From NCBI GenBank assembly GCA_025558095.1, contig JAIVFI010000032.1, positions 496,001 to 560,000 on the forward strand: 64,000 nt of DNA. Reading direction: 5' to 3'. A program made the position numbers and the translations under genes. Position 1 is the first letter of the stretch. Each line of letters opens with the position of its first letter. The stretch comes from Hyaloraphidium curvatum (taxonomy: Eukaryota > Monoblepharomycota > Hyaloraphidiomycetes > Hyaloraphidiales > Hyaloraphidiaceae). Positions 1 to 64,000 of the stretch are shown piece by piece. The notes under the pieces are model-generated. The model searched no databases. It was not told the origin of the DNA and saw only the letters and a program-made list of their open reading frames with translations.

Positions 1-869
1 CGCAGGGCTCGTGCTGCTCCGCATGGGGCTACTGCTCAGGCGGCGCCGACCCCGGCACGCACGACCTCTGGTGCTCCGCCTCGCACGGGTGCCAGCGCCA
101 GTTCGGCAAGTGCTTCGACAACGCCGAGCTCCGCTGCGGGCACGGCCTCGGCCACGCGTGCTCCGCCTCGGGGCCCGAGTGCGCGACCGGGTGCTGCGTC
201 AACGGCGCCTGCGCAAACACCCACATCTGCTTCCCGCCCGCCGGCAACGGCGCCTCGTGCACCGCCTCGGACGGCCAGCAGTGCCAATCGGGCTGCTGCA
301 TCAACGGCGCCTGCGCCGACGCGGGCCAGTGCTTCCCCAACGGCAACCCGGCCCAGGCCGTCACCCTGATCGGCGCCAGCCCCATCCACGGCAACTACCA
401 GCCCGCTTCTCCGCCGCCGCCGCCTCCCGCCCCGGCCCCGGCCCCGGCCCCGCAGTCCCCCGCACCCTCGGGCGGCGGTGGCTGGATCGAGGGCTTCGGC
501 ACCTGGTACAATGCGTGCGTGATCCCCCCGGCTTGGCAACGGAACGGCCCGACCTGACCCCCCGCCCTTTGCAGCTGCGACCCCGCCCAGAACCACGGCT
601 ACGTCTGCATGGGCTCCTGCAACGGCAACTACATCGACGACTCGATCCCCGCCGTCGCCCTCAACGCGGCGCAGTACAACCACGGCCTCTGCTTCGCCTG
701 CATCGAGGTGTACGACCCATCCACGGGCGTCACCGCCAGATTCTCGGTGCAGGACCGCTGCGCGGGGTGCGCGTGGGGCGCGATCGACCTGACCCCCGCC
801 GCGTGGAGGAGGCTGGGGAACGATCCGTACACTTCGGGGTACAGGAGGATGAGGTGGCGGTTCTGCTGA
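1..869 (+). CDS. Expansin-like secreted protein with chitin-binding modules (5' end outside window)
   Basis: Only the C-terminal part is present; the reading frame enters at base 3. It begins inside a hevein-like module (CCSAWGYC), followed by three Cys-rich repeats of about 35 residues; two of them carry the same core, GCCVNGACA and GCCINGACA. A Pro/Ala linker follows at about 405-465. The last domain starts at GTWYNA and looks like the double-psi beta-barrel of expansin/barwin/RlpA-like proteins (CDPAQNHGYVCMGSCNGNY, then FSVQDRCAGCAWGAIDLTP). An intron at 515-574 (GTGCGTGA...TTTGCAG) splits an Ala codon and keeps frame; the stop is at 867-869. Expansin-like folds loosen polysaccharide networks without hydrolysis. 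Wall or chitin binding outside the cell is therefore inferred from the domains. The expansin assignment rests on the Cys pattern and the final barrel motif, and a cerato-platanin or barwin relative is possible. Confidence 0.8.
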
Positions 870-1112
870 GCGCGCTGCCGCCGGGTGACGGGGACGCGGG
901 GGGTTATACCGGGCACCGCGCGGTCGCTGGTTGGCCGCGCGGGCCCACGGCGCAGGGAGCCGTTGTGAAAAACCGGGGAGCAGGAGGAGGTCGATACCCG
1001 CGGGCAGGCCCGCGGACCGAATCAGTTAACACACATCAGTGTATTGTAACACGTCGGAGGATAGAGCGGCCGGGAGCCTTACCGTCGAACCTTGCGCCCC
1101 ATCCGGCCGCGA

Positions 1113-1363
1113 TCACGGCCTGCAGACCTTGCCGTGCCCCTTCCACGCCGCCCGCTGGCAATCGGCCCCACAGTACCTCGCCCTCCTGCACCTCGAGCAC
1201 GTGAGCAGCAGGATCGGCTCCTGCTTCCGCCCGCACGTCCCGCACCCCTCGTTGACCAGCGGCGGCGGGCCGGCGGGGGCCCTCTGCGCGCGGGAGAGGA
1301 ACTCCGCCGCGGAACGTAGACGTCCCCCGAACGGACGAGGTACTCGTCCTCAGACGTCGGCAT
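1113..1363 (-). CDS. Short MYND-type zinc finger protein
   Basis: The minus strand encodes a clear MYND finger ending at the stop 1115-1113: CGTCGRK, then CSRCRRARYC, then CQRAAWKGHGKVC, giving the C-x2-C / C-x2-C / C-x3-C / H-x3-C pattern. The finger frame is open upstream to an acceptor-like GCGCGCAG. The nearest ATG is at 1363-1361 in another frame. A 53-nt intron starting GTCCGTTC would join the two and give a protein of about 60 residues, but the donor is weak and this model is tentative. That ATG overlaps the stop of the neighbouring acetyltransferase (TGATG). MYND fingers bind proline-rich partners; no other domain is visible, so the function is unknown. Confidence 0.5.
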
Positions 1364-1710
1364 CACGCCAACCGGAGCTCGTAAAAGACGTTGAGCGGGT
1401 CGTCCACGTAGTCGCCAAAGGGCCCGATTCTGCGGAACCCGGCGCGTTCGTACAGCGCTATCGCCTCGGCGTTCAGGATGCCGGTTTCCAGGCGTGCGAC
1501 TCCGATGTGTCGCGTCCGCAGGTGGTCCAGCAGAGCCCCGAGCATTTTCCGCCCGAGCCCGAGCCCCCGGAACTCCGGGAGCACGAACATCCTCTTAAGC
1601 TCGCCGTACCCCTCGCGGACGGCAACCGCCCCCGTGGCCGCGGCGATCCCGCCGACGCGTGCAACCAGGAAGCAGACGTTCGGGGCGAGCAGCGCGGAGG
1701 CGCCCAGCAT
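1363..1710 (-). CDS. GNAT-family N-acetyltransferase, N-terminally short
   Basis: The 115-residue frame contains the GNAT core. GELKRMFVLPEFRGLGLGRK is the acetyl-CoA pyrophosphate loop (R-G-L-G-L-G-R, the usual R/Q-x-x-G-x-G/A), followed by RLETG and ALYERAGFRRIGPFGDYVDDP, typical of small GNATs with a YxxxGF-type end. Family members are usually about 150 residues. Here the frame starts near the second beta strand and an in-frame TAG lies about 24 nt upstream of the ATG at 1710-1708. A CTGTTTAG acceptor-like site sits just upstream, so a 5' exon may exist, but the adjoining DNA belongs to the LINE fragment. The gene may therefore have lost its start to the insertion. The substrate cannot be told. 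Confidence 0.65.
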   Translation of the reverse strand: MLGASALLAPNVCFLVARVGGIAAATGAVAVREGYGELKRMFVLPEFRGLGLGRKMLGALLDHLRTRHIGVARLETGILNAEAIALYERAGFRRIGPFGDYVDDPLNVFYELRLA

Positions 1711-1734
1711 GTGGTTGCATTCGGGCGGGAACTA

Positions 1735-2833
1735 AACAGAGTGGCTACATTGCGGAAGCGGGAGACACGGGTAAGCATGCCGCGGCGCGACAGGAGGCCA
1801 TGAACAATGCCTATGGTATCTGGCGCCGGATGATCGCCGACCACACTGGGCTGGAACCGCGCACTTCGCTCAACATCCTGCGGACCATCGTGGAAGCCGT
1901 CGGCCAGTACGGCAACCCACTGCTCATTAGCAAACCGTCGACGGACCTTCTACGCGGCAAATCGGCGCGGGACGTGACCATCCGTCGCGCACTCCGCGCG
2001 GTTCTCGGAGTGCCCCGCTCCACCCCCATCGCCTCACTCTTCGGCATATCCGGACATCTGCCCCTGGCCGTTCGCGACCACGAGATGGCCTTGCGCTACC
2101 TGATGCTGCCTACGAGGGACAAAGCGGTGCGGGCCTGCTTCGAGGCTCTCCGTCGCGAGATCGGCCGGAGGAAGGACGCGACATGTTTGACAACGGGAGC
2201 TCGGGCTGGAACGCCTGGACGATCGAGGGCCTGATCAAGAAGAAGGTAGTGGAGACCATGACCACCTGGATCGCGGATTCAGGGGCACTACACTTTCGGC
2301 GGACCTCGGGCATTACTTTTGGGTTCAACCCGTCGTTGGAGATCGAAGGGGAAACGAGGAGGCACGCCTTGCTCCGTCTGCTCACCGGGATGGAGAGCAC
2401 GCTCATGCAAGTACACGGGCGCTACCACAACTGGCCGAAGGACCGACAGACCTGCAAACATGATAGGGGAGAGATTGACGACGAGCTGCACCTACTGTTC
2501 AACTGCAGTCACAACAAAGACCTGAGGGACCGACTAGCTGCGCGGGTGCGAGAGCTCGGAGCAGACCACGATCACGGCCTATGGGACCTGGGAACGTGGT
2601 CATGGATACTGGAGGTGTCGCCCTTCCGCCTGGACAACGAGGAGCGGAGCGCTAAGCGCAGGATGCTGAGCGCGGCGGCGACGTTCATCGAGAAGAGCAT
2701 TGAAAGAAGGAAGAAGGAAGCTAAACCAGCATCACCGAGAATTCATCAGACGCCAATGGTGCGAGAGAGGTCCATAGCTGCTGTGGCGGGGGCCCGGGTC
2801 ACCGGCAATTTTGATTGATTGATTGATTGATTA
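1735..2833 (+). mobile_element. Decayed 3' fragment of a non-LTR (LINE) retrotransposon
   Basis: Two overlapping frames, about 1735-2200 and 2183-2818, together read as the region downstream of a LINE reverse transcriptase. They contain a helical stretch with RRHALLRLLTG and GRYHNW and a zinc-knuckle-like segment CKHDRGEIDDELHLLFNC. The motif DDELHLLF-x-C-x-H recurs in the fragment at the right edge of the window. The polymerase core (YxDD) is absent, so this is a 5'-truncated copy. The frame change near 2190 shows it is not a single intact ORF. It ends in a tetranucleotide tail, as LINEs often do. The 5' boundary is uncertain; I place it just beyond the truncated GNAT frame. Confidence 0.7.
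2811..2832 (+). repeat. (TTGA)n tail of the LINE fragment
   Basis: Just over five copies of TTGA directly follow the stop of the LINE frame. Simple-repeat 3' tails are a hallmark of several LINE clades, so this probably marks the 3' end of the insertion. Confidence 0.75.
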
Positions 2834-2864
2834 CCGCCACCCCCCGCCTATGATGTGATCGGGC

Positions 2865-2989
2865 AACTGGACGACAAGCATCGCAGGCGAGCCCGCGCCG
2901 CCGTGGATCGCGGGCCGCGTGGTGATGGTGCCCACTGCCAGCGGTCGGCGTGGAAGAAGGAGCACCGCAAGGTCTGCAAGCAGCGATGA
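2865..2989 (+). pseudogene. MYND zinc finger remnant
   Basis: The end of this stretch reads AHCQRSAWKKEHRKVCKQR then TGA (2987-2989), which matches the second half of the MYND finger at 1113-1363 (CQRAAWKGHGKVC). The first two Cys pairs are not readable: in frame the region gives Arg-rich residues instead of C-x2-C. It begins only about 30 nt after the LINE tail. It is best explained as a MYND gene whose 5' part was lost or scrambled, possibly by the insertion; a 5' exon hidden by a frame change cannot be ruled out. Confidence 0.4.
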
Positions 2990-3303
2990 TGGGCGCGTGG
3001 ACAGTCTGGAGCCGGCAGTCCCCTCCCCTCTTCCCGAATCCAACGTGGCGGTGACCGGTTGTTCTTGCCCTGGACCGATGGCCGGCAGATCCGGTGGTGC
3101 ACAAGCCGCTATCGAAGAGCGCGCGACCGAAGAGACATCGAAGAGCAGGGTGCATAAGTAGCTGGCAGTACACGCCAATAGCCGATTCTCCATCCCCGCG
3201 TCCCCCCGACCATTCTAACCCTCGTAACCAACGGCCAAAACGGAGCCCTTTCCTCTGGGCATGCGCCCCCTGGCTGTCGACCGCCCTTCGCGCCACCTTC
3301 GCA
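2990..3303. other. No gene seen
   Basis: About 310 nt with open frames on both strands but no recognisable protein. It probably holds the 3' region of the convergent gene ending at 3304. Confidence 0.5.
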
Positions 3304-4017
3304 TCAGGGGAAAGGGTCGGTAATGGTCAACACGAAGTTGGGACCGCTGATGCAGGGGAAAACCGCCCACTGCGCCAATGTGTTGCAGTTTTCGCCAAAG
3401 ACGAAGGGCAGGAACGACGCCATGCATGTCCCCGGGGCGCTGTCGGTGATGGGGCCGGACACCGCCGAGGAGATGATCTGCCCGCCGCCGGACCCGATGG
3501 GGCACGCGCCAGCCCCCATGGTGAGGAAGGTGCCCGTGACGTTGACGGCCAAGTTGTAGCAGACTATCTGGCCGATGTCGCCTTGGTAGAACTTGCCGCT
3601 GATGCCCGCGCGGTCGAGGCAGTTGAGGTTCTCGTACCGCTTGTACAGTGCGTGGTCGGTGCCGTGGGTGACGCACGCGAGGGGGAGCTCGGGCGTGGCG
3701 TCGGGATGGTTGAACTCGCTGCGCGGCGGGGGGCCGGGCGGGTCAGCGGGACCCAGAAAGCCGCCGGTGGCGCGCGGGGGAAGCTGTACCAGTACGAGTC
3801 CTCGAGGCAGTCCCCGCACGAGCGGACAAACACCGCGTGCTCCACGGGGGCGGCTTGCTCGGCCGGGCCGTCGTCCACGATGGGCCTGCCGGGGAAATCG
3901 CATCGGCCGTCAGCGCCGGCGCGGGAGCGGGCGCGCCGCAGCCACTCACGCCGCGGAGGCCGACAGGGCGGCGCAGAGCGCAAGCAGAGCGGCGGCAACG
4001 GCGGCGGCGGCGCGCAT
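3304..4017 (-). CDS. Secreted Cys-rich protein, PAN-like family member A (divergent)
   Basis: I build three exons: 4017-3950, 3885-3790 and 3718-3304, with introns 3949-3886 (GTGAGT...GGCAG) and 3789-3719 (GTACAG...GCAG); all phases agree. The product starts with a signal peptide (MRAAAAVAAALLALCAALSA), then VFVRSCGDCLEDSYC, then EFNHPDATPELPLACV and HALYKRYEN. This head is shared with two genes at 13.4 and 19.1 kb, and the intron after TG of the last Cys codon is at the same place in all three. The C-terminal 120 residues (FYQGDIGQIVCYNLAV..., ending LTITDPFP) differ from the PAN-like tails of the other two. It is probably secreted; function unknown. Confidence 0.75.
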
Positions 4018-4888
4018 CTCTTTCGAAAGTTTCGGGTTTGTGGACACGGCGGTGCGATTCGTGGCCGCAATGCCGGCCCGGCGGCGTGATTGGAGCATGA
4101 TTGCGGGTCCAGGCCCATCCGGCCATCTCGGGGCGGGCAACCCTACGATGCCCACCATGTTTCCGGACACACGCCATTCCGACCGCGGCCATCCGGAATG
4201 GAAGCTCTTGCTCCGGCTCACCGTTTCCGACGCTGATCCCGCGGATTCGGCACATTGTAGGGTCTCGCGGGCGGAATCGGTCGGACGAACCAGCCGCCGC
4301 GGCCGGCGGAAGCCACGGCGCCCAACCGCCGCCTTCGCCGACGCCGCCCGACCGCCGCCTTCACCGACGAGCACGGCCACTCCATGCCGGCGCACGTCTT
4401 TGGCCGCGAGAGCCTCGTCGCGGGCCGCGCCACGGCGCCAACCGGCGCCGGCGACGAAGGGTGTAGTGAGAGGGGGCACGCGCGCCGACCGGGCCCGCCG
4501 GCGCCGGTGGCGAGCGCTGGCTGGGGCGCCGGCCCGGGGAAGGATCTCGACGCTGTCTACACCGATGCGCCTCGGACCGCGCCAAAGAAAGGGAGTACTT
4601 CGAGCCCAGGGCGTTCCTGCGGAACCGCACGCCAGGCAACCCACGCCTCCTTCAAGTTCTTCAAAAGCGTATGGGGAAAGTAAACGCAACATTACTGCAC
4701 AATGTGGGGATAGTAAAAGTAGCTGAAACACCACCAGCTGGCGTAACGTACACCGACGGAGCGGCGCTCGACGAATTCATGAGCACGACGCTTCATCCTC
4801 GGGCCGAGGGGGCCTCTCCTTCGCACCAGTGGATCGGCCCGCTCCCCGCGTTTCTTGCCCGGATACATACTTGCCATACGGGACGCCT
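4018..4888. other. Gene-poor stretch
   Basis: No feature can be supported. One plus-strand frame, about 4560-4700, reads plausibly as protein (EREYFEPRAFLRNRTPGNP) but has no start, no homologue I recognise and no conserved neighbour. The left part must hold the promoter of the gene starting at 4017. Confidence 0.4.
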
Positions 4889-6235
4889 TCACTGGCTTTC
4901 GCCGCCCTCCCCGCCGATCGCGAACCCCATCCTCTCCAGATCCCGCGCCGTCTCCTCCTCCCCGCCCTCGGCGTGCACCTGCCTCGAGAAGAAGAGCAAC
5001 CACCCCGCCAGCGAGAGCCCTTCCTTTTCCCGCTGCACGCGGGCCGGGGGCGGCGCCGCCTTGCTCTTGCCCTCCGCCGGGGATCCCTCCGCAGGCTGTC
5101 CGGCGAGCCATTCCCCCGTCCAGATCCTCGTTTCCGGGTCGACGCCCCCCTCGAGTGCCGCGACCATCGATTTGGCCTCCTTGAGGGTGACCGGGTGGCC
5201 GTTGGCCTTGTGCACCGCGGTCGCGAAGCCCGCGGGGGGGAGCACGGCGTCGCCGCCGAAAGCGCGGAAGGCGCGGAGGAGGGTCGTCAACAGGGAGGAG
5301 CGGAGATGGAAGGGGGGGTTGGTGGGGTCCGAGAGGAGGGATGTGGGGATGACGTCGGGCGTGGCGTGGGGTGGAGGGTCGGCCTCGTCCGCCAGCTGCC
5401 GAAAGTCGTCATCACCACCCATTTCGATGCCGATGTGCGCCATCTCGGCGCACGCCTCGTTGTGCCCCTCGAGGAGCAGCAAAAACGCCAGCAGCCTGAT
5501 CGAAGGAAGGTGGTTGGGAACCATCCTGAGCAGGTGCACCAGCCTCTCCCCCGGCGCCAGCGTGCGCACCGACAGCGCCGAGCCGCCGGAAGAGACGGAG
5601 AGGTGTTCGGCGCGCTCGGCGAGCTCGGCGTCGGAGGAGCGGATGCTCCGCGTGGAGCTGTTGGGTCCCCCCTCGGCGTCCGAGCCGTCCATCGACACGT
5701 CGCTGTCCGATGCCGCGCCCGACGGGCCGGGCGCTGCGGAGTCGCCGGCCACTTCGGCCTCGGAGCTGCTCCCCGCGGCGTCCATCGCGTGCTCGGGCCC
5801 CCCGTGGCCCGTCTTGCCCTCGAGCGCCCTGACCTCCTCCAGCACCTCCTCGAACGTCTCCTCGATCCCCGCCAGCTCCCCCGCCACCTCGTCCTCCTCC
5901 TCATCAGTCATCTCCGGCGCCGGTGCCCGCGGCTTGCCGGCGGCCTTTGCCCACAGGTCGGCCCGCATCCGCGCGCGGGCGACGTCCTCCCGCGCGGGCT
6001 CCCACGGCTCGTGCTCCGCCCCCGGCAGCAGCGCCGCGAGCTCCTCGACCTTGGCGGCGTGCGTGAAGTGCCGCGCGAACGCGGATGCCCAGTGCGGCGA
6101 CGCGGCGGCCGCGGCGGACACCGACGAGCAGACGAGGGAGAGCGGCGCGAGGAGCCGCGGGGGCAGCGCGGGGGACGCCGCGACGAGGGAGAGCGCGGCG
6201 GTGGCGGGGTCGGGGGCGGCGCGGTCGAGCTCCAT
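4889..6235 (-). CDS. Unrecognised 448-residue protein with acidic, Ser-rich centre
   Basis: A single uninterrupted frame runs from the ATG at 6235-6233 (MELDRAAPDPATAALSLVAA) to the stop at 4889; the frame stays open upstream but that part looks like leader DNA. The N-terminal 100 residues are helical and Ala/Leu-rich. Residues about 115-230 are very acidic and Ser-rich (MTDEEEDEVAGELAGIEETF, later SDSDVSMDGSDAEGG). The C-terminal half is helical, with ERLVHLLRMVPNHLPSIRLL and a final region WTGEWLAGQP...GLSLAGWLLFF. No signal peptide or membrane span is seen. Composition suggests a nuclear or cytosolic scaffold-type protein, but I do not recognise a family. Confidence 0.7.
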   Translation of the reverse strand: MELDRAAPDPATAALSLVAASPALPPRLLAPLSLVCSSVSAAAAASPHWASAFARHFTHAAKVEELAALLPGAEHEPWEPAREDVARARMRADLWAKAAGKPRAPAPEMTDEEEDEVAGELAGIEETFEEVLEEVRALEGKTGHGGPEHAMDAAGSSSEAEVAGDSAAPGPSGAASDSDVSMDGSDAEGGPNSSTRSIRSSDAELAERAEHLSVSSGGSALSVRTLAPGERLVHLLRMVPNHLPSIRLLAFLLLLEGHNEACAEMAHIGIEMGGDDDFRQLADEADPPPHATPDVIPTSLLSDPTNPPFHLRSSLLTTLLRAFRAFGGDAVLPPAGFATAVHKANGHPVTLKEAKSMVAALEGGVDPETRIWTGEWLAGQPAEGSPAEGKSKAAPPPARVQREKEGLSLAGWLLFFSRQVHAEGGEEETARDLERMGFAIGGEGGESQ

Positions 6236-6562
6236 CGCGGCGGGGGACACGCGGGGTGACGGGCAAGGGGCGACGCTACAGGGTAAACAAAGAGTCCGCG
6301 ACCACCCCACACAGGCTGGAACACCGGCGCAACGGAAGCAAAGCACCATCAACGAGTCAATAAGCTTTGGGCCTCCGTAGCATCCCGGGGATCTCTCCCC
6401 GAAAAAAGGAAAGACCAGCACGCTCGCACCGCTTGCCGACAATCCCCTGCTTCTGTCTCTATGGCGGGCCCACGCCGGCTCCCCTTTCGCTAGACGCCTC
6501 CGAGCTTCTCGCGCTCTTCCCGCTCCGTGCGCCTCCGGACGGCCGTCGTCGTGGTGGGGCGT

Positions 6563-7320
6563 CCTCATCGGCGCCTCCTTCTTCCTTTCAGCTTCGACGT
6601 GGGTCTTCGGAAGCTACCTCGTCCGCGCGGCGCGGACGAGCCCCGCCGACGTGCGCCTCCGCACCCGGCTGCACCGTCGCGCGACTAGCCACGCGCTGCG
6701 GGACTTCCTCTCCCGCGCGCGCGACGCCCTGGTCCACGGCACCCCGCTCGGCGACCCGTGGACTGGCGAGCCCTATGCCGTCCTTCACGCGTCCTACGAG
6801 CGGCGTTGGCTCGCCGCCAGGGCCGTCCGCGCGCTCTCATCCTCCGCGGCCTTCACCGCCCTCGTGACCGTCTTCGTCCCCCTGGCCTTGCTCGCCGGTG
6901 CGGCGGCCAACATCGCCGCGGGCGGCTGCATCCCCTTCTGGACCGTCGCGTGGGCGCTCGTCGCCCTCGTCAGGCCGTGGGTCGACCTTGCGCATCTGCC
7001 GGCGTCCAACGCGCAGATCGACGCCACTGATCTCGCTCTACGGCGACGCCCGCACCGCCCTTCAATCCATGCTCGCCGAATCCCTGCGGCTTCCCGAACC
7101 CCCCGAATGCCGCGCCGCGGAGCTCAGGGAGCACGTGGGCCTGCTCTCCGCGCTGGGGACCGCGGACAACCTCCGCGCGACGTTCGTGGGGATCGCGGTC
7201 ACCTGGGGACTGGCGAAGACGGTGTTCGTGACCGCGGCGAAGCTGGCGGTGGCGCTGTGGAGCGTGCTCAGGGGGGCGGGGGTTTCTTTTACCATCGAGA
7301 CAGCGTGTCCAGGATATTGA
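6563..7320 (+). pseudogene. Membrane protein, paralogue of the 39.4-41.0 kb gene, with frame change
   Basis: From WWGVLIGASFFLS (about 6560) the plus strand reads as a membrane protein: EPYAVLHASYERRWLAARAV, a hydrophobic segment ALVTVFVPLALLAGAA, and GCIPFWTVAWALVALV. Near 7015-7035 the frame changes by one base. The protein then continues as LISLYGDARTALQSMLAES and ends ALWSVLRGAGVSFTIETACP before the TGA at 7318-7320. The gene at 39.4-41.0 kb has the same order (GSCIPLYSVFFFLYGLY, MAESNRG, GLWSVLRSGGVGLVADMVCP). No GT-AG intron fits between the two frames, so either the gene is broken or a base is missing in the assembly. No upstream exons were found, so the N-terminus is unclear. Confidence 0.55.
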
Positions 7321-7446
7321 ATGTTACATGGGCTATTGCGGCCACGCCACACACGTCCGAACCCCATCCCTCCATCTTGCCGCCCCTTCTGCAGATGGCG
7401 CAGGCTCCATCGCGGCCGAAAACGCATCCCTTCCCCCCGCCCCACC

Positions 7447-7764
7447 TCACGCGGCGCGGTGCAGGATCCCCTTCTCCAGCTCCACCACCACCTCGTTCCC
7501 CTCCACCCTGGCCTTGCCGTCCGCAATCAAGCTCATCCCCCCCTCCTCCTTGGCCGGCCACAGCAGCACCACCTCCTGCCTGTCGGCGATGTTGGCCCGC
7601 GTGGTCTTTCCGGCGTCGGCGATGCGCGCGGTGGTGCCGCTGACCGCGGGGCGGCACGAGACGGGGTGTGCCCGCGAGGGAGGGGGGGAGGTGGTGATGA
7701 GGAAGCAGGAGGGGTAGGCGGCGGAGGCGGCGGCGATGCCGTCGGCGGGCACGGGCCGGGTCAT
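7447..7764 (-). CDS. Small unrecognised protein, 105 residues
   Basis: An intact frame runs from MTRPVPADGIAAASAAYPSC to a stop at 7447. The second half has a regular alternating pattern (QEVVLLWPAKEEGGMSLIAD, then ARVEGNEVVVELEKGIL) that looks like a small beta-rich fold. No signal peptide or transmembrane span is seen. It lies convergent to the membrane paralogue. I do not recognise a family; the open opposite strand and high GC make a spurious frame possible, but the protein-like composition of the C-terminal half argues for a real gene. Confidence 0.5.
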   Translation of the reverse strand: MTRPVPADGIAAASAAYPSCFLITTSPPPSRAHPVSCRPAVSGTTARIADAGKTTRANIADRQEVVLLWPAKEEGGMSLIADGKARVEGNEVVVELEKGILHRAA

Positions 7765-7971
7765 TTTGGGTGTTCGTTGGGGGGCCCGGCGGTGCGTTGG
7801 CGTTGGGAGCAGGGCGCAACGCAGGGGCCGCGGGGCGATAGGCAGGGCAGCGATCGAACGGAATCAAGGAAGAAGCCGGAAGCAAGCTGCCGACGGGCCC
7901 GAGACGGATGTGGCGGTCTGCCTCCCGGCAATCCCTTGCTGGTCCCCGTAAACACCGCGGTGACGCCACAA

Positions 7972-8418
7972 TGGCCGGCTGGTACGGAGGCTGGCAGGCG
8001 CCTCAGGCACCCCAGTGGCTGCCGGCGGGGCCTGCAATGGGCGTCCATGTGGTGGGGGCGATGCTGAGGAGGATCTCGGCGAGGAGGCCGGGGAAGGCGA
8101 CGACGAGATACGGCAAGACGGGGAGGGCGATTGTGGTGGGGAGAACGACGCTGAGATCGAGGATTACGAGGCCTTCAAGCCCGAAGCCACGTTCAAAAAG
8201 ATGGCGCAAGCGCTTCAAGTGCTGAAGAACGAGCGCTTGCGCTTGCCGATGCTGGTCCGCGACGCAGACGCCAAGACCCTCCGCCCGCGGTGACGGCGAT
8301 CCCGTGCAGGCACGTGCTGCTGCGCGAGGGGTGCTGGGGGAGGGTGGTGGTCGCGATTGGGAGCGGGTGTCCCAGGTGCGGGAACGGGGTGCAAGAGTGG
8401 CTCGAGGTCCAGTTCTGA
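7972..8418 (+). pseudogene. RING-finger gene, apparently frame-broken
   Basis: Three frames carry successive parts of one familiar layout. Frame 1 from 7972 gives MAGWYGGWQAPQAPQWLPAG. Frame 2 (about 8053-8293) gives an acidic stretch and YEAFKPEATFKKMAQALQVL ending in LVRDADAKTL. Frame 3 gives IPCRHVLLREGCW ... GCPRCGNGVQEWLEVQF, with the stop at 8416-8418. The last piece is the second half of a C-terminal RING finger (C-x-H ... C ... C-x2-C). RDADAKTL is where the first C-x2-C pair should precede it, but those cysteines are not visible. No intron of normal size joins the frames. It is either decayed or hit by sequence indels; if intact it would be an E3 ubiquitin ligase. Confidence 0.5.
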
Positions 8419-8821
8419 AGCGCGGGGAAAGGTGGCGCGAACGCAATAGTCTTGAATGCAGGCACGAGTCTTTCAACCCGATGAGCCCATCAGCAGTGTT
8501 CCTCGTCGGATCCAATCCAGCATCCTGCCGACAAGTCCGCCTCGCCGCTCTCTCTGCCCTTGAGCCCGACCCGAGACCTTGCCCGATTGCCTCCGCGCCT
8601 CCCGATCCGCAGTGACCGATCCCGTGCCGCAAACGGTATCGCCAATCAAGCCGTTTTACGCCCGGGAAAGGTGCTGATGCGAAGTGTGTGGAACGGGGAC
8701 GAGCTGCGGCGAAACCCGGTAGGGAAATCGGGGTTGTTCCGCGGCCCGCGCCAAATCGCCGCCGCCCCAACAAAATCGCACCACAGCGTCGCCGCGCAGA
8801 GCAGCCATCACCCAACGAATA

Positions 8822-10645
8822 ATGTCTTCTCATCAAGCACTCTTTACGGCCGCCGGCGTCGCGGCCGGCGCCCTCGCCCTCGGCACCCTCGCCGCGCGCC
8901 GCGTGCTTCGAGTCGGACCCTGGGCCTCGGCGTCCGACGTCCTCTTCGGGCCCGCCGAGCCCCCGGCGCTACCCACCGCCGCGGATGCCGACGGAATCAT
9001 CAAAATCGACGTCGACACCGCGCGCTACTCCCTGACGGGCACCGTGTACAAGGACTTCCTCCCGGTCGCCGAGGCGTTCCTCGAGAACATCGCGCGCGGG
9101 GAGGAGGTCGGCACGGGGCTGTGCATCTACCACCGGGGGAAGCGGGTCGTGGACATTGCGGGGGGGTTGAAGGACGGGTCGGGGAGGCGGTACGATCTGG
9201 AGAGCGGTGAGTATACCCGTGCAGACTCGGCGGCGCCTGATGCTGACTGCCCCCGCCGATTGAAGTCAACCAGGTCTGGTCATCGGGCAAGACGGTGACG
9301 GCCATCTTGGCCGCGTACTGCGTCTCGAAGGGCTACTTTGACTACGAGGACCCTGTCGCCAAGTATTGGCCAGAGTTTGCGCAGGGCAACAAGGCGGGCG
9401 TGCGCATCAAGGACCTCCTCCAGCACCGCGCGGGGGTCGGCATGATTGATGAGCAAAATCTGCCGCCGGTCGAAATGTTCTGGGAGGATTTGGACGGGGT
9501 CGCGGGGATGCTGGCCAAGCAGGAGCACAACTGGGGCGGAAGGAAGGTGCAGAGCTAGTGGGTACTCCGGATCGGGGCACGGGGGACAACGCTAAGGACA
9601 GTGCGAGTAGCCACGCATTCAGCGGAGGGTGGTTCCTCAACGAGATCCTGCGCCGCGCGCATCCGGAGAAGCTCACGATCAGGGAGGTCATGGAGCGTGA
9701 GGTGCTACCGCTCGTCATCCCGAAGGGCGAGGAGAAGGGACATCCGTTGTTCGTGACAGTGCCCGAGACCCCGGACGTGATGGGCCGCCTGTGGGACCTG
9801 ACCGAGTTGGTGACTCCTCGTAACTCGTTCTGATCTCGTCGATGCTGACCGTCGTGCAAACCAGATACCCCAAAATCCGGGCCCTGATCCGGTACCTCCT
9901 CCCCACCGTCGTCAACCCCGAGCCCATCCACCCCGAATTCCTCAAGGCCATGGCCGACCGCAACAGCGTCGCCACCCGCTCCGCCGCGCGCTCCACGCCC
10001 CCCATGACCCGCCCCGACCCCATCACCGGTCGCCGCGGGCCGGTGCCGCTGGGCACCAACACATGGGGCATACGCAGGGGACAGCACGTCTCCTTCGCGG
10101 TGCATTCCAACGCGCGCGCGCTGGCGCGGTTCGCGGCGGTCGTGTGCGAGGGAGGCGAGCTTGACGGAGTCAGGCTGCTCGATCCGGAGACGCACGCGCG
10201 GGCCACGGCGAGGGATCTCTGGGTGGGGCTGGACCGGTTCTTCAATAGGGTAGTGCCCTACACCCACGGCGGATTCGCGATGTGGGAGGGCACGCAGGTG
10301 CCCAACATCCCGATCGAAGACGAGTGGCTGCCTGACGGCGGGGGGTGGACGTGGCACGGTGGGTTCCGGACGGCGGATGCATTTTATCAGTGGCTGACGT
10401 GCTTCCTCTTCGTTGTTACAGGATGGGGAGGGTACGGCGGGTCGCGGATCATCTGGGAGCCCACGAAGCGCCTCGCCTTCGGATAGTCAGTGCATCCGCG
10501 GGCGTCGGACTTCGCTGTTCTTACACCGTTCTGCACCAGCGTACCCTCGGGGATGCAGATCGCGATCATGGGCGACAAGAGGTCGGCCAAGCTGCTCCTG
10601 ACGACGATTGAGTGCCTCAAGAGGATCGGGGACGCCGACAACTGA
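8822..10645 (+). CDS. Serine beta-lactamase-like (class C / EstB-type) hydrolase
   Basis: Spliced from six exons: 8822-9206, 9266-9546, 9597-about 9826, about 9865-10358, 10422-10485 and 10540-10645. All junctions keep frame, but the short intron near 9827-9864 is the least certain. An N-terminal hydrophobic segment (FTAAGVAAGALALGTLAAR) suggests membrane or organelle association. VNQVWSSGKTVTAI provides the S-x-x-K nucleophile and general base, and RIKDLLQHRAGV is the usual following motif. Near the end HGWGGYGGSRIIWEP and FGYVPSGM are typical of this family, which includes esterases and LACTB-like proteins. The Tyr of the Y-x-x motif before GWFLNE is not seen (SSHAFSGGWFLNE). An esterase or peptidase-like role on small esters is likely; the substrate is unknown. 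Confidence 0.8.
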
Positions 10646-10748
10646 ACCTCGCTCCACTGTAGCCTTCCATAGATGTAGACGCCAAATAGAACTGACAATG
10701 AAATGCATAAATGCTACGAGAGAAACACGGCACGAAACGAAACGGGCT

Positions 10749-13037
10749 TTAACCCCCTCTCCCACCACGCGACCCGCCGCCGCCCGACGATCCGCCCCTC
10801 TGAGAACCCCTGGCGCTTCCCTGCCCCCCGCTCTTGCCTTCCCTACCCCTCCCGGGATTTGCACTCCGCCCGAACCCGTCTTTGCCGTCCTCTTCCCCCA
10901 TCTTTTCGTCCCTTTCCCCGCCCCTCCCGCCGCCACGGCCGCCGCCTCCGCCGCCATCCAGCTCCTCGTCGGGCGGCGGCGCAGTGTACGGCTTCCCCGA
11001 TACCCCGCCTTCGAGCACGTCGTCGGGCGGGGGCACCGTGTACGCCCGCACCGCGCCCCTCCCGCCCTCTTCGTGCAGATCCTGCAGCAGGTTGCCGTAG
11101 CTCTCTTCCACATCCCCGCTGGCCCTCTCGAGCGCACGTGCGGTGTCGCCCCGTGGGGGACGGGCGGCGCGGGGGTCGGGAGGGCGGCCGTCGGGCGTGG
11201 TGAATGAGAGCCGAGTGTTGAGTTCCGACGCCTGGCGCTGCCCGGCGGCGAGGAGGCGGTTCGGGTCGAGGGAGGCAAGGAACGGGTGACACATAACGGC
11301 TTCCCAGCCTTCGCGCGGCGGATCGGGTCAGCTGAGGCGGCGGACGTGGCTTTCCGCCGGCGCACCTTTCTTCCCCTCGGCCTGGTAGCTCCCCAACCTC
11401 GTCCTCGGATCCGGATCGAGCAGCCTCGAGACAAAGTCCTCCGCGTCGTCCGGCAGCCCGCGCATCCTCGCTGCATCCAGGAACTCCCGCTGCGCCGGCA
11501 CCCGCCCGCGGCGGAACGCCCTGCCCCAGAACACGGAGTAGTCGACCTGGTTCTTGAGCTGCGGCAGGAAGGGGCCGTTGTGCTGCTGGTTCCATTCAGG
11601 CTGTGGAGTCCCCGTGAGGAGGTTGAAAACCGTGACGCCCAGGGACCACCAGTCGACCTCGAGGCCGTCTATTCGGGCTGTGAGTCAGCTGCTTGCAGGC
11701 GGAGGACGAATGGGGGACCCACAGGGGGGCGCGTCGGGGTTGCGGTAGTACACGATCGCTTCGGGGGCGCTGATGCGGTAGTCGCACACGCCTGCTTCGG
11801 ACGAGTCTTGCTCGACGAGCTGCGGCGGAAGCATGAGATGGTGGATGGACGGCGTGCCGCGTGTCGCACCGATGCCTCGATCGCGCAGCCGAAGTCGGCA
11901 ACCATGGGGCGGCGCTTGGCGTCCAGCAGCACGTTGCCGGGCTTGAAGTCCCTGTGTATGATCCCCTTGGAGTGCATGAAGCCGATAGCGATCGCCAGCT
12001 GGCCTGCCATGATGCGCGCCTTGTCGACAGGGAGGCCCGGGCGCACGGGGTCGCGGAAGAACTTGCCCTTGCCGAGCAGCTCCGACTGTCGGTGGGGCGG
12101 CGCTTAGTCACTTGCGCGTTCCCGGCCCAAGGGAAGGAGCACCTCGAGGTCGCTGAAGGCCTTGGCCATGGCGATCGAGAAGGTGATCTTGAACGGGGTG
12201 TTCTTACCAAGCGGGGCCCTGCTGGTCCAGGAGCCCCAGAACTTGATCATGTACGGCCCACCGTCGAGAGCTTTCATCTGCGGTCGACAGGGCACGTCAG
12301 TCCGTTTCCTGATGGCCTTGCGGCGCCGGAACCCACGAACTGCGGCTCCGTCCGCGATGCGCGCCGCACGACGCACGGCTTGGGGTCGTCACCGCACTTG
12401 GGCCACAGCGAGAAGCTCTGCTCCTTGATGGCAAACAGCCTCATCTGGCTGCCCTCTGCTTCGTCCAGCGGGCCCGGCCGCACGCCTCGCAGGGAGCCGA
12501 GCAGCACCCGGCCGAATGCACCGGCGCCGAGCTCCTTGCCCGTGTCGAAGTAGACGAGAGGGACTATCGTGCGGTTCCTGTTGCGCAGCACCCGGTTCGG
12601 GAGGGAGTGCAGGGGCGAGACCACCGTGGGCTGCGCGCGGACGGCGGGGCACTGCCGGGCGGGCGGGGCGCCTCCCGACGCCGATCCACTGCGGGGACGC
12701 CCTTCCGGCCTGCCCGGCGGGCCGTCGTCGACGTCGACCTGGGCGGCGTACGCGCTGCCCCTCCCCGAGTCGTCGATGTCGACCTGCGCCGAGTAAGCGC
12801 TGCCGCCCCCGCCCTCGCCGGCGTCCGGCCTCTGCCGCTGCCGCTGCGGCTCCTCCCGCGCGGTTCGGGATCGTCGATGTCGACCTGCGGGGAGTAGGAG
12901 CTTCCCTCGGGCCTGCCGCCCCCGCTGACGCTCGGCCTCCGGGAGCCCCCCTCGGCCGCCTCCGCCGCGCCCGCAAGCAGAAGCAGCACCAGCAGCGCAA
13001 GAAAGGACGCTGCCCGGCCACGAATCCGCCGTGCCAT
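10749..13037 (-). CDS. AGC-like Ser/Thr protein kinase with N-terminal signal sequence and Gly-rich tail
   Basis: The gene starts at 13037 with MARRIRGRAASFLALLVLLL, an evident signal peptide or signal anchor. Three copies of S-[SA]-Y-[SA]-x-QVD[IV]DD follow at about 12895-12720. The kinase domain is split over about six exons: GAGAFGRVLLG and FAIKEQSF (N-lobe), GPYMIKFWGSW, GIIHRDFKPGNVLLD (catalytic Asp), VADFGCAIEA (DFG), SAPEAIVYY and DWWSLGVTVFNLLTG, then DFVSRLLDPDPRTRLGSY and HPFLASLDPNRL. A clear donor is GTAAGAAC at about 12210. The tail is Gly/Arg-rich. Between the first two repeats the frame changes near 12880; a 41-nt intron would fix this but would delete one repeat. Catalytic residues look complete, so an active kinase is likely. 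Whether it is secreted or anchored is unknown. Confidence 0.75.
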
Positions 13038-13354
13038 CGAGCGTCTGGCGTGCGGGAGAATGTTGCGGATCCAATCGCGGAGGATGGGCGGGTCCCGCTC
13101 TCTGCCCTTGCGGCCACGATGCCCGGTCAGGGTCCGCGCGGTCAGCAAGAAAAGAGTCGCGGACATCCAGGACGGCAACGCACTCCTACAGCAGGGCCCC
13201 GGACCGGACAGACAGCCCGGCAAAGCAGACCGCGCTGTGTAAGTACCGCCCGTCGCGTCTATTGTGTCCGTGGCCGATCACGCACAATCCATCGCCGATA
13301 CCATCCAAAGCAAGCCGACCCCAACTCGTTACATAGAACGCCTCCTCCCTAGCT

Positions 13355-13983
13355 CTAGCAGGTCGCCGTCGGGCACGTCGCCGGCGCCTGCGCAAACACC
13401 ACCGACGACGGGTTGTCGCCGAACGCGGTGCACCCCGTGAAGGTCTTGCACTGGAACAGCGACGGCCCGCCGACGTAGGCAAATTCGAAGTGTGTGCAAC
13501 CCGGGCGGGCCTCGCACGAGGCCTGGCATTCGTCGCGGTCGGTGATGCCCGGGTCTTGCTGGCCTTCGTAGCTGCAGCAGAAGTGGCTTCCGCAGTTGGT
13601 GAACTGTCCGGAGTTGGCGTAGCGGCGATACAGCTCGTGGGGGTCGCCGGCAGGGGCGGCGACACAGGCAACACGGTCTTGGGGGGCGCCGGGGTAGGAG
13701 AACTCGCTGCGGGAAAGGGGGGGATTCGAGGATCAGGAGCCGGGGGGCGCTGGAGCAGCAATGCTGCCCACCAGAACGATGTGCCAGCGCATTCGGAGCA
13801 GGACCGGGCGAAGACGACGTGCGGGGCGGCGGGGGCGGCCTCGGCAGGGCTGGAATGCGGGAAGGAATCGGGTCAGTGTCGACGCGAGGAACGGGGCAGC
13901 AGTTGGGCCCGCCTGGCAAGCAGGGCGACGAGCAGGGCGGTGGCGGTCAGAACCATGGCGGTGCTGGTGCGGTGCTGGACCAT
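13355..13983 (-). CDS. Secreted Cys-rich protein, PAN-like family member B
   Basis: The last exon, 13706-13355, is clear: EFSYPGAPQDRVACV, HELYRRYANSG, FCCSYEG, DRDECQASCEARPGCTHFEF and ATCPTATC before TAG. The central C-x3-C-x5-C-x2-FEF is PAN/Apple-like. The preceding exon ends at 13772 and encodes PHVVFARSCSECAGTSF, with the intron at 13771-13707 after TG of a Cys codon exactly as in members A and C. The start at 13983 gives MVQHRTSTAMVLTATALLVA, a signal peptide. Between the signal peptide and AAPAAPHVV no GT-AG intron joins the frames cleanly, so the first junction is unresolved (about 13920-13850). It is probably an extracellular carbohydrate- or protein-binding protein. Confidence 0.7.
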
Positions 13984-14360
13984 CGTGTCTCGCGGCGGGG
14001 TTGGGGTCGTGGCGCTTGGCGAACTCGACGCGCTGGTACCGGAGCGCTTTCTCGTCTGCGAGGCGGCTAGAGGGCTCGCTTTCTCCTCCTCCGAGTGGTT
14101 TTGCGGTGGCTTCGTGGTGGCCGGCGGCCTTTTGTACCGCCGATCGTAGGGTCCGTCGCACGCGGCGATGTCGTGCGGGCGGGTTCCACACGGCCACGCT
14201 TACGCGCCTCAGTCCAGCGAGCAGGCGCGCATGGGAGATCCAGCCGCGATTCCTGTTGGGATCGTGCCAGGTTGGTTCCGGGGGTCGGCGGTGCGACCGC
14301 CCTCTGGCCGCGCGCGGCACGGCGCGCCGAAAGCCTCGGTCGGCAATGATCCGCTGAGCA
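13984..14360 (-). promoter_or_regulatory. Upstream region shared with PAN-like gene C; TATA-like box
   Basis: Read on the minus strand, this region matches the region upstream of the gene at 19062 over several hundred bases. The best block is GTGGAACCCGCCCGCA ... GGTACAAAAGG ... GCCGCCGGCCA ... GAAGCCACCGCA. The TACAAAAG element at 14138-14128, roughly 150 nt from the ATG, is a candidate core promoter element because it is kept in both copies. It is conserved by duplication; function is inferred. Confidence 0.5.
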
Positions 14361-14647
14361 GGATTCGGAGGCCCATGTTCCGCGCGCCGGCCGGCCACTT
14401 ACCGGCCGGATGGGCCGCAGATGCTTGGTTTCCACCGAAAAAGTACGGAGCGGTGGAGCTGGCCGACATGGGGTTCCGGAGGGGCGCGGAATCGAGGCGG
14501 ATGCGGCCGAAAGAGAAGCCGAGGCGCACAAAGGAGTGCCACCGAAGAAACGATGTGTGCAGAAACGGTTCTCGGCATTCAAATACGCGGCACCAAGATG
14601 CAGCTCCTCCTTCCTCACTCCCACCAATCCCCTTCCCGGAACGACCA

Positions 14648-16458
14648 TCATTCGGCCGCCACCGTCGCCTGCTTCAGCGCCGCGTCCAGCTCGCCCACCT
14701 CCTCGTCGTCCACGCCCTCGGGCTTGGGGATAGACGGCGCGTTGGCCACCCGGTGCGCCGACAGGGAGCTGCCTGACTTGTCGCCGAACGCCGCGACCAC
14801 TTCCTGCCGGTCAGCCCAAGGTTCGCCGCGCGCACGAAGGGGGACCCACCCTTGGCCTGCACCGCCATCCTCTTGAGCGTCGCGATGCCGTTCCGCTTCA
14901 TCGAGTTCCGCTTGATCGTCCCGCTGATGTCCGGAGCGACCAGGTCGGCGCCCAGATTCGTGGCCGCGGCCGCGGGCTTCTCCTCCGGCGGGCGCGCGAA
15001 CTTCTCGAGCCAGGGGTGCTGCAGCGCGTGCGCGGAGCGCATGCGGGCGGAGGGGTCCACGACAAGGAGCTTGGAGATGAAGTCTTTGGCTGAATGGGGG
15101 GGTCAGTGCTGGGATCAGAAGAGGGGAGGCAGGGGCTGACCTTCGTCGGAGATCTCGCCCCAGTCCTCGATGGGGAAGGAGAAGCTGCCCTTCTTGATGA
15201 GCTCGAACATCTCGGCCTGGGATCCGGTCTCCGAGGCGAAGGGGAGGTACCCGCACAGCATCGAGTCTGCCCCCAGGCGTCAGCACGCCCGGTCCGTCCC
15301 GAAAACCAAAATGGGCACGTACACGCGATGCACCCGGCGCTCCACATGTCGACCTCGATCCCGTGTCCGCCGCGGTTGAGGATCTCGGGGGCCACGTAGG
15401 CGGGGGTTCCGCAGATGGTCTGCAGGAAGTGCGAGGTGCCCACGAGGCGCGAGAAGCCGAAATCCGTGATGAGGATGTGGTTGTCCCCGGGCTTCTTGAA
15501 GAGGATGTTCTTCGGGTGCCGGATCAGCGGATGGGAGAGGAAAGGGAGGGGAACGGCCCACTTCGGGTTTGAGGTCCCGGTGCACCACGCCCTTCTTGTG
15601 CAGGTAGACCAGCCCCTCGATCAGCTGCTTGATGATGATCGCCGCGTCGTTCTCGCTGAATTCGCCGCGGGATATGATGGCGTCCAGCAGCTCGCCGCCT
15701 TTTTCCCCGTCAGCGTCCGTCCGCACGCTGCGGCACGTGAAGGTCACCTTCGGCCAGGTCCAGGATCAGGTAGATCTCGTCCTTGAGCTCGAAGCTCTCG
15801 TACACCCGCGCCAGGTTGGGGTGCTCGAGCTTGGCCATGATTTCGATCTCGGAGATGACGTCGGATTCCTTGCCCTTGATCTTCTTGCGGTCTGCCGAGC
15901 CGGTGCGGGATCAGTCGGACCGAACGGTGAACGGGGGGCGGGGGAGGCCCACCGATGGCTTTGGCGGCATAAACGGTGCCAGTTTTACGGTCGGTGCACA
16001 GCTTGACGGTCGCTGGGGGCGGAGGGGTTGAGTCAATCTGGTGCCGTCGGGGGAAAGGCAGGCAGTGATCCCGGCACGCGGCGGACCCCCGATTCGGCCC
16101 CCGGCGCGCAGCCTGTGCCAATTCCATGCCGAAGAGCGGGAACCGATTACCGGCAGCGGCCACCGCCGCGCGTGCGGCCCCCCGAGATACTGTATCCCGT
16201 CCACCGCCCAATCCCCCCACCGCACCGACACCCACCGTACGTCCCCGCCCCGAGCGTCTTCCCGACCTCGTACTTCTCCTCCAGCCGCTTCTTCGCGTCC
16301 TCGTAGCCGCCCGCGGACCCCGTCGACGCGACGCTCGACACGCTCGCCAGCGAGCTCGCGGTGTTGGTGCGCTTGGCCGGCGGCGCCGCCCCCGTGGGGG
16401 AGCCGGGCGACCCGGGGCCGCTGTCTTTCTTGCCGAAGAGGGTCTTGAGCTTGTTCAT
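14648..16458 (-). CDS. CaMK-type Ser/Thr protein kinase
   Basis: Exon 1 starts at 16458 with [11 protein letters not shown] and a Ser/Thr/Ala-rich segment, then [12 protein letters not shown]. Across the first intron the loop continues ATVKLC, giving GAGTYATV with Ala at the third Gly position, as in several CaMK-group kinases. Later exons give YAAKAI (ATP-anchoring Lys), [84 protein letters not shown]. The tail is basic, then acidic ([19 protein letters not shown]). In the tail the frame changes by one base near 14815 without an intron; the C-terminus from there to 14648 is therefore less certain. No EF hands are present. It is probably a cytosolic signalling kinase. Confidence 0.8.
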
Positions 16459-16803
16459 CGCGCCGGGGGAATCGCCGACGGGTGCGTGGTGTTCGGGGGA
16501 CAGGTGCGCGCGCGGGCGTCCCGCGGAAACTTCCCCGGGAAAGGCGAGGGAAGGGAGACGCATTCCACGGATGACGCGTCCGTTCCCCCGGGAACAGCCC
16601 GAATCAAGCATGATTCATCCATCCCGACCGTCATCCGCGCCCGATCGGGATCGCCTCGACGGACGATCGGTTGACTTGGCGCCTTGCTGGCGCGCAGTGG
16701 ATCCACCTAACTCCGCATCCCCTCTCACCGAAGGAGCGAGGACGCCCCCTGTGCCCCTCCATTTCCCTCCCCCACCAATCTTTGACACGGCTTGCGGAGG
16801 GAG

Positions 16804-17279
16804 ATGGGCTGCCTAGAGGATATCTGCTGGTGCGCGGCGCCCCTCGACACCCGTCCCACCGCCACGGAGGAGGCCTGACTGTGGTGTCCCCGGGGCGGAC
16901 GCAGCTTCCCTTGCAAGCTCTGCAGTTCCTTCTGCGACATCCTGGTGCGTGTTTCCCCGGTGCCGGCGGGGTTCCCGGTCGCTGACTTCGCGGCAGAACG
17001 GTGCGGGGGATCCTCCCTCCGCGTCCGGTCCAACGGGCACTGACCCCTCCTCTATCTTTCCCGACCTGCTACAGTCATTTTCTGCTGCCCGTGCCGGTGC
17101 ATGTGCGGCTGCCCCAAAACCAGCACCGGTACCCTCTCCTCCCTTCTTTCCACCTGGCCACCGTGAGCTTACGGCCCGCCCGAACCCCCGCAGAGAAGCA
17201 GAAGGAGCGCGAAAAGCCCATCATCATGCAGCAGGTCGTCGTGCAGCAGGGACAGCCGCAGATGCAGCCCCCGCGGTGA
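16804..17279 (+). CDS. Tiny Cys-rich protein with N-terminal acylation motif and Gln-rich tail
   Basis: Five small exons fit perfectly: 16804-16829, 16905-16944, 16997-17027, 17075-17128 and 17194-17279, with GT-AG introns of 47-75 nt and consistent phases. The product is about 78 residues. It begins MGCLEDICCFPCKLCSSFC, has a second Cys cluster VIFCCPCRCMCGCPKT, then a charged segment EKQKEREKP and a tail of Gln and Val (MQQVVVQQGQPQMQ). Met-Gly-Cys is the classic start for N-myristoylation plus palmitoylation, and the many further Cys could be lipidated or bind metal. Membrane anchoring is inferred. It is too short and too split for automatic gene finders. I know no family for it. Confidence 0.7.
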
Positions 17280-17322
17280 CCTTCCCGGGTGCCGAGGGCG
17301 CGGCTTGCCCCAGGGGGAGGGG

Positions 17323-18204
17323 TCAGGAAGGGCGGGAGGATCGCGCGGCGAGGAGGGGGAGGGCGAGAGAAACGGCTGCCGGGAGCTGTGCGGCAGAGAG
17401 GGCAGGATGGAGGGCGAGGAGGGCGCCGGCGGCGGCGTACGCGAGGTTGGAAAGCGGCGCCGGGGCAGGCGGGGAGCGGGGTAGGGCGGCGAGCGCGCAG
17501 AGGAGGTGCAGGGCCGCGGTTACGGCTGCTGCGCCGGAATCAGAAGGGGTGAAAAAGGCGGAGAGGGGCGTGGGGAGGGGAGGTACGGGGAGGCCGAGGG
17601 CGGGCAGCGGGCGCAGGGCCCAGAGGGCGCAGAGCAGGGCAAGCAGCGCCGAGCCCGATTTGCCCTTGCTGTCCGCTTTTGCAATCAAGGCAGGAAGCCC
17701 AAGCAAACCGGCCGCCGCAGCCATTCCGAACCTGCCCCCTGCCAACGCGTGCCCGACCAGGAACGCCGCCGTTCTCCCCCAATCCGGCCCCATGCCCGGC
17801 TCCAACGCCCGCGTTGCCAGGTCCAACAGGCACCACGCGTCCACTGCCGCCGGCACCACTGCCGCCAGCCCGGCCCAAGATGCCTGCTCGGCGGCGCCGC
17901 CCTCGCGGCCGCGCTGGCCCCCCAGGAACCCGGCCTCGCCCAACGACACGGCAGCCTGCGCGCCGGCGAGGAACAGCAGGGCGACATAGGGGAAGTACCG
18001 CCACCCGGGCCACTTTTCCGCCCCCGAAAGCGATAGAGCGGGGGCGACGAGGAGCAGCGCGGCTGCGGACCAGCCGACGAACGACGGGGCGAGGTCGGAC
18101 CCGGAGAGCGTGGCGGCGAGGAGTGCAGAGGGGAGCAGGAGGGACAGGTAGGGGAGGAAGGACAGGAGGGCCGGCGGCGCCGGGGGTGGGCGCGGGCGCG
18201 GCAT
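17323..18204 (-). CDS. Polytopic membrane protein, 293 residues, unrecognised
   Basis: An intronless frame runs from MPRPRPPPAPPALLSFLPYL to a stop at 17323. About eight hydrophobic segments are visible, for example LSLLLPSALLAATLSG, GWSAAALLLVAPALSLSG, YFPYVALLFLAGAQAAVSL, AAVVPAAVDAWCLLDLA, MAAAAGLLGLPALIA, ALLALLCALWALRPLPALGL, AALHLLCALAAL and a last pair near the C-terminus. Loops are short. Conserved-looking residues are WPGWRYFPY and DAWCLLDLATRALEPG. Pattern and size resemble small integral membrane proteins of the secretory pathway, but no named family is recognised. The composition is extremely Ala/Leu-rich, partly a consequence of GC content. Confidence 0.65.
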   Translation of the reverse strand: MPRPRPPPAPPALLSFLPYLSLLLPSALLAATLSGSDLAPSFVGWSAAALLLVAPALSLSGAEKWPGWRYFPYVALLFLAGAQAAVSLGEAGFLGGQRGREGGAAEQASWAGLAAVVPAAVDAWCLLDLATRALEPGMGPDWGRTAAFLVGHALAGGRFGMAAAAGLLGLPALIAKADSKGKSGSALLALLCALWALRPLPALGLPVPPLPTPLSAFFTPSDSGAAAVTAALHLLCALAALPRSPPAPAPLSNLAYAAAGALLALHPALSAAQLPAAVSLALPLLAARSSRPS

Positions 18205-18640
18205 CGTGAAGTTGGGGGAGGCGGGACTCGCACATGCGGCCCGATCGAGGTCACATCCGGCCCGCGGCCGGATTCGGGTTGGACTGCGGGTTCCACGGAA
18301 CTAATCGACCGGATTCTTCCGTTTCGTAGGCGCGGTGGACGGCGGAGCTTGGCTTGCGAGGTGCCTGATGTATGGCTCGCCCGGGGGCCAACGCGCGTTC
18401 CGCCATGATCGGGCAGGATCTAGCCCCTCGTCCGACACCGGTTTCCGGCGGTGCCCATCGCCGCTCTGTGGCCACCGTACGGGGCGGACCGCCGTGGTGG
18501 CGAAAGTGCAGCAGCAACATATGACTGGTCTGGTCTGGTCTGGACGTCAAGCAGACCACACATGGGTACTCATCAACCCCCAACCTGATGCGGGTGACCG
18601 TGGAGCCTACCTGAGGCTTCAATGCAGTGGCCGGTCGCCA
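18205..18640. other. Intergenic stretch with (TGGTC)n
   Basis: No gene is supported. A short run of TGGTC/CTGGT units lies at 18525-18543. The same unit occurs near 63450, just beside the right-hand LINE fragment. Confidence 0.5.
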
Positions 18641-19061
18641 TGCGGAATCGGTCGGCAGGGTTTCGGGACCCCAGCCTCCGTCGGCGGAGGCTTTCCCCGC
18701 AGAGCGGCGCGCGGCCAACGGGCGGCCGCACCGACTGCCACACCGCCGAACCCAGGAGAACGCCAAGCATGTTCCGAACAAAGCTGCCGCTAGTTTGTCG
18801 ATGCTCCTTTGCCCGCTGGGGTCGGAACCGGTCGGGAGCGTTGGCCGTCTGGAACCCGCCCGCATCACATCGCCCACGCCCTTATGGGCCGTACGGTCGG
18901 CGCTACAAAAGGGCCGCCGGCCATCGCGAAGCCACCGCAGAACCATTCCGAGCTCCGAAGGAGGAACCAAGCTGAGCTCGCCCCTTTCACACGGCAACTG
19001 CCGCCGCGCAGAGAAGCACTCTTGTCAGCCGAGCGCCCCGTGAACCTTCCGCAAAGAAACG
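18640..19061 (+). promoter_or_regulatory. Upstream region of PAN-like gene C, homologous to that of gene B
   Basis: This is the plus-strand copy of the shared upstream block. GTCTGGAACCCGCCCGCA is followed by GCTACAAAAGGG at about 18903 and GCCGCCGGCCATCGCGAAG. The TACAAAAG element again lies about 150 nt before the ATG at 19062. Similarity starts before 18700 and runs to near the start codon with small indels. Confidence 0.5.
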
Positions 19062-19683
19062 ATGGCCTCCCGCATCTCCCGCGCCGCGATGGTTCTCGCC
19101 ACCCCCGCCCTGCTGTTGGCCCTGCTTTCATGGCAGGGACACTGGCTGCACCGTCAAGCGTGGCCGCTGATTTGCCTTTCTCATCGCAGCCCCGCCGCCG
19201 CCGCCCCGGCCGCCCCGCATGTCGTCTTTGAACGCTCGTGCACCGAATGCACCGCTTCGGCATTCTGGTCAGCTGCCCTCCTCCTCACCGTGCCGCACGG
19301 CTTCTGATCCGCGAACCCCCCCTTGTCCTCACAGCGAGTTCGCCTTCCCCGGGGCCCCCCAAGACCACGTCGCCTGCATCACCACCGCCCCGGGCGACGC
19401 CCACGCGCTGTACCGCCGCTACGAGGGCGAATTCGTCTCCTGCGGCAGCGTCTACTGCTGCATCACCGACGGCGGCCGCAACGAACCCGACATCTCGGAC
19501 CGCGATGGATGCCAGGCGGCCTGCGCCGCGAGGCCCGGCTGCACCCACTTCGAGTTCGGCTCCTCTGGCGGGCAGTTCTTCTGCGGGACGTACACGTCGT
19601 GCACCAACTCGGGGGCCGACGGGGGGTACGCCGTGTATGCTCAGGCGCCGGCGGCGTGCCCGGCGCTGACCTGCGGGTTGTGA
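19062..19683 (+). CDS. Secreted Cys-rich protein, PAN-like family member C
   Basis: Two exons, 19062-19267 and 19335-19683, with intron 19268-19334 (GTCAGC...CTCACAG), phase 2. A signal peptide (MASRISRAAMVLATPALLLA) precedes PHVVFERSCTECTASAFC, then EFAFPGAPQDHVACI, HALYRRYEGEF, YCCITDGG, RDGCQAACAARPGCTHFEF, FCGTYTSC and a final CPALTCGL. The central C-x3-C-x5-C-x2-FEF segment is PAN/Apple-like, a fold that binds proteins or sugars in many secreted eukaryotic proteins. The sequence is closest to member B and, with member A, forms a small family confined here to one 16-kb stretch. The partner or ligand is unknown. Confidence 0.8.
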
Positions 19684-20172
19684 TGCGGCATGCACGGAAG
19701 ACGGTGTGGGGACGGCCTTGCCTTGCAACGCTATCGGAGTGTACCTCTTGTATTGAACTGGGATCGGGGTCGTACAACCGACCACATAGAAGGGAGATTG
19801 GAGTACGGCAGGCCGCTCCCATCCAGCTCCGCCATCCGAAGATCTGACAACCTGCGTTGGACGTACGTTCAGTCAGTAGCATGTCCCGGTCCGAAAAGAC
19901 GGCAGCGCGATCGAGCGCCAGGCGTCAGCTAATCGGCTCCGACAGACCCACCGATCCGAGCGGCGTCGGCGTGTCCCCGAGCAGCGCCTTCCGACCGGCA
20001 CTATTCAACGATCAAGCTTCTCAAGAGCGCTCGCAGAATCAGCGGCGCGTCATCTGCACCATCATCCGCGAGTTAGTCACATGCGGGCGGCGCGGAGCGG
20101 ATCGAGGTGGCAGTGCGGCGGAGCCCGATCGCTTCTCCCCGCCCTCCAATCAACACCTGCCCGAAACCCGCG

Positions 20173-21284
20173 ATGCCGCTCCAATCGACCCTCTCCGCCG
20201 TTGCCGGCGCATGGGACGCCCTTTCCTCGGGCGTCCTCTCGGCGTGCGAGGCCGCGCTTCGCTCCGTGCCGCTCGTCGGCGAGCGCCTGGTTCCCTACGC
20301 CGATATCCCTGCCTACGGTCTCCTCTTCCTCGCCACCAACGCGGCCGTCGTCTGGCCGCTCCACAACACCCTGCGCTACATGGACGCGCACCCCGAGGGG
20401 TGGTGGTTCAAGCACAAGATCGAGAAGGTCCGCAAGCCGCCCAAGGAGCTCGAGGAGGCCGCGGGGGCCTCGGGGCGGTGGGGCCGGATCGTGGTCGGGC
20501 CGGTGCAGGAGGCGATCGTGTACGCGGTGCTCTACCGCGCGCTGAAGCCGACGTTCGGGGTGTCGGTGCCGCTGGGGACCATGGCCAAGAGGATCTTTGG
20601 CGCCATGATTTGGACCGACGTCTGGCTCTACTGGTGGGCTCTTTTCACCGGCAAACCGGGCTGTCTTTGGCTGATCTCGATGCCAGGTACCACCGCTTCG
20701 TGCACACCAACAAGTGGGCGTGGCGGAACCTCCACCGCGAGCACCACGAGTTCATCGTCTCGACCGTCTACGCCTCGTACTGGGGCACCCGCAACGAGGG
20801 CTTCCTGCAGTCCTCCCCGATGTGGACGGCACCGCTGGTGTGCGGGTTCACGTCGGTGCCCGAGATCCTGCTCTGGATGGCGATGAACGAGTACATCAAC
20901 CTGCACCAGCACTGCGGGTACTCGTTCCCGTGGGATCCGCTCGAGTACTGGCCGCTGGCTGGTTCTGCGCACCACTGGTATGTTCCGGAAAGGCGGTGTC
21001 CGTGCCCAGCTAACGACGTGGTCCTTCCAGGTTTCACCACGCGAAGAACTCGGGTCCCCGCTCGGGGAACTACTCCCTGACCTTCTTCAGGTGAGGATTC
21101 GACGGGCCTCACGACGTGGACCCTAAACTAACCCCTGCAAAGCTTCTGGGACACCGTTTTCGGCACGGACAAGCGCTACTGGGTGTGGTTGAGCCGCAAG
21201 GCCGGCGAGGACCACGCCGCGGAGGACGCGGCGGAGGATAAGGAGGCGATGGACGCCGTCGCCGTCGAGACCAAGTCCCAGTGA
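20173..21284 (+). CDS. Fatty acid hydroxylase / sterol desaturase superfamily protein
   Basis: Four exons: 20173-20633, 20687-20977, 21031-21090 and 21143-21284; all junctions are in frame. The di-iron histidine motifs are complete after splicing: YHRFVH (HxxxH, created across intron 1), HREHH, HQHCGYSFPW, and HHWFHHAKN across intron 2. Hydrophobic segments lie around residues 35-60 (YGLLFLATNAAVVWPL), near 150 and near 230. The family comprises ER membrane oxygenases such as C-4 sterol methyl oxidase, C-5 sterol desaturase and alkylglycerol or fatty acid hydroxylases. The long region between the His boxes (NEGFLQSSPMWTAPLVCG) does not let me choose a substrate. The C-terminus is acidic and not obviously an ER retrieval signal. 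Start chosen at the MPLQSTL methionine. Confidence 0.85.
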
Positions 21285-21386
21285 TTGAATCGTGCCTTGG
21301 AGAGCGTGGCATTGGAGGCAGTTCAATTGCACTTGCATTACCTATTTGAATATAGAACCACACGTCGGCATTTCCGAGTTGGCGGT

Positions 21387-21466
21387 GTGTGTCGTGCGTG
21401 ACGGTGGTCGGCGAGCTTGTCGGCGAGTCACACGGCGAGTTTGTCGGCGAGTCACGCACGACACAC
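21387..21466. repeat. 16-nt inverted repeat flanking GTCGGCGAG tandem units
   Basis: The arms GTGTGTCGTGCGTGAC (21387-21402) and GTCACGCACGACACAC (21451-21466) are perfect reverse complements. Between them lie repeats of TGTCGGCGAGTCAC/TTTGTCGGCGAG. The structure lies about 85 nt before the ATG at 21550 and could form a hairpin or a regulatory site. Confidence 0.6.
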
Positions 21467-21549
21467 CCCGCCGAGTCCGAACCTCCGCAAAGGTCCCCTC
21501 CTGCCACGTCCCTCGGCGATTGTCGGGTTCCCATCGCGCGACGCAAACG

Positions 21550-21855
21550 ATGGCCAGCCACGCCGCCGATGCCGCGGCGAGCGACATCAAGGCGCTCCAC
21601 TCCTCCCCCGAGCTCGCCGAGGAGCTCAAAAGGGCCGCCGAATCCGTGCACGCGTCGCTGCTCTCGATGAAGGCGCTGGACGAAAAGGACATGAAGCAGA
21701 CCGCGGACATGGTCAAGGGCCTCGTGACGGACACGCGGAAGGAGCTGCAGGCCATGGGCGCCATCGACAAGGTGAACGCGGCGAGGGCCGAGAAGGAGAT
21801 CAGGAAGCTGGAGGGCAAACTGAAGGCGCTGTTCGAGGGCAAGGAAAGGAAGTGA
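21550..21855 (+). CDS. Small all-helical protein, 101 residues
   Basis: An intronless frame runs from MASHAADAAASDIKALHSSP to KALFEGKERK with the stop at 21853-21855. It is predicted entirely helical with heptad-like spacing (LAEELKRAAESVHASLLSMK, DMKQTADMVKGLVTDTRKEL, KEIRKLEGKLKALF). No signal peptide, Cys or membrane segment is present. It lies between the hydroxylase gene and a degenerate copy of the hydroxylase 3' end. I do not recognise a family; coiled-coil adaptor or small chaperone-like proteins have this composition. Confidence 0.65.
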   Translation: MASHAADAAASDIKALHSSPELAEELKRAAESVHASLLSMKALDEKDMKQTADMVKGLVTDTRKELQAMGAIDKVNAARAEKEIRKLEGKLKALFEGKERK

Positions 21856-21917
21856 TGGAGGGACGAGAGGAAGCACGCAGAATGGCGGTTTTTGCGAGTA
21901 CCGCGCGAGGCCAGTCG

Positions 21918-22045
21918 CCGAGGAGGACGCGGACGCGACGAGAGCGAGGCGATGGACGCCGTTGCCGTCGACGCCACTGCCCAGTCACATGCCGAGTGAG
22001 AGCTTGCTATGGGAGCAGCTGCAAGTGCATATATTGTCTATAGGG
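21918..22045 (+). pseudogene. Degenerate copy of the hydroxylase gene 3' end
   Basis: GAGGACGCGGACG...GAGGCGATGGACGCCGT and GCCGTCGAC here repeat the last coding bases of the hydroxylase gene (21210-21284, EDAAEDKEAMDAVAVETKSQ). The following ...AGTGCATAT resembles the sequence after that gene (AATTGCACTTGCATT). A local duplication that spans the helical gene is the simplest explanation. Confidence 0.5.
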
Positions 22046-22122
22046 GCGGCATTTCCAATCTCATCTTCCTGCCATGAGGGCCATGAGGGCAATCAGCATC
22101 ATCGCCATGTTCGTGTGGTCCG

Positions 22123-22405
22123 TCAGGGCTTCGAGTTCCATTTCGTCGGCCCGCTTCTCGTGCTCTCATGCAGCTTCCTGGCGATCTCGGCCATCTTCGT
22201 TTCCGCGGCGGCCAGGCGGGCCTCGAGTTTGGCCACCGTCCCCTTGGTCTCCGCCAGGGCCTGCTCAGCCTCGAAGAGGTGCTCGTCGAGGGTCGCCTTG
22301 ACGTGGCCATCCAGCTCTTCGAAGGGCCCGACGTGGCCGCAGAACGGATAGCGGCACGACTGGGGCCGCCTCGGGCACCCGGTTGCGTGGCCGGCGAAAG
22401 TCCTT
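22123..22405 (-). pseudogene. TRAF-type zinc finger plus coiled-coil fragment
   Basis: One minus-strand frame ending at the stop 22125-22123 reads HATGCPRRPQSCRYPFCGHV, then GPFEELDGHVKATLDEHLFE and a coiled coil (AETKGTVAKLEARLAAAETK). H-x3-C followed by C-x4-C-x12-H fits the second half of one TRAF-type finger and all of the next. No start or upstream finger is seen in the same frame; a neighbouring frame up to 22621 has no clear motif. It could be the last exon of a gene whose 5' exons I cannot find, or a remnant. Confidence 0.45.
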
Positions 22406-22439
22406 CGTGGGGCTCTGAACTCGCACCCGGCGGGGCCAT

Positions 22440-22925
22440 TTTCGGGCAGAGGTGGGCCTCAGGCGGGGTCTATGGATAGTTCGGAAAAGAATGCGAAGCC
22501 GGAAGCAGGCTGCGGGACGGGTCGTGGCCTTGCGGTCCGCGAATTCAAAGTCGCCTCTCCGCGCCGCCGGACCTGCAAACCACGCCTCGACTTCACAGAC
22601 ACGGACAACTGCGTCACACAAGCCCTTGTGTGTACCTCGTGGCGAGCCTCATCCGTCTCGTGCGTGTGGTGAGTAAGCTGTGCTCACTTGCCTCTGCGCC
22701 GTGGCGTTTGGCGCCGCCGGCCGCTCACTGTGGCGACGTGGGCGACACTCCGACCCCCTTGTCACTCCCGCACCGTTCCCCCGAAGGACAGCCGCCGCCC
22801 GAGCGCGTTCTTCTCTGCGACGTCAGCGCACTCCGCCCGCACTCCAGGCACGCCGCGCCCGCCGCTCCCGCGCTTCCCGGGTGTGACTAACCCCACCCGG
22901 TGGCGGCGCCTCGCAGACCGCCGCC
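22440..22925. other. No gene seen
   Basis: About 485 nt upstream of the monooxygenase gene. Short frames exist on both strands, none with recognisable content. It must contain the promoter of the gene starting at 22926. Confidence 0.4.
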
Positions 22926-25531
22926 ATGCCGGACTCCGGGACCGCGAAACCGTTCGAGTTCGACTTTGACGTGCGTCTCGTGCCTTCCGCCCGCCTTCCC
23001 GGCGCCCTCGCATGGCCGGTCGCTGATTCCTTGCCACACCCGCCCCGCCGCATCCCAATGGCTCACCGGCAATGCGACTGGATGATGGGCCGACGATGAC
23101 TGACAGCCTGCGGAGCTCCACAAGAAATGTACGCCCCGCCGGTCTCCCCCATCGCGGCGCAGGCGCTGACGTGTCCCCCGCAGACCTCGCCGAGCGGGAC
23201 CGCCGCGTGCGCTCCGAGCACACGGGCCAGTACATCACCTGCGGCGAGGGCAAGGGCGCCAAGTTCGCGCACTGGCTGCAGGACCCGTGGAACCCGCGCG
23301 TGGAGCGCGAGCCGATCGACGCGGACGTCGACTGCCTGGTGCTCGGCGCCGGGTTCAGCGGCATCTTTGCCTCGGCGAGGCTGAAGCAGGCCGGCGTCAA
23401 GGACTTCAAGGTGCTGGACAAGGCCAGCGGGTGGGGCGGGACCTGGTGTGGGTACCTCGCCTGTCACTGCACCGGTGTGCGCTGATCATCGGGCGCCATG
23501 ATCAGACTGGAACAGGTACCCCGGCTCGGCATGCGACTCGGAGGCCTACTGCGTGAGTTGGACATTCCCGCCCGCGCTCCGATCCCGCTGATCAACTTTC
23601 TTTCTGCAGTACCTGCCCCTTCTTGAGGAGACGGGCTACATGGTGCGCATCCGTGGGCCTCGCCCCCTCTCTCCGGCGCTGATTTCCTCCGCCCCCCCTC
23701 AGCCCTCGCAGAAGTACATCAACGGCTGGGAGATCCGCAAGTACTGCGGCATCCTCGCCGACCACTTCGGCCTGAACGAGCACGCGGTGTGGCAGACCGA
23801 GGCCAAGGACCTCCGGTGGTCCGACACCGACGGCTTCTGGACCGTCACCACGGACCGCGGGGACACCTTCCGCGCGCGGTTCGTGGTTGCCGCTGGCGGC
23901 CCGATCAACGTGCCGCACCTGCCGGACGTGCCCGGGATCGAGACCTTTGGCGGGCACGAGTTCCACACCGCGAGGTGGGACTATGCCTACACAGGCGGAA
24001 AGGACGACGGGGAGTACAAGATGGAGAAGCTCAAGGACAAGCGCGTGGCCATCATCGGGACGGGCGCTACCTCGATCCAGGTGCGTCGGACCCCGCCGTC
24101 GTGATCGTCCGCGCCGACCGATTGCCCCGCGCAGTGCGTTCCGTACCTCGGCGAGTGGGCCAAGGAGCTCTACGTCTTCCGTGGGTGCCTGATACGCGGG
24201 ACGTCGCTTTCTTGCCGCTGACCGGCTCTTTCCAGAGCGCACCCCCTCGGCCGTCGACGTCCGCGACAACAAGCCCACCGACCCCGCGTGGTGGAAGTCG
24301 CTCCCCAAAGGCTGGCAGAACGACCGCGACGACTCTTTCCAGCTCGGCCTGCTGGGCATCCCCGGCAAGGTCCCACTGGACGACGGCTTCTCCAAGTCGT
24401 TCCAGTACCTCTCCAGCCTGGCGCGGGCCAAGGCCATGGGCGAGCCCGACGCGGAAAAGTACTCGCTGCAGGAGTGCCTGGAGCTGGCGGACTACCAGCT
24501 CATGAACCGCATCCGCGCGCGGTGCGACGAGGTGGTCGAGGACAAGAAGACGGCCGAGGCGCTCAAGCCGTGGTACCGACTCGTGGGTCGCCCCGCTCCC
24601 TCGCACCTCGTCCGGCGCTAACAACGAAGGCCGTAGATGTGCAAGCGTCCGGTGTGTGGCGGACCCAGACCGAGGATTGGTCTGGACTGACTTGTTCTGG
24701 CTCCGCCACAGGTGTACTCGGATACTTACCTGCAGACCTTCAACAAGCCGTCGGTGCACCTGGTCGACGTGGCGGACGACAAGGGCATCGAGGGCGTGAC
24801 GGAGAAGGGCATCATCGGTCCCGGCGGCAAGCTGTACGAGGTGGACTGCATCATCTGGTCGGTTCCCCTGCCGGCGAACGGTCTCCGCGCCGCTGACGCG
24901 GGGCCACAGGTCCACGGGCTTCGACATCTTCGGCCTCGGCGTGGAGATCAAGAACACCTTCTCGATCTACGGCCGCGGCGGCGTCACCCGCGCTCAAAAG
25001 TACGAGAAGGAGGGCGTCGCGACGCTGTTCGGCATCTGCACGAGCGAGTTCCCCAACCGTGGGTTTCCCGCGCGCCCCCGGGATCCCGGGCACGGCCGAC
25101 CGACCCCCGCGCCGCCCGCAGTGTTCTACTACGGCCACGCGCAGGGCGCCGTGTCGACCAACTTCACCTCGGTCTACAGGTACTACTCGGAATGGGTCGC
25201 ATTCTGCATCTCGGAGATGCTCAAGCGCGGGGTCAAGGTGGCCGAGGTCACCAAGGACGCGGAGGAGGAGTGGTCGCAGGAGGTGCTGCGGGTGAGCACC
25301 GAGGACGTCAACTTCCGGCTCGAGTGCACGCCCGGCTACGTGGGTTCCGTCGGACGCGGGCCGGCGGGATCGGGCTGACGCGGGCCGCAGTACAACGCCG
25401 AGGGCGACATCGAGAAGCTCACCAAGCTCAAGCGCGGCGTCAACTACGGCGCCGGCCCGCTGGCGTACTACGAGCGGCTCAAGGAGTTCATGAACCGGGC
25501 CGACTTCCGCGAGTTCAAGATGGTCAACTAG
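22926..25531 (+). CDS. Flavin-containing Baeyer-Villiger-type monooxygenase
   Basis: About ten exons with short introns. Exon 1 encodes MPDSGTAKPFEFDFD; the first junction is not fixed. Then follow DLAERDRRVRSEHTGQYI and the first Rossmann motif CLVLGAGFSGIFASARL (GxGxxG, FAD), GGTWCG, YPGSACDSEAYCYLPLLEE across two introns, RKYCGILADHFGL, and FGGHEFHTARW, which is the Baeyer-Villiger fingerprint FxGxxxHxxxW. A second Rossmann motif VAIIGTGATSIQ (NADPH), MCKRPVYSDTYLQTFNKPSV and IIWSTGFDIFG (the ATG-like motif, joined over an intron) follow. The stop is at 25529-25531. These enzymes insert oxygen next to a ketone using NADPH, FAD and O2, giving esters or lactones. The substrate is unknown. 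All key motifs are intact. Confidence 0.88.
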
Positions 25532-25904
25532 GGAAGGGGTCGCGAGCAGAGCAGCAACGACGTGGTGCTGCGCCCGAGGAACTGGAGCAGCGACGAGTTC
25601 GAGTCGGCGGATGAGGGCGTAGCGGCTTGTGCATACTTTGGCGATGAGACAATAGGATTTGGATCTAAGCCTATGGCGGGGCTTGGGCCGGTTGACTTTC
25701 AAGGGTCCACGCCACTCTCCCCTTTGGAAGAGGGACCGCCACCTGCGACCAAGTTTGCGGTCTTGCTCTCTCTACCGTCGAATCCTCTGCGCGGCAGGAG
25801 GACGCGCAGCCGGAAGACACACCGCCGGACGCCGGCGGGTTCCATCGCACGGACCCCGCCCCCACCGGGCTGCTGCTGGGTCCAGACACACAGTTTTCCC
25901 GGCG

Positions 25905-28357
25905 ATGGGCCTCTTTGGCACGAAGGAGGAGAAGTTTGTCGAGGCGTGTTGGCTGGAATCGCCAGGGCGACTCCGGAGACTCCTCGCCGACCAGACCATT
26001 GACGTCAACGCCAGGAGCCGCACCTTCGGGCGCACCGGCTTCATCTTCGCTTGCGTTTGCGGCAAACCGGACGTGGTCGCTCTCCTGCTTGCCGATCGTA
26101 GGATCAACGTCAACGCCAAGGACAACAACGGTCGGACGGGGTTCATCGAGGCATGTGCGAACGGCAACTCGGACGTCGTTCGGTTGCTGCTCGGAGATCT
26201 CAGGGTCGACGTCAACGCGAAGAGCAATGATCATCTCTCTGCACTTATGGTCGCTTGCGTGGCCAACCAAGCGCACGTTGTCAAGCTCCTCCTCGGTGAT
26301 TCTCGCGTGGACGTCAACGATTCCGCAGAGCTCGCGAGATTGTCGAGCCTCGTCACAAAGACCCAAGCTGTTCTTCGCTGCGCGACCGCTTTTGTCATTT
26401 CGTGCTGGCTTGGACATTCGGAAACCGTTTGGGAGATGCTCAGGAGCCATGAGGTCGACGCCAATCTTGCCGACGCGGATGGGAACACGGGGCTCATATT
26501 TGCTTGTCAACAAGGCCACGACGAGATCGTGAAGGCGTTGCTCAGTTTCTCGGAACGTGTGGACCTTTGGGCTCGAAATAAGGTCGGATTGGCTGCTGCG
26601 GACTTCGCGAGCCTGCGCGTCAGACAACTTTTGGGGGAGAAACTAGAGGGACCACGCGATCAGCAGCAAAGATTTGGTGCAGCGGCTGATGGTGGTGTGC
26701 CGTTGCCGGATGGTTGGGCAATGGTCGTGGACCGGAGCACGTGCCGCTGGTACTTTGTGGACAACCGGACCTCGCCTCCAACAAGTAAGTGCCCTGCCCT
26801 TCGGTTGTTTGTGGTCACTAATCTTCTTCTCCCGCAAGCCACGTGGACGGATCCTCGCACGGGTACATTCGCTGCCCCGTATCCCCTCAGCAGCACAATG
26901 GAGCCACGGAATCATCCTCCTTCGGAGGGAGTCGACCCCGGGACACCATACGCTGCTGCTGCTGTGGCTGCAGTGGCCCATGCTCCGGATGCCCCCGAGA
27001 ACGACGAGCTCTTCGCACAAGCAGTTGCCATGGGTATCGAGGACCTGGACCGCATCTCCGCCGCTGTGCGGGCATTGTCAGCTGATCCTGCGCAGCCTGC
27101 AATTACGATGGAATCTGTGCTTGACTGGTTGGACCGTGTCGACAGAGCGCCAGCAGCAGCAGACTCGTCACCGGGCTCTTCTCCGTCAGAAAACCGGGTG
27201 GCGCATTTCGAGGACAACCACGACATGGAACGGGAGCTGGAACTGCGACTAAGACATCTTGAGCTACTTGAGCAGCAGGAGGTGGCTGGACCACTTGTTC
27301 CTGAGCAAGGCGCCTCCGAGAGCTACGACCACATTTCATCGAGTGGAGGTTCTGCCGGGACGGAGATATCGTCTTATCTTTCAAAACTCCGGATTACCTC
27401 TTCCGAGGTCTTCTACGACGAACTTCTCGTTCTTGGCGAAGGAGGATTCGGCAAGGTGTATCGAGGTGTACTCCGGGGAGCCACTGCCGTTGCTGTGAAG
27501 ACCATAAAGGGAACCGTCGAGCCAAAGACCGTCAGGATGTTTCTAAGCGAGATTTCGGTTTGGGAAGGGCTCACTCAGCGAAACGGTGGGTCGTTGAACC
27601 TCGCTTCCTGCGCCAGACTGCCAGACTTTGCCAAAATCAGTCCTTCCACTCCTCGCCTTCTGCGAGTCACCGCCAATGATGATATCTGAACTCTGCGAGC
27701 AGGGCAACATGCGTAAACGCCTTGACGAGCTGGATTGGGATCAGTCGGTGGGCCTTCGGTACCTGAGAGGGGCGGCCGACGGGATGGCGTACCTCCACTC
27801 TTTCCGCGTACTCCATGGCGACCTCAAGTCTCTAAACATCATGATTGGTATGCTCTCGCGCCTTTTCTTTCCATCATATCCTTTGACCAAAGCCTACCTG
27901 GTGCAGACCATGACATTCCCAAGATTGCTGATTTTGGTCTCTCCCGTGTGCGCACACACCTCTCGATCTCGTCAACTGCAAACGGTGGCGGCTCTTCGGG
28001 TACGCCTGCGTTCATGGCGCCCGAGCTTTGGGACGGTGAAAGGCTACGGGCCCCCGGGGACGTCTACTCGTTCGCCATGGTGTGCTACGAGGTGACGAGC
28101 GAGGGAATGTATCCCTTCCAGGGGATGATCGCAATGGCGGTGGGTCTGCGTGCCTCAAACAACGGGTTAAGACAACGAAACTGATCTTGTTGCGCCTGCA
28201 GATCATGAGGAAGGTTTGCGACGAGCAGAAGAGGCCTTCAAGGCCCGACGCAGCCAGCGATGCGATCTGGGCGCTGATGCAGAGGATGTGGGCGCATCGG
28301 CCAGAAGACAGGCCGACGTTCGTGGAGATTGCGGCGGAAATGGCGCGGTGGCGTTAG
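25905..28357 (+). CDS. Ankyrin repeat - WW - UBA-like - TKL protein kinase
   Basis: Five exons: 25905-26784, 26839-27585, 27641-27847, 27907-28139 and 28202-28357. The start MGLFGTKEEKFVEACWLESP leads into about six ankyrin repeats (DVVALLLADRRINVNAKDNN and similar). A WW domain follows, split by intron 1 (LPDGWAMVVDRSTCRWYFVD ... TWTDPRTG). A UBA-like helical stretch (AVAMGIEDLDRISAAVRALS) and a charged linker with EENRVAHF-like acidic residues precede the kinase. The kinase has GEGGFGKVYRGVL, AVAVKTIKG, HGDLKSLNIMI (HRD with Gly for Arg), IADFGLSR, GTPAFMAPELW, DVYSFAMVCYEV and RPEDRPTFVEIA. TKL-group kinases often carry ankyrin repeats. HGD usually means activation without a phosphorylated loop. 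Cytosolic signalling is likely. Confidence 0.85.
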
Positions 28358-28527
28358 CTCTGAGGCCAGGTGTTTCGACTTCCGACCAGTCTGTCAAACG
28401 CTGCCTGGTGACGAAGCCGGTGACAAAAGTACGAAAGAGGACGCAGGACATAAGGTCAAGGTCGCCGCAGTGCGAAATAGTTCACCGGTATCTACAGCTG
28501 TGCACCCCATGCCCCGCAGCACGCCCC

Positions 28528-29913
28528 TCACTCCATCTTGGGCTCGCACATCTCCTCGGGCCGCACCCACTTGTCGAACTCCTCCGAGGTCAGGTAGCCC
28601 AGCGCCAGGGCCGACTCCTTGAGCGTGGTGTGCTCCTTGTGCGCCTGTTTCGCGATCTGCGCGGCCTTGTCGTAGCCTGCGTCGGGAGAGGTCGGCGATC
28701 GGCGTTGCATTAGGCTGCGGCGAACTCACCGATGTGGCGATTGAGCGCCGTGACGAGCATGAGGGAGTTGTTCAGGTACTCCTTGATTTCTGAATCGCGG
28801 TTCCGTTAGCGAGCTGTGGGACACGGCGGTCGTAAGTGACGTACTCGGCTCGTTGGCCTGGATCCCCTCGACACAGTTTCTGCAGACCGCGGATTGAGTT
28901 CGGCAACGCCCACGAGCTCCTGCAAGAACCCACTTTGCGAACGATTTGGAGGCGTCCCCGAGCAAGCGGATGGAATGGAGCACGTTCCGGATGATGAGCG
29001 GCTTGAACACGTTGAGCTTCCGAGGCCGCAGGTCACAACCTGCCCATCTTCCCGGCATCCACTCCACCGCTCACCTCAAAGTGCCCGTTCGCTCCGCCCA
29101 CCGTCACCGCCACCTGGTTCCCCATGACCTGGCCGCACACCATCGTCAGCGCCTCGCACTGCGTGGGGTTCACTTTCCCGGGCATAATCGACGATCCGGG
29201 CTCGTTTTCCGGCAGGAACAGCTCTCCCAGGCCGCAACGCGGGCCGGATCCGAGTAGCCGCACGTCCGAGGCGATCTTGAAGAGGGAGCAAGCGAGCACG
29301 TTGAGCTGCCCGTGGAGGTCGACGAGGGCGTCGTGGCCCGCGAGGGCCTCGAATTTGTTGGGCGCCGTCCTGCCGTGCCGTGAGCGGGCCAGCTTCTGCG
29401 CGGTGCTGGGTGCCAAGACACCCACACAAAGGGGTAGCCCGTCGACTTGGCGATCTCGGCGGCGACCGCAACGTCGAACCCCGGGAAAGTGTTGAGTCCG
29501 GTTCCGACGGCCGTGCCCCCAAGCGCAAGCTGGTACACCCCGTCGAGGGCGCCTTCCACCCGCTTGATCCCGTTCTCCACCATCTTTGCGTAACCCGAGA
29601 ACTCCTGGGACAGCCGTAGCGGGACGGCGTCCTGCAGGTGGGTACGCCCGATCTTGACGATGTGCGAGAAGCGCTGGCAGCACTTTTCGAGCTCCGAGAG
29701 GAGGTAGCGGAGGGACGGGAGGAGGCGCTGGTGGACCTCGACGACGGCAGCGATGTGCATTGCGCCGGGAAAAGTGTCGTTCGAAGATTGGCTGCGGGGA
29801 AAGTGAGGAACGCCACCCAACGCCGAATGGGGGCCCACCTCATGTTCACGTGGTCGTTCGGGTGTATCTTCGACTTCTCCTCCCCGAGCTTCCCGCCCAT
29901 CATCTGGAACGCC

Positions 29914-29946
<33 letters not shown>

Positions 29947-30710
29947 CTCTGGGTCCCCGAGCCCGTCTGCCAGACGACGAGCGGGAAGTGCTCCATGAGC
30001 CGCCCCTCGATGACCTCCTCCGCCGCGTGCTGGATGAGCTCCGAGATCTTGGGGTTGAGGCCGAACTTGACGTTGACGATGGCCGCGGCCCGCTTGATGA
30101 TGCCAAAGGCGCGGATCACGGGGCGAGGCTGTCGGAAAGAGGCGGGATCAGGAGACGTCGGGGACCTGTAGGACGTCGAAACCCGCCATGTGATCGTCGG
30201 GCGTGTTGATTTCAAAGTTTTGGAGCGACCTGAGGGGGTAGACCGGGGGTAAGGAGGTGTCACGGCTGGCGGGGCGGTGAAGGTGTCGCTGACCTCTGAG
30301 TCTGGGCACCTGCGGCACCGAGACACGGAATCGATGAGCATCGACTTCGCTACGATCGCCAACTCTTCGAAACCCACCCCAAAGCTTGTCCGAAGGCACG
30401 AGAATCTCCCCCATCGTGTCCCGCTCCGTCCTGAAGCTCGACGTGTGCGGGTGGAGTTCCTGGTCCATCTCGACTGGCGGAACACAATCTCCGTCGGTTT
30501 CCCCACATCTCGGCGACCGCAAAGCCGGGATTCACCGGTATTGCGCCTCAGGAACTTGCGCAGCTCTGGCTCGCCCTCGGAAACCTTCCGCGGCGACTCC
30601 GACATTGGCGACGTCACCAGGCCGTCCTTCGACCCGCCGAGCGACGACGAGAGCTTAATCTCGACGGGCGCGGTGCCATTGACGGGCTGAGGAAGCGGTT
30701 GGTCTGGCAT
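28528..30710 (-). CDS. Fumarate hydratase, class II
   Basis: About nine exons on the minus strand from the ATG at 30710 ([20 protein letters not shown]). Later exons give [129 protein letters not shown] (fumarate lyase signature), [42 protein letters not shown] and [19 protein letters not shown], ending CEPKME at 28528. It hydrates fumarate to malate in the TCA cycle and cytosol. The 55-residue extension before FRTERDTMG is Ser/Pro-rich without a clear mitochondrial presequence. A second copy of the last exons lies at 38.0-38.5 kb. Confidence 0.9.
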
Positions 30711-30884
30711 CGCGGCGGAAGTTGTCCGTGGCGTCGACGTGACGTTGGGCCCCGCGCGTTCGATCGTCGTCCCTGCGCTGCTGCTTCCTCCGAATCACCG
30801 GCTATTCGATCGACTACCACCGCACGGTATCCTCATTTTTCTCAATCTACAGTCTAGTGTCCCATAGATATCCCGTGTCGCCGC

Positions 30885-34735
<3,851 letters not shown>

Positions 34736-35098
34736 CTACTTCTACCCATCTGCCACAGCCCGCGGGGCTCGTCATAGATTCCGTGGGCCAAGCTAACCGG
34801 CTCCCATCCCGATCGCTATCCCCGCCGAAGTAAAGCGCGGAAGGCTCGATCGGGCCACTCGTGCATCTCTTTGCTTGTTCCATTTTGGACCTGCCATGTG
34901 ACCGGTCGACTCGAGCAGCCGAGTTCTGGCGACGTCCGTGGCGGCGGCATGCGGCGGTGCGGCAAACCAGCAAACGGTCCCCCGAATCCCAACCGCCGCG
35001 GACCCCCCTGCCGCGCGGGGAGCAGCCGGCGGGGCGGGGCACGTTGCACGCTGTCTGCGCGGCTCAGCTCCCGGGCCCGGCCGGGCCGCCCCGCCGCG

Positions 35099-36454
35099 AT
35101 GCGAGGCTGCAAAGGGCCCTTCCGGGTTCTCGCCGCGCTCGCCGTGCTCGCCCTGGTATCAACCGCAGCCGGAGCCGATGATTCCAGCGGCGAGCCGTGG
35201 GACTGGGAAGCTTCCTCCGGCTTCCAATTGGCGCCGAACGCCGCCCCGGACGTCCTTGCCGACCAGCCGACGGGCGACGCCTTCCCCCTCCCGCGCAAGC
35301 AGTTCCCCGCCGCCTCCTCCTCGCTCCTCCTCCTCGGCCACTGGTCACTTATGGAGGGCACCGCACGGACGGACTTCCAGCGCGGCAGGCTGCTCCTCCG
35401 CGTCTCGGGCACCACGTCAGTCACGGTGCACTGCCTGCGCCCCGGGTCCGAGCTCGGCGACGCGCCGGTGGACGCCTTCTTCCGGGTGCTCCCCGGGAGC
35501 GGCACGTGGAGGCAGGGAAGCGTGGCGTGCGCGCAGTCGGGGGCGTCGATGGGTGCTCCCGGCGCTCTCCTCGTCGCCGGTCTCGACCCCGCGGGAACGC
35601 ACGACGTCGAGGCCGATTTCGGGTTCCAGACGGTGCAGTGGAACGCCACCGACCCACGCCCCTTCGTGATCGAGAGCGTCGGCCTGGATCCCGGCGACCA
35701 AAGTACCCTCCTGCCGGGTCCACGGAAGCCGGTGATCGAGTTTGTCGGCGACAGCATCACCCGCGCCTCGGGCATCTCCGCCGCGCACCCGGACCGGCGG
35801 ACGTCGTACGCGGCCGAGGCGGCGAGGCTGCTGGCCGCGGACCACTCGGTCGTCGCGCTGGCGGGCACCGGCCTCCTCACCACCCCCTCTATGGCCGCTT
35901 CGTATCTCGCCGAGTCGTTCCACCCGGGCTCGCCCCCCTTCGATTTCGCCGCGCGCACATACGCCCCCCGCATCGTCGTCGTGGCACTCGGCACAAACGA
36001 CCGCCAGCTGGACCGCAACGGCACCCTCTTTCTCGCCGCGTACCGCGCCTTCGTCTCCTCATTGATCGCGCGGCACGCCAAGGATACGGTGTACGTCGCG
36101 CTGACCCCCTTCGGCCGGTACCTGCGCTCCCAGCGCCGCGTGGAAAGGCTGTATATCCCCGCTTTGTGGCAGAAGATCGCCGCGGGCCACGGGGCGAGGG
36201 TGCTTGTGCTCGACACCGTCGGTTGGCTCGACGGCAAGAACGCGGCCGTCTACCTGGAGGACCACGTGCATCCGTCGGCCGAGGGTCATCTGTATCTGGG
36301 GGAGAAGGTGGCGGAGGGGCTGAGGAGGATCGGGGCGGTGGATTGGCTTCCTGCGGTGCCGACGAGGCCGGCGGTGCAGGCGAGGAGGACGACGCGCCGG
36401 GGCCGGGCGACGACGGGTCGGCGGCGGGTCACGACGACCAAGAGGCGGACATAG
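35099..36454 (+). CDS. Secreted SGNH esterase (carbohydrate esterase family 2-like)
   Basis: An intronless frame of 451 residues. The start MRGCKGPFRVLAALAVLALV gives a signal peptide ending near AAGADD. Residues about 70-210 are beta-rich without catalytic motifs; such an N-terminal jelly roll before an SGNH domain is the layout of CE2 acetyl-xylan esterases. The SGNH blocks follow: VIEFVGDSITRASG (nucleophile Ser), GTGLL, VVVALGTNDRQ (oxyanion Asn) and DHVHPSAEGHLYLGEK (Asp-His). The last 35 residues are Arg/Thr-rich (RRTTRRGRATTGRRR), perhaps for wall binding. Removal of acetyl groups from plant-type polysaccharides is a reasonable prediction from the family; the substrate is not shown by the sequence. 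Confidence 0.82.
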   Translation: MRGCKGPFRVLAALAVLALVSTAAGADDSSGEPWDWEASSGFQLAPNAAPDVLADQPTGDAFPLPRKQFPAASSSLLLLGHWSLMEGTARTDFQRGRLLLRVSGTTSVTVHCLRPGSELGDAPVDAFFRVLPGSGTWRQGSVACAQSGASMGAPGALLVAGLDPAGTHDVEADFGFQTVQWNATDPRPFVIESVGLDPGDQSTLLPGPRKPVIEFVGDSITRASGISAAHPDRRTSYAAEAARLLAADHSVVALAGTGLLTTPSMAASYLAESFHPGSPPFDFAARTYAPRIVVVALGTNDRQLDRNGTLFLAAYRAFVSSLIARHAKDTVYVALTPFGRYLRSQRRVERLYIPALWQKIAAGHGARVLVLDTVGWLDGKNAAVYLEDHVHPSAEGHLYLGEKVAEGLRRIGAVDWLPAVPTRPAVQARRTTRRGRATTGRRRVTTTKRRT

Positions 36455-36639
36455 TGTAGCCTTGCCGGATGGTGATTGGTAGCCCAGATCTGACCTGATG
36501 GAGCCCGTGCCGGAAAGCCGTCCGCGCGTCCTCTGTTTACGCGCCGCCGGGAAGTCCCCCATCGCACGACAGCGCCCGCACCGCGCTGCCGACCCATCGC
36601 ACCAATAGCCCGAGATCGATCGAATCGGCTGATCGGGCC

Positions 36640-37962
36640 ATGGAGGAGTACCGCCCCCTCGGCCCCCTCCCTCCGGGCCGCCCGGCGCAGACGGTTATTG
36701 TTGTCGGCGCCGGCCCCGCCGGCCTCGCCTGCGCGCTCGAGCTCTCGATCGCCGGGCACGACGTGACCGTATTGGAAGCCCGTGATGTCCCCGGCGGCCG
36801 CGTCCGGACGATCCGGCCGGCGCGCCACGGGGTCGCCGAGGTCGGCGCGACGTTCCTGCCGGACAACCATCCGCTGACGATGCGGTTCGCCGCCGAGTCG
36901 GGGCTGCCGCTGGTGGCGTACCCCGACCCCGTGCCGAACCCCGTGCCGGCTGCGGGACGCGTCCCGCCGAGGGCGCCGGCAGCGATGGCGGCGGTGGCGG
37001 AGCGGCTGGGCGGGTTCCCTCCGCCCATCGGGGACCCGGGCGCCTGGGCCCCGCTGGACGCCGTCTCCCTCGCCGACCTGCTGCGCTCCGAGGGGCTGTC
37101 GGAGGATGACATCGAGGCCGCCAGCCTTACGCTGCTGGGCAACCTGGGTGACGGCATCGGCACCGTCTCGGCGCTCGCCGCCGCGCGGCAGCTCGCCCTG
37201 CAGCGCGGCCGCAAGGGGAGCTTCGCCGTCGTCGGCGGGAACGACCTGCTCCCCGCAAAGCTCGCCGACAGGCTGGGGCATCGGGTGCGGTACAATGCCG
37301 AGGTGACCGCCGTGCGGCAGGACGCCTCGGGGGTCACCGTGACCTACCACGGGCCGGACGGCACCATATCCTCGCTCCCCGCGGACCGCGCCGTCCTCGC
37401 GATCCCCACCCCCGCCCTATCCCGCGTCTCCGCTTCTCCCCCGTTCTCCGGCGCCAAGTTGGCCGCCATCAGTCGCCAGCGCTGGACCTCGGTCGCGAGG
37501 GTGTTCCTCCTCGCCGAGCGGCGGTTCTGGGACCCCGCGCGGTTCGGGCTGCTCGCGTCGACCGCGGACCCGGCGGTGCGGTGGGTCGCCGGGCCGCCCG
37601 CCGCGGAGGGGGAAGGCGACGTGCTGGTCGCGTACGTCATGGGCCCCACGGCGAGGGCGCTGGCCTCCATGGACGACGGAGGAAGGGCTGCCTGGGCGCG
37701 CGCCGAGGCCGCCAAGGTGTTCCCGCACTGGCCCGAAGCCGCGACCGCGGAGTGCCTTTCCTATTCCTGGGACGCGGACCCGTTCGCGGGCGGGGGATAC
37801 CCCTGGCCCGCGCCGGGCGACGACGCGCTGCCGGCTGCGCTGGCGGAAAAAGGGGGGAGGGTGCACTTCGCGGGCGAGCACACGACGCAGCATTACGGGT
37901 GGATACAGGGGGCGATCGAGAGCGGGTTGCGCGCGGCGAGGGAGGTCCATGAGGGGGTGTGA
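36640..37962 (+). CDS. FAD-dependent amine oxidase / phytoene-desaturase-like protein
   Basis: An intronless 440-residue frame from MEEYRPLGPLPPGRPAQ. The N-terminus has the dinucleotide-binding fold TVIVVGAGPAGLACALELSI, VTVLEARDVPGGRVRT (the GGR motif of the amine oxidase family). The C-terminus has RVHFAGEHTTQHYGWIQGAI, the second FAD contact typical of monoamine oxidases and protoporphyrinogen oxidases. The middle has the pattern of a small substrate domain (SFAVVGGNDLLPAKLADRLG). No signal peptide or membrane tail is seen. Lack of introns and compact size are unusual among its neighbours and would fit gain from bacteria, though other intronless genes occur here. Substrate unknown. Confidence 0.8.
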   Translation: MEEYRPLGPLPPGRPAQTVIVVGAGPAGLACALELSIAGHDVTVLEARDVPGGRVRTIRPARHGVAEVGATFLPDNHPLTMRFAAESGLPLVAYPDPVPNPVPAAGRVPPRAPAAMAAVAERLGGFPPPIGDPGAWAPLDAVSLADLLRSEGLSEDDIEAASLTLLGNLGDGIGTVSALAAARQLALQRGRKGSFAVVGGNDLLPAKLADRLGHRVRYNAEVTAVRQDASGVTVTYHGPDGTISSLPADRAVLAIPTPALSRVSASPPFSGAKLAAISRQRWTSVARVFLLAERRFWDPARFGLLASTADPAVRWVAGPPAAEGEGDVLVAYVMGPTARALASMDDGGRAAWARAEAAKVFPHWPEAATAECLSYSWDADPFAGGGYPWPAPGDDALPAALAEKGGRVHFAGEHTTQHYGWIQGAIESGLRAAREVHEGV

Positions 37963-37984
37963 ATGGCCACCTGTCGCATCTCTC

Positions 37985-38490
37985 CGGTTGTCACAGGGTG
38001 CCCAGGATCGTGTCCACCAGCTTCTGCGGCATGCTCAGCGCCACCGAAAGCCCCCCGGCACCTTAATTCGGTCTTCAGAAACTATGTCGAGGGAATCCAG
38101 GCCAACGAGCCCAGTACGTGGCTTTCGGCCGCCGTTGGACAGCTCGCTGACGAATCCACGATCTAGAAATCAAGGAGTACCTCAACAACTCCCTCATGCT
38201 CGTCACGGCCCTCAACCGCCGCATCGGTGAGTTCGCCGCTGCCTACTCCAAAGCCGATCGCCGACCTCAGCCGACGCAGGCTACGACAAGGCGGCGCAGA
38301 TCGCGAAAAAGGCGCACAAGGAGCACACCACGCTCAAGGAGTCGGCCCTGGCGCTGGGCTACCTGACCTCGGAGGAGTTCGACAAGTGGGTGCGGCCCGA
38401 GGAGATGTGTGAGCCCAAGATGGAGTGAGGGGCGTGCTGCGGGGCATGGGGTGCAGAGCTGTAGATCCCGGTGAACTATTTCGCGCTGCG
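37985..38490 (+). pseudogene. Inverted partial copy of the fumarase 3' end
   Basis: This stretch repeats the last exons, introns and 3' flank of the fumarase gene at 28528-30710 in the opposite orientation. It contains [11 protein letters not shown] (parent [11 protein letters not shown]), [20 protein letters not shown], the following intron, and [20 protein letters not shown] through CEPKME with the same stop and the same GGGGCGTGCTGCGGGGCATG after it. Introns are kept, so it is a DNA-level copy, not a retrocopy. It lacks the catalytic domain and cannot make fumarase. The left edge is near 37985-38060. Confidence 0.8.
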
Positions 38491-38679
38491 ACGACGGTGA
38501 TATTCGTGTGCTGCGTCCTTCGAGAAAGCAGTAGGGGCCGCCAACCGTGCGGAAGAGTCTTGGTAGCAAATCTCCAGGAGTTGATTTGTCGGGGGGCGCC
38601 GGCATCGACTCACCGGCCCGTCCGGAGCGCAGAGGCTTCACATCCCTCAACCAGCGCCCCCGCACCGCACCTTCCGACC

Positions 38680-39152
38680 ATGGGCTACTCGACCGAGCTC
38701 ATCGGCTCCTTCTCCATCTCCCGCTCCTCTCGGCCGCGCACCGCGCCTACCTCACCGCCTTCACCGAATCCCGCCGCGTGCGCAGCGATGCCGACCGCGC
38801 CGCCGCCCTGCCGGACCCCGTGCGCGAGGCCGTCGGCCTGGAATTCGGGCAGCAGGGGTGCTACTACGTCGGCCGCACGGAAGGGGACGACGTCGTGGAC
38901 CACAACGGCCCGCCCGAGGGGCAGCCCGGGCTGTGGTGTGACTGGGTTTCGTCGGAGGACGGCATGAAGCTCCAGTGGAACGGCGGCGAGAAGTTCTATT
39001 ACTATGACGACTGGCTTAAGTACGTCGTGGAGCGGTTCCTCAAGCGGTGGGGCTACGTCGCCAGCGGAACGGTGACGTGGCAGGGGGACGACCCGCGCGA
39101 CAAGGGGAAGCTGGTGCTCAAGGACAACAAGCTGACCGTGCTTCGGCGTTGA
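38680..39152 (+). CDS. Small conserved protein of the MGYxT type, frame change near its start
   Basis: The start MGYSTELIGSFSIS is in one frame and LLSAAHRAYLTAFTESRRV through GDDVVDHNGPPEGQPGLWCD, KLQWNGGEKFYYYDDWLKYV, RFLKRWGYVASGTVTWQGDD and LVLKDNKLTVLRR in the next frame, ending at 39152. No intron fits; one base is gained or lost within 38723-38745. I recall small bacterial and protist proteins of similar layout (MGYxTDF start, PxGQPGLWCxW, GGEKFYxYxxWLxYLI, EWQGEDxxD), whose function is not known. About 157 residues in total. Either the gene is broken or an assembly base is wrong. Confidence 0.65.
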
Positions 39153-39442
39153 ACGACGGATGGTTTCAGACGGCTATGCGGGTCATCTGGCGCGCAACGA
39201 GGGGCTTTGGGGCTGTTGAATCGTCGGTCGGATGGGACGAAGCAAGACGGAGCAGGACCTGATCGATCATCGTAGCTAGGATCAGTGCGCTTGTCACAGG
39301 ATGATCAAGGAGCTCGCCGACCATGTGCCATGTGCGACGACGAAACGGCGGAAGAGTGGAAGTACCAGCCCATCCACCGACTCCCCCCGCCATCACCGTT
39401 CCGATGGCTGCCCCGTGCGCTCCTGGAGAACCGTGACGCGGT

Positions 39443-41043
39443 TTATCTGCGGCCAAGTGGCTCTGCTTGCTCCTTGCCGCGTCCCCGGAGCCGCGGCGGC
39501 TCAGCAGCGTGGCGGCGCCGGCCGGGGTTTGGGACCCCGCGGCGGACGCGCGCCGCGCCCGGCCCGTCACGCCGTCGGTCGTGCTCGCCGCGCTGGCGCC
39601 CCCGAGCCGCCCGCTCTTCCGCCTGCTGCTGCTCAGCAACTTCGCGCTCGCGCCGTGGGCCGCGCGCGCCGGGATCCGCACCGCGTTCCTCGCCGCGGCG
39701 CTGCTCGTCCCGCTGGCGCCGCTGTGGGTCTGAAGGCGTGCGCCAGCTGGCGTTAGCGTCCGTCGCCGTCGCCGTGTTCCCGATCTGGTTCCTGGCCATC
39801 ACAATGACGACAAACTGGCGCCTGTCGTACTCTCTGAGGGCAAAAGCGGCCGCGAAGCGCGGCTCGGAGCCCTCACTGGACGGGCATCCGCTGGCGCCCC
39901 TCGTGCGGTGGCTCCAGCTCGTAGCCGCCGGCGAAACGAGCACAGGTAACGTATTGACGACTGCTGGGAGTGAACCTTCGAAGGAGCCGGGCCCGCAAGC
40001 GAAAGAGGACGTCGAGCTGGGTAACCCCGGCGGGCAACCCGTCTCGCCGCTTCTCGAGCACGATGCCAAGGATCCGCTTTGCCCCTGCCCGCTGCCGTCG
40101 TGCGCCGGCCAGTTGCCCGGCCGGGCCGCCCAGCTCCGCGTCGTGGAAGTAGCGGGGCGGATGTTGCTCGCCTGCAGCTGCCTCTTCTTCATGCAGTACA
40201 CCGTCGTCGTCACGCTGGCAAGCCAGACGTGGACGCACTGGTGGAGCGCGCTAATCCTGGTCTTTTCTTTCTCCTTTTCTCTGGCCGCCGCTGATTTTGC
40301 TCGACCCGACCGCAGTGATCGTAATTTCCGACACCCCCATTACCTCGGCCAACGCCCGCTTCCCGGGATCGATCTCCGCCATGCAGCTTTCCGTGCGCGT
40401 GCAGCACTGCGCCATGCGCCTGGCGCTTTCGGACATGCTGGACCGCTACGGCCGGGCCCTGGACGGCGCGAGCCCGGGACCCGCCCCGCCTTCGGTCCCC
40501 CCGACGTCGGAGCCCTACATCCACCTCCACCTCACCATCTCCGCCTCGAACCTCGCCCGCTTCCCGGGCCACTCGTCCGGATCGGGCCTCACCTTCCTCT
40601 TCCTCCTCTTCGGCTCCGCCATCGCCCAGGCCGCCCTCAGCATCTTCTCCGGCTCCTGCATCCCCCTCTACTCCGTCTTCTTCTTCCTCTACGGACTATA
40701 CGCCTGGCTCCAGGACCTCATCAACATGGCCGAATCCAACCGCGGGATCGCCGCGCACCGCGCGCTGCACTCGGACGCCCTCTCGGAAGCCCGCATGCTG
40801 CTGCTGCGCGCGTCCCCGGCGCCCGAGGACGCCGCGGCGAGGGAGCTCCGGGCGCACATGGAGGTGATCAAGGGGTGGGTTGGAGCGTCCGAGGGGAGCA
40901 TGGCGAGGTTCGCGGGGTTCGCGGTGGATTACGGGGTCGTCAGGACCGTGGTGGTGACGTTCGCGACGGTGGCGATCGGGCTGTGGAGCGTGCTGAGGAG
41001 CGGGGGGGTGGGGTTGGTCGCGGACATGGTGTGTCCGTCGTAG
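39443..41043 (+). CDS. Polytopic membrane protein, paralogue of the 6.6-7.3 kb gene
   Basis: Exon-like segments in different frames give one membrane protein: KWLCLLLAASPEPRRLSSV and LFRLLLLSNFALAPWAARAG (about 39455-39730), LALASVAVAVFPIWFLAIT and a hydrophilic loop (39735-40180), FFMQYTVVVTLASQTWTHWW (about 40190), then FPGSISAMQLSVRVQHCAMR, LTFLFLLFGSAIAQAALSIF, SGSCIPLYSVFFFLYGLYAW, MAESNRGIAAHRALHSDALS and GLWSVLRSGGVGLVADMVCP with the stop at 41041-41043. The frame changes near 39725 and near 40300 have no good GT-AG solution, so exon borders are uncertain. The C-terminal 240 residues are in one frame. No named family is recognised. Confidence 0.55.
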
Positions 41044-41220
41044 CCTGTCTCGGAAGGGGGCGGCGCCGTGCCGGGCACGGGATCGATGTCGGGTGGAGGT
41101 GATGGGAAAGGTCGCGGCTCCTCCATGTCGGCTAGTGATAAATTTACTCCGGCGCCGCCAGCAAAGGCAGACCGTAACGTATGCGGCAAACGAGATAAAG
41201 CCACGTCCATCGCAACAGGA

Positions 41221-44200
41221 TCACGCCCCCCCAAACCCCCCGAACCCCATGTTGTGCCTTGAGATCATCTGCCCCGCCAGAAACGCGTTGGCCGCCGCCT
41301 CTTGCTCGTCCACCAGGAAGAGCCTGGCGTTGAAGTTCCGCCCGGCAACGTACCTCGCCATGGCATCAATCGGGTACAGGTGTCCGCCCGACATGACCCG
41401 CGTGAAGTACAGCGGCCGGTCGGTCGGGACGAGGGCGAGGTCGTCGACGTAGCTGTCGAGCACGATCGCGTAGTCGAGCGCGTAGCCGTCGCTGGGGAGG
41501 CCCGAGAGGAGGGAGTAGAAGCCCGCGACGTTGCCCGACAGATTCGAGACGCCCAGGGAGAGCACAACAACGTTGGGGAAGTGGTGCTTGAAGATGATGC
41601 GCAGTGCATGGAATGCGGCGGAGTAGTCCTCGAAGTAGCGTTGGAGGCCCTCAAGCGACACGCCGGTCCCATGATCCACCTGCACCGCAAACAGCGGTGT
41701 CTGCAGTGACGCCGCAAGAGCTGCAGCCCGCGGGCCCCAATACCGCTCGAAGTGATCAGCGATGCGGTTGACCGGGAGAGAGTGGCCCAAGGCCGCGCCG
41801 GTGTTGATGAGGAGAACCACCCGCGCCCCAGCGTCGGTCAGGGAGTTGATGATGGCTGGGTCATCAATGTCAATCACTCGCACCGCCGAAGCGCCGGCCG
41901 CTGCCAAGACCGACGGAGTGGTCCCGGGGATCATGTTGAAAGGGGGCGTGAACGAAAGGCCCATGGCAAAGCTGGAGGTGTAGAGCCCCCCTGGCACATA
42001 GGGCGGATAGTCGATCGGGCTGCCAAAAGTGGGACGCCGCGGGGTGGTCGTGCTTGTCGGCTGCCGAGTGGTGCTCCCCGACGTCGAAGATGCCGTGGCC
42101 GTCCGGCTCTGCGTCGTGGTCCGCGCCGTTGAAGATTGTGTGGCCGTCCGGCTGCTAGTCGCGACGCCCGGCAATGGTCCCGAGAAGCTCAGATCGATGG
42201 CGAACACCATCCCCCTCCAGTCCGCAGGCCCCGAGTCAAGGACCCCGTAAAGCCGCCCGTCGCTGCCCAGGGCAAGCTCCTTCTGCGGTATCGTGAAGGT
42301 TCCCAAGGGCAGCACGTCCATGCCGCTGACGAACTGTAGCGCGGTCTCGCGGACGAACCTGGCCACGCGCACCGCCACTGGGTTGGCGGCGGCGGGATCG
42401 ATCCGGAAGATGATGGCCCTGATGGGGAAGTAGTCCGTCTGGGCGATACCGTAGATGGCTCCATCGGTGGAGAGGAGGCTGGCGCGGGGGTAGCGGCCGT
42501 CGTCTAAGCCGAGGAAGTGGTATATGTTCTCCAGTCGCGTGCCGTTGAACCGCCAGACAGTTCCCGAGTTCGCTCCGCCGCCGAAGGTGGCGGTGCCGAT
42601 CACGGTGCCGTCCCCAAGAGGCAGGGGGCGCGTCGGCCTGCAAATCGGGCGTCAGAGTGTCGCACGCTGGGCGACGACGGTGCGTGCCTACCCGCAGCCC
42701 GTGTAGCTGTTCATGTGGGGAAGGAACGACTCGTCCCCGAAAAATGAATCCAGGATGGTCACTGTGCCGTCCGTCCCTATGCGGAACAACGTGCCGCAGT
42801 CCCCGAACCCACCGGCGCCCGCTGTCCCGTAAAGTAGGCCGTCCGGTCCTAAGGCGAGGCCAGAGCCAATGCCGTTCCCAGTCATGAAGGAGCTGAAGTT
42901 CGCAAGAACCGAGAAGCTCCCGTCTACGGCGATCCGGAACACGGAGCGCTCCGTGGTCCCGTAAATGGCCCCATCGGGCCCCACGACGAGCGGCGAGCGG
43001 GAGGGGTGGTCCAAGGATGCAAGCAGCGTGAGGGTGCCCCAGACCGTCACTCGGAACACCGCCCCAAATGCGCGCTCGCCTCCCATGGAGGTGGCCCCGT
43101 AGAGGTGACCGTCGGGTCCGACGACTGGGGCCGCGAGCGGCTCGGCACCGTTCAACCAGTTGAATGAGGCGATGGTGGTCACCTGGCCGGTGGGGGTGAG
43201 CCGAAAGACCGAGCCGCAGTCGCAGCCCGTGGTATTCCAGTTCGCGCCACCCATCCGCGTCGTGCCATACCAGTTGCCGTCGGGATGCTCGACCAGGCCC
43301 TGCGGCGCCCCACTGGATCTGTCGAAGCGCGCGACGATCGTCTGCGGAGGATGGCTAGAGTTAGCTTGGGGGCTCAAGGAGAGCTCGGCACGACGCACGG
43401 CACTGATGATCGGGGTCTGCGTGCGGGTCGAACGTGGCGTCTTTGATGTGCTGGTGGACCCCGTGCGGGACCTCGTTCTCGATCGAGTCGACATGGGAGT
43501 CGTTGTGATGGTTGTACGGGAGGTCGACGTGCTTCTTGCCGGCCTCGGCAGGCCCACGTCCACGACAAGAGCCATCCCCTCCCACCCCGCCGGCCCCGTG
43601 GTCGCAACGCCGTACAGCCGACCATCGCCCCCGAGGACCAGCTCGTGCTCAACAGTCCCGAAGGGCAGCACGTCGGTCCGCCCAGCGAAGAAAGGCAGCG
43701 CGCTCTCGGGGACGAGACCGACCACGGGCCCAAACCCCCTCCCGTCGGGGCTGATCCGGAAAACTTGCGCCGCATCGGAAGACGATCCGACAAAGGACAC
43801 CCCGTACAGCGCTCCGCCGGCGAACACGAGGCCCGCGGGCGGGCTGTGCCCGTCGGCGCCGGCAAAGTCGTGGAGCCTTTCGAGTCCCGTGCCGTTGAAC
43901 CGCCAGATTGTACCTCGCGACGACCTGCCACCGCTCAGAGTTGTACCGATAATGGAGCCGTCGGGAAGAACCAGAACTCGGTTCGGGCTGTAGGGCGCCG
44001 GGGAATGAGCTGAGTGGACCGAGACCACTTCGAACGACGACCTACCTGCAGCCAGTGAATGGTTGAATGCGCTCCACATCTTCCCCGCCTTGGAAATGGG
44101 CCAGGATCTCCCTCTCGCGACTGGGTCCGAACCTGAAGAGAACACCGCAGTCTGCTAGCCCGCCCTTGTAGGTCGTCCCGTAAAGCCACTTTCCGGCCCC

Positions 44201-46800
44201 AAAAGTGACCCCTCCGTAGACATCGTAGCCGGTTTCCACGGTGTCGAAACCCGCCAGCTGGATGAACCCGCCCTGCTGGGGCTGGACGAGGAACGCGCCC
44301 ATCTGCGTGCCTCCGTAGAGGTACCCGTCGGGGCCCAAAGTGAGCTGACCCCTACGGGGCGCGTCGAATGGGAATGGGGCGAGCACGGTGATCTCCCCCG
44401 AAGTGGTGACCCGGAAGACTGTTCCAGAATCCTGCGACCCGCCGCCCCTGGTCGTCGTGCCGTACAAATGCCTGTCGGCGCCGACGATCAAGCCGGCCTG
44501 CGGGTACGCGCCGTTCCACCACTCGAACGAGGCAATCGTGGAAAACTGCCCGTCGGGCGTTAGCCGGAACACTGTACCGCAGTCGCAGCCTGAAGTGTTC
44601 CAGTTCGCGCCGCCGATCCGCGTGGTGCCGTACCAGTTGCCGTCCGGGTGCTCTACCAGGCCCTGCGGGCGGCCGCGCGATCGATCGAAGCGGGCGAAGA
44701 TTGTCTGTGGAGGGCGAGGGAAATCAGAATATAGCATCGTAAACCCCCATAGAGGGACTTACGGCTGTGGCCACCCGCGTGGCTGTTGACGTCACCGTCG
44801 CCGTCCTGCTGGTTGTTGTCCGAGTGCTCCTTGAAGGCCGCGGCAGGTCCAAATCCAGCGCGAACACAGTCCCGCCCCACCCCTGCGGGCCAGAGGACGT
44901 GAATCCGTAAAGTCGGCCGTCGGCGCCCTGCACCAGCTCGTCCCCCGGGAGCCCGCCGGGGAGCACGGCGCCGCCCTGGCCAGGCGCCTCGCCGTTTGCA
45001 GTGAAGCTGACCACCCGCGCGAACCTCGATCCGTCGGGGCGCACCCGGAAGACCTGGCCCGCGGCCCCGTCGGCCCCCGCCCCGACGCCATACAGGGCGC
45101 CCGCGACGGGGACGACGCCCGCGGAGGGAAGCCCGCCGCGCTGCTCGTCGATCGTGACGAGGCGGCGGATCGCGGTGCCGTTGAAGACCCACACGCTGCC
45201 CCAGAGGGTGGAAAACTGGGGAATCCAGGGGATAAGGAACGATGACGCCGTGCCGACCAAAGAGCCGTCGGCGAGGGGATATGGTCGGGAGATTGGGCTG
45301 CGGGCGGAGGAAGATGAGCCGATGTGAGCAACAAGCGCGCGCCCAAAACTTACATGCACCCGACCGAAAGATCAAAATGAGCCAGCGTGGTCATGGACCC
45401 GTTCGTGGCGATCCTAAACAGAGTTCCGCAGCTTGGTCCGGGATCGTGGCGCGTCGTACCGTACAGTGACCCGTCCAAGCCGACGCTAAAGCCACCGACG
45501 AAGCTGAGCATGTCCCAAGGCCCATACCGCGCCAGCACGGTCCAATTGCCATCCATTGAGACCCGGAACACGGTCCGCGGGGTGACGCCGTAGAGAGCGC
45601 CGTCGGGCCCAAACACGAGCGGCGCTTGGGGGAAGGCCGAGGAGGCTCCGAAGGCGGGACGACGCGCGTCACCGGGCGTCATTCCCCATGTGAACGACGC
45701 AAGCACCGTGATCTCGCCACCCGTGGTGACCCGGACGACCGTCCCGACGTCGTGAGCACCGCCAACAAACGTGGTGCCGTACAGGTGGTCGTCCCCGCCG
45801 ACGATGAGGCCAGCGCGCGGGCTGGCTCCGTTTGTGCCGTTGAACGAGGCGATCGTCGACAACTGGCCGTCGGGCGTGAGGCGAAAGACGGTGCCGCAGT
45901 TGCAAGTTCCCGATCCACCAAACAGGGTGGTGCCGTACCAGTTGCCGTCCGGGTGCTCGGTGAGCCCCTCTGGTTGGGAGGGCAAAGCAAAGCGGGCGAG
46001 GACGGTCTGTGTCACGGGATGAGCGCCGGCCACAGGTCGGAGAGGAAGTTAAAGAACCCACCGGCGTGACGAGCACCGTCTCGATTGTGGTGGTGACCGT
46101 TCGTGACGTGGAAGAGGATCGGCTTGTCGACGAGCTCGTCGGCGTCCGGCTGGATGTCGTCACCGTCCTGGTCCTCGTCGTCCGAGTCAAAGACGTCGCC
46201 GTCCATGTGCTTGTCGATGCGGCGGTCAGGCTCGAGGAAGTAGCTGTCCGGCTCGTGCGGCTCAGGTTTGTCGTCTTCGCCATTTTGGTGCTTGTCGGGG
46301 TCCGGCTCGAAGAAGTGGGCGTCAGGCTGGTCGGAGTGAAGCTCGAGGACATGGTCGCCAGGTTGATCGAGGTGGTGCTGTTGGTGGTCCCCGGAGGAGG
46401 GATCGGGGAGGTCGTCGGCGGGACCGGGGGCGCCGGTGGAGGGGGCGGAGGAGGCGACGGGGGTGGCGGCGACGGGGGTGGGGGGGTCGGGGGCACGGGA
46501 GGCGGAGGAGGGGGAGGGGAAGGGGGGGGATAAGGCGGGACGGGGGGCGGAGGGGGTGGCGAAGGAGGTACCGGCGCTGGTGCCGTCGTGGGAGGCACTT
46601 GCTTCACCTGCACCGTCGTCCTGCGTCCGGTCGTCGTCGGCACGACCTTGCCCAGGGTCCGCCGGACCTTCTTGGTCGTAGTCTTCCGGCGCGTCGTGGT
46701 CCGCTTCTTCGTCCGGCGCTTCGAGGTGGTCTTCTTCTTGAGCTGCCGCGGCACCAGGCGGGGTCCAGCTCCTTGGTTATTTGCAACGGCATCCTTTGCC
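41221..46800 (-). CDS. Giant modular surface protein: GloVer-type repeats in three cassettes, GH17-like C-terminus
   Basis: Exons: up to about 46800-46062; 46006-45354; 45297-44763; 44704-44046; 43987-43399; 43341-42692; 42637-41221. All introns are GT-AG and all phases agree, giving about 1,750 residues. The first exon encodes a Lys/Arg/Thr-rich region, a Pro-rich region and a Ser/Thr region. Then come three cassettes, each with EHPDGNWYGTT, CDCGTVFRLTPDGQ, DGHLYG and FNGT motifs (tandem repeats of the Gloeobacter/Verrucomicrobia GloVer kind) and a Ser/Thr linker. The last about 270 residues (FTPPFNMIPGTTPSVLAAAG, AVRVIDIDDPAIINSLTDAG, VVLLIN) resemble the start of GH17 glucanases; a Glu pair is not obvious. 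A wall or surface role is inferred. The true 5' exon is unresolved. Confidence 0.8.
42030..43341 (-). repeat. GloVer cassette 3
   Basis: Exon A 43341-42692 starts TIVARFDRSSGAPQGLVEHP and ends in YTGC; exon B starts at 42637 with LGDGTVIGTATFGGG, FNGTRLENI and KELALGSDGRLYG. It continues through a Ser/Thr linker near 42030-42170 straight into the GH17-like domain. Confidence 0.8.
43399..44704 (-). repeat. GloVer cassette 2 (exon pair)
   Basis: Exon A 44704-44046 starts TIFARFDRSRGRPQGLVEHP and ends in FTGC; exon B 43987-43399 contains LPDGSIIGTTLSGG, FNGTGLERL, HELVLGGDGRLYG and a linker ending IISA. Exon A is nearly identical in its first 60 residues to that of cassette 3. Confidence 0.8.
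44763..46006 (-). repeat. GloVer cassette 1 (exon pair)
   Basis: Exon A 46006-45354 starts TVLARFALPSQPEGLTEHPD and ends in SVGC; exon B 45297-44763 contains LADGSLVGTASS, VFNGTAIRR, DELVQGADGRLYG and a Ser/Thr linker ending VATA. It is the most diverged of the three cassettes. Confidence 0.8.
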
Positions 46801-47226
46801 CGGGTACCCAATCAGCTCCTGCCCTACCCGAGCACCGTCCTTTCCGACCCACCTGGTTCGCGAGAGGTCCGGTATCGGGAGACGACGTCATTCCTGTCCC
46901 CCGACGCGTCTCCTCTCCTCCCATCGCCGTCGAGGACGCGAGAGGGCAGCAAACGGCGGCGGCATCGGTTCCGGAAGTGTCCTGGGCAAGCCAAGCGGAC
47001 GGCGGGCACGGCGGGCACCAGTCGCGGCGGGACGCGTCCCGTTCGCGCTCCGCCCCATCGAATCGGCTTTCCCGCCACTGGTGCTGAATCTCCGATTCCG
47101 GAGCATTGCTGGAGCCCAAGGATACGGGGCAGCAGCAGCCGGCATCGGGCAAAGACGCGCTGTGGGAGGAAGGTGCGGTCGGTCAGTCAGCCTGTCTCCC
47201 AATTCCGCAACTCCCCAGGGCCCCAC

Positions 47227-47366
47227 CTGCAAGCGGGGCCAACGATCCAAAGTCCCGGAAACGGTCCAACAAGCGATCGGTGGTTGCCAGGCTCGGCGAC
47301 GGCAAGGAGGATCGGAATGCAGATTGAGAGAAGGGCCACTGCGGCGAGCGGCAGCGTGGGCGCCAT
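47227..47366 (-). other. Candidate signal-peptide exon of the giant GloVer gene
   Basis: The ATG at 47366 opens MAPTLPLAAVALLSICIPIL, LAVAEPGNHRS, an excellent signal peptide, and runs to a CAG|GTGGGG donor-like site at 47227/47226. It lies upstream on the same strand as the GloVer gene, whose first visible exon has no ATG of its own. The connection is a guess. Confidence 0.35.
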
Positions 47367-48246
47367 CCTCGCGGCCGGCCGCAACAAAACGGAACGAGAG
47401 CCGGTGGGCTGCGAAAGCAGGAAAGGAGAATGTCAAGAACTGTGCCATTTGCCGCTCTCCGGCCGGGTCAGCGTTCATCACCGGACCCCGCCCGCAGGAC
47501 CCCGCCCGCAACCCTCCTTCCGGTCCGCCGCGGTCGGCCATCGCGTCCCGATCGTGCCAAGAGCGAACATCGCGGCCCCGAGGCCTCTCTCCTGTCCAAC
47601 ATCGCGCCAATCGGGGACCGTACGCCGCCGGCATTGAAGCGCGCCAGACCCGCAGCCCTTGCCGCTTGTTGTGCTCCCCGCCACGTACCTTCCGCGGAGG
47701 GCGACCGATCTCTTTCCTTGGGCACAGAGCAGACAGGAGTGCCGCAGCGCCGCAGGAAACGGACCAAAGCGTGGCCGTCGCGCGATTACGGCGGCACTGC
47801 ACGCAGGGTCCGCGGCCGGCGGCCGCCGGCCGCTGACCCGTGCGCAGACCGGCGCAACGCCCCGCCCCGCCGTGCGATCGCAGTTCGACCGGACGGCGCA
47901 AAATGGAAGCAGGCACCGGTTTTCCACGGCACTTTGCACGACCCTTGGTGCATCCCCTCCTTACCTGGATGGTTCCGCCGCGGGGTGACGCGGCGGGCAA
48001 GACGGAGTCCTGGCGCTGGACCCTTTTGCGCTCCGCTACACCCATGCTCCGTCCCGCTCGCCCGCTGCGGACGGAGACTTGGGGAACCTACGCCGGCGAC
48101 GCGGATGGATCACGGGGACGTCCGCCTCCCGCCGCGGGGCGCAGGCCGGACCGCGGACCGGAAAGCGAACTGTGACCCCGCCCGGCTTTGCGGACGGCGG
48201 CGGCCGCGCGCAAAGCGCACCGCTCCCTCCCCCACTCCGCCCGAAG
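47367..48246. other. Gene-poor stretch
   Basis: About 880 nt with long open frames on both strands that have Arg/Pro/Ala-rich, non-protein-like composition. It must contain the divergent promoters of the genes on either side. No RNA gene or repeat was recognised. Confidence 0.4.
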
Positions 48247-48863
48247 ATGGCCGGCTTCCTCGACGTGGCAATCGCCACGCAACTCCTCTCCCTGGCCTCC
48301 GACGACGGAACGCTGCACACCCGCGAGCGGCGCAACGGGGACCTCGGCACGGCGCCCGTGACAAAGCGGGGGGAAACGCTGGACGGGTTCCTGGAGGAGT
48401 ATTCGGCGACTGTGGCGGAGGCGGCGAGGGGGAAGGTGGCCAAGGGGGAGGCGGTGCCGCGGCTGGGGGTCGACGTCGACGACATCGGGGAGGTGGAGAG
48501 GAATTTGGGCGAGAAGCTGAGGGCAGGAAGGAGGCACGACGATGCTGCGAGCGCGAGGTCGAGAGGGTCCTCGGTGGCGAGCTCGCTGAGGGGGCTGCTG
48601 CGGCCGCGGAGCAGGAGCGCGGACCCCCGGGTGAGGGAGGTGGAGGACGGCGGCGGGGTCGTGGCGGATCCGGAGATGGTCAAGAGGGCAAAGGAGGAGG
48701 CGGCCAAGAGGCCGTCGGCGCTGGACAGGTGGGAGCGATCGCGTCGTTCGGTTGGCACTGTCCGGCGGGATCCTGATGCGTGGTCTCGGCATGCAGGGTC
48801 TGGCAGGAGATCAGGTACAACAAGGACTCCCCCGTCAAGATCTTGCTGGACAACGTGTCGTGA
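48247..48863 (+). CDS. Unrecognised 182-residue protein with conserved-looking C-terminus
   Basis: Two exons, 48247-48728 and 48797-48863, intron 48729-48796 (GTGGGA...ATGCAG), phase 2. The protein starts MAGFLDVAIATQLLSLASDD, has TKRGETLDGFLEEYSATVAE, an Asp-rich GVDVDDIGEVERNL, a basic Ser/Arg stretch (SRGSSVASSLRGLLRPRSRS) and ends SALDRVWQEIRYNKDSPVKI, LLDNVS. The final segment joined across the intron looks like an amphipathic helix plus strand. No targeting signal is seen. Family unknown. Confidence 0.65.
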
Positions 48864-48974
48864 CCGGTTTCGTCGAGTCCACCGCTGATGTATGCGCTCT
48901 TGGTATTCCATGCGGCTTGTGTTGCCACTGTTGACCTCGCAGGAACGACGGATGGTCAACCCGAAGGCACGGGC

Positions 48975-49514
48975 CTAAGCCTTCCACAGCGCGTCCCGGA
49001 TCTTGAGCACGGTCGCCCAGTTCCTCCCCGTCCACCCCGGCCCGAGCACCCCCTTCGTCAGCGCCCTGTTGGACGCGCTCCTTGCAACCCCATTGGGCAG
49101 CCACAGGTGCAGCTCGCGCCCGTGCAGCTCCCACACCTCGTCCCCGCGTTTCAGCGCCTCCAGTGCGCGCACGGCGTCAGGCAAGGGCGCTCGGTCGAGG
49201 AACACCACGAGCGTCCGGGACGGGTCCGTCGCGACGGCCGAGAGCGGGTTGAGCGCGGCGACGGCGTCGATGTCCTCCTTGGTCCGCGATATGACCGGCA
49301 CGTCCAGGTCGAGCTCCGCGACCAGAAGGTCGTGCACGGCCCCGGCGAGCGCGTCGGCGTCCAGTTCCGTCGTGCAGACGGCGTTGCCCGAGTTGAGGAG
49401 GGTGCGGACGTCGGTGGAGCCGGCCGCCGCGACGATGCGGGCAAAGTCGGCCATCGCGATGCGGTTGGCGCCGCCGACGTTGACGCCACGGAGGAGGAGG
49501 GCGACCCGCGTCAT
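48975..49514 (-). CDS. DUF1697 family protein
   Basis: An intronless frame of 179 residues starting MTRVALLLRGVNVGGANRIA, the hallmark start of DUF1697 proteins (L-R-G-I/V-N-V-G-G). It continues ADFARIVAAAGSTDVRTLLN, SGNAV, a middle domain VPVISRTKEDIDAVAALNPL, and the end GVARSASNRALTKGVLGPGW, TGRNWATVLKI. An upstream in-frame Met at 49595 would add 27 Pro/Ser-rich residues, but the family begins at 49514. DUF1697 proteins are common in bacteria and patchy in fungi; the fold is two ferredoxin-like halves and no biochemical role is established. Intronless and bacterial in look. Confidence 0.85.
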   Translation of the reverse strand: MTRVALLLRGVNVGGANRIAMADFARIVAAAGSTDVRTLLNSGNAVCTTELDADALAGAVHDLLVAELDLDVPVISRTKEDIDAVAALNPLSAVATDPSRTLVVFLDRAPLPDAVRALEALKRGDEVWELHGRELHLWLPNGVARSASNRALTKGVLGPGWTGRNWATVLKIRDALWKA

Positions 49515-49682
49515 TTTTGGGGTTTGGGGCGGAGGTGGAGAGCCGAGCTCGGCGACGCTCGTCCCAACTTCCATCGACGTCGGACTTGACCGCAACTTCC
49601 GCGATTAATGCCTCTCTGGTGTTCAGAATAGTGTATCGGCATGTTGTCGGCCTCCAGGCCCAATGAACCCTCCTCGATCCAG

Positions 49683-50408
49683 CTACAGCCTCTCTATCGC
49701 CCGGTCCCCCTTCCCCCCCGCCTCCCTCCCTTTCCGCTCCATCGGCCTGGCCGGGGTGCCGATCCACGTCACTCCGCCTTCCGTGATGCTCCTCAGCACC
49801 CCCGAATTCAACCCAATGACCGTCCAGGGCGCCACGCCGACGTGGTCCCCCACGTGCGCGTTCAAACCCAGATGCACCCCCTCCTCCAGCCTCGTCCCGC
49901 CCCCTATCGAATTGTGCCCGTTGAGCTGCACGTAATCCCCGACGCGGCAGTCGTGCGAGATGATGGTGAACGGACCCACGTGGCAGAAGGCCCCGACGCT
50001 CGCGTTGGGCCCGATGCGGGCAAAGGGCGCGACGAAGGTGCCCTCGCCAAAGGTGCAGTTCATGGCGGGGCAGAGGAGCGGGTGCATCGCCGGCGGGAAG
50101 CGGATGCCGGGGAGGAGGGAGCGCAGGCGGGCCGCGAGGCGCTTCCGCGAGGCCGGGGTGCCGTGCGAGACGAAGACGTCGAGTTGCGGGTGCCGGGAAG
50201 CGAATTCCAGCGCCTCGTTCTCGCTCCGGAGGTGGACGAAGCCCGCGGCGGTCAGGGCGGGGTGGATCCCCGGGCCGTCGTCCCAGCAGGCGGCGTTCCC
50301 ATCCCTCGCGGCGGTGGCGTAGCGCGGTGCCACGGCCTCCCACAGCACGCCGGCCTGCCCGCCGCCGCAGCGGAAGAGCACGGCGGGCGCCGGCGGGGCG
50401 GGTTCCAT
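49683..50408 (-). CDS. NeuD/PglD-like sugar O- or N-acyltransferase (left-handed beta-helix)
   Basis: An intronless frame of 241 residues from MEPAPPAPAVLFRCGGGQAG. The N-terminal half is a nucleotide-sugar-binding-like alpha/beta domain (GNAACWDDGPGIHPALTAAG, LDVFVSHGTPASRKRLAARL). The C-terminal half has hexapeptide repeats of the left-handed parallel beta-helix: GTFVAPFARIGPNASVGAF, HVGPFTIISHDCRVGDYVQL, NGHNSIGGGTRLEEGVHLGL, VGDHVGVAPWTVIGLNSGVL, GTPARPM. This is the layout of sialic-acid and bacillosamine acyltransferases. His in NGHNSIG may be the general base. The normal partners are bacterial surface-sugar genes, none of which are here, so the substrate is open and bacterial origin plausible. 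Confidence 0.8.
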   Translation of the reverse strand: MEPAPPAPAVLFRCGGGQAGVLWEAVAPRYATAARDGNAACWDDGPGIHPALTAAGFVHLRSENEALEFASRHPQLDVFVSHGTPASRKRLAARLRSLLPGIRFPPAMHPLLCPAMNCTFGEGTFVAPFARIGPNASVGAFCHVGPFTIISHDCRVGDYVQLNGHNSIGGGTRLEEGVHLGLNAHVGDHVGVAPWTVIGLNSGVLRSITEGGVTWIGTPARPMERKGREAGGKGDRAIERL

Positions 50409-50842
50409 GGCAGGGCGAGATAGGGAGGCTTTGTGATTGCGGATTTCGGGGTCTGGCCGTCCGGGCACTGCCTGAAGGTCCGCTCGGTGGCCGTTCGTCC
50501 GATGCGTTGGCCGCTTCTCTTGGCACCTCCTTCACCCGGTCCGACGACCTCCACCGGACGGATGTCATCTGTTCCGGCAGCTCCGGCATCCCGCTCAGCC
50601 CGGAACGAGGGCCGGCGTGTTGCCAAGATCAAGTCAAGGCGGCTCCAGCAGAAATCGATTCCGGGGGGCCCCTAGCAAGAACCGCCCGTTGTTCATCTAA
50701 TGTAGCAGGTATGCTCGGCGAACGGCTTTTATGGACTCATCGCCATCTTGGGCGGCCACGACCTCCAAGGTATCCGCCCCGCTGTCCGCCCCGCCGAGCC
50801 TGCCTGACCTGCCTCGCTTTCACCACCACACCCGAGCCCGCG

Positions 50843-51991
50843 ATGGACCCCTCCCCCGACGCCCCCCCTCCATCGGACGCGTCCGACGCGTGCTCCGAGG
50901 AGGCCTCGCCGTGGTCCTTCCCGCCCGAGGTCTTCCTCGCGCTCGCCGCCTTCCTGGGCCCGCAGTCGCGGGCACTGCTGGAGCTCTCCCTCGCCTCGCG
51001 CGAGATGCACCATCTCTTGCTCCCGACCCTCCTGAGACGCGTCGTTGTGCCCGATCCCCCTTCGCCCGGGTCGGTCGACGCGTTCCTGGCCGGAACCGGC
51101 GCGGGGTTCGCGCCGGACCGCCTGCGCCTCGTGCGGCACCTCGCGCTGCCGCCCTCCTGGGACTCAGGCGGCCCCGTGCTGAGACGATGCCGCTCCCTGA
51201 CCCGCCTGGACTGCGAGGCCGCGTCGGCGGAGGACCTCGTGCTGCTCCAAGAGCTCGCGCCGCCCTCCCTCCTCCACCTCTCCCTCCGCATCCGGGGCGA
51301 GCCGTACGTGCCCCCCCTGTTCGCCCTGGACCTGCCGCACCTATTGCACCTCTCATACCGCGGCCCAATCCACGCCCGCATCGAAGCCGCCGCGCTCGCC
51401 CTCCCGGCCCTCGAGACCATCGACACGCACTACGACCAGCCCCTGGACCAGCTCGCCGAGGCCGGCGACGACGTGTACCCGGACTTCCTCGCCAAAATCC
51501 GCACCCTCACCTTCAGGAAGCCCGACCTGCTCGAGGCGCTGGCACGCCGCCCCGAGTTCCGGCCCCGCGCGGTGGTCCAGGAGCCGGGACAGCGGCCGGC
51601 GGAACCGGCGCGGAGCACGCACGAGATGCGGATCCTGGCCGCCGCCCGGGAGGTGCCGAGCGTGAGGGAGGTGGAGATGAACACGCTGTCGAGCACGGCT
51701 CTGTGCGCGTGGTACGACCCGAAGCTCGAGTCGGTCAAGGTGCGCAGGGCGAGGCTGGACATCTCCCCCGCCTTCTTCGAGACGCGCGCGAAGGAGCTGG
51801 CGGAAGTCAACCCCAAGCTCGCCCTGGACGCCCCTCCGTCGGCCGGGGAGCCGGTCGTGGAGATGGCCGTGGACACGGACGCGCCGCACCCCGACGGACC
51901 CGAGGCAAGGGACGCCGAGCTGGCGTTCTGGAGGCGGATGGGCGGGGTGCGGGTGGTGATCGCGCCGCAGGCGGGTGGGCAGGGGGCGTAG
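50843..51991 (+). CDS. F-box/LRR-like protein
   Basis: An intronless frame of 382 residues starting MDPSPDAPPPSDASDACSEE. SFPPEVFLALAAFLGPQSR, then LLELSLASREMHHLLLPTLL, RRVVV is the F-box pattern (P-x-E-[VI]-x-x-x-[IL]-x-x-[FY]-L...S). It is followed by irregular Leu-rich repeats (CRSLTRLDCEAASAEDLVLL, PPSLLHLSLRIRG, LALPALETID). The last 120 residues are charged and contain VPSVREVEMNTLSSTALCAW. F-box proteins bring substrates to SCF ubiquitin ligases. This type of fungal F-box protein is usually part of a large expanded family. No targeting signal is present. The upstream frame to 50327 is open but not protein-like. Confidence 0.75.
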   Translation: MDPSPDAPPPSDASDACSEEASPWSFPPEVFLALAAFLGPQSRALLELSLASREMHHLLLPTLLRRVVVPDPPSPGSVDAFLAGTGAGFAPDRLRLVRHLALPPSWDSGGPVLRRCRSLTRLDCEAASAEDLVLLQELAPPSLLHLSLRIRGEPYVPPLFALDLPHLLHLSYRGPIHARIEAAALALPALETIDTHYDQPLDQLAEAGDDVYPDFLAKIRTLTFRKPDLLEALARRPEFRPRAVVQEPGQRPAEPARSTHEMRILAAAREVPSVREVEMNTLSSTALCAWYDPKLESVKVRRARLDISPAFFETRAKELAEVNPKLALDAPPSAGEPVVEMAVDTDAPHPDGPEARDAELAFWRRMGGVRVVIAPQAGGQGA

Positions 51992-53369
51992 GCCCGGGGG
52001 CCGGGCATCGTCAGCTCGAAGTACGGAACCCCGCGGACGCCGGTTCCGGGCTGCATCGGCCTCGGGGGGAACGCGGTCGCGGTTGCCGGATCGGCACGGC
52101 GGGACTGCGCAGCACGGGCTTCCGGGCTCGATTCTCCGAGGGACCCGGCTCCCGATGAAGGGACGGCGGAGGGGGCGCTGGTGCGCGGTGGCGGGCCGGT
52201 CTTGCGCGGAGGCGTCCTCGGGGCGGCGACTGGAGGGGACGGCGATGGACGCGGGACTCGTCGGGGACGCGGGGCCATCCCGACGGCGGGCCACCGGGGG
52301 ATCCGGTGCTCCGGTCGGGGGCGTCGGCGCGATCTGCGGATCTCGCCGTGTGCGGCGGGAAGATCCGGCCGCGTCGTTTCTCCGGCTCCATACAGATCGG
52401 CGATGTGTTCGCATACCGGCCCGACCGGTCCCGGTCCCGTTCGAGGACCGCCTCTCCCGCCCCCCTCGCTCGCGGGTCCCCCATCATCTCGCTGACGGAG
52501 CACCGGAAATTCCAGGGCGGTGCCCGCCTTCCCGACTAGGGACCGGGTCGCTGGCGGTGCAATAAGCTCAGGCAATGACGAACCTTGTCCTTGTTTTGGG
52601 TCGCTGGCGGTGCTGCACTGGCTGTGCCGGCTGGGCGCCCCGGGGTGGTGCCATCCGGCGCGGATGGCCGGCAAGACCCAAGGAAGTCATCCGGAAAGGC
52701 GGCGGGGAGCGTCCGGCGGGGTGGATTGCGCGGTGGGCGTGGTCCGCGGCGGGAACCCGAGTGAGCCTCGCGGGGCGGTGCGGGAACGGGGATCTTCGGG
52801 GGCGCCGGGCGGCCCACCCCCTGCGCGCGAATCTTTGGGATGGCATCCGGGAAGCAGATCCCGGACTTTCTGCGCTTCGGGACGCCGGTTCCAGCGCGCG
52901 GCAGGGGTCGGAAGTCGCAAAGCCGATCCCCAAAATCTAGGGGCCGATATCCGTTCCCCGGCCTGGACCATGACGCCAGCCTCGCTCCGCAACGCGATCT
53001 CGCGGCCGGGAGGGCACCGGGAGACTCAGAGGGGTTGGAATCAGTGTTAATTGGTCCAGCAGATCCTCCCGGACGCCCAGGACCGGGGGGAAGTCCGGTT
53101 TCCCGGTTAGTCACCGCCCGCACTATCTTCCCTCACTCTGGGACAGAGCTGCCTGTGCAGCGAATCCGGCCATCTGCGCCCGCAATAGACGATGTTGGGT
53201 ACTGGCAAGCCTACCGGAAGCTTCCATGCAGCGCGCATGCAACCCCGGTGGGTTGGTCAGCAGGGACTTTGCTGTGGGCGGCTTTGCGGGCCGCAACAAT
53301 GGAAGGTGCTAGGTTCTGGTGCGGATGACATACGCCGCCCACCAAACACCCCCCGCGCGCCCGCCCACG
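51992..53369. other. Long gene-free stretch
   Basis: About 1.38 kb between the F-box gene and the chitin-binding gene. Open frames occur on both strands but show no motif, signal peptide or splice-consistent exon. Its right end must hold the promoter of the gene at 53370. Confidence 0.5.
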
Positions 53370-55927
53370 ATGCGCGTCCTGCTCACGCTCCTCGGGCTCG
53401 CCGGCGCCGCGGCGGTGACCGCCTCCGCGGCCCCGGCGGTGCGGCCGCGCCAGCTCGTCGAGGGCGCCGCGGAGTTGTTGTCCGCCGAGGTCGGCGCGCT
53501 GACGGCCGAGCGGGCCGCGGGCGGCGACGCCGGGCTGCGCGCGCTGCTCGCGGCCGGCGACGTCGATTGCCCCGACTTTGTGCTCGGCGCCGCCACCGAC
53601 GAGAGCCCCGCGCTGCCGTACCTCTCCGCCACCGCCTGCGAGCGCCCCCTCGGCAGGCTGCACTTCGCAAACGGGTCCGCCATGGTCCCCTCCGAGGCGT
53701 GGCAGCCGTGCTACGCCAACCAGAAGTTCGAGATCCTGCGCGACGACGGCACCTGGAAGGAGGCGCCCGACCCGACGCTCTACACCGAGCCCGCAAAGGG
53801 CCCGCAGGACCCGGCAGGGCCCGCGCAGGTGGGCCGCATCCCGCCCGCCGCCGCACCCCCCAGTTGCTGATGTTATTCCGCAGCTCGACATGAGGTTCTA
53901 CGTGCACCGCCGCGACAGGGACGTGCTCGAGCGCGCAAACTGCCAAACCGAGGCCGAGGGATCGACTCAGGCGCCCAGCTGGTACACCGCCTCCCTGCAG
54001 GGCCGCCTCCTGCGCCTCCATGTGCAGTGCAACAGCGGTCGCACGCGCGGCGACCTGTACTTTGTGGTGGGTGCACGGGCCGGGTGGCTTCCGTGCCGCA
54101 CGTCCCTTGCTCACTCGCTCGCCGTCCCCCGCAGTGGTCCCACCCCGCGACCGACGGCGTCGGCATCAAGAGCCTCACCTGCTCCGGCGGCAAGGTCACC
54201 GGCTACACCCTCGTCGGCGACGGCGCCCCCGAGCCCCCGGCAGAGACCACCCCTTCCGTCCCGGCCGAAACGACCCCGGCTGCCCCGGCAACGACTGAAG
54301 CACCCCCGGCCACCACCGAAGCACCCGTCGAGACCGCCACGCTCACCACCGTCTCGGGCACCCGCACCGTGTTTGTTCCCTGCCCCACCATCCCGGTCTC
54401 GACCGACGGCCGCTGCGGCTCGAGCTTCGGCACGCGCTGCGAGGACGGCATCTGCTGCTCGCGCTGGGGCTACTGCCAGGGTACGTGCATCGCGATGCAT
54501 GGTCGTGCGAGCGGGAGCTGATTCGCGCCCCTCCGCGACCCGCGAACCCCCATCCGACGCATGCAGACAACGGCGGCAACGCTGGTATGCACCCTTTGTG
54601 CACCACACGCCCTCCCCCGCTAACCTCGATGCACCCACAGGCGTGCCCTGGTGCGGTGTCGGCTGCCAGGTCGGCTTCGGCAAGTGCCACAAGCGCCCCG
54701 CCCTCGCCTCCGTCTCGGACGTCTGCAACCCGCACGGCACCCCGACCTCGGCCGCCTGGTCCGCCACCACCGTGTCGGCATCCACCCCGGTGTACAACCC
54801 CTGCCCCGACCTGCCCGTGGAGACCGACGGGCGGTGCGGGCCCGACTTTGGCGGCGCGAAGTGCTCGGACGGGTACTGCTGCTCGCAGTACGGTTACTGC
54901 CAGGACGACGGCGACGATTCCGGTTCGTTGACGCGCGTTGTGCATCCGTTTCGATTGGTGCTGACCGTGTTTGTGCGCAGGCGAGGCGTGGTGCGGCGAC
55001 GGATGCATCCTCGGCTACGGCAAGTGCTTCGTCGGCGCCACCGTCGTCAGCGACTTCTGCCCCGGCTCGACGACCACCGACGCCCCCGCCGCGACGACCG
55101 AAGCCCCGGCCCCGACCAGCGATGCTCCTGCTGCCACCACGGATGCCCCGGCCCCGACCAGCGACGCCCCCGCCCCGACCAGCGACGCCCCGGCCGAAAC
55201 CACCCCTGCCGCACCCGAGACCAGTGCCCCGGCTCCCGAGGAGACCACCCCGGCCGCAGCAACCACGGACGACGTCGCCAGCACCACCGCGTCCGCCGGC
55301 GTCGAGGAGACCAGCGCCCCGGCTCCCGAGTCGACGTCGGCCCCTGAGACGTCGTCGGAGCCCGCGCCGGCGACGAGCGAAGCCCCAGCGACCACGGATG
55401 CGCCCGCGGCTACCACGGCCGCGGAGGAGACGACCTCGGTGGGTGTTTGTACGTCGGGTGTCGCCGGCGTGCGTCTGACACAATCGTCTGCAGGCTGCCG
55501 AGACCAGCGCCGCCGTTGAGACCAGCGCCGCCGTCGAGACCAGCGCCGCCGCGGAGACCAGCGCCGCAAGCACCGAAGCCGCCAGCGAAACGACGTCGGC
55601 GGCTGCGGAGACCAGCGCCCCGGCCTCCGAGACATCTTCGGCCGCTCCCGAAGCCACGTCCGAGGCCGCATCGGAAACCACGTCGGCAGCTGCCACCGAT
55701 GCCCCCACGACCACGGAGGCCCCGTCGGAGGTGCGCATCGTCGATGTTGTTCGCGGGCGGCGATCTGACTCGCGTTCCAGACCAGCGCCGCCGAAACCGC
55801 GACCGAAGCCGCAACCACAACCGAAGCAGCATCCTCCACGGAGGAAGCCACGACCACCGCGGTTGAAGCGAGCTCGACGGAGGAGGCGACCACTTCTGCC
55901 GAAGCCACGGAGACGGCCACCCCTTAG
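53370..55927 (+). CDS. Secreted chitin-binding mucin-like protein
   Basis: Seven or so exons. The start MRVLLTLLGLAGAAAVTASA is a signal peptide. An N-terminal domain (LSATACERPLGRLHFANGSA, NQKFEILRDDGTWKEAP, LDMRFYVHRRDRDVLERANC) is unrecognised. Two hevein-type chitin-binding modules follow: DGRCGSSFGTRCEDGICCSR, WGYCQ ... PWCGVGCQVGFGKC, and DGRCGPDFGGAKCSDGYCCS, QYGYCQ ... WCGDGCILGYGKC; each is cut by an intron after the YCQ region. The rest, from about 55060, is Ala/Pro/Thr/Ser-rich (TTDAPAATTEAPAPTSDAP, then ETSAAVETSAAAETS) to the stop at 55925-55927, a mucin-like stalk probably heavily O-glycosylated. No GPI signal is evident. It is likely anchored to or coats chitinous wall. Confidence 0.85.
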
Positions 55928-56120
55928 ACGGCCGCGATTTTCGACATTGCAGTTTAATTTCTTCCCGGCTAAAGAGTGTATGGAGTGCGCGTGCGTACTT
56001 GGACTAGAGCGACAGACATCTATGCTAGTCTTCCTCCTTCGCGTCGAAGAGGTTCCGGCCTCGGGTCAATTTCACACGTCCCGTTGCATACCCGCCCACC
56101 TTTTCCCTTTCCAACGCTGC

Positions 56121-57347
56121 CTACAACTTCGCAGCCTCGACCTTCTGCCCCTGCACCGCGATCTTTCGCTCGATCATCCCCGCGATCCTGTCCGCGCCGT
56201 ACCCCAGCTCGCGCAGCACGTCTGCCGTGTGCTCCCCCACCGCGGCCGCCCTCCTGAATTTGATCTTGGCCACCCCCTCCACCTCGAACGGGGAATTGAT
56301 CGTTTCGACCCCGTCCTCCCTCTTGACCACGATCCCCGCGGCGCGCGGCTGCGGGTCCGCCGCAACGTCGTCCATCGTGTTGATGATGGTGAAGGTGACC
56401 CCCGCGGCGTCCAGGGCGGCGCGCCAGTGCTGCCGGTCCTGCGACGCAAAGATCTCGTCGAGGAGGGCGATGAGCTCGGCCGCGTTCTCCTTCTGCGCCT
56501 CCTCGGTGGCGAACTTGGGCTCCGCCGCGAGGTCGGGCCGGCCGAGGGCGGCGAAGAGGGGCGCGAACTGGCGCTGGTTGAGGATGGCCAGGAACAGCCA
56601 GGTGCCGCAGCCGCAGCGGTAGATGTTTGCCAGGGGGCGGTCGCGCTCGGCGCGGGGCTTGCCGGGGATCTCGCCCGTGAAGTCGTGGCCCGAGAACTTG
56701 CCCTGCAGCATGGCGCCGTTGGCCCACATCCCATTGGCCATGAGCGAGGTGCGCACGAGGCCACCCCTGCCGGTCAGCTGCCGGCGGTACAGGGCGGTGA
56801 CCACGGCCGCGTAGAGCGAGACGGCGGTGGGGTGGTCGCCCTGCCCGGGCATGCTGGACGAGGGCACGGTGTCGGGCGACGAGCGCACGAGGTCCATGAG
56901 CGCCGAGCGCGCCCAGAAGGCCGTGGCGTCGAAGCCGCTTTTGCCGGCCTCGGGCCCGACCTCGCCGTATGCCGAGATGGACGCGTAGATGAGCCGCGGG
57001 TTCAGCTTGGCGAGGTCGGCGTACTCGATGCCCAGCCGCTTGCGCGCCTCGGGGAGCTGGTTGGTGATGAAAACGTCGGCACCGGCGACGAGCTTGTACA
57101 GCGCCTCGCGCGCCTCGGGGTGCTTCATGTCGAGCGCGAGGGAGCGCTTGTTGCGCGAGTCGAACTCGTACGGGAACGAGCCCGTCGGCCAAAAGTAGCG
57201 GTAGAGGTCGCCCTCTGGCGGCTCGACGCGGATCACGTCGGCGCCGAGGTCCGAGAAGATGGTCGCGCAGGCGGGGCCCGCGATGTACGAGGCAAAGTCG
57301 ATGACCTTGAGGCCCTTGAACAGGAGCACGGGGGCCTCGTCCGCCAT
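56121..57347 (-). CDS. Family III CoA-transferase (CaiB/BaiF) with peroxisomal PTS1
   Basis: An intronless frame of 408 residues. It begins MADEAPVLLFKGLKVIDFAS, YIAGPACATIFSDLGADVIR, VEPPEGD, the typical CaiB/BaiF start. RSLALDMKHPEAREAL follows, then SGFDATAFWARSALMDL with the catalytic Asp, PTAVSLYAAVVTALYRRQLT, TSLMANGMWANG, RPLANIYRCGCGTWLFLAIL and DRQHWRAALDAAGVTFTIIN. Enzymes of this family move CoA between carboxylic acids via an aspartyl-CoA thioester. The C-terminus is EAAKL; AKL is a good type 1 peroxisomal signal, so action in peroxisomal acyl-CoA metabolism (for example 2-methylacyl-CoA or dicarboxylate turnover) is inferred. The substrate cannot be read from sequence. Confidence 0.88.
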   Translation of the reverse strand: MADEAPVLLFKGLKVIDFASYIAGPACATIFSDLGADVIRVEPPEGDLYRYFWPTGSFPYEFDSRNKRSLALDMKHPEAREALYKLVAGADVFITNQLPEARKRLGIEYADLAKLNPRLIYASISAYGEVGPEAGKSGFDATAFWARSALMDLVRSSPDTVPSSSMPGQGDHPTAVSLYAAVVTALYRRQLTGRGGLVRTSLMANGMWANGAMLQGKFSGHDFTGEIPGKPRAERDRPLANIYRCGCGTWLFLAILNQRQFAPLFAALGRPDLAAEPKFATEEAQKENAAELIALLDEIFASQDRQHWRAALDAAGVTFTIINTMDDVAADPQPRAAGIVVKREDGVETINSPFEVEGVAKIKFRRAAAVGEHTADVLRELGYGADRIAGMIERKIAVQGQKVEAAKL

Positions 57348-57644
57348 CGCGTCACCAGTAACAAGCGGTAATGGGCAGGAGGAAGGGGATTGGAAGGCTC
57401 GGCGCCGCGATGGCCGGCGGGGAAGCCGCGGGAGACAGAATCGGCGATCTCAGAGGGGGCAAGCGTGGTGGCGAGGACGCCGCCGCCCACCCGCGTGGTG
57501 GCTACCCGCTCAAGGAACGGGATACTCTTCCATATTCGGCCGGGATCAAGAAAATGCGGTCTTTTTTGGAATCAGCTAGACGACCGAGCGCCCACGAGAG
57601 GCACCGACCGCCCGCCGAGGCGCTGAGGCACGGCCCCGCACCCC

Positions 57645-58472
57645 CTATCCCTGATTCGGCTCCTTCACCACCAGCACCGGGCAGCTCGCGTTGTGCACCA
57701 GGTGATCGCTCACGCTCCCGATCATCAGCCTGCGCACCGCGCCCATCCCCCGGGATCCGACCACCAGCACGTCCGGCTTCTTGGTTTCCTTTCCCGGGGC
57801 GTCAGCTTCCCATCCGGTCCCGGGAGCGGGCGGAGAGCAACCCACGACGTACTCCGAGATCACGTCCCTCGGATCCTCCCTCTTGACCGTCACCGGCTCG
57901 TGCACGAGCGTCCACTTCCCCCCCTTGCCCGATTTCGGATCCACCCCGGCGGCCGACAGCTCCGTCTCGGCCTTGGCGATCATTGTCTCGGCGAATTTGG
58001 CCTCGGCGGCGACCAGGCGGTTCTTCTCGCCCTCGCTCGCGACGCCTGCGGGGCGCCCAGGGACGGGATCAGCACGTCGGCGTCGGGGGAGGGGCGGGGA
58101 GGGGCAACCTTCGGCCGCGTCCGAGCCCAGCAGGGCCTCCATGATGTCCTCGTAGTCGTCCGGCACGACGTTGACGCTCTGCGGGTCGGAAAAGGCGAGG
58201 AGCGCGTGGCCGGGAGCGAGGGTGTGTCGGTGCGGGCCACGCGGGAGCGCGTTCCGGGCCACCGGAATCAACATGCGGGGCCATTGCATCACAAAAGGCG
58301 CGGGAGTTCCGCGGTCAGCCCCGCTTCGACGCCGTGGCGGGCAGCGGGCACCCACGAGCACGGTCAGCGAGTCGCCCCTCTCGGTCCGCAGCAGGTTCTC
58401 CGCGGCGAACCGCAGCGCGGCGGCGCCTCCGGCCGACCCGTCGAACGCGACGATGATGTTTTTCGGGGCCAT
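57645..58472 (-). CDS. Universal stress protein family (UspA) protein
   Basis: Starts at 58472 with MAPKNIIVAFDGSAGGAAAL, the ATP-binding start of a Usp domain, then RFAAENLLRTERGDSLTVLV. The middle is interrupted by introns (donor GTGCCCGC near 58350; acceptor CCCGCAG before SVNVVPDDYEDIMEALLGSD; another before GEKNRLVAAEAKFAETMIAK). The end reads KKPDVLVVGSRGMGAVRRLM, IGSVSDHLVHNASCPVLVV, with the G-x2-G-x9-G-S ATP loop. Size after splicing is about 200 residues. Usp proteins bind ATP and respond to stress; there is no signal peptide. The stretch VGCSPPAPGTGWEADAPGKE may be a further intron read through. Confidence 0.82.
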   Translation of the reverse strand: MAPKNIIVAFDGSAGGAAALRFAAENLLRTERGDSLTVLVGARCPPRRRSGADRGTPAPFVMQWPRMLIPVARNALPRGPHRHTLAPGHALLAFSDPQSVNVVPDDYEDIMEALLGSDAAEGCPSPPLPRRRRADPVPGRPAGVASEGEKNRLVAAEAKFAETMIAKAETELSAAGVDPKSGKGGKWTLVHEPVTVKREDPRDVISEYVVGCSPPAPGTGWEADAPGKETKKPDVLVVGSRGMGAVRRLMIGSVSDHLVHNASCPVLVVKEPNQG

Positions 58473-58627
58473 AGAGGGCGCGGGTGGCTGTTCGGAGTTG
58501 TAGGTGAGTGTGAGTCAAGTTGTTTGGGCGAGTCCGAGTCCACGGCCGGCACCGCTCGGGACGTTCGCGCGCCGATCAGGGACAAGGCGCAAAAAGAGGT
58601 GGCGCAAGTGTTGCAAAGTCACATACA

Positions 58628-59881
58628 TCAGTCCTTGGATGGGTCCGACGAGGACACTGCTCCAGGTGGGGTATGCTCCAGGGCCAAGAGCACGGCATTG
58701 GCCCACCTCCGCACGCCCGGGCTTCCCGGTCCGAGCGAGTCCGACAGTCCAGCGGCCACTGCCTGCAATCGCGCGGCGGTGTCGGGATACGCCAAGGAAG
58801 GCACCTCCCGGAGGATGGACTCCAGCGGGAGCAGCCCCGCCTCCGCGGCCCTCGCGTCCCCTTCCTCCAGCGCGCCCTCCAGCGCCCTCACCAGCGTCCC
58901 CACCGCCCCCTTGTCCGCCGCCCTCCGGCACGCCTCCGAATGGCGGAACACCATGCTCCCCACCGCCTCGCACGCCGCCGTCCTTGCCTTGCCGTCCTCC
59001 CCCGCCGCGACGTCCAGGACGGCCTCGAGGCACCCGGCGGCGAGAAACGCGTCCTGCTGCGGGCTCGGGGCGCGGCCGTAGGTGGCGTGCGAGACGGCGT
59101 GGCATGCCCAGCGGCGCACGCGGGGGTCGGGGAAGGTGGTGATGGCGAGCAGCAGGAGGGTAGGGCCCGTCATGACCAACGGTGGTCCGGAATGCAGGTG
59201 GTCGTCGGCAATAGAGCATTCTGTCCGTGAGTGGAGGGCATCCGAGGCCTCCGAGGGTTGCCGGTCGCCGTCTGCCGGTGTGTCCGTGTTTGAACCCGGC
59301 CACGAGGCCACCATGGCCTTGCGCTCCATCGGCCCAACCATGTCCGTGCCGTAGCACAGGTTCCCGACCGCCCTGCACAGCTGCATCGCCAGCTCCGCCG
59401 TCCCGCGGTCCCTCTCCTCCGCCCGGCACGCACCCTCGAGGCAGCGCAGCAGCAGCGCCAGCCCGCCCGCGTCGGCGATCGCGGCCTTTGCTTCCGGCGA
59501 CGACGATCCGCCGATGTTGCCCAGCGCGGTGGCGGCCTGCACGCGCGCCCACAGGTTGGCGGGCGATGCGGGGCGGCGCAGGACGTGCAGAGCGAGGTCG
59601 ACGGCGCCGCCCTCGACGAGCTCCATCGCGACCGCCGCGTCTTTTTCCCATAATCGCGACTCGTCGGCGATGAATTTGCACGCGCGGGCGGCCAGCGCGG
59701 CGCACGACGGCGCGCCCATCGCGGCGGAGCAGAGGAGGGCGACGCGTTGGAGACGCGTCAGGGCGGGCCGGGAGAGGCCATCGGGCGCCGCTGGCACGCC
59801 CTTGACGTCGCGAGAGAGGTCCACGAGCCCCAGCAGCGTGACCGCTGCCGCCAGCGCCCGGTCTCGCGTGGGGGCCGGCAT
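58628..59881 (-). CDS. Armadillo-repeat-like protein
   Basis: Starts at 59881 (MPAPTRDRALAAAVTLLGLV) and ends at 58628. Helical repeats of armadillo type are visible: VAMELVEGGAVDLALHVLRR, LWARVQAATALGNIGGSSSP, ADAGGLALLLRCLEG, TAELAMQLCRAVGNLCYGTD, DPRVRRWACHAVSHATYGRA, ACEAVGSMVFRHSEACRRAA and DKGAVGTLVRALEGALEEGD. A low-complexity piece between MERKAM and MTGPTLLLL (about 59310-59175) breaks the repeat pattern, so it may be a retained in-frame intron starting GTGGCC. A cytosolic adaptor function is typical of the fold. The specific family is not clear. Confidence 0.7.
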   Translation of the reverse strand: MPAPTRDRALAAAVTLLGLVDLSRDVKGVPAAPDGLSRPALTRLQRVALLCSAAMGAPSCAALAARACKFIADESRLWEKDAAVAMELVEGGAVDLALHVLRRPASPANLWARVQAATALGNIGGSSSPEAKAAIADAGGLALLLRCLEGACRAEERDRGTAELAMQLCRAVGNLCYGTDMVGPMERKAMVASWPGSNTDTPADGDRQPSEASDALHSRTECSIADDHLHSGPPLVMTGPTLLLLAITTFPDPRVRRWACHAVSHATYGRAPSPQQDAFLAAGCLEAVLDVAAGEDGKARTAACEAVGSMVFRHSEACRRAADKGAVGTLVRALEGALEEGDARAAEAGLLPLESILREVPSLAYPDTAARLQAVAAGLSDSLGPGSPGVRRWANAVLLALEHTPPGAVSSSDPSKD

Positions 59882-59996
59882 CGGCGGTCCCGTGTCGGGG
59901 ATCCACTAGCCCGCGAACGCGTAGCTACGTCGAACGACGACACGAATCTCTTGTGAGTAGTTACGTTACATCCAATTGCCAAGTTGCACTTCCGGT

Positions 59997-62581
59997 TTAG
60001 TTGGATTGACCCTCGCTGCCATCCGACGAATACTGCAGGTGGTGCACCGACTTGCCCGCGGGGCTGGCAAACAGCAGCGCCGCCCCGGCCTCGCCCACCT
60101 CCACCTCGAGCTCGAACAGCCCGCGCTTGCCGTCGCTCTGGACAACGGCGTAGCGCTCCGGCTCGCTGCCGGGCTTGAGGATCCGGTAGACGGCGATCTC
60201 GACGGCCTCGCCGGGGGGTTCGGCGACCCCGAGGACCTTGGCCCGCTTGCCCGTCGTCGTGGTCCCGCCGAGCACCGCCTCGCCGTTGACGCCGAGCAGG
60301 TACGGCGCCCGCGGAACAACCTTGTCCGTGACGACGGTGACTTCGTACGGCCTGCCCTCGCCCAGCCCGTCGACGTTGAACCGTATCTTGTGCGTCTCGC
60401 CGGGCTCCAGCACCTTGCCGGCGTCGTAGACCGCGCCGCCGCCCGAGCCGAGGTCGAACCGGTCCACTTCGGTGCCGTCGACCATAACGGAGCACGGCTT
60501 GCCGGCATGGTCGCGCGACGTCGAGACCGAAAGCCACGGGTCGCGGGGCACTTTGAGCTCCAGCGCGGGCGAGCCATCGTCCCGCACCAGCCTGCCCGAG
60601 GCGTAGGCCACGTACGCGGGCATCTTGCTTTCCTTTTCCGTGCCCCGCACCGAGACGAGGTATGGCTCCGATCGCGCTCCGTTGGCGACCAGTACGACCT
60701 CGTAATCCCCGTCCCCGATCTGGTCCGCCCGGTAGCGGAACCGCGCGTCCCTGCCCGCGATCGCGGTGCCGACCCAGCGCCACGCCCCCGCGTCGCGGAC
60801 GACGATGTAGACGAGGGTGCCCTCGCCGCCGCCCGAGGTGCCCACCACGAGCGCGGAGGCGCTGCCCTCGAGCGAGACCTCGAGGCCGTCGGGGGTGTTG
60901 CCGCCGAAGGATTCGAGCTCGGGCGCCTTGTCCGCGCCGGAAGACTGCGGGATCTCGACCTCGCCGCCGGCTGTGGTGCCGTCCCCCGCCTTGGTTTCGC
61001 CGCCCGAATCGGCCCCCTTGTCGCCGTCCTTGAGGAAGTGGTGCGCGCGCTTCCCCCCCGGACCGGCAAACACGAACGTCGCCCCCGCCTCGCCGACCTC
61101 GAGCTCGATCTCGAACCTCCCGCGCTCGTCGGTCTCGGCCGCCCCGACCTCCTCGGGCTTCGCGTACGGCTTGGCGATCCGGTAGACCGTCACCTTGTCC
61201 TTCCGGCCGGCGGGCTCGGCGATCCCGCGCGCGGCAAACTTTTCCCCGGAGACGGAGGTCAGGCTGCCGACCACCGCGCGGTCGCCAGCCCGCACGAGGT
61301 AAGGCGGGACTTCCTTGATATCCTTGGAGGCCTCGACGAGGTACGTGTCCGAAAAGCCAAAGGTGAGGAAGAACAGCTTCCGCGCCTCCCCGGGCTTGAA
61401 CATCCCCTCCGCATCCTCCCAGCTGAACGAGCCGTCGGGCCCGGCGGTGCCCTGTCCGACCTGCTCGCCGTCCACGTACACGCCGTAGCCTGCGTTCGGG
61501 GTGCCGAGCCCGAAAAAGACCGGGTTCGGCGGGGCGACGATGGAGGTGGGGTCCTTGGGATCGGGGCGGCGGCCCGAGACGGAGCGGAGGGAGGGGAGCC
61601 GCGGCCCGTCGGGGACCTCGACGACGACCTTATACGATTTGGAGGAGCCCGGGGTGCTCGAGACCCGGAGCTCGTGGCTGCCGGACTCGCCGACGGGCCC
61701 GGCGTCGAACTCGAATGCGCCCCCGTCGTCGGCGATGGCGGTGCCGATCCACTGGCCGTCCACCGTGAGGTAGATGAGAGAGCCCTGCGGCGCATCGGCG
61801 GTGCCGGAGATGCGGGCGCCGCGGCCGTCCAGGGTGACGACGCCGTCCCGGTCGGGGGCGGAGCCTTCGACGTCGGTGAGCGAGGGGGCGTTGGTGTCGG
61901 AAGCGGGTGGGGGCGGCGTGGGCGGGCGGGGTAGGGGAGTCGCGAGGGATGCGAGGGCATTGATGCACCTGCAGCTGCCCGAGGACCTGCGGGATGCAAG
62001 CCAAGGAGGGGGATGCGGCGGGCGGGTCAGACATGCATGCCACGTGAGCGCATTGGGGGCGGGACTCACCAATCGGCTGTAAACATGTCCTGCCTCCTGA
62101 AGAGGCGCTTGGTGGGGACTTGAACCGCGACGGGCGTACCGTCGGGCACCACCATGCCGTCGGCTGTCACCTCGACGTAGCCGTCCTCCGCGGGCTCGAC
62201 AATAATCTCGGGCTTCAGGGCCCAGCGTGCCTTGTAGTCGATGCAGATTGTGACGAGGTCAATGGTGCCGCCCGCACCGAGGGAGGCGTCGGCGGCCTGG
62301 AGGGCGTAGGAGCCCGGGCGGCCGGGCACCGGGACCAGCGCAGCGGGCCCGTCCGCCGAGGCCAGCAGCCCGCCTTCGACGCGCAGCACGCCGCCATAGC
62401 GCCCGGCGATGTCGGCGGGGTTTCGCAGCGAGACGGCGGAGCACTGGCGCCACAGCGCGGGGGAGCCGGGCGCGGGGCGCGGGCCCGACAGCGGCGTGAC
62501 GCGCACGTCGGCGTGCCACGACGGGCGAGCGAAGGCGGTGCCGAGGAGAGCGAGCAGCACGAGAGCCGCGAGGGCCGCCAT
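59997..62581 (-). CDS. Secreted beta-sandwich repeat protein with internal duplication
   Basis: Two exons, 62581-62070 and 61986-59997 (intron GTGAGTCC...CCCGCAG, phase 2), 833 residues. A signal peptide (MAALAALVLLALLGTAFARP) is followed by a beta-rich N-terminal domain. A Pro-rich linker at the start of exon 2 precedes a series of Ig/fibronectin-like beta units: GSLIYLTVDGQWIGTAIADD, GSHELRVSSTPGSSKSYKVV, KVTVYRIAKPYAKPEEVGAA, RFEIELEVGEAGATFVFAGP. The block AEPAGRKDKVTVYRIAKP...GKRAHHF returns near the end as AEPPGEAVEIAVYRILKP...GKSVHHL. Asp/Gly-rich loops recall bacterial adhesin domains. An extracellular structural or adhesive role is inferred; no catalytic motif is seen. Confidence 0.75.
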
Positions 62582-63631
62582 GTCGATACCGGCGGAGTGG
62601 GAGTGCGACGGAGCGGTGCGGAGGCGAAGAGATGAACGTCCCTGGGCCGCGGCCGGCAATCCGCCGTTCAGCCAGGTCGGAGGGATACTCCGCGCCTGCT
62701 CGGGAGCGCGTAAGTCCGCCGATTAGAGCCACTGGTACTCGGGATGAACTCGTCAAGACGTGCTCCATCTGGGTGGCCTTGACCTTTGTTCGTGCCGCGC
62801 TCGCATGTGCCGAGTCGGCGATCCCCCGCCCGCATCCCACCCGATCTCATCATCTGTCGGTCGGGGCTGGACGGCTCTGGAAGCGAGGGCACACTCAATC
62901 GCCCGGATACGTGCAGCCATGTATCCGGCATCGCGGAGGCCGGCACTTTGCTGTTCTTCAGGTCCTTTCCCGAGGACCAGTCCCCTCGGCTCTCGAGGGA
63001 TCACAGCCAGGGGGCAGCAGCAGGTTCAAAACGACAGCAGTCGTTCACCTTTGGTGCAATTCGGGGACAATTGAGCAGTATACCGAGCTAGCCGATCGAC
63101 TTTCGACCGGACCCCCTCCCGCCTTCAGCAGCCGCGGCAACTCTGGCATCTGGCTGGCCGCCGTACCGTAAAGGTGGAGCACCTCCGATTTCACAATGGA
63201 GACAGTGACCCGCCTCCAGTGGACAATGGTCCTCTCGGCCAAAAGACCCGCGGTCGGCTTGGACCCGTTGCAGCAGCTTTGATTTCTTCCCAATGATCGT
63301 TCGCCCGGCACGCGCATCCCCATTGCAAGGATCACACGGCAAGGAATGGGACGTGGGAGGTTCGATGGCCCGATTCACATCTCCCCTTGTCCTTTTGAGG
63401 CCTTGCGGGCTGGCAAGCCCCGGAAGACGAGGCGGCGATTTGGTCTGTCTGGTCTGGTCTACTCTGGTCTTTCCGTGGGCGTCGCAATACACGAGATACA
63501 TCGATGCCACTAGGTTATCGCGCCAAAGTGCTTGTGTCCGCCGTCAATTCCTTTCCGTGAAGTCCACTTCGCCATCGCCGCTTGGCGATTCAGAGCTCCG
63601 GATTGGGGTTCTTCTCGCGCACCTTCAGGGC
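62582..63631. other. Gene-free stretch with (TGGTC)n
   Basis: No gene could be supported. A minus-strand piece around 62830-62950 (AGYMAARIRAIECALASRAV) is protein-like but has no motif or clear start. A TGGTC/CTGGT run lies at 63441-63470. Confidence 0.4.
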
Positions 63632-64000
63632 TTAAGCCACGAAGGACGCTACCCATCTCCAGATCCGGGGAGGCAGGCGTTCATCCTCCAGCATTGTCGA
63701 AGGATCCTGGCACGTCGTCTTGAACAGGGGGGGGGACCAAGTGCGCCCCGCCGTCGCTAGGCGGTCGACGAGGACCGCCCGCAAAGCATCCACGTGCGTG
63801 CACTCGAAGAGCAGGTGCAGCTCGTCGTCCACGACACGCTCATCCGTGCCACCAATCCTCCATCCACAATTGCATACTCGCTTGCATCGGCACAGCGGAG
63901 CCGCGGAGCCGTCGGGGTGTCGTTCGCGCCGACCATCTCTGCTGTGTGATCGCGCTATCGTTTTCACGGCGCGTAGCGCGCGCCTTTCGCCGCTTCGAAG
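63632..64000 (-). mobile_element. LINE retrotransposon 3' fragment (continues beyond window)
   Basis: The minus-strand frame runs from the window edge to a stop at 63632 and contains CRCKRVCNCGWRIGG and VVDDELHLLFECTHVDALR. The DDELHLLF-x-C-x-H segment matches the fragment at 1.7-2.8 kb, so both come from related elements. The zinc-knuckle Cys pattern is more complete here. Polymerase motifs are outside the window, if present. No simple-repeat tail is seen directly after the stop. Confidence 0.65.

Follow-up and report, generated by a model that had tools for sequence, protein, structure and literature searches.

A gene on the minus strand of the window (the whole 64,000-nt stretch of Hyaloraphidium curvatum DNA analysed here) is interpreted as encoding a secreted, stalked extracellular protein that carries three GloVer β-propellers and binds in the manner of an adhesin (probability roughly 0.6). 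The full gene model comprises nine exons and 1893 aa, and its upstream part is predicted from splice signals. The three propellers correspond to three copies of a two-exon cassette, and the protein ends in an orphan domain.

Gene Model and Cassette Architecture

Across positions 41221–46800, the removal of six GT–AG introns (54–58 nt) leaves a single open frame on the minus strand that is free of stops up to 41221. Exon 3 of the full model (46062–46793) encodes an N-terminal stalk of 244 aa that is basic, Pro-rich, and Ser/Thr-rich (38% S+T, 23% P). Cassette 1 follows, with exon A (45354–46006) encoding repeats 1–4 of propeller 1 and exon B (44763–45297) encoding repeats 5–7 and a 27-aa Ser/Thr linker. 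Cassette 2 is built in the same way (exon A, 44046–44704, repeats 1–4 of propeller 2; exon B, 43399–43987, repeats 5–7 and a 50-aa Ser/Thr linker). In cassette 3, exon A (42692–43341) encodes repeats 1–4 of propeller 3, and part B (42180–42637, repeats 5–7) forms the start of a 1417-nt last exon that continues into a Ser/Thr linker (42022–42179, about 54 aa, 52% S+T) and the C-terminal domain (41221–42021, about 266 aa and the stop codon). Exons A1, B1, A2, B2, and A3 are 653, 535, 659, 589, and 650 nt long, respectively, and the linkers between and after the propellers range from 27 to 54 aa with 52–54% Ser+Thr.

The six introns measure 55, 56, 58, 58, 57, and 54 nt in order, and alternate between phases 0 and 2. 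The phase-0 introns (46007–46061, at the stalk/propeller boundary; 44705–44762; and intron 5, 43342–43398) lie directly before TVLARF, TIFARF, and TIVARF, with which the A exons begin; the phase-2 introns within the cassettes (45298–45353; 43988–44045; and intron 6, 42638–42691) follow a Gly-Cys pair. The sequence-only reading had described three two-exon cassettes with introns at corresponding places, phase 0 before T-[VI]-x-ARF and phase 2 after Gly-Cys, and splicing of the six introns reproduces this anatomy; the repeat motifs that it quoted also hold as stated, with one deviation in cassette 3, which reads CGSVFRLTPTGQ (S for T).

The lengths of introns 5 and 6 are multiples of three. Intron 6 contains in-frame TAG and TGA codons. 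Intron 5 is stop-free in frame, such that the gene would stay open if it were retained, and the case for its removal therefore comes from the homologous introns of the other cassettes. Reference introns were taken from two chitin synthase genes of the same genome (31.9 Mb in 55 contigs; the window is ~67% GC), which matches Chitin_synth_2 strongly (best exon 609 bits); homology with the Pfam profile fixed their positions. These reference introns are 55–60 nt long, with GTGAGC, GTACGT, or GTGGGT donors and CTGAC branch points, and the introns of the GloVer gene match them in length, donors, and CTGAC-type branch points.

The stalk exon, with which an earlier model of the gene began, lacks an in-frame ATG close to its 5′ end. 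The start of the gene is probably at about 47366, with two additional exons, the first of which would encode a signal peptide. The ATG at 47366 opens MAPTLPLAAVALLSICIPILLAVA, a signal-peptide-like stretch. Proposed exon 1 (47227–47366) would consist of this start codon and hydrophobic N-terminal segment, and would end at the donor CAG/GTGGGG in phase 2. A proposed intron (47226–47160, 67 nt, with a CTGACTGAC branch point and a CACAG acceptor) would join it to exon 2 (46853–47159), a Cys-containing open frame without a known domain, which a second proposed intron (46852–46794, 59 nt, CTGAT and AAAG) would connect in phase 0 to the stalk. Both joins keep the reading frame.

Age of the Triplication and Selection on the Cassettes

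The three cassettes share 46–51% protein identity, and introns at corresponding cassette sites are no more similar to each other than are shuffled sequences. Thus, the proposed triplication of a two-exon cassette together with its introns stands, as an old duplication rather than chance similarity or an assembly repeat. The duplicated unit is flanked on both sides by phase-0 introns, a symmetric arrangement under which copying preserves the reading frame. In a small tree, cassettes 2 and 3 of the window gene are closest (95/95), and a single clade of all three has weak support (52/24). Between cassettes, dN/dS is 0.39–0.49 with an excess of third-position changes, values that are rough at such divergence; purifying selection acts on the cassette protein sequence.

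The stop-free intron 5, and a stalk exon that lacks a nearby in-frame ATG, could also be expected if the stretch held decayed or mis-joined separate genes. This reading is improbable: the six splices together yield a single frame, dN/dS stays below 0.5, and the splice signals are those of the chitin synthase introns in this genome.

GloVer Repeats and the Predicted Propeller Fold

Cassettes 1 and 2 match NCBIfam TIGR03803 at 197.8 and 182.6 bits, respectively, against a curated cut-off of 44 bits, and single repeats in the cassette 3 region exceed this cut-off in a genome scan. The assignment of the gene to the GloVer family, and its description as a multi-exon fungal GloVer gene, are thus upheld by these matches and by the open spliced frame. 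A custom repeat profile detected 6, 7, and 7 units in cassettes 1–3, the seventh of cassette 1 being visible by alignment, and the blades are divided in each cassette between exon A (four) and exon B (three).

A β-propeller had been expected for the repeats, and structure prediction agrees. The AlphaFold2 model of cassette 3, computed from a thin five-row alignment (cassette 3 and four other rows) that included 18 residues of read-through intron 6, is a closed seven-bladed β-propeller (pTM 0.79, mean pLDDT 70.8). Solved propellers align with the model from end to end: CylK at Z 30.6 (VIA; 331 residues, 3.1 Å), virginiamycin B lyase at Z 29.3 (284 residues, 2.6 Å), YncE at Z 28.7, and WD40 proteins at about 27. 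The top Foldseek matches are designed propellers. Each cassette, with its seven repeats, would form one seven-bladed GloVer β-propeller.

The C-Terminal Domain

The C-terminal ~266 aa are best treated, from their sequence, as an orphan domain. The sequence-only reading had called this domain GH17-like and had proposed glucan remodelling as one role of the protein. Such a fusion, in which GloVer propellers would be joined to a glucanase or transglucosidase acting in the remodelling of wall glucan, is very improbable. To the eye, the domain alternates β- and α-elements, with short strands that may recall GH17, and its single-sequence model alternates helices and strands, albeit at an uninformative pLDDT of 32. 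Against this, no Pfam family matches the domain at E ≤ 10, and phmmer finds no relative of it in the PDB, GH17 structures included. A profile built by hand from five GH17 sequences scores its members at 332–419 bits and does not list the domain (some shuffled sequences reach 4.1), and hhalign against GH17 gives a probability of 0.3. None of the five Glu residues occurs in a GNE/GSE acid–base or E[STA]GW nucleophile context. Likeness to GH17 glucanases (PF00332) is thus limited to a visual β–α pattern; GH17 membership was rejected on sequence grounds, and the remodelling role, which depended on it, is likewise not supported.

The genome holds no second copy of the domain. A PF00332 scan of the same genome returned no match, but the controls gave none either, so the blank result carries no weight as to absence. 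In the viral contigs scanned, no detectable relative of the propeller or of the C-terminal domain was present.

GloVer Paralogues in the Same Genome

Five contigs, that of the window among them, carry GloVer repeats, and six further GloVer genes were located (one on contig C35, two each on C16 and C26, and one on C17); the window gene thus belongs to a small, expanded family. A multi-exon fungal gene of this kind had looked undescribed in the sequence-only reading; within this genome it has company. Complete cassettes of the paralogues contain seven repeats, and seven per unit is the rule in nearly every fungal copy. Most paralogues have Ser/Thr linkers, and their N-termini are hydrophobic and signal-like. 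Cassettes from the window, C35, and C16 form one group in the small tree (97/99), with C26 and C17 unplaced.

The C35 gene (281500–288500) is a double-cassette gene without internal introns, and the 92% identity of its cassettes suggests an independent or homogenised duplication. On C16 (590500–600400), two inverted GloVer genes are divergently transcribed; their first cassettes are 90% identical and their second cassettes strongly different, which suggests that a single part was recently copied or converted. Both the C35 gene and the C16 first cassettes differ from the window gene in lacking internal introns. The two paralogous C26 genes (185000–190500 and 198000–203800) lie about 13 kb apart; like the window gene, they carry a phase-0 intron where linker and propeller meet, here a few residues farther upstream, and a proprotein-convertase P-like domain may precede the propeller (weak sub-cut-off matches, E 0.008 and 0.17). 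None of the paralogues has the C-terminal orphan domain of the window gene.

Two other frames in the window were noted. An open frame at 59997–62258 (minus strand) matches the bacterial Ig-like domain Big_6 (E 4e-7), with the NF033510 adhesin-repeat model below cut-off, and is another bacterial-type extracellular module in this fungus. An open frame at 53503–55347 (plus strand) has a weak match to a chitin recognition domain (PF00187, just below cut-off). A search for IFT57 gave only a sub-cut-off match, which was also obtained in archaeal controls.

Origin of the Fungal Genes

Descriptions of the GloVer repeat family come from bacteria. Among bacterial loci, the best one found here encodes an acidobacterial protein of 2765 aa with four groups of seven GloVer repeats, 34–35% identical to a fungal cassette; relatives were present in 9 of the 119 genomes sampled from the acidobacterial phylum. 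The same locus (contig C64, 316000–327000) has a different repeat array at the N-terminus of the protein. Recent bacterial transfer or contamination could account for a bacterial-type gene with acidobacterial relatives at this identity, but is scarcely credible: the gene has spliceosomal introns and Ser/Thr linkers, paralogues lie on four other contigs, and the cassettes have diverged by about 50%. These features argue for long residence in the fungus, with which an ancient bacterial transfer is compatible.

Tentatively, and with slightly less assurance than even odds would warrant, we suggest that the fungal genes represent a eukaryotic GloVer branch that was anciently acquired from bacteria, and that duplication of a phase 0–0 exon module remodelled it in the fungus into stalked surface proteins with several propellers, with one member gaining a new C-terminal domain.

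Proposed Function

In the proposed mechanism, the putative signal peptide would direct secretion, and the basic, Pro- and Ser/Thr-rich stalk and the linkers, which are probably O-glycosylated, would space the propellers. The three propellers would have arisen by tandem duplication of the module bounded by phase-0 introns. As rigid discs, they would most likely serve as multivalent ligand-binding heads, held off the wall by the stalks in an adhesin-like arrangement. A role in wall or surface binding or adhesion is plausible. No known surface anchor was found, and no GPI-like tail was seen in the protein.

Some β-propellers are enzymes, and a catalytic role is thus possible. Instead of serving as adhesive heads, the propellers could catalyse reactions or process ligands, like those of CylK or virginiamycin B lyase, and the best structural neighbours of the model include the CylK propeller and streptogramin lyases. 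We consider this unlikely, as identity to these enzymes is 14–16%, many proteins that are not enzymes, among them WD40 proteins and RACK1, have this fold with almost equal Z, and three tandem copies on Ser/Thr stalks would suit avidity better than catalysis.

If transcribed as modelled, the gene would extend a repeat family known from bacteria to a fungus, and would provide a clean case in which a protein grew as a symmetric phase-0 exon module was duplicated; bacterial-type propellers would thereby have become a stalked surface protein of a fungus. The adhesin-like protein proposed here would also be a concrete target for asking what GloVer propellers bind, a question not addressed in the literature searched; that search covered a limited paper collection in which no mention of GloVer repeats was found, and says nothing beyond it.

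Comparison With Known Systems

The virginiamycin B lyase and CylK propellers (PDB 2z2n and 7ron) share the fold over the full cassette 3 model (Z about 29–31), with no evidence of a common function. The closest counterparts by repeat type are the bacterial TIGR03803 proteins (Gloeo_Verruco; "choice-of-anchor tandem repeat GloVer-containing proteins" in NCBIfam), with which the fungal gene shares repeats of ~50 residues of the form DG-x-x-YGTT...GG...GTVFR..., and seven repeats per unit; the putative signal peptide of the fungal protein would be a further common feature. The bacterial GloVer genes found here are intronless and have bacterial partners such as Ig-like-looking domains, whereas the fungal gene has spliceosomal introns, Ser/Thr stalks, and an orphan C-terminal domain. 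The acidobacterial 2765-aa protein resembles the fungal one in having several seven-repeat propellers in tandem (4 × 7), and tandem propellers are thus not unique to the fungus; unlike the fungal gene, it has Ig-like-looking spacers between the propellers and no introns. GloVer repeats in bacteria are known, and tandem propellers were found here in an acidobacterium; what appears to be new is a fungal, intron-bearing, triple-propeller variant of this repeat family.
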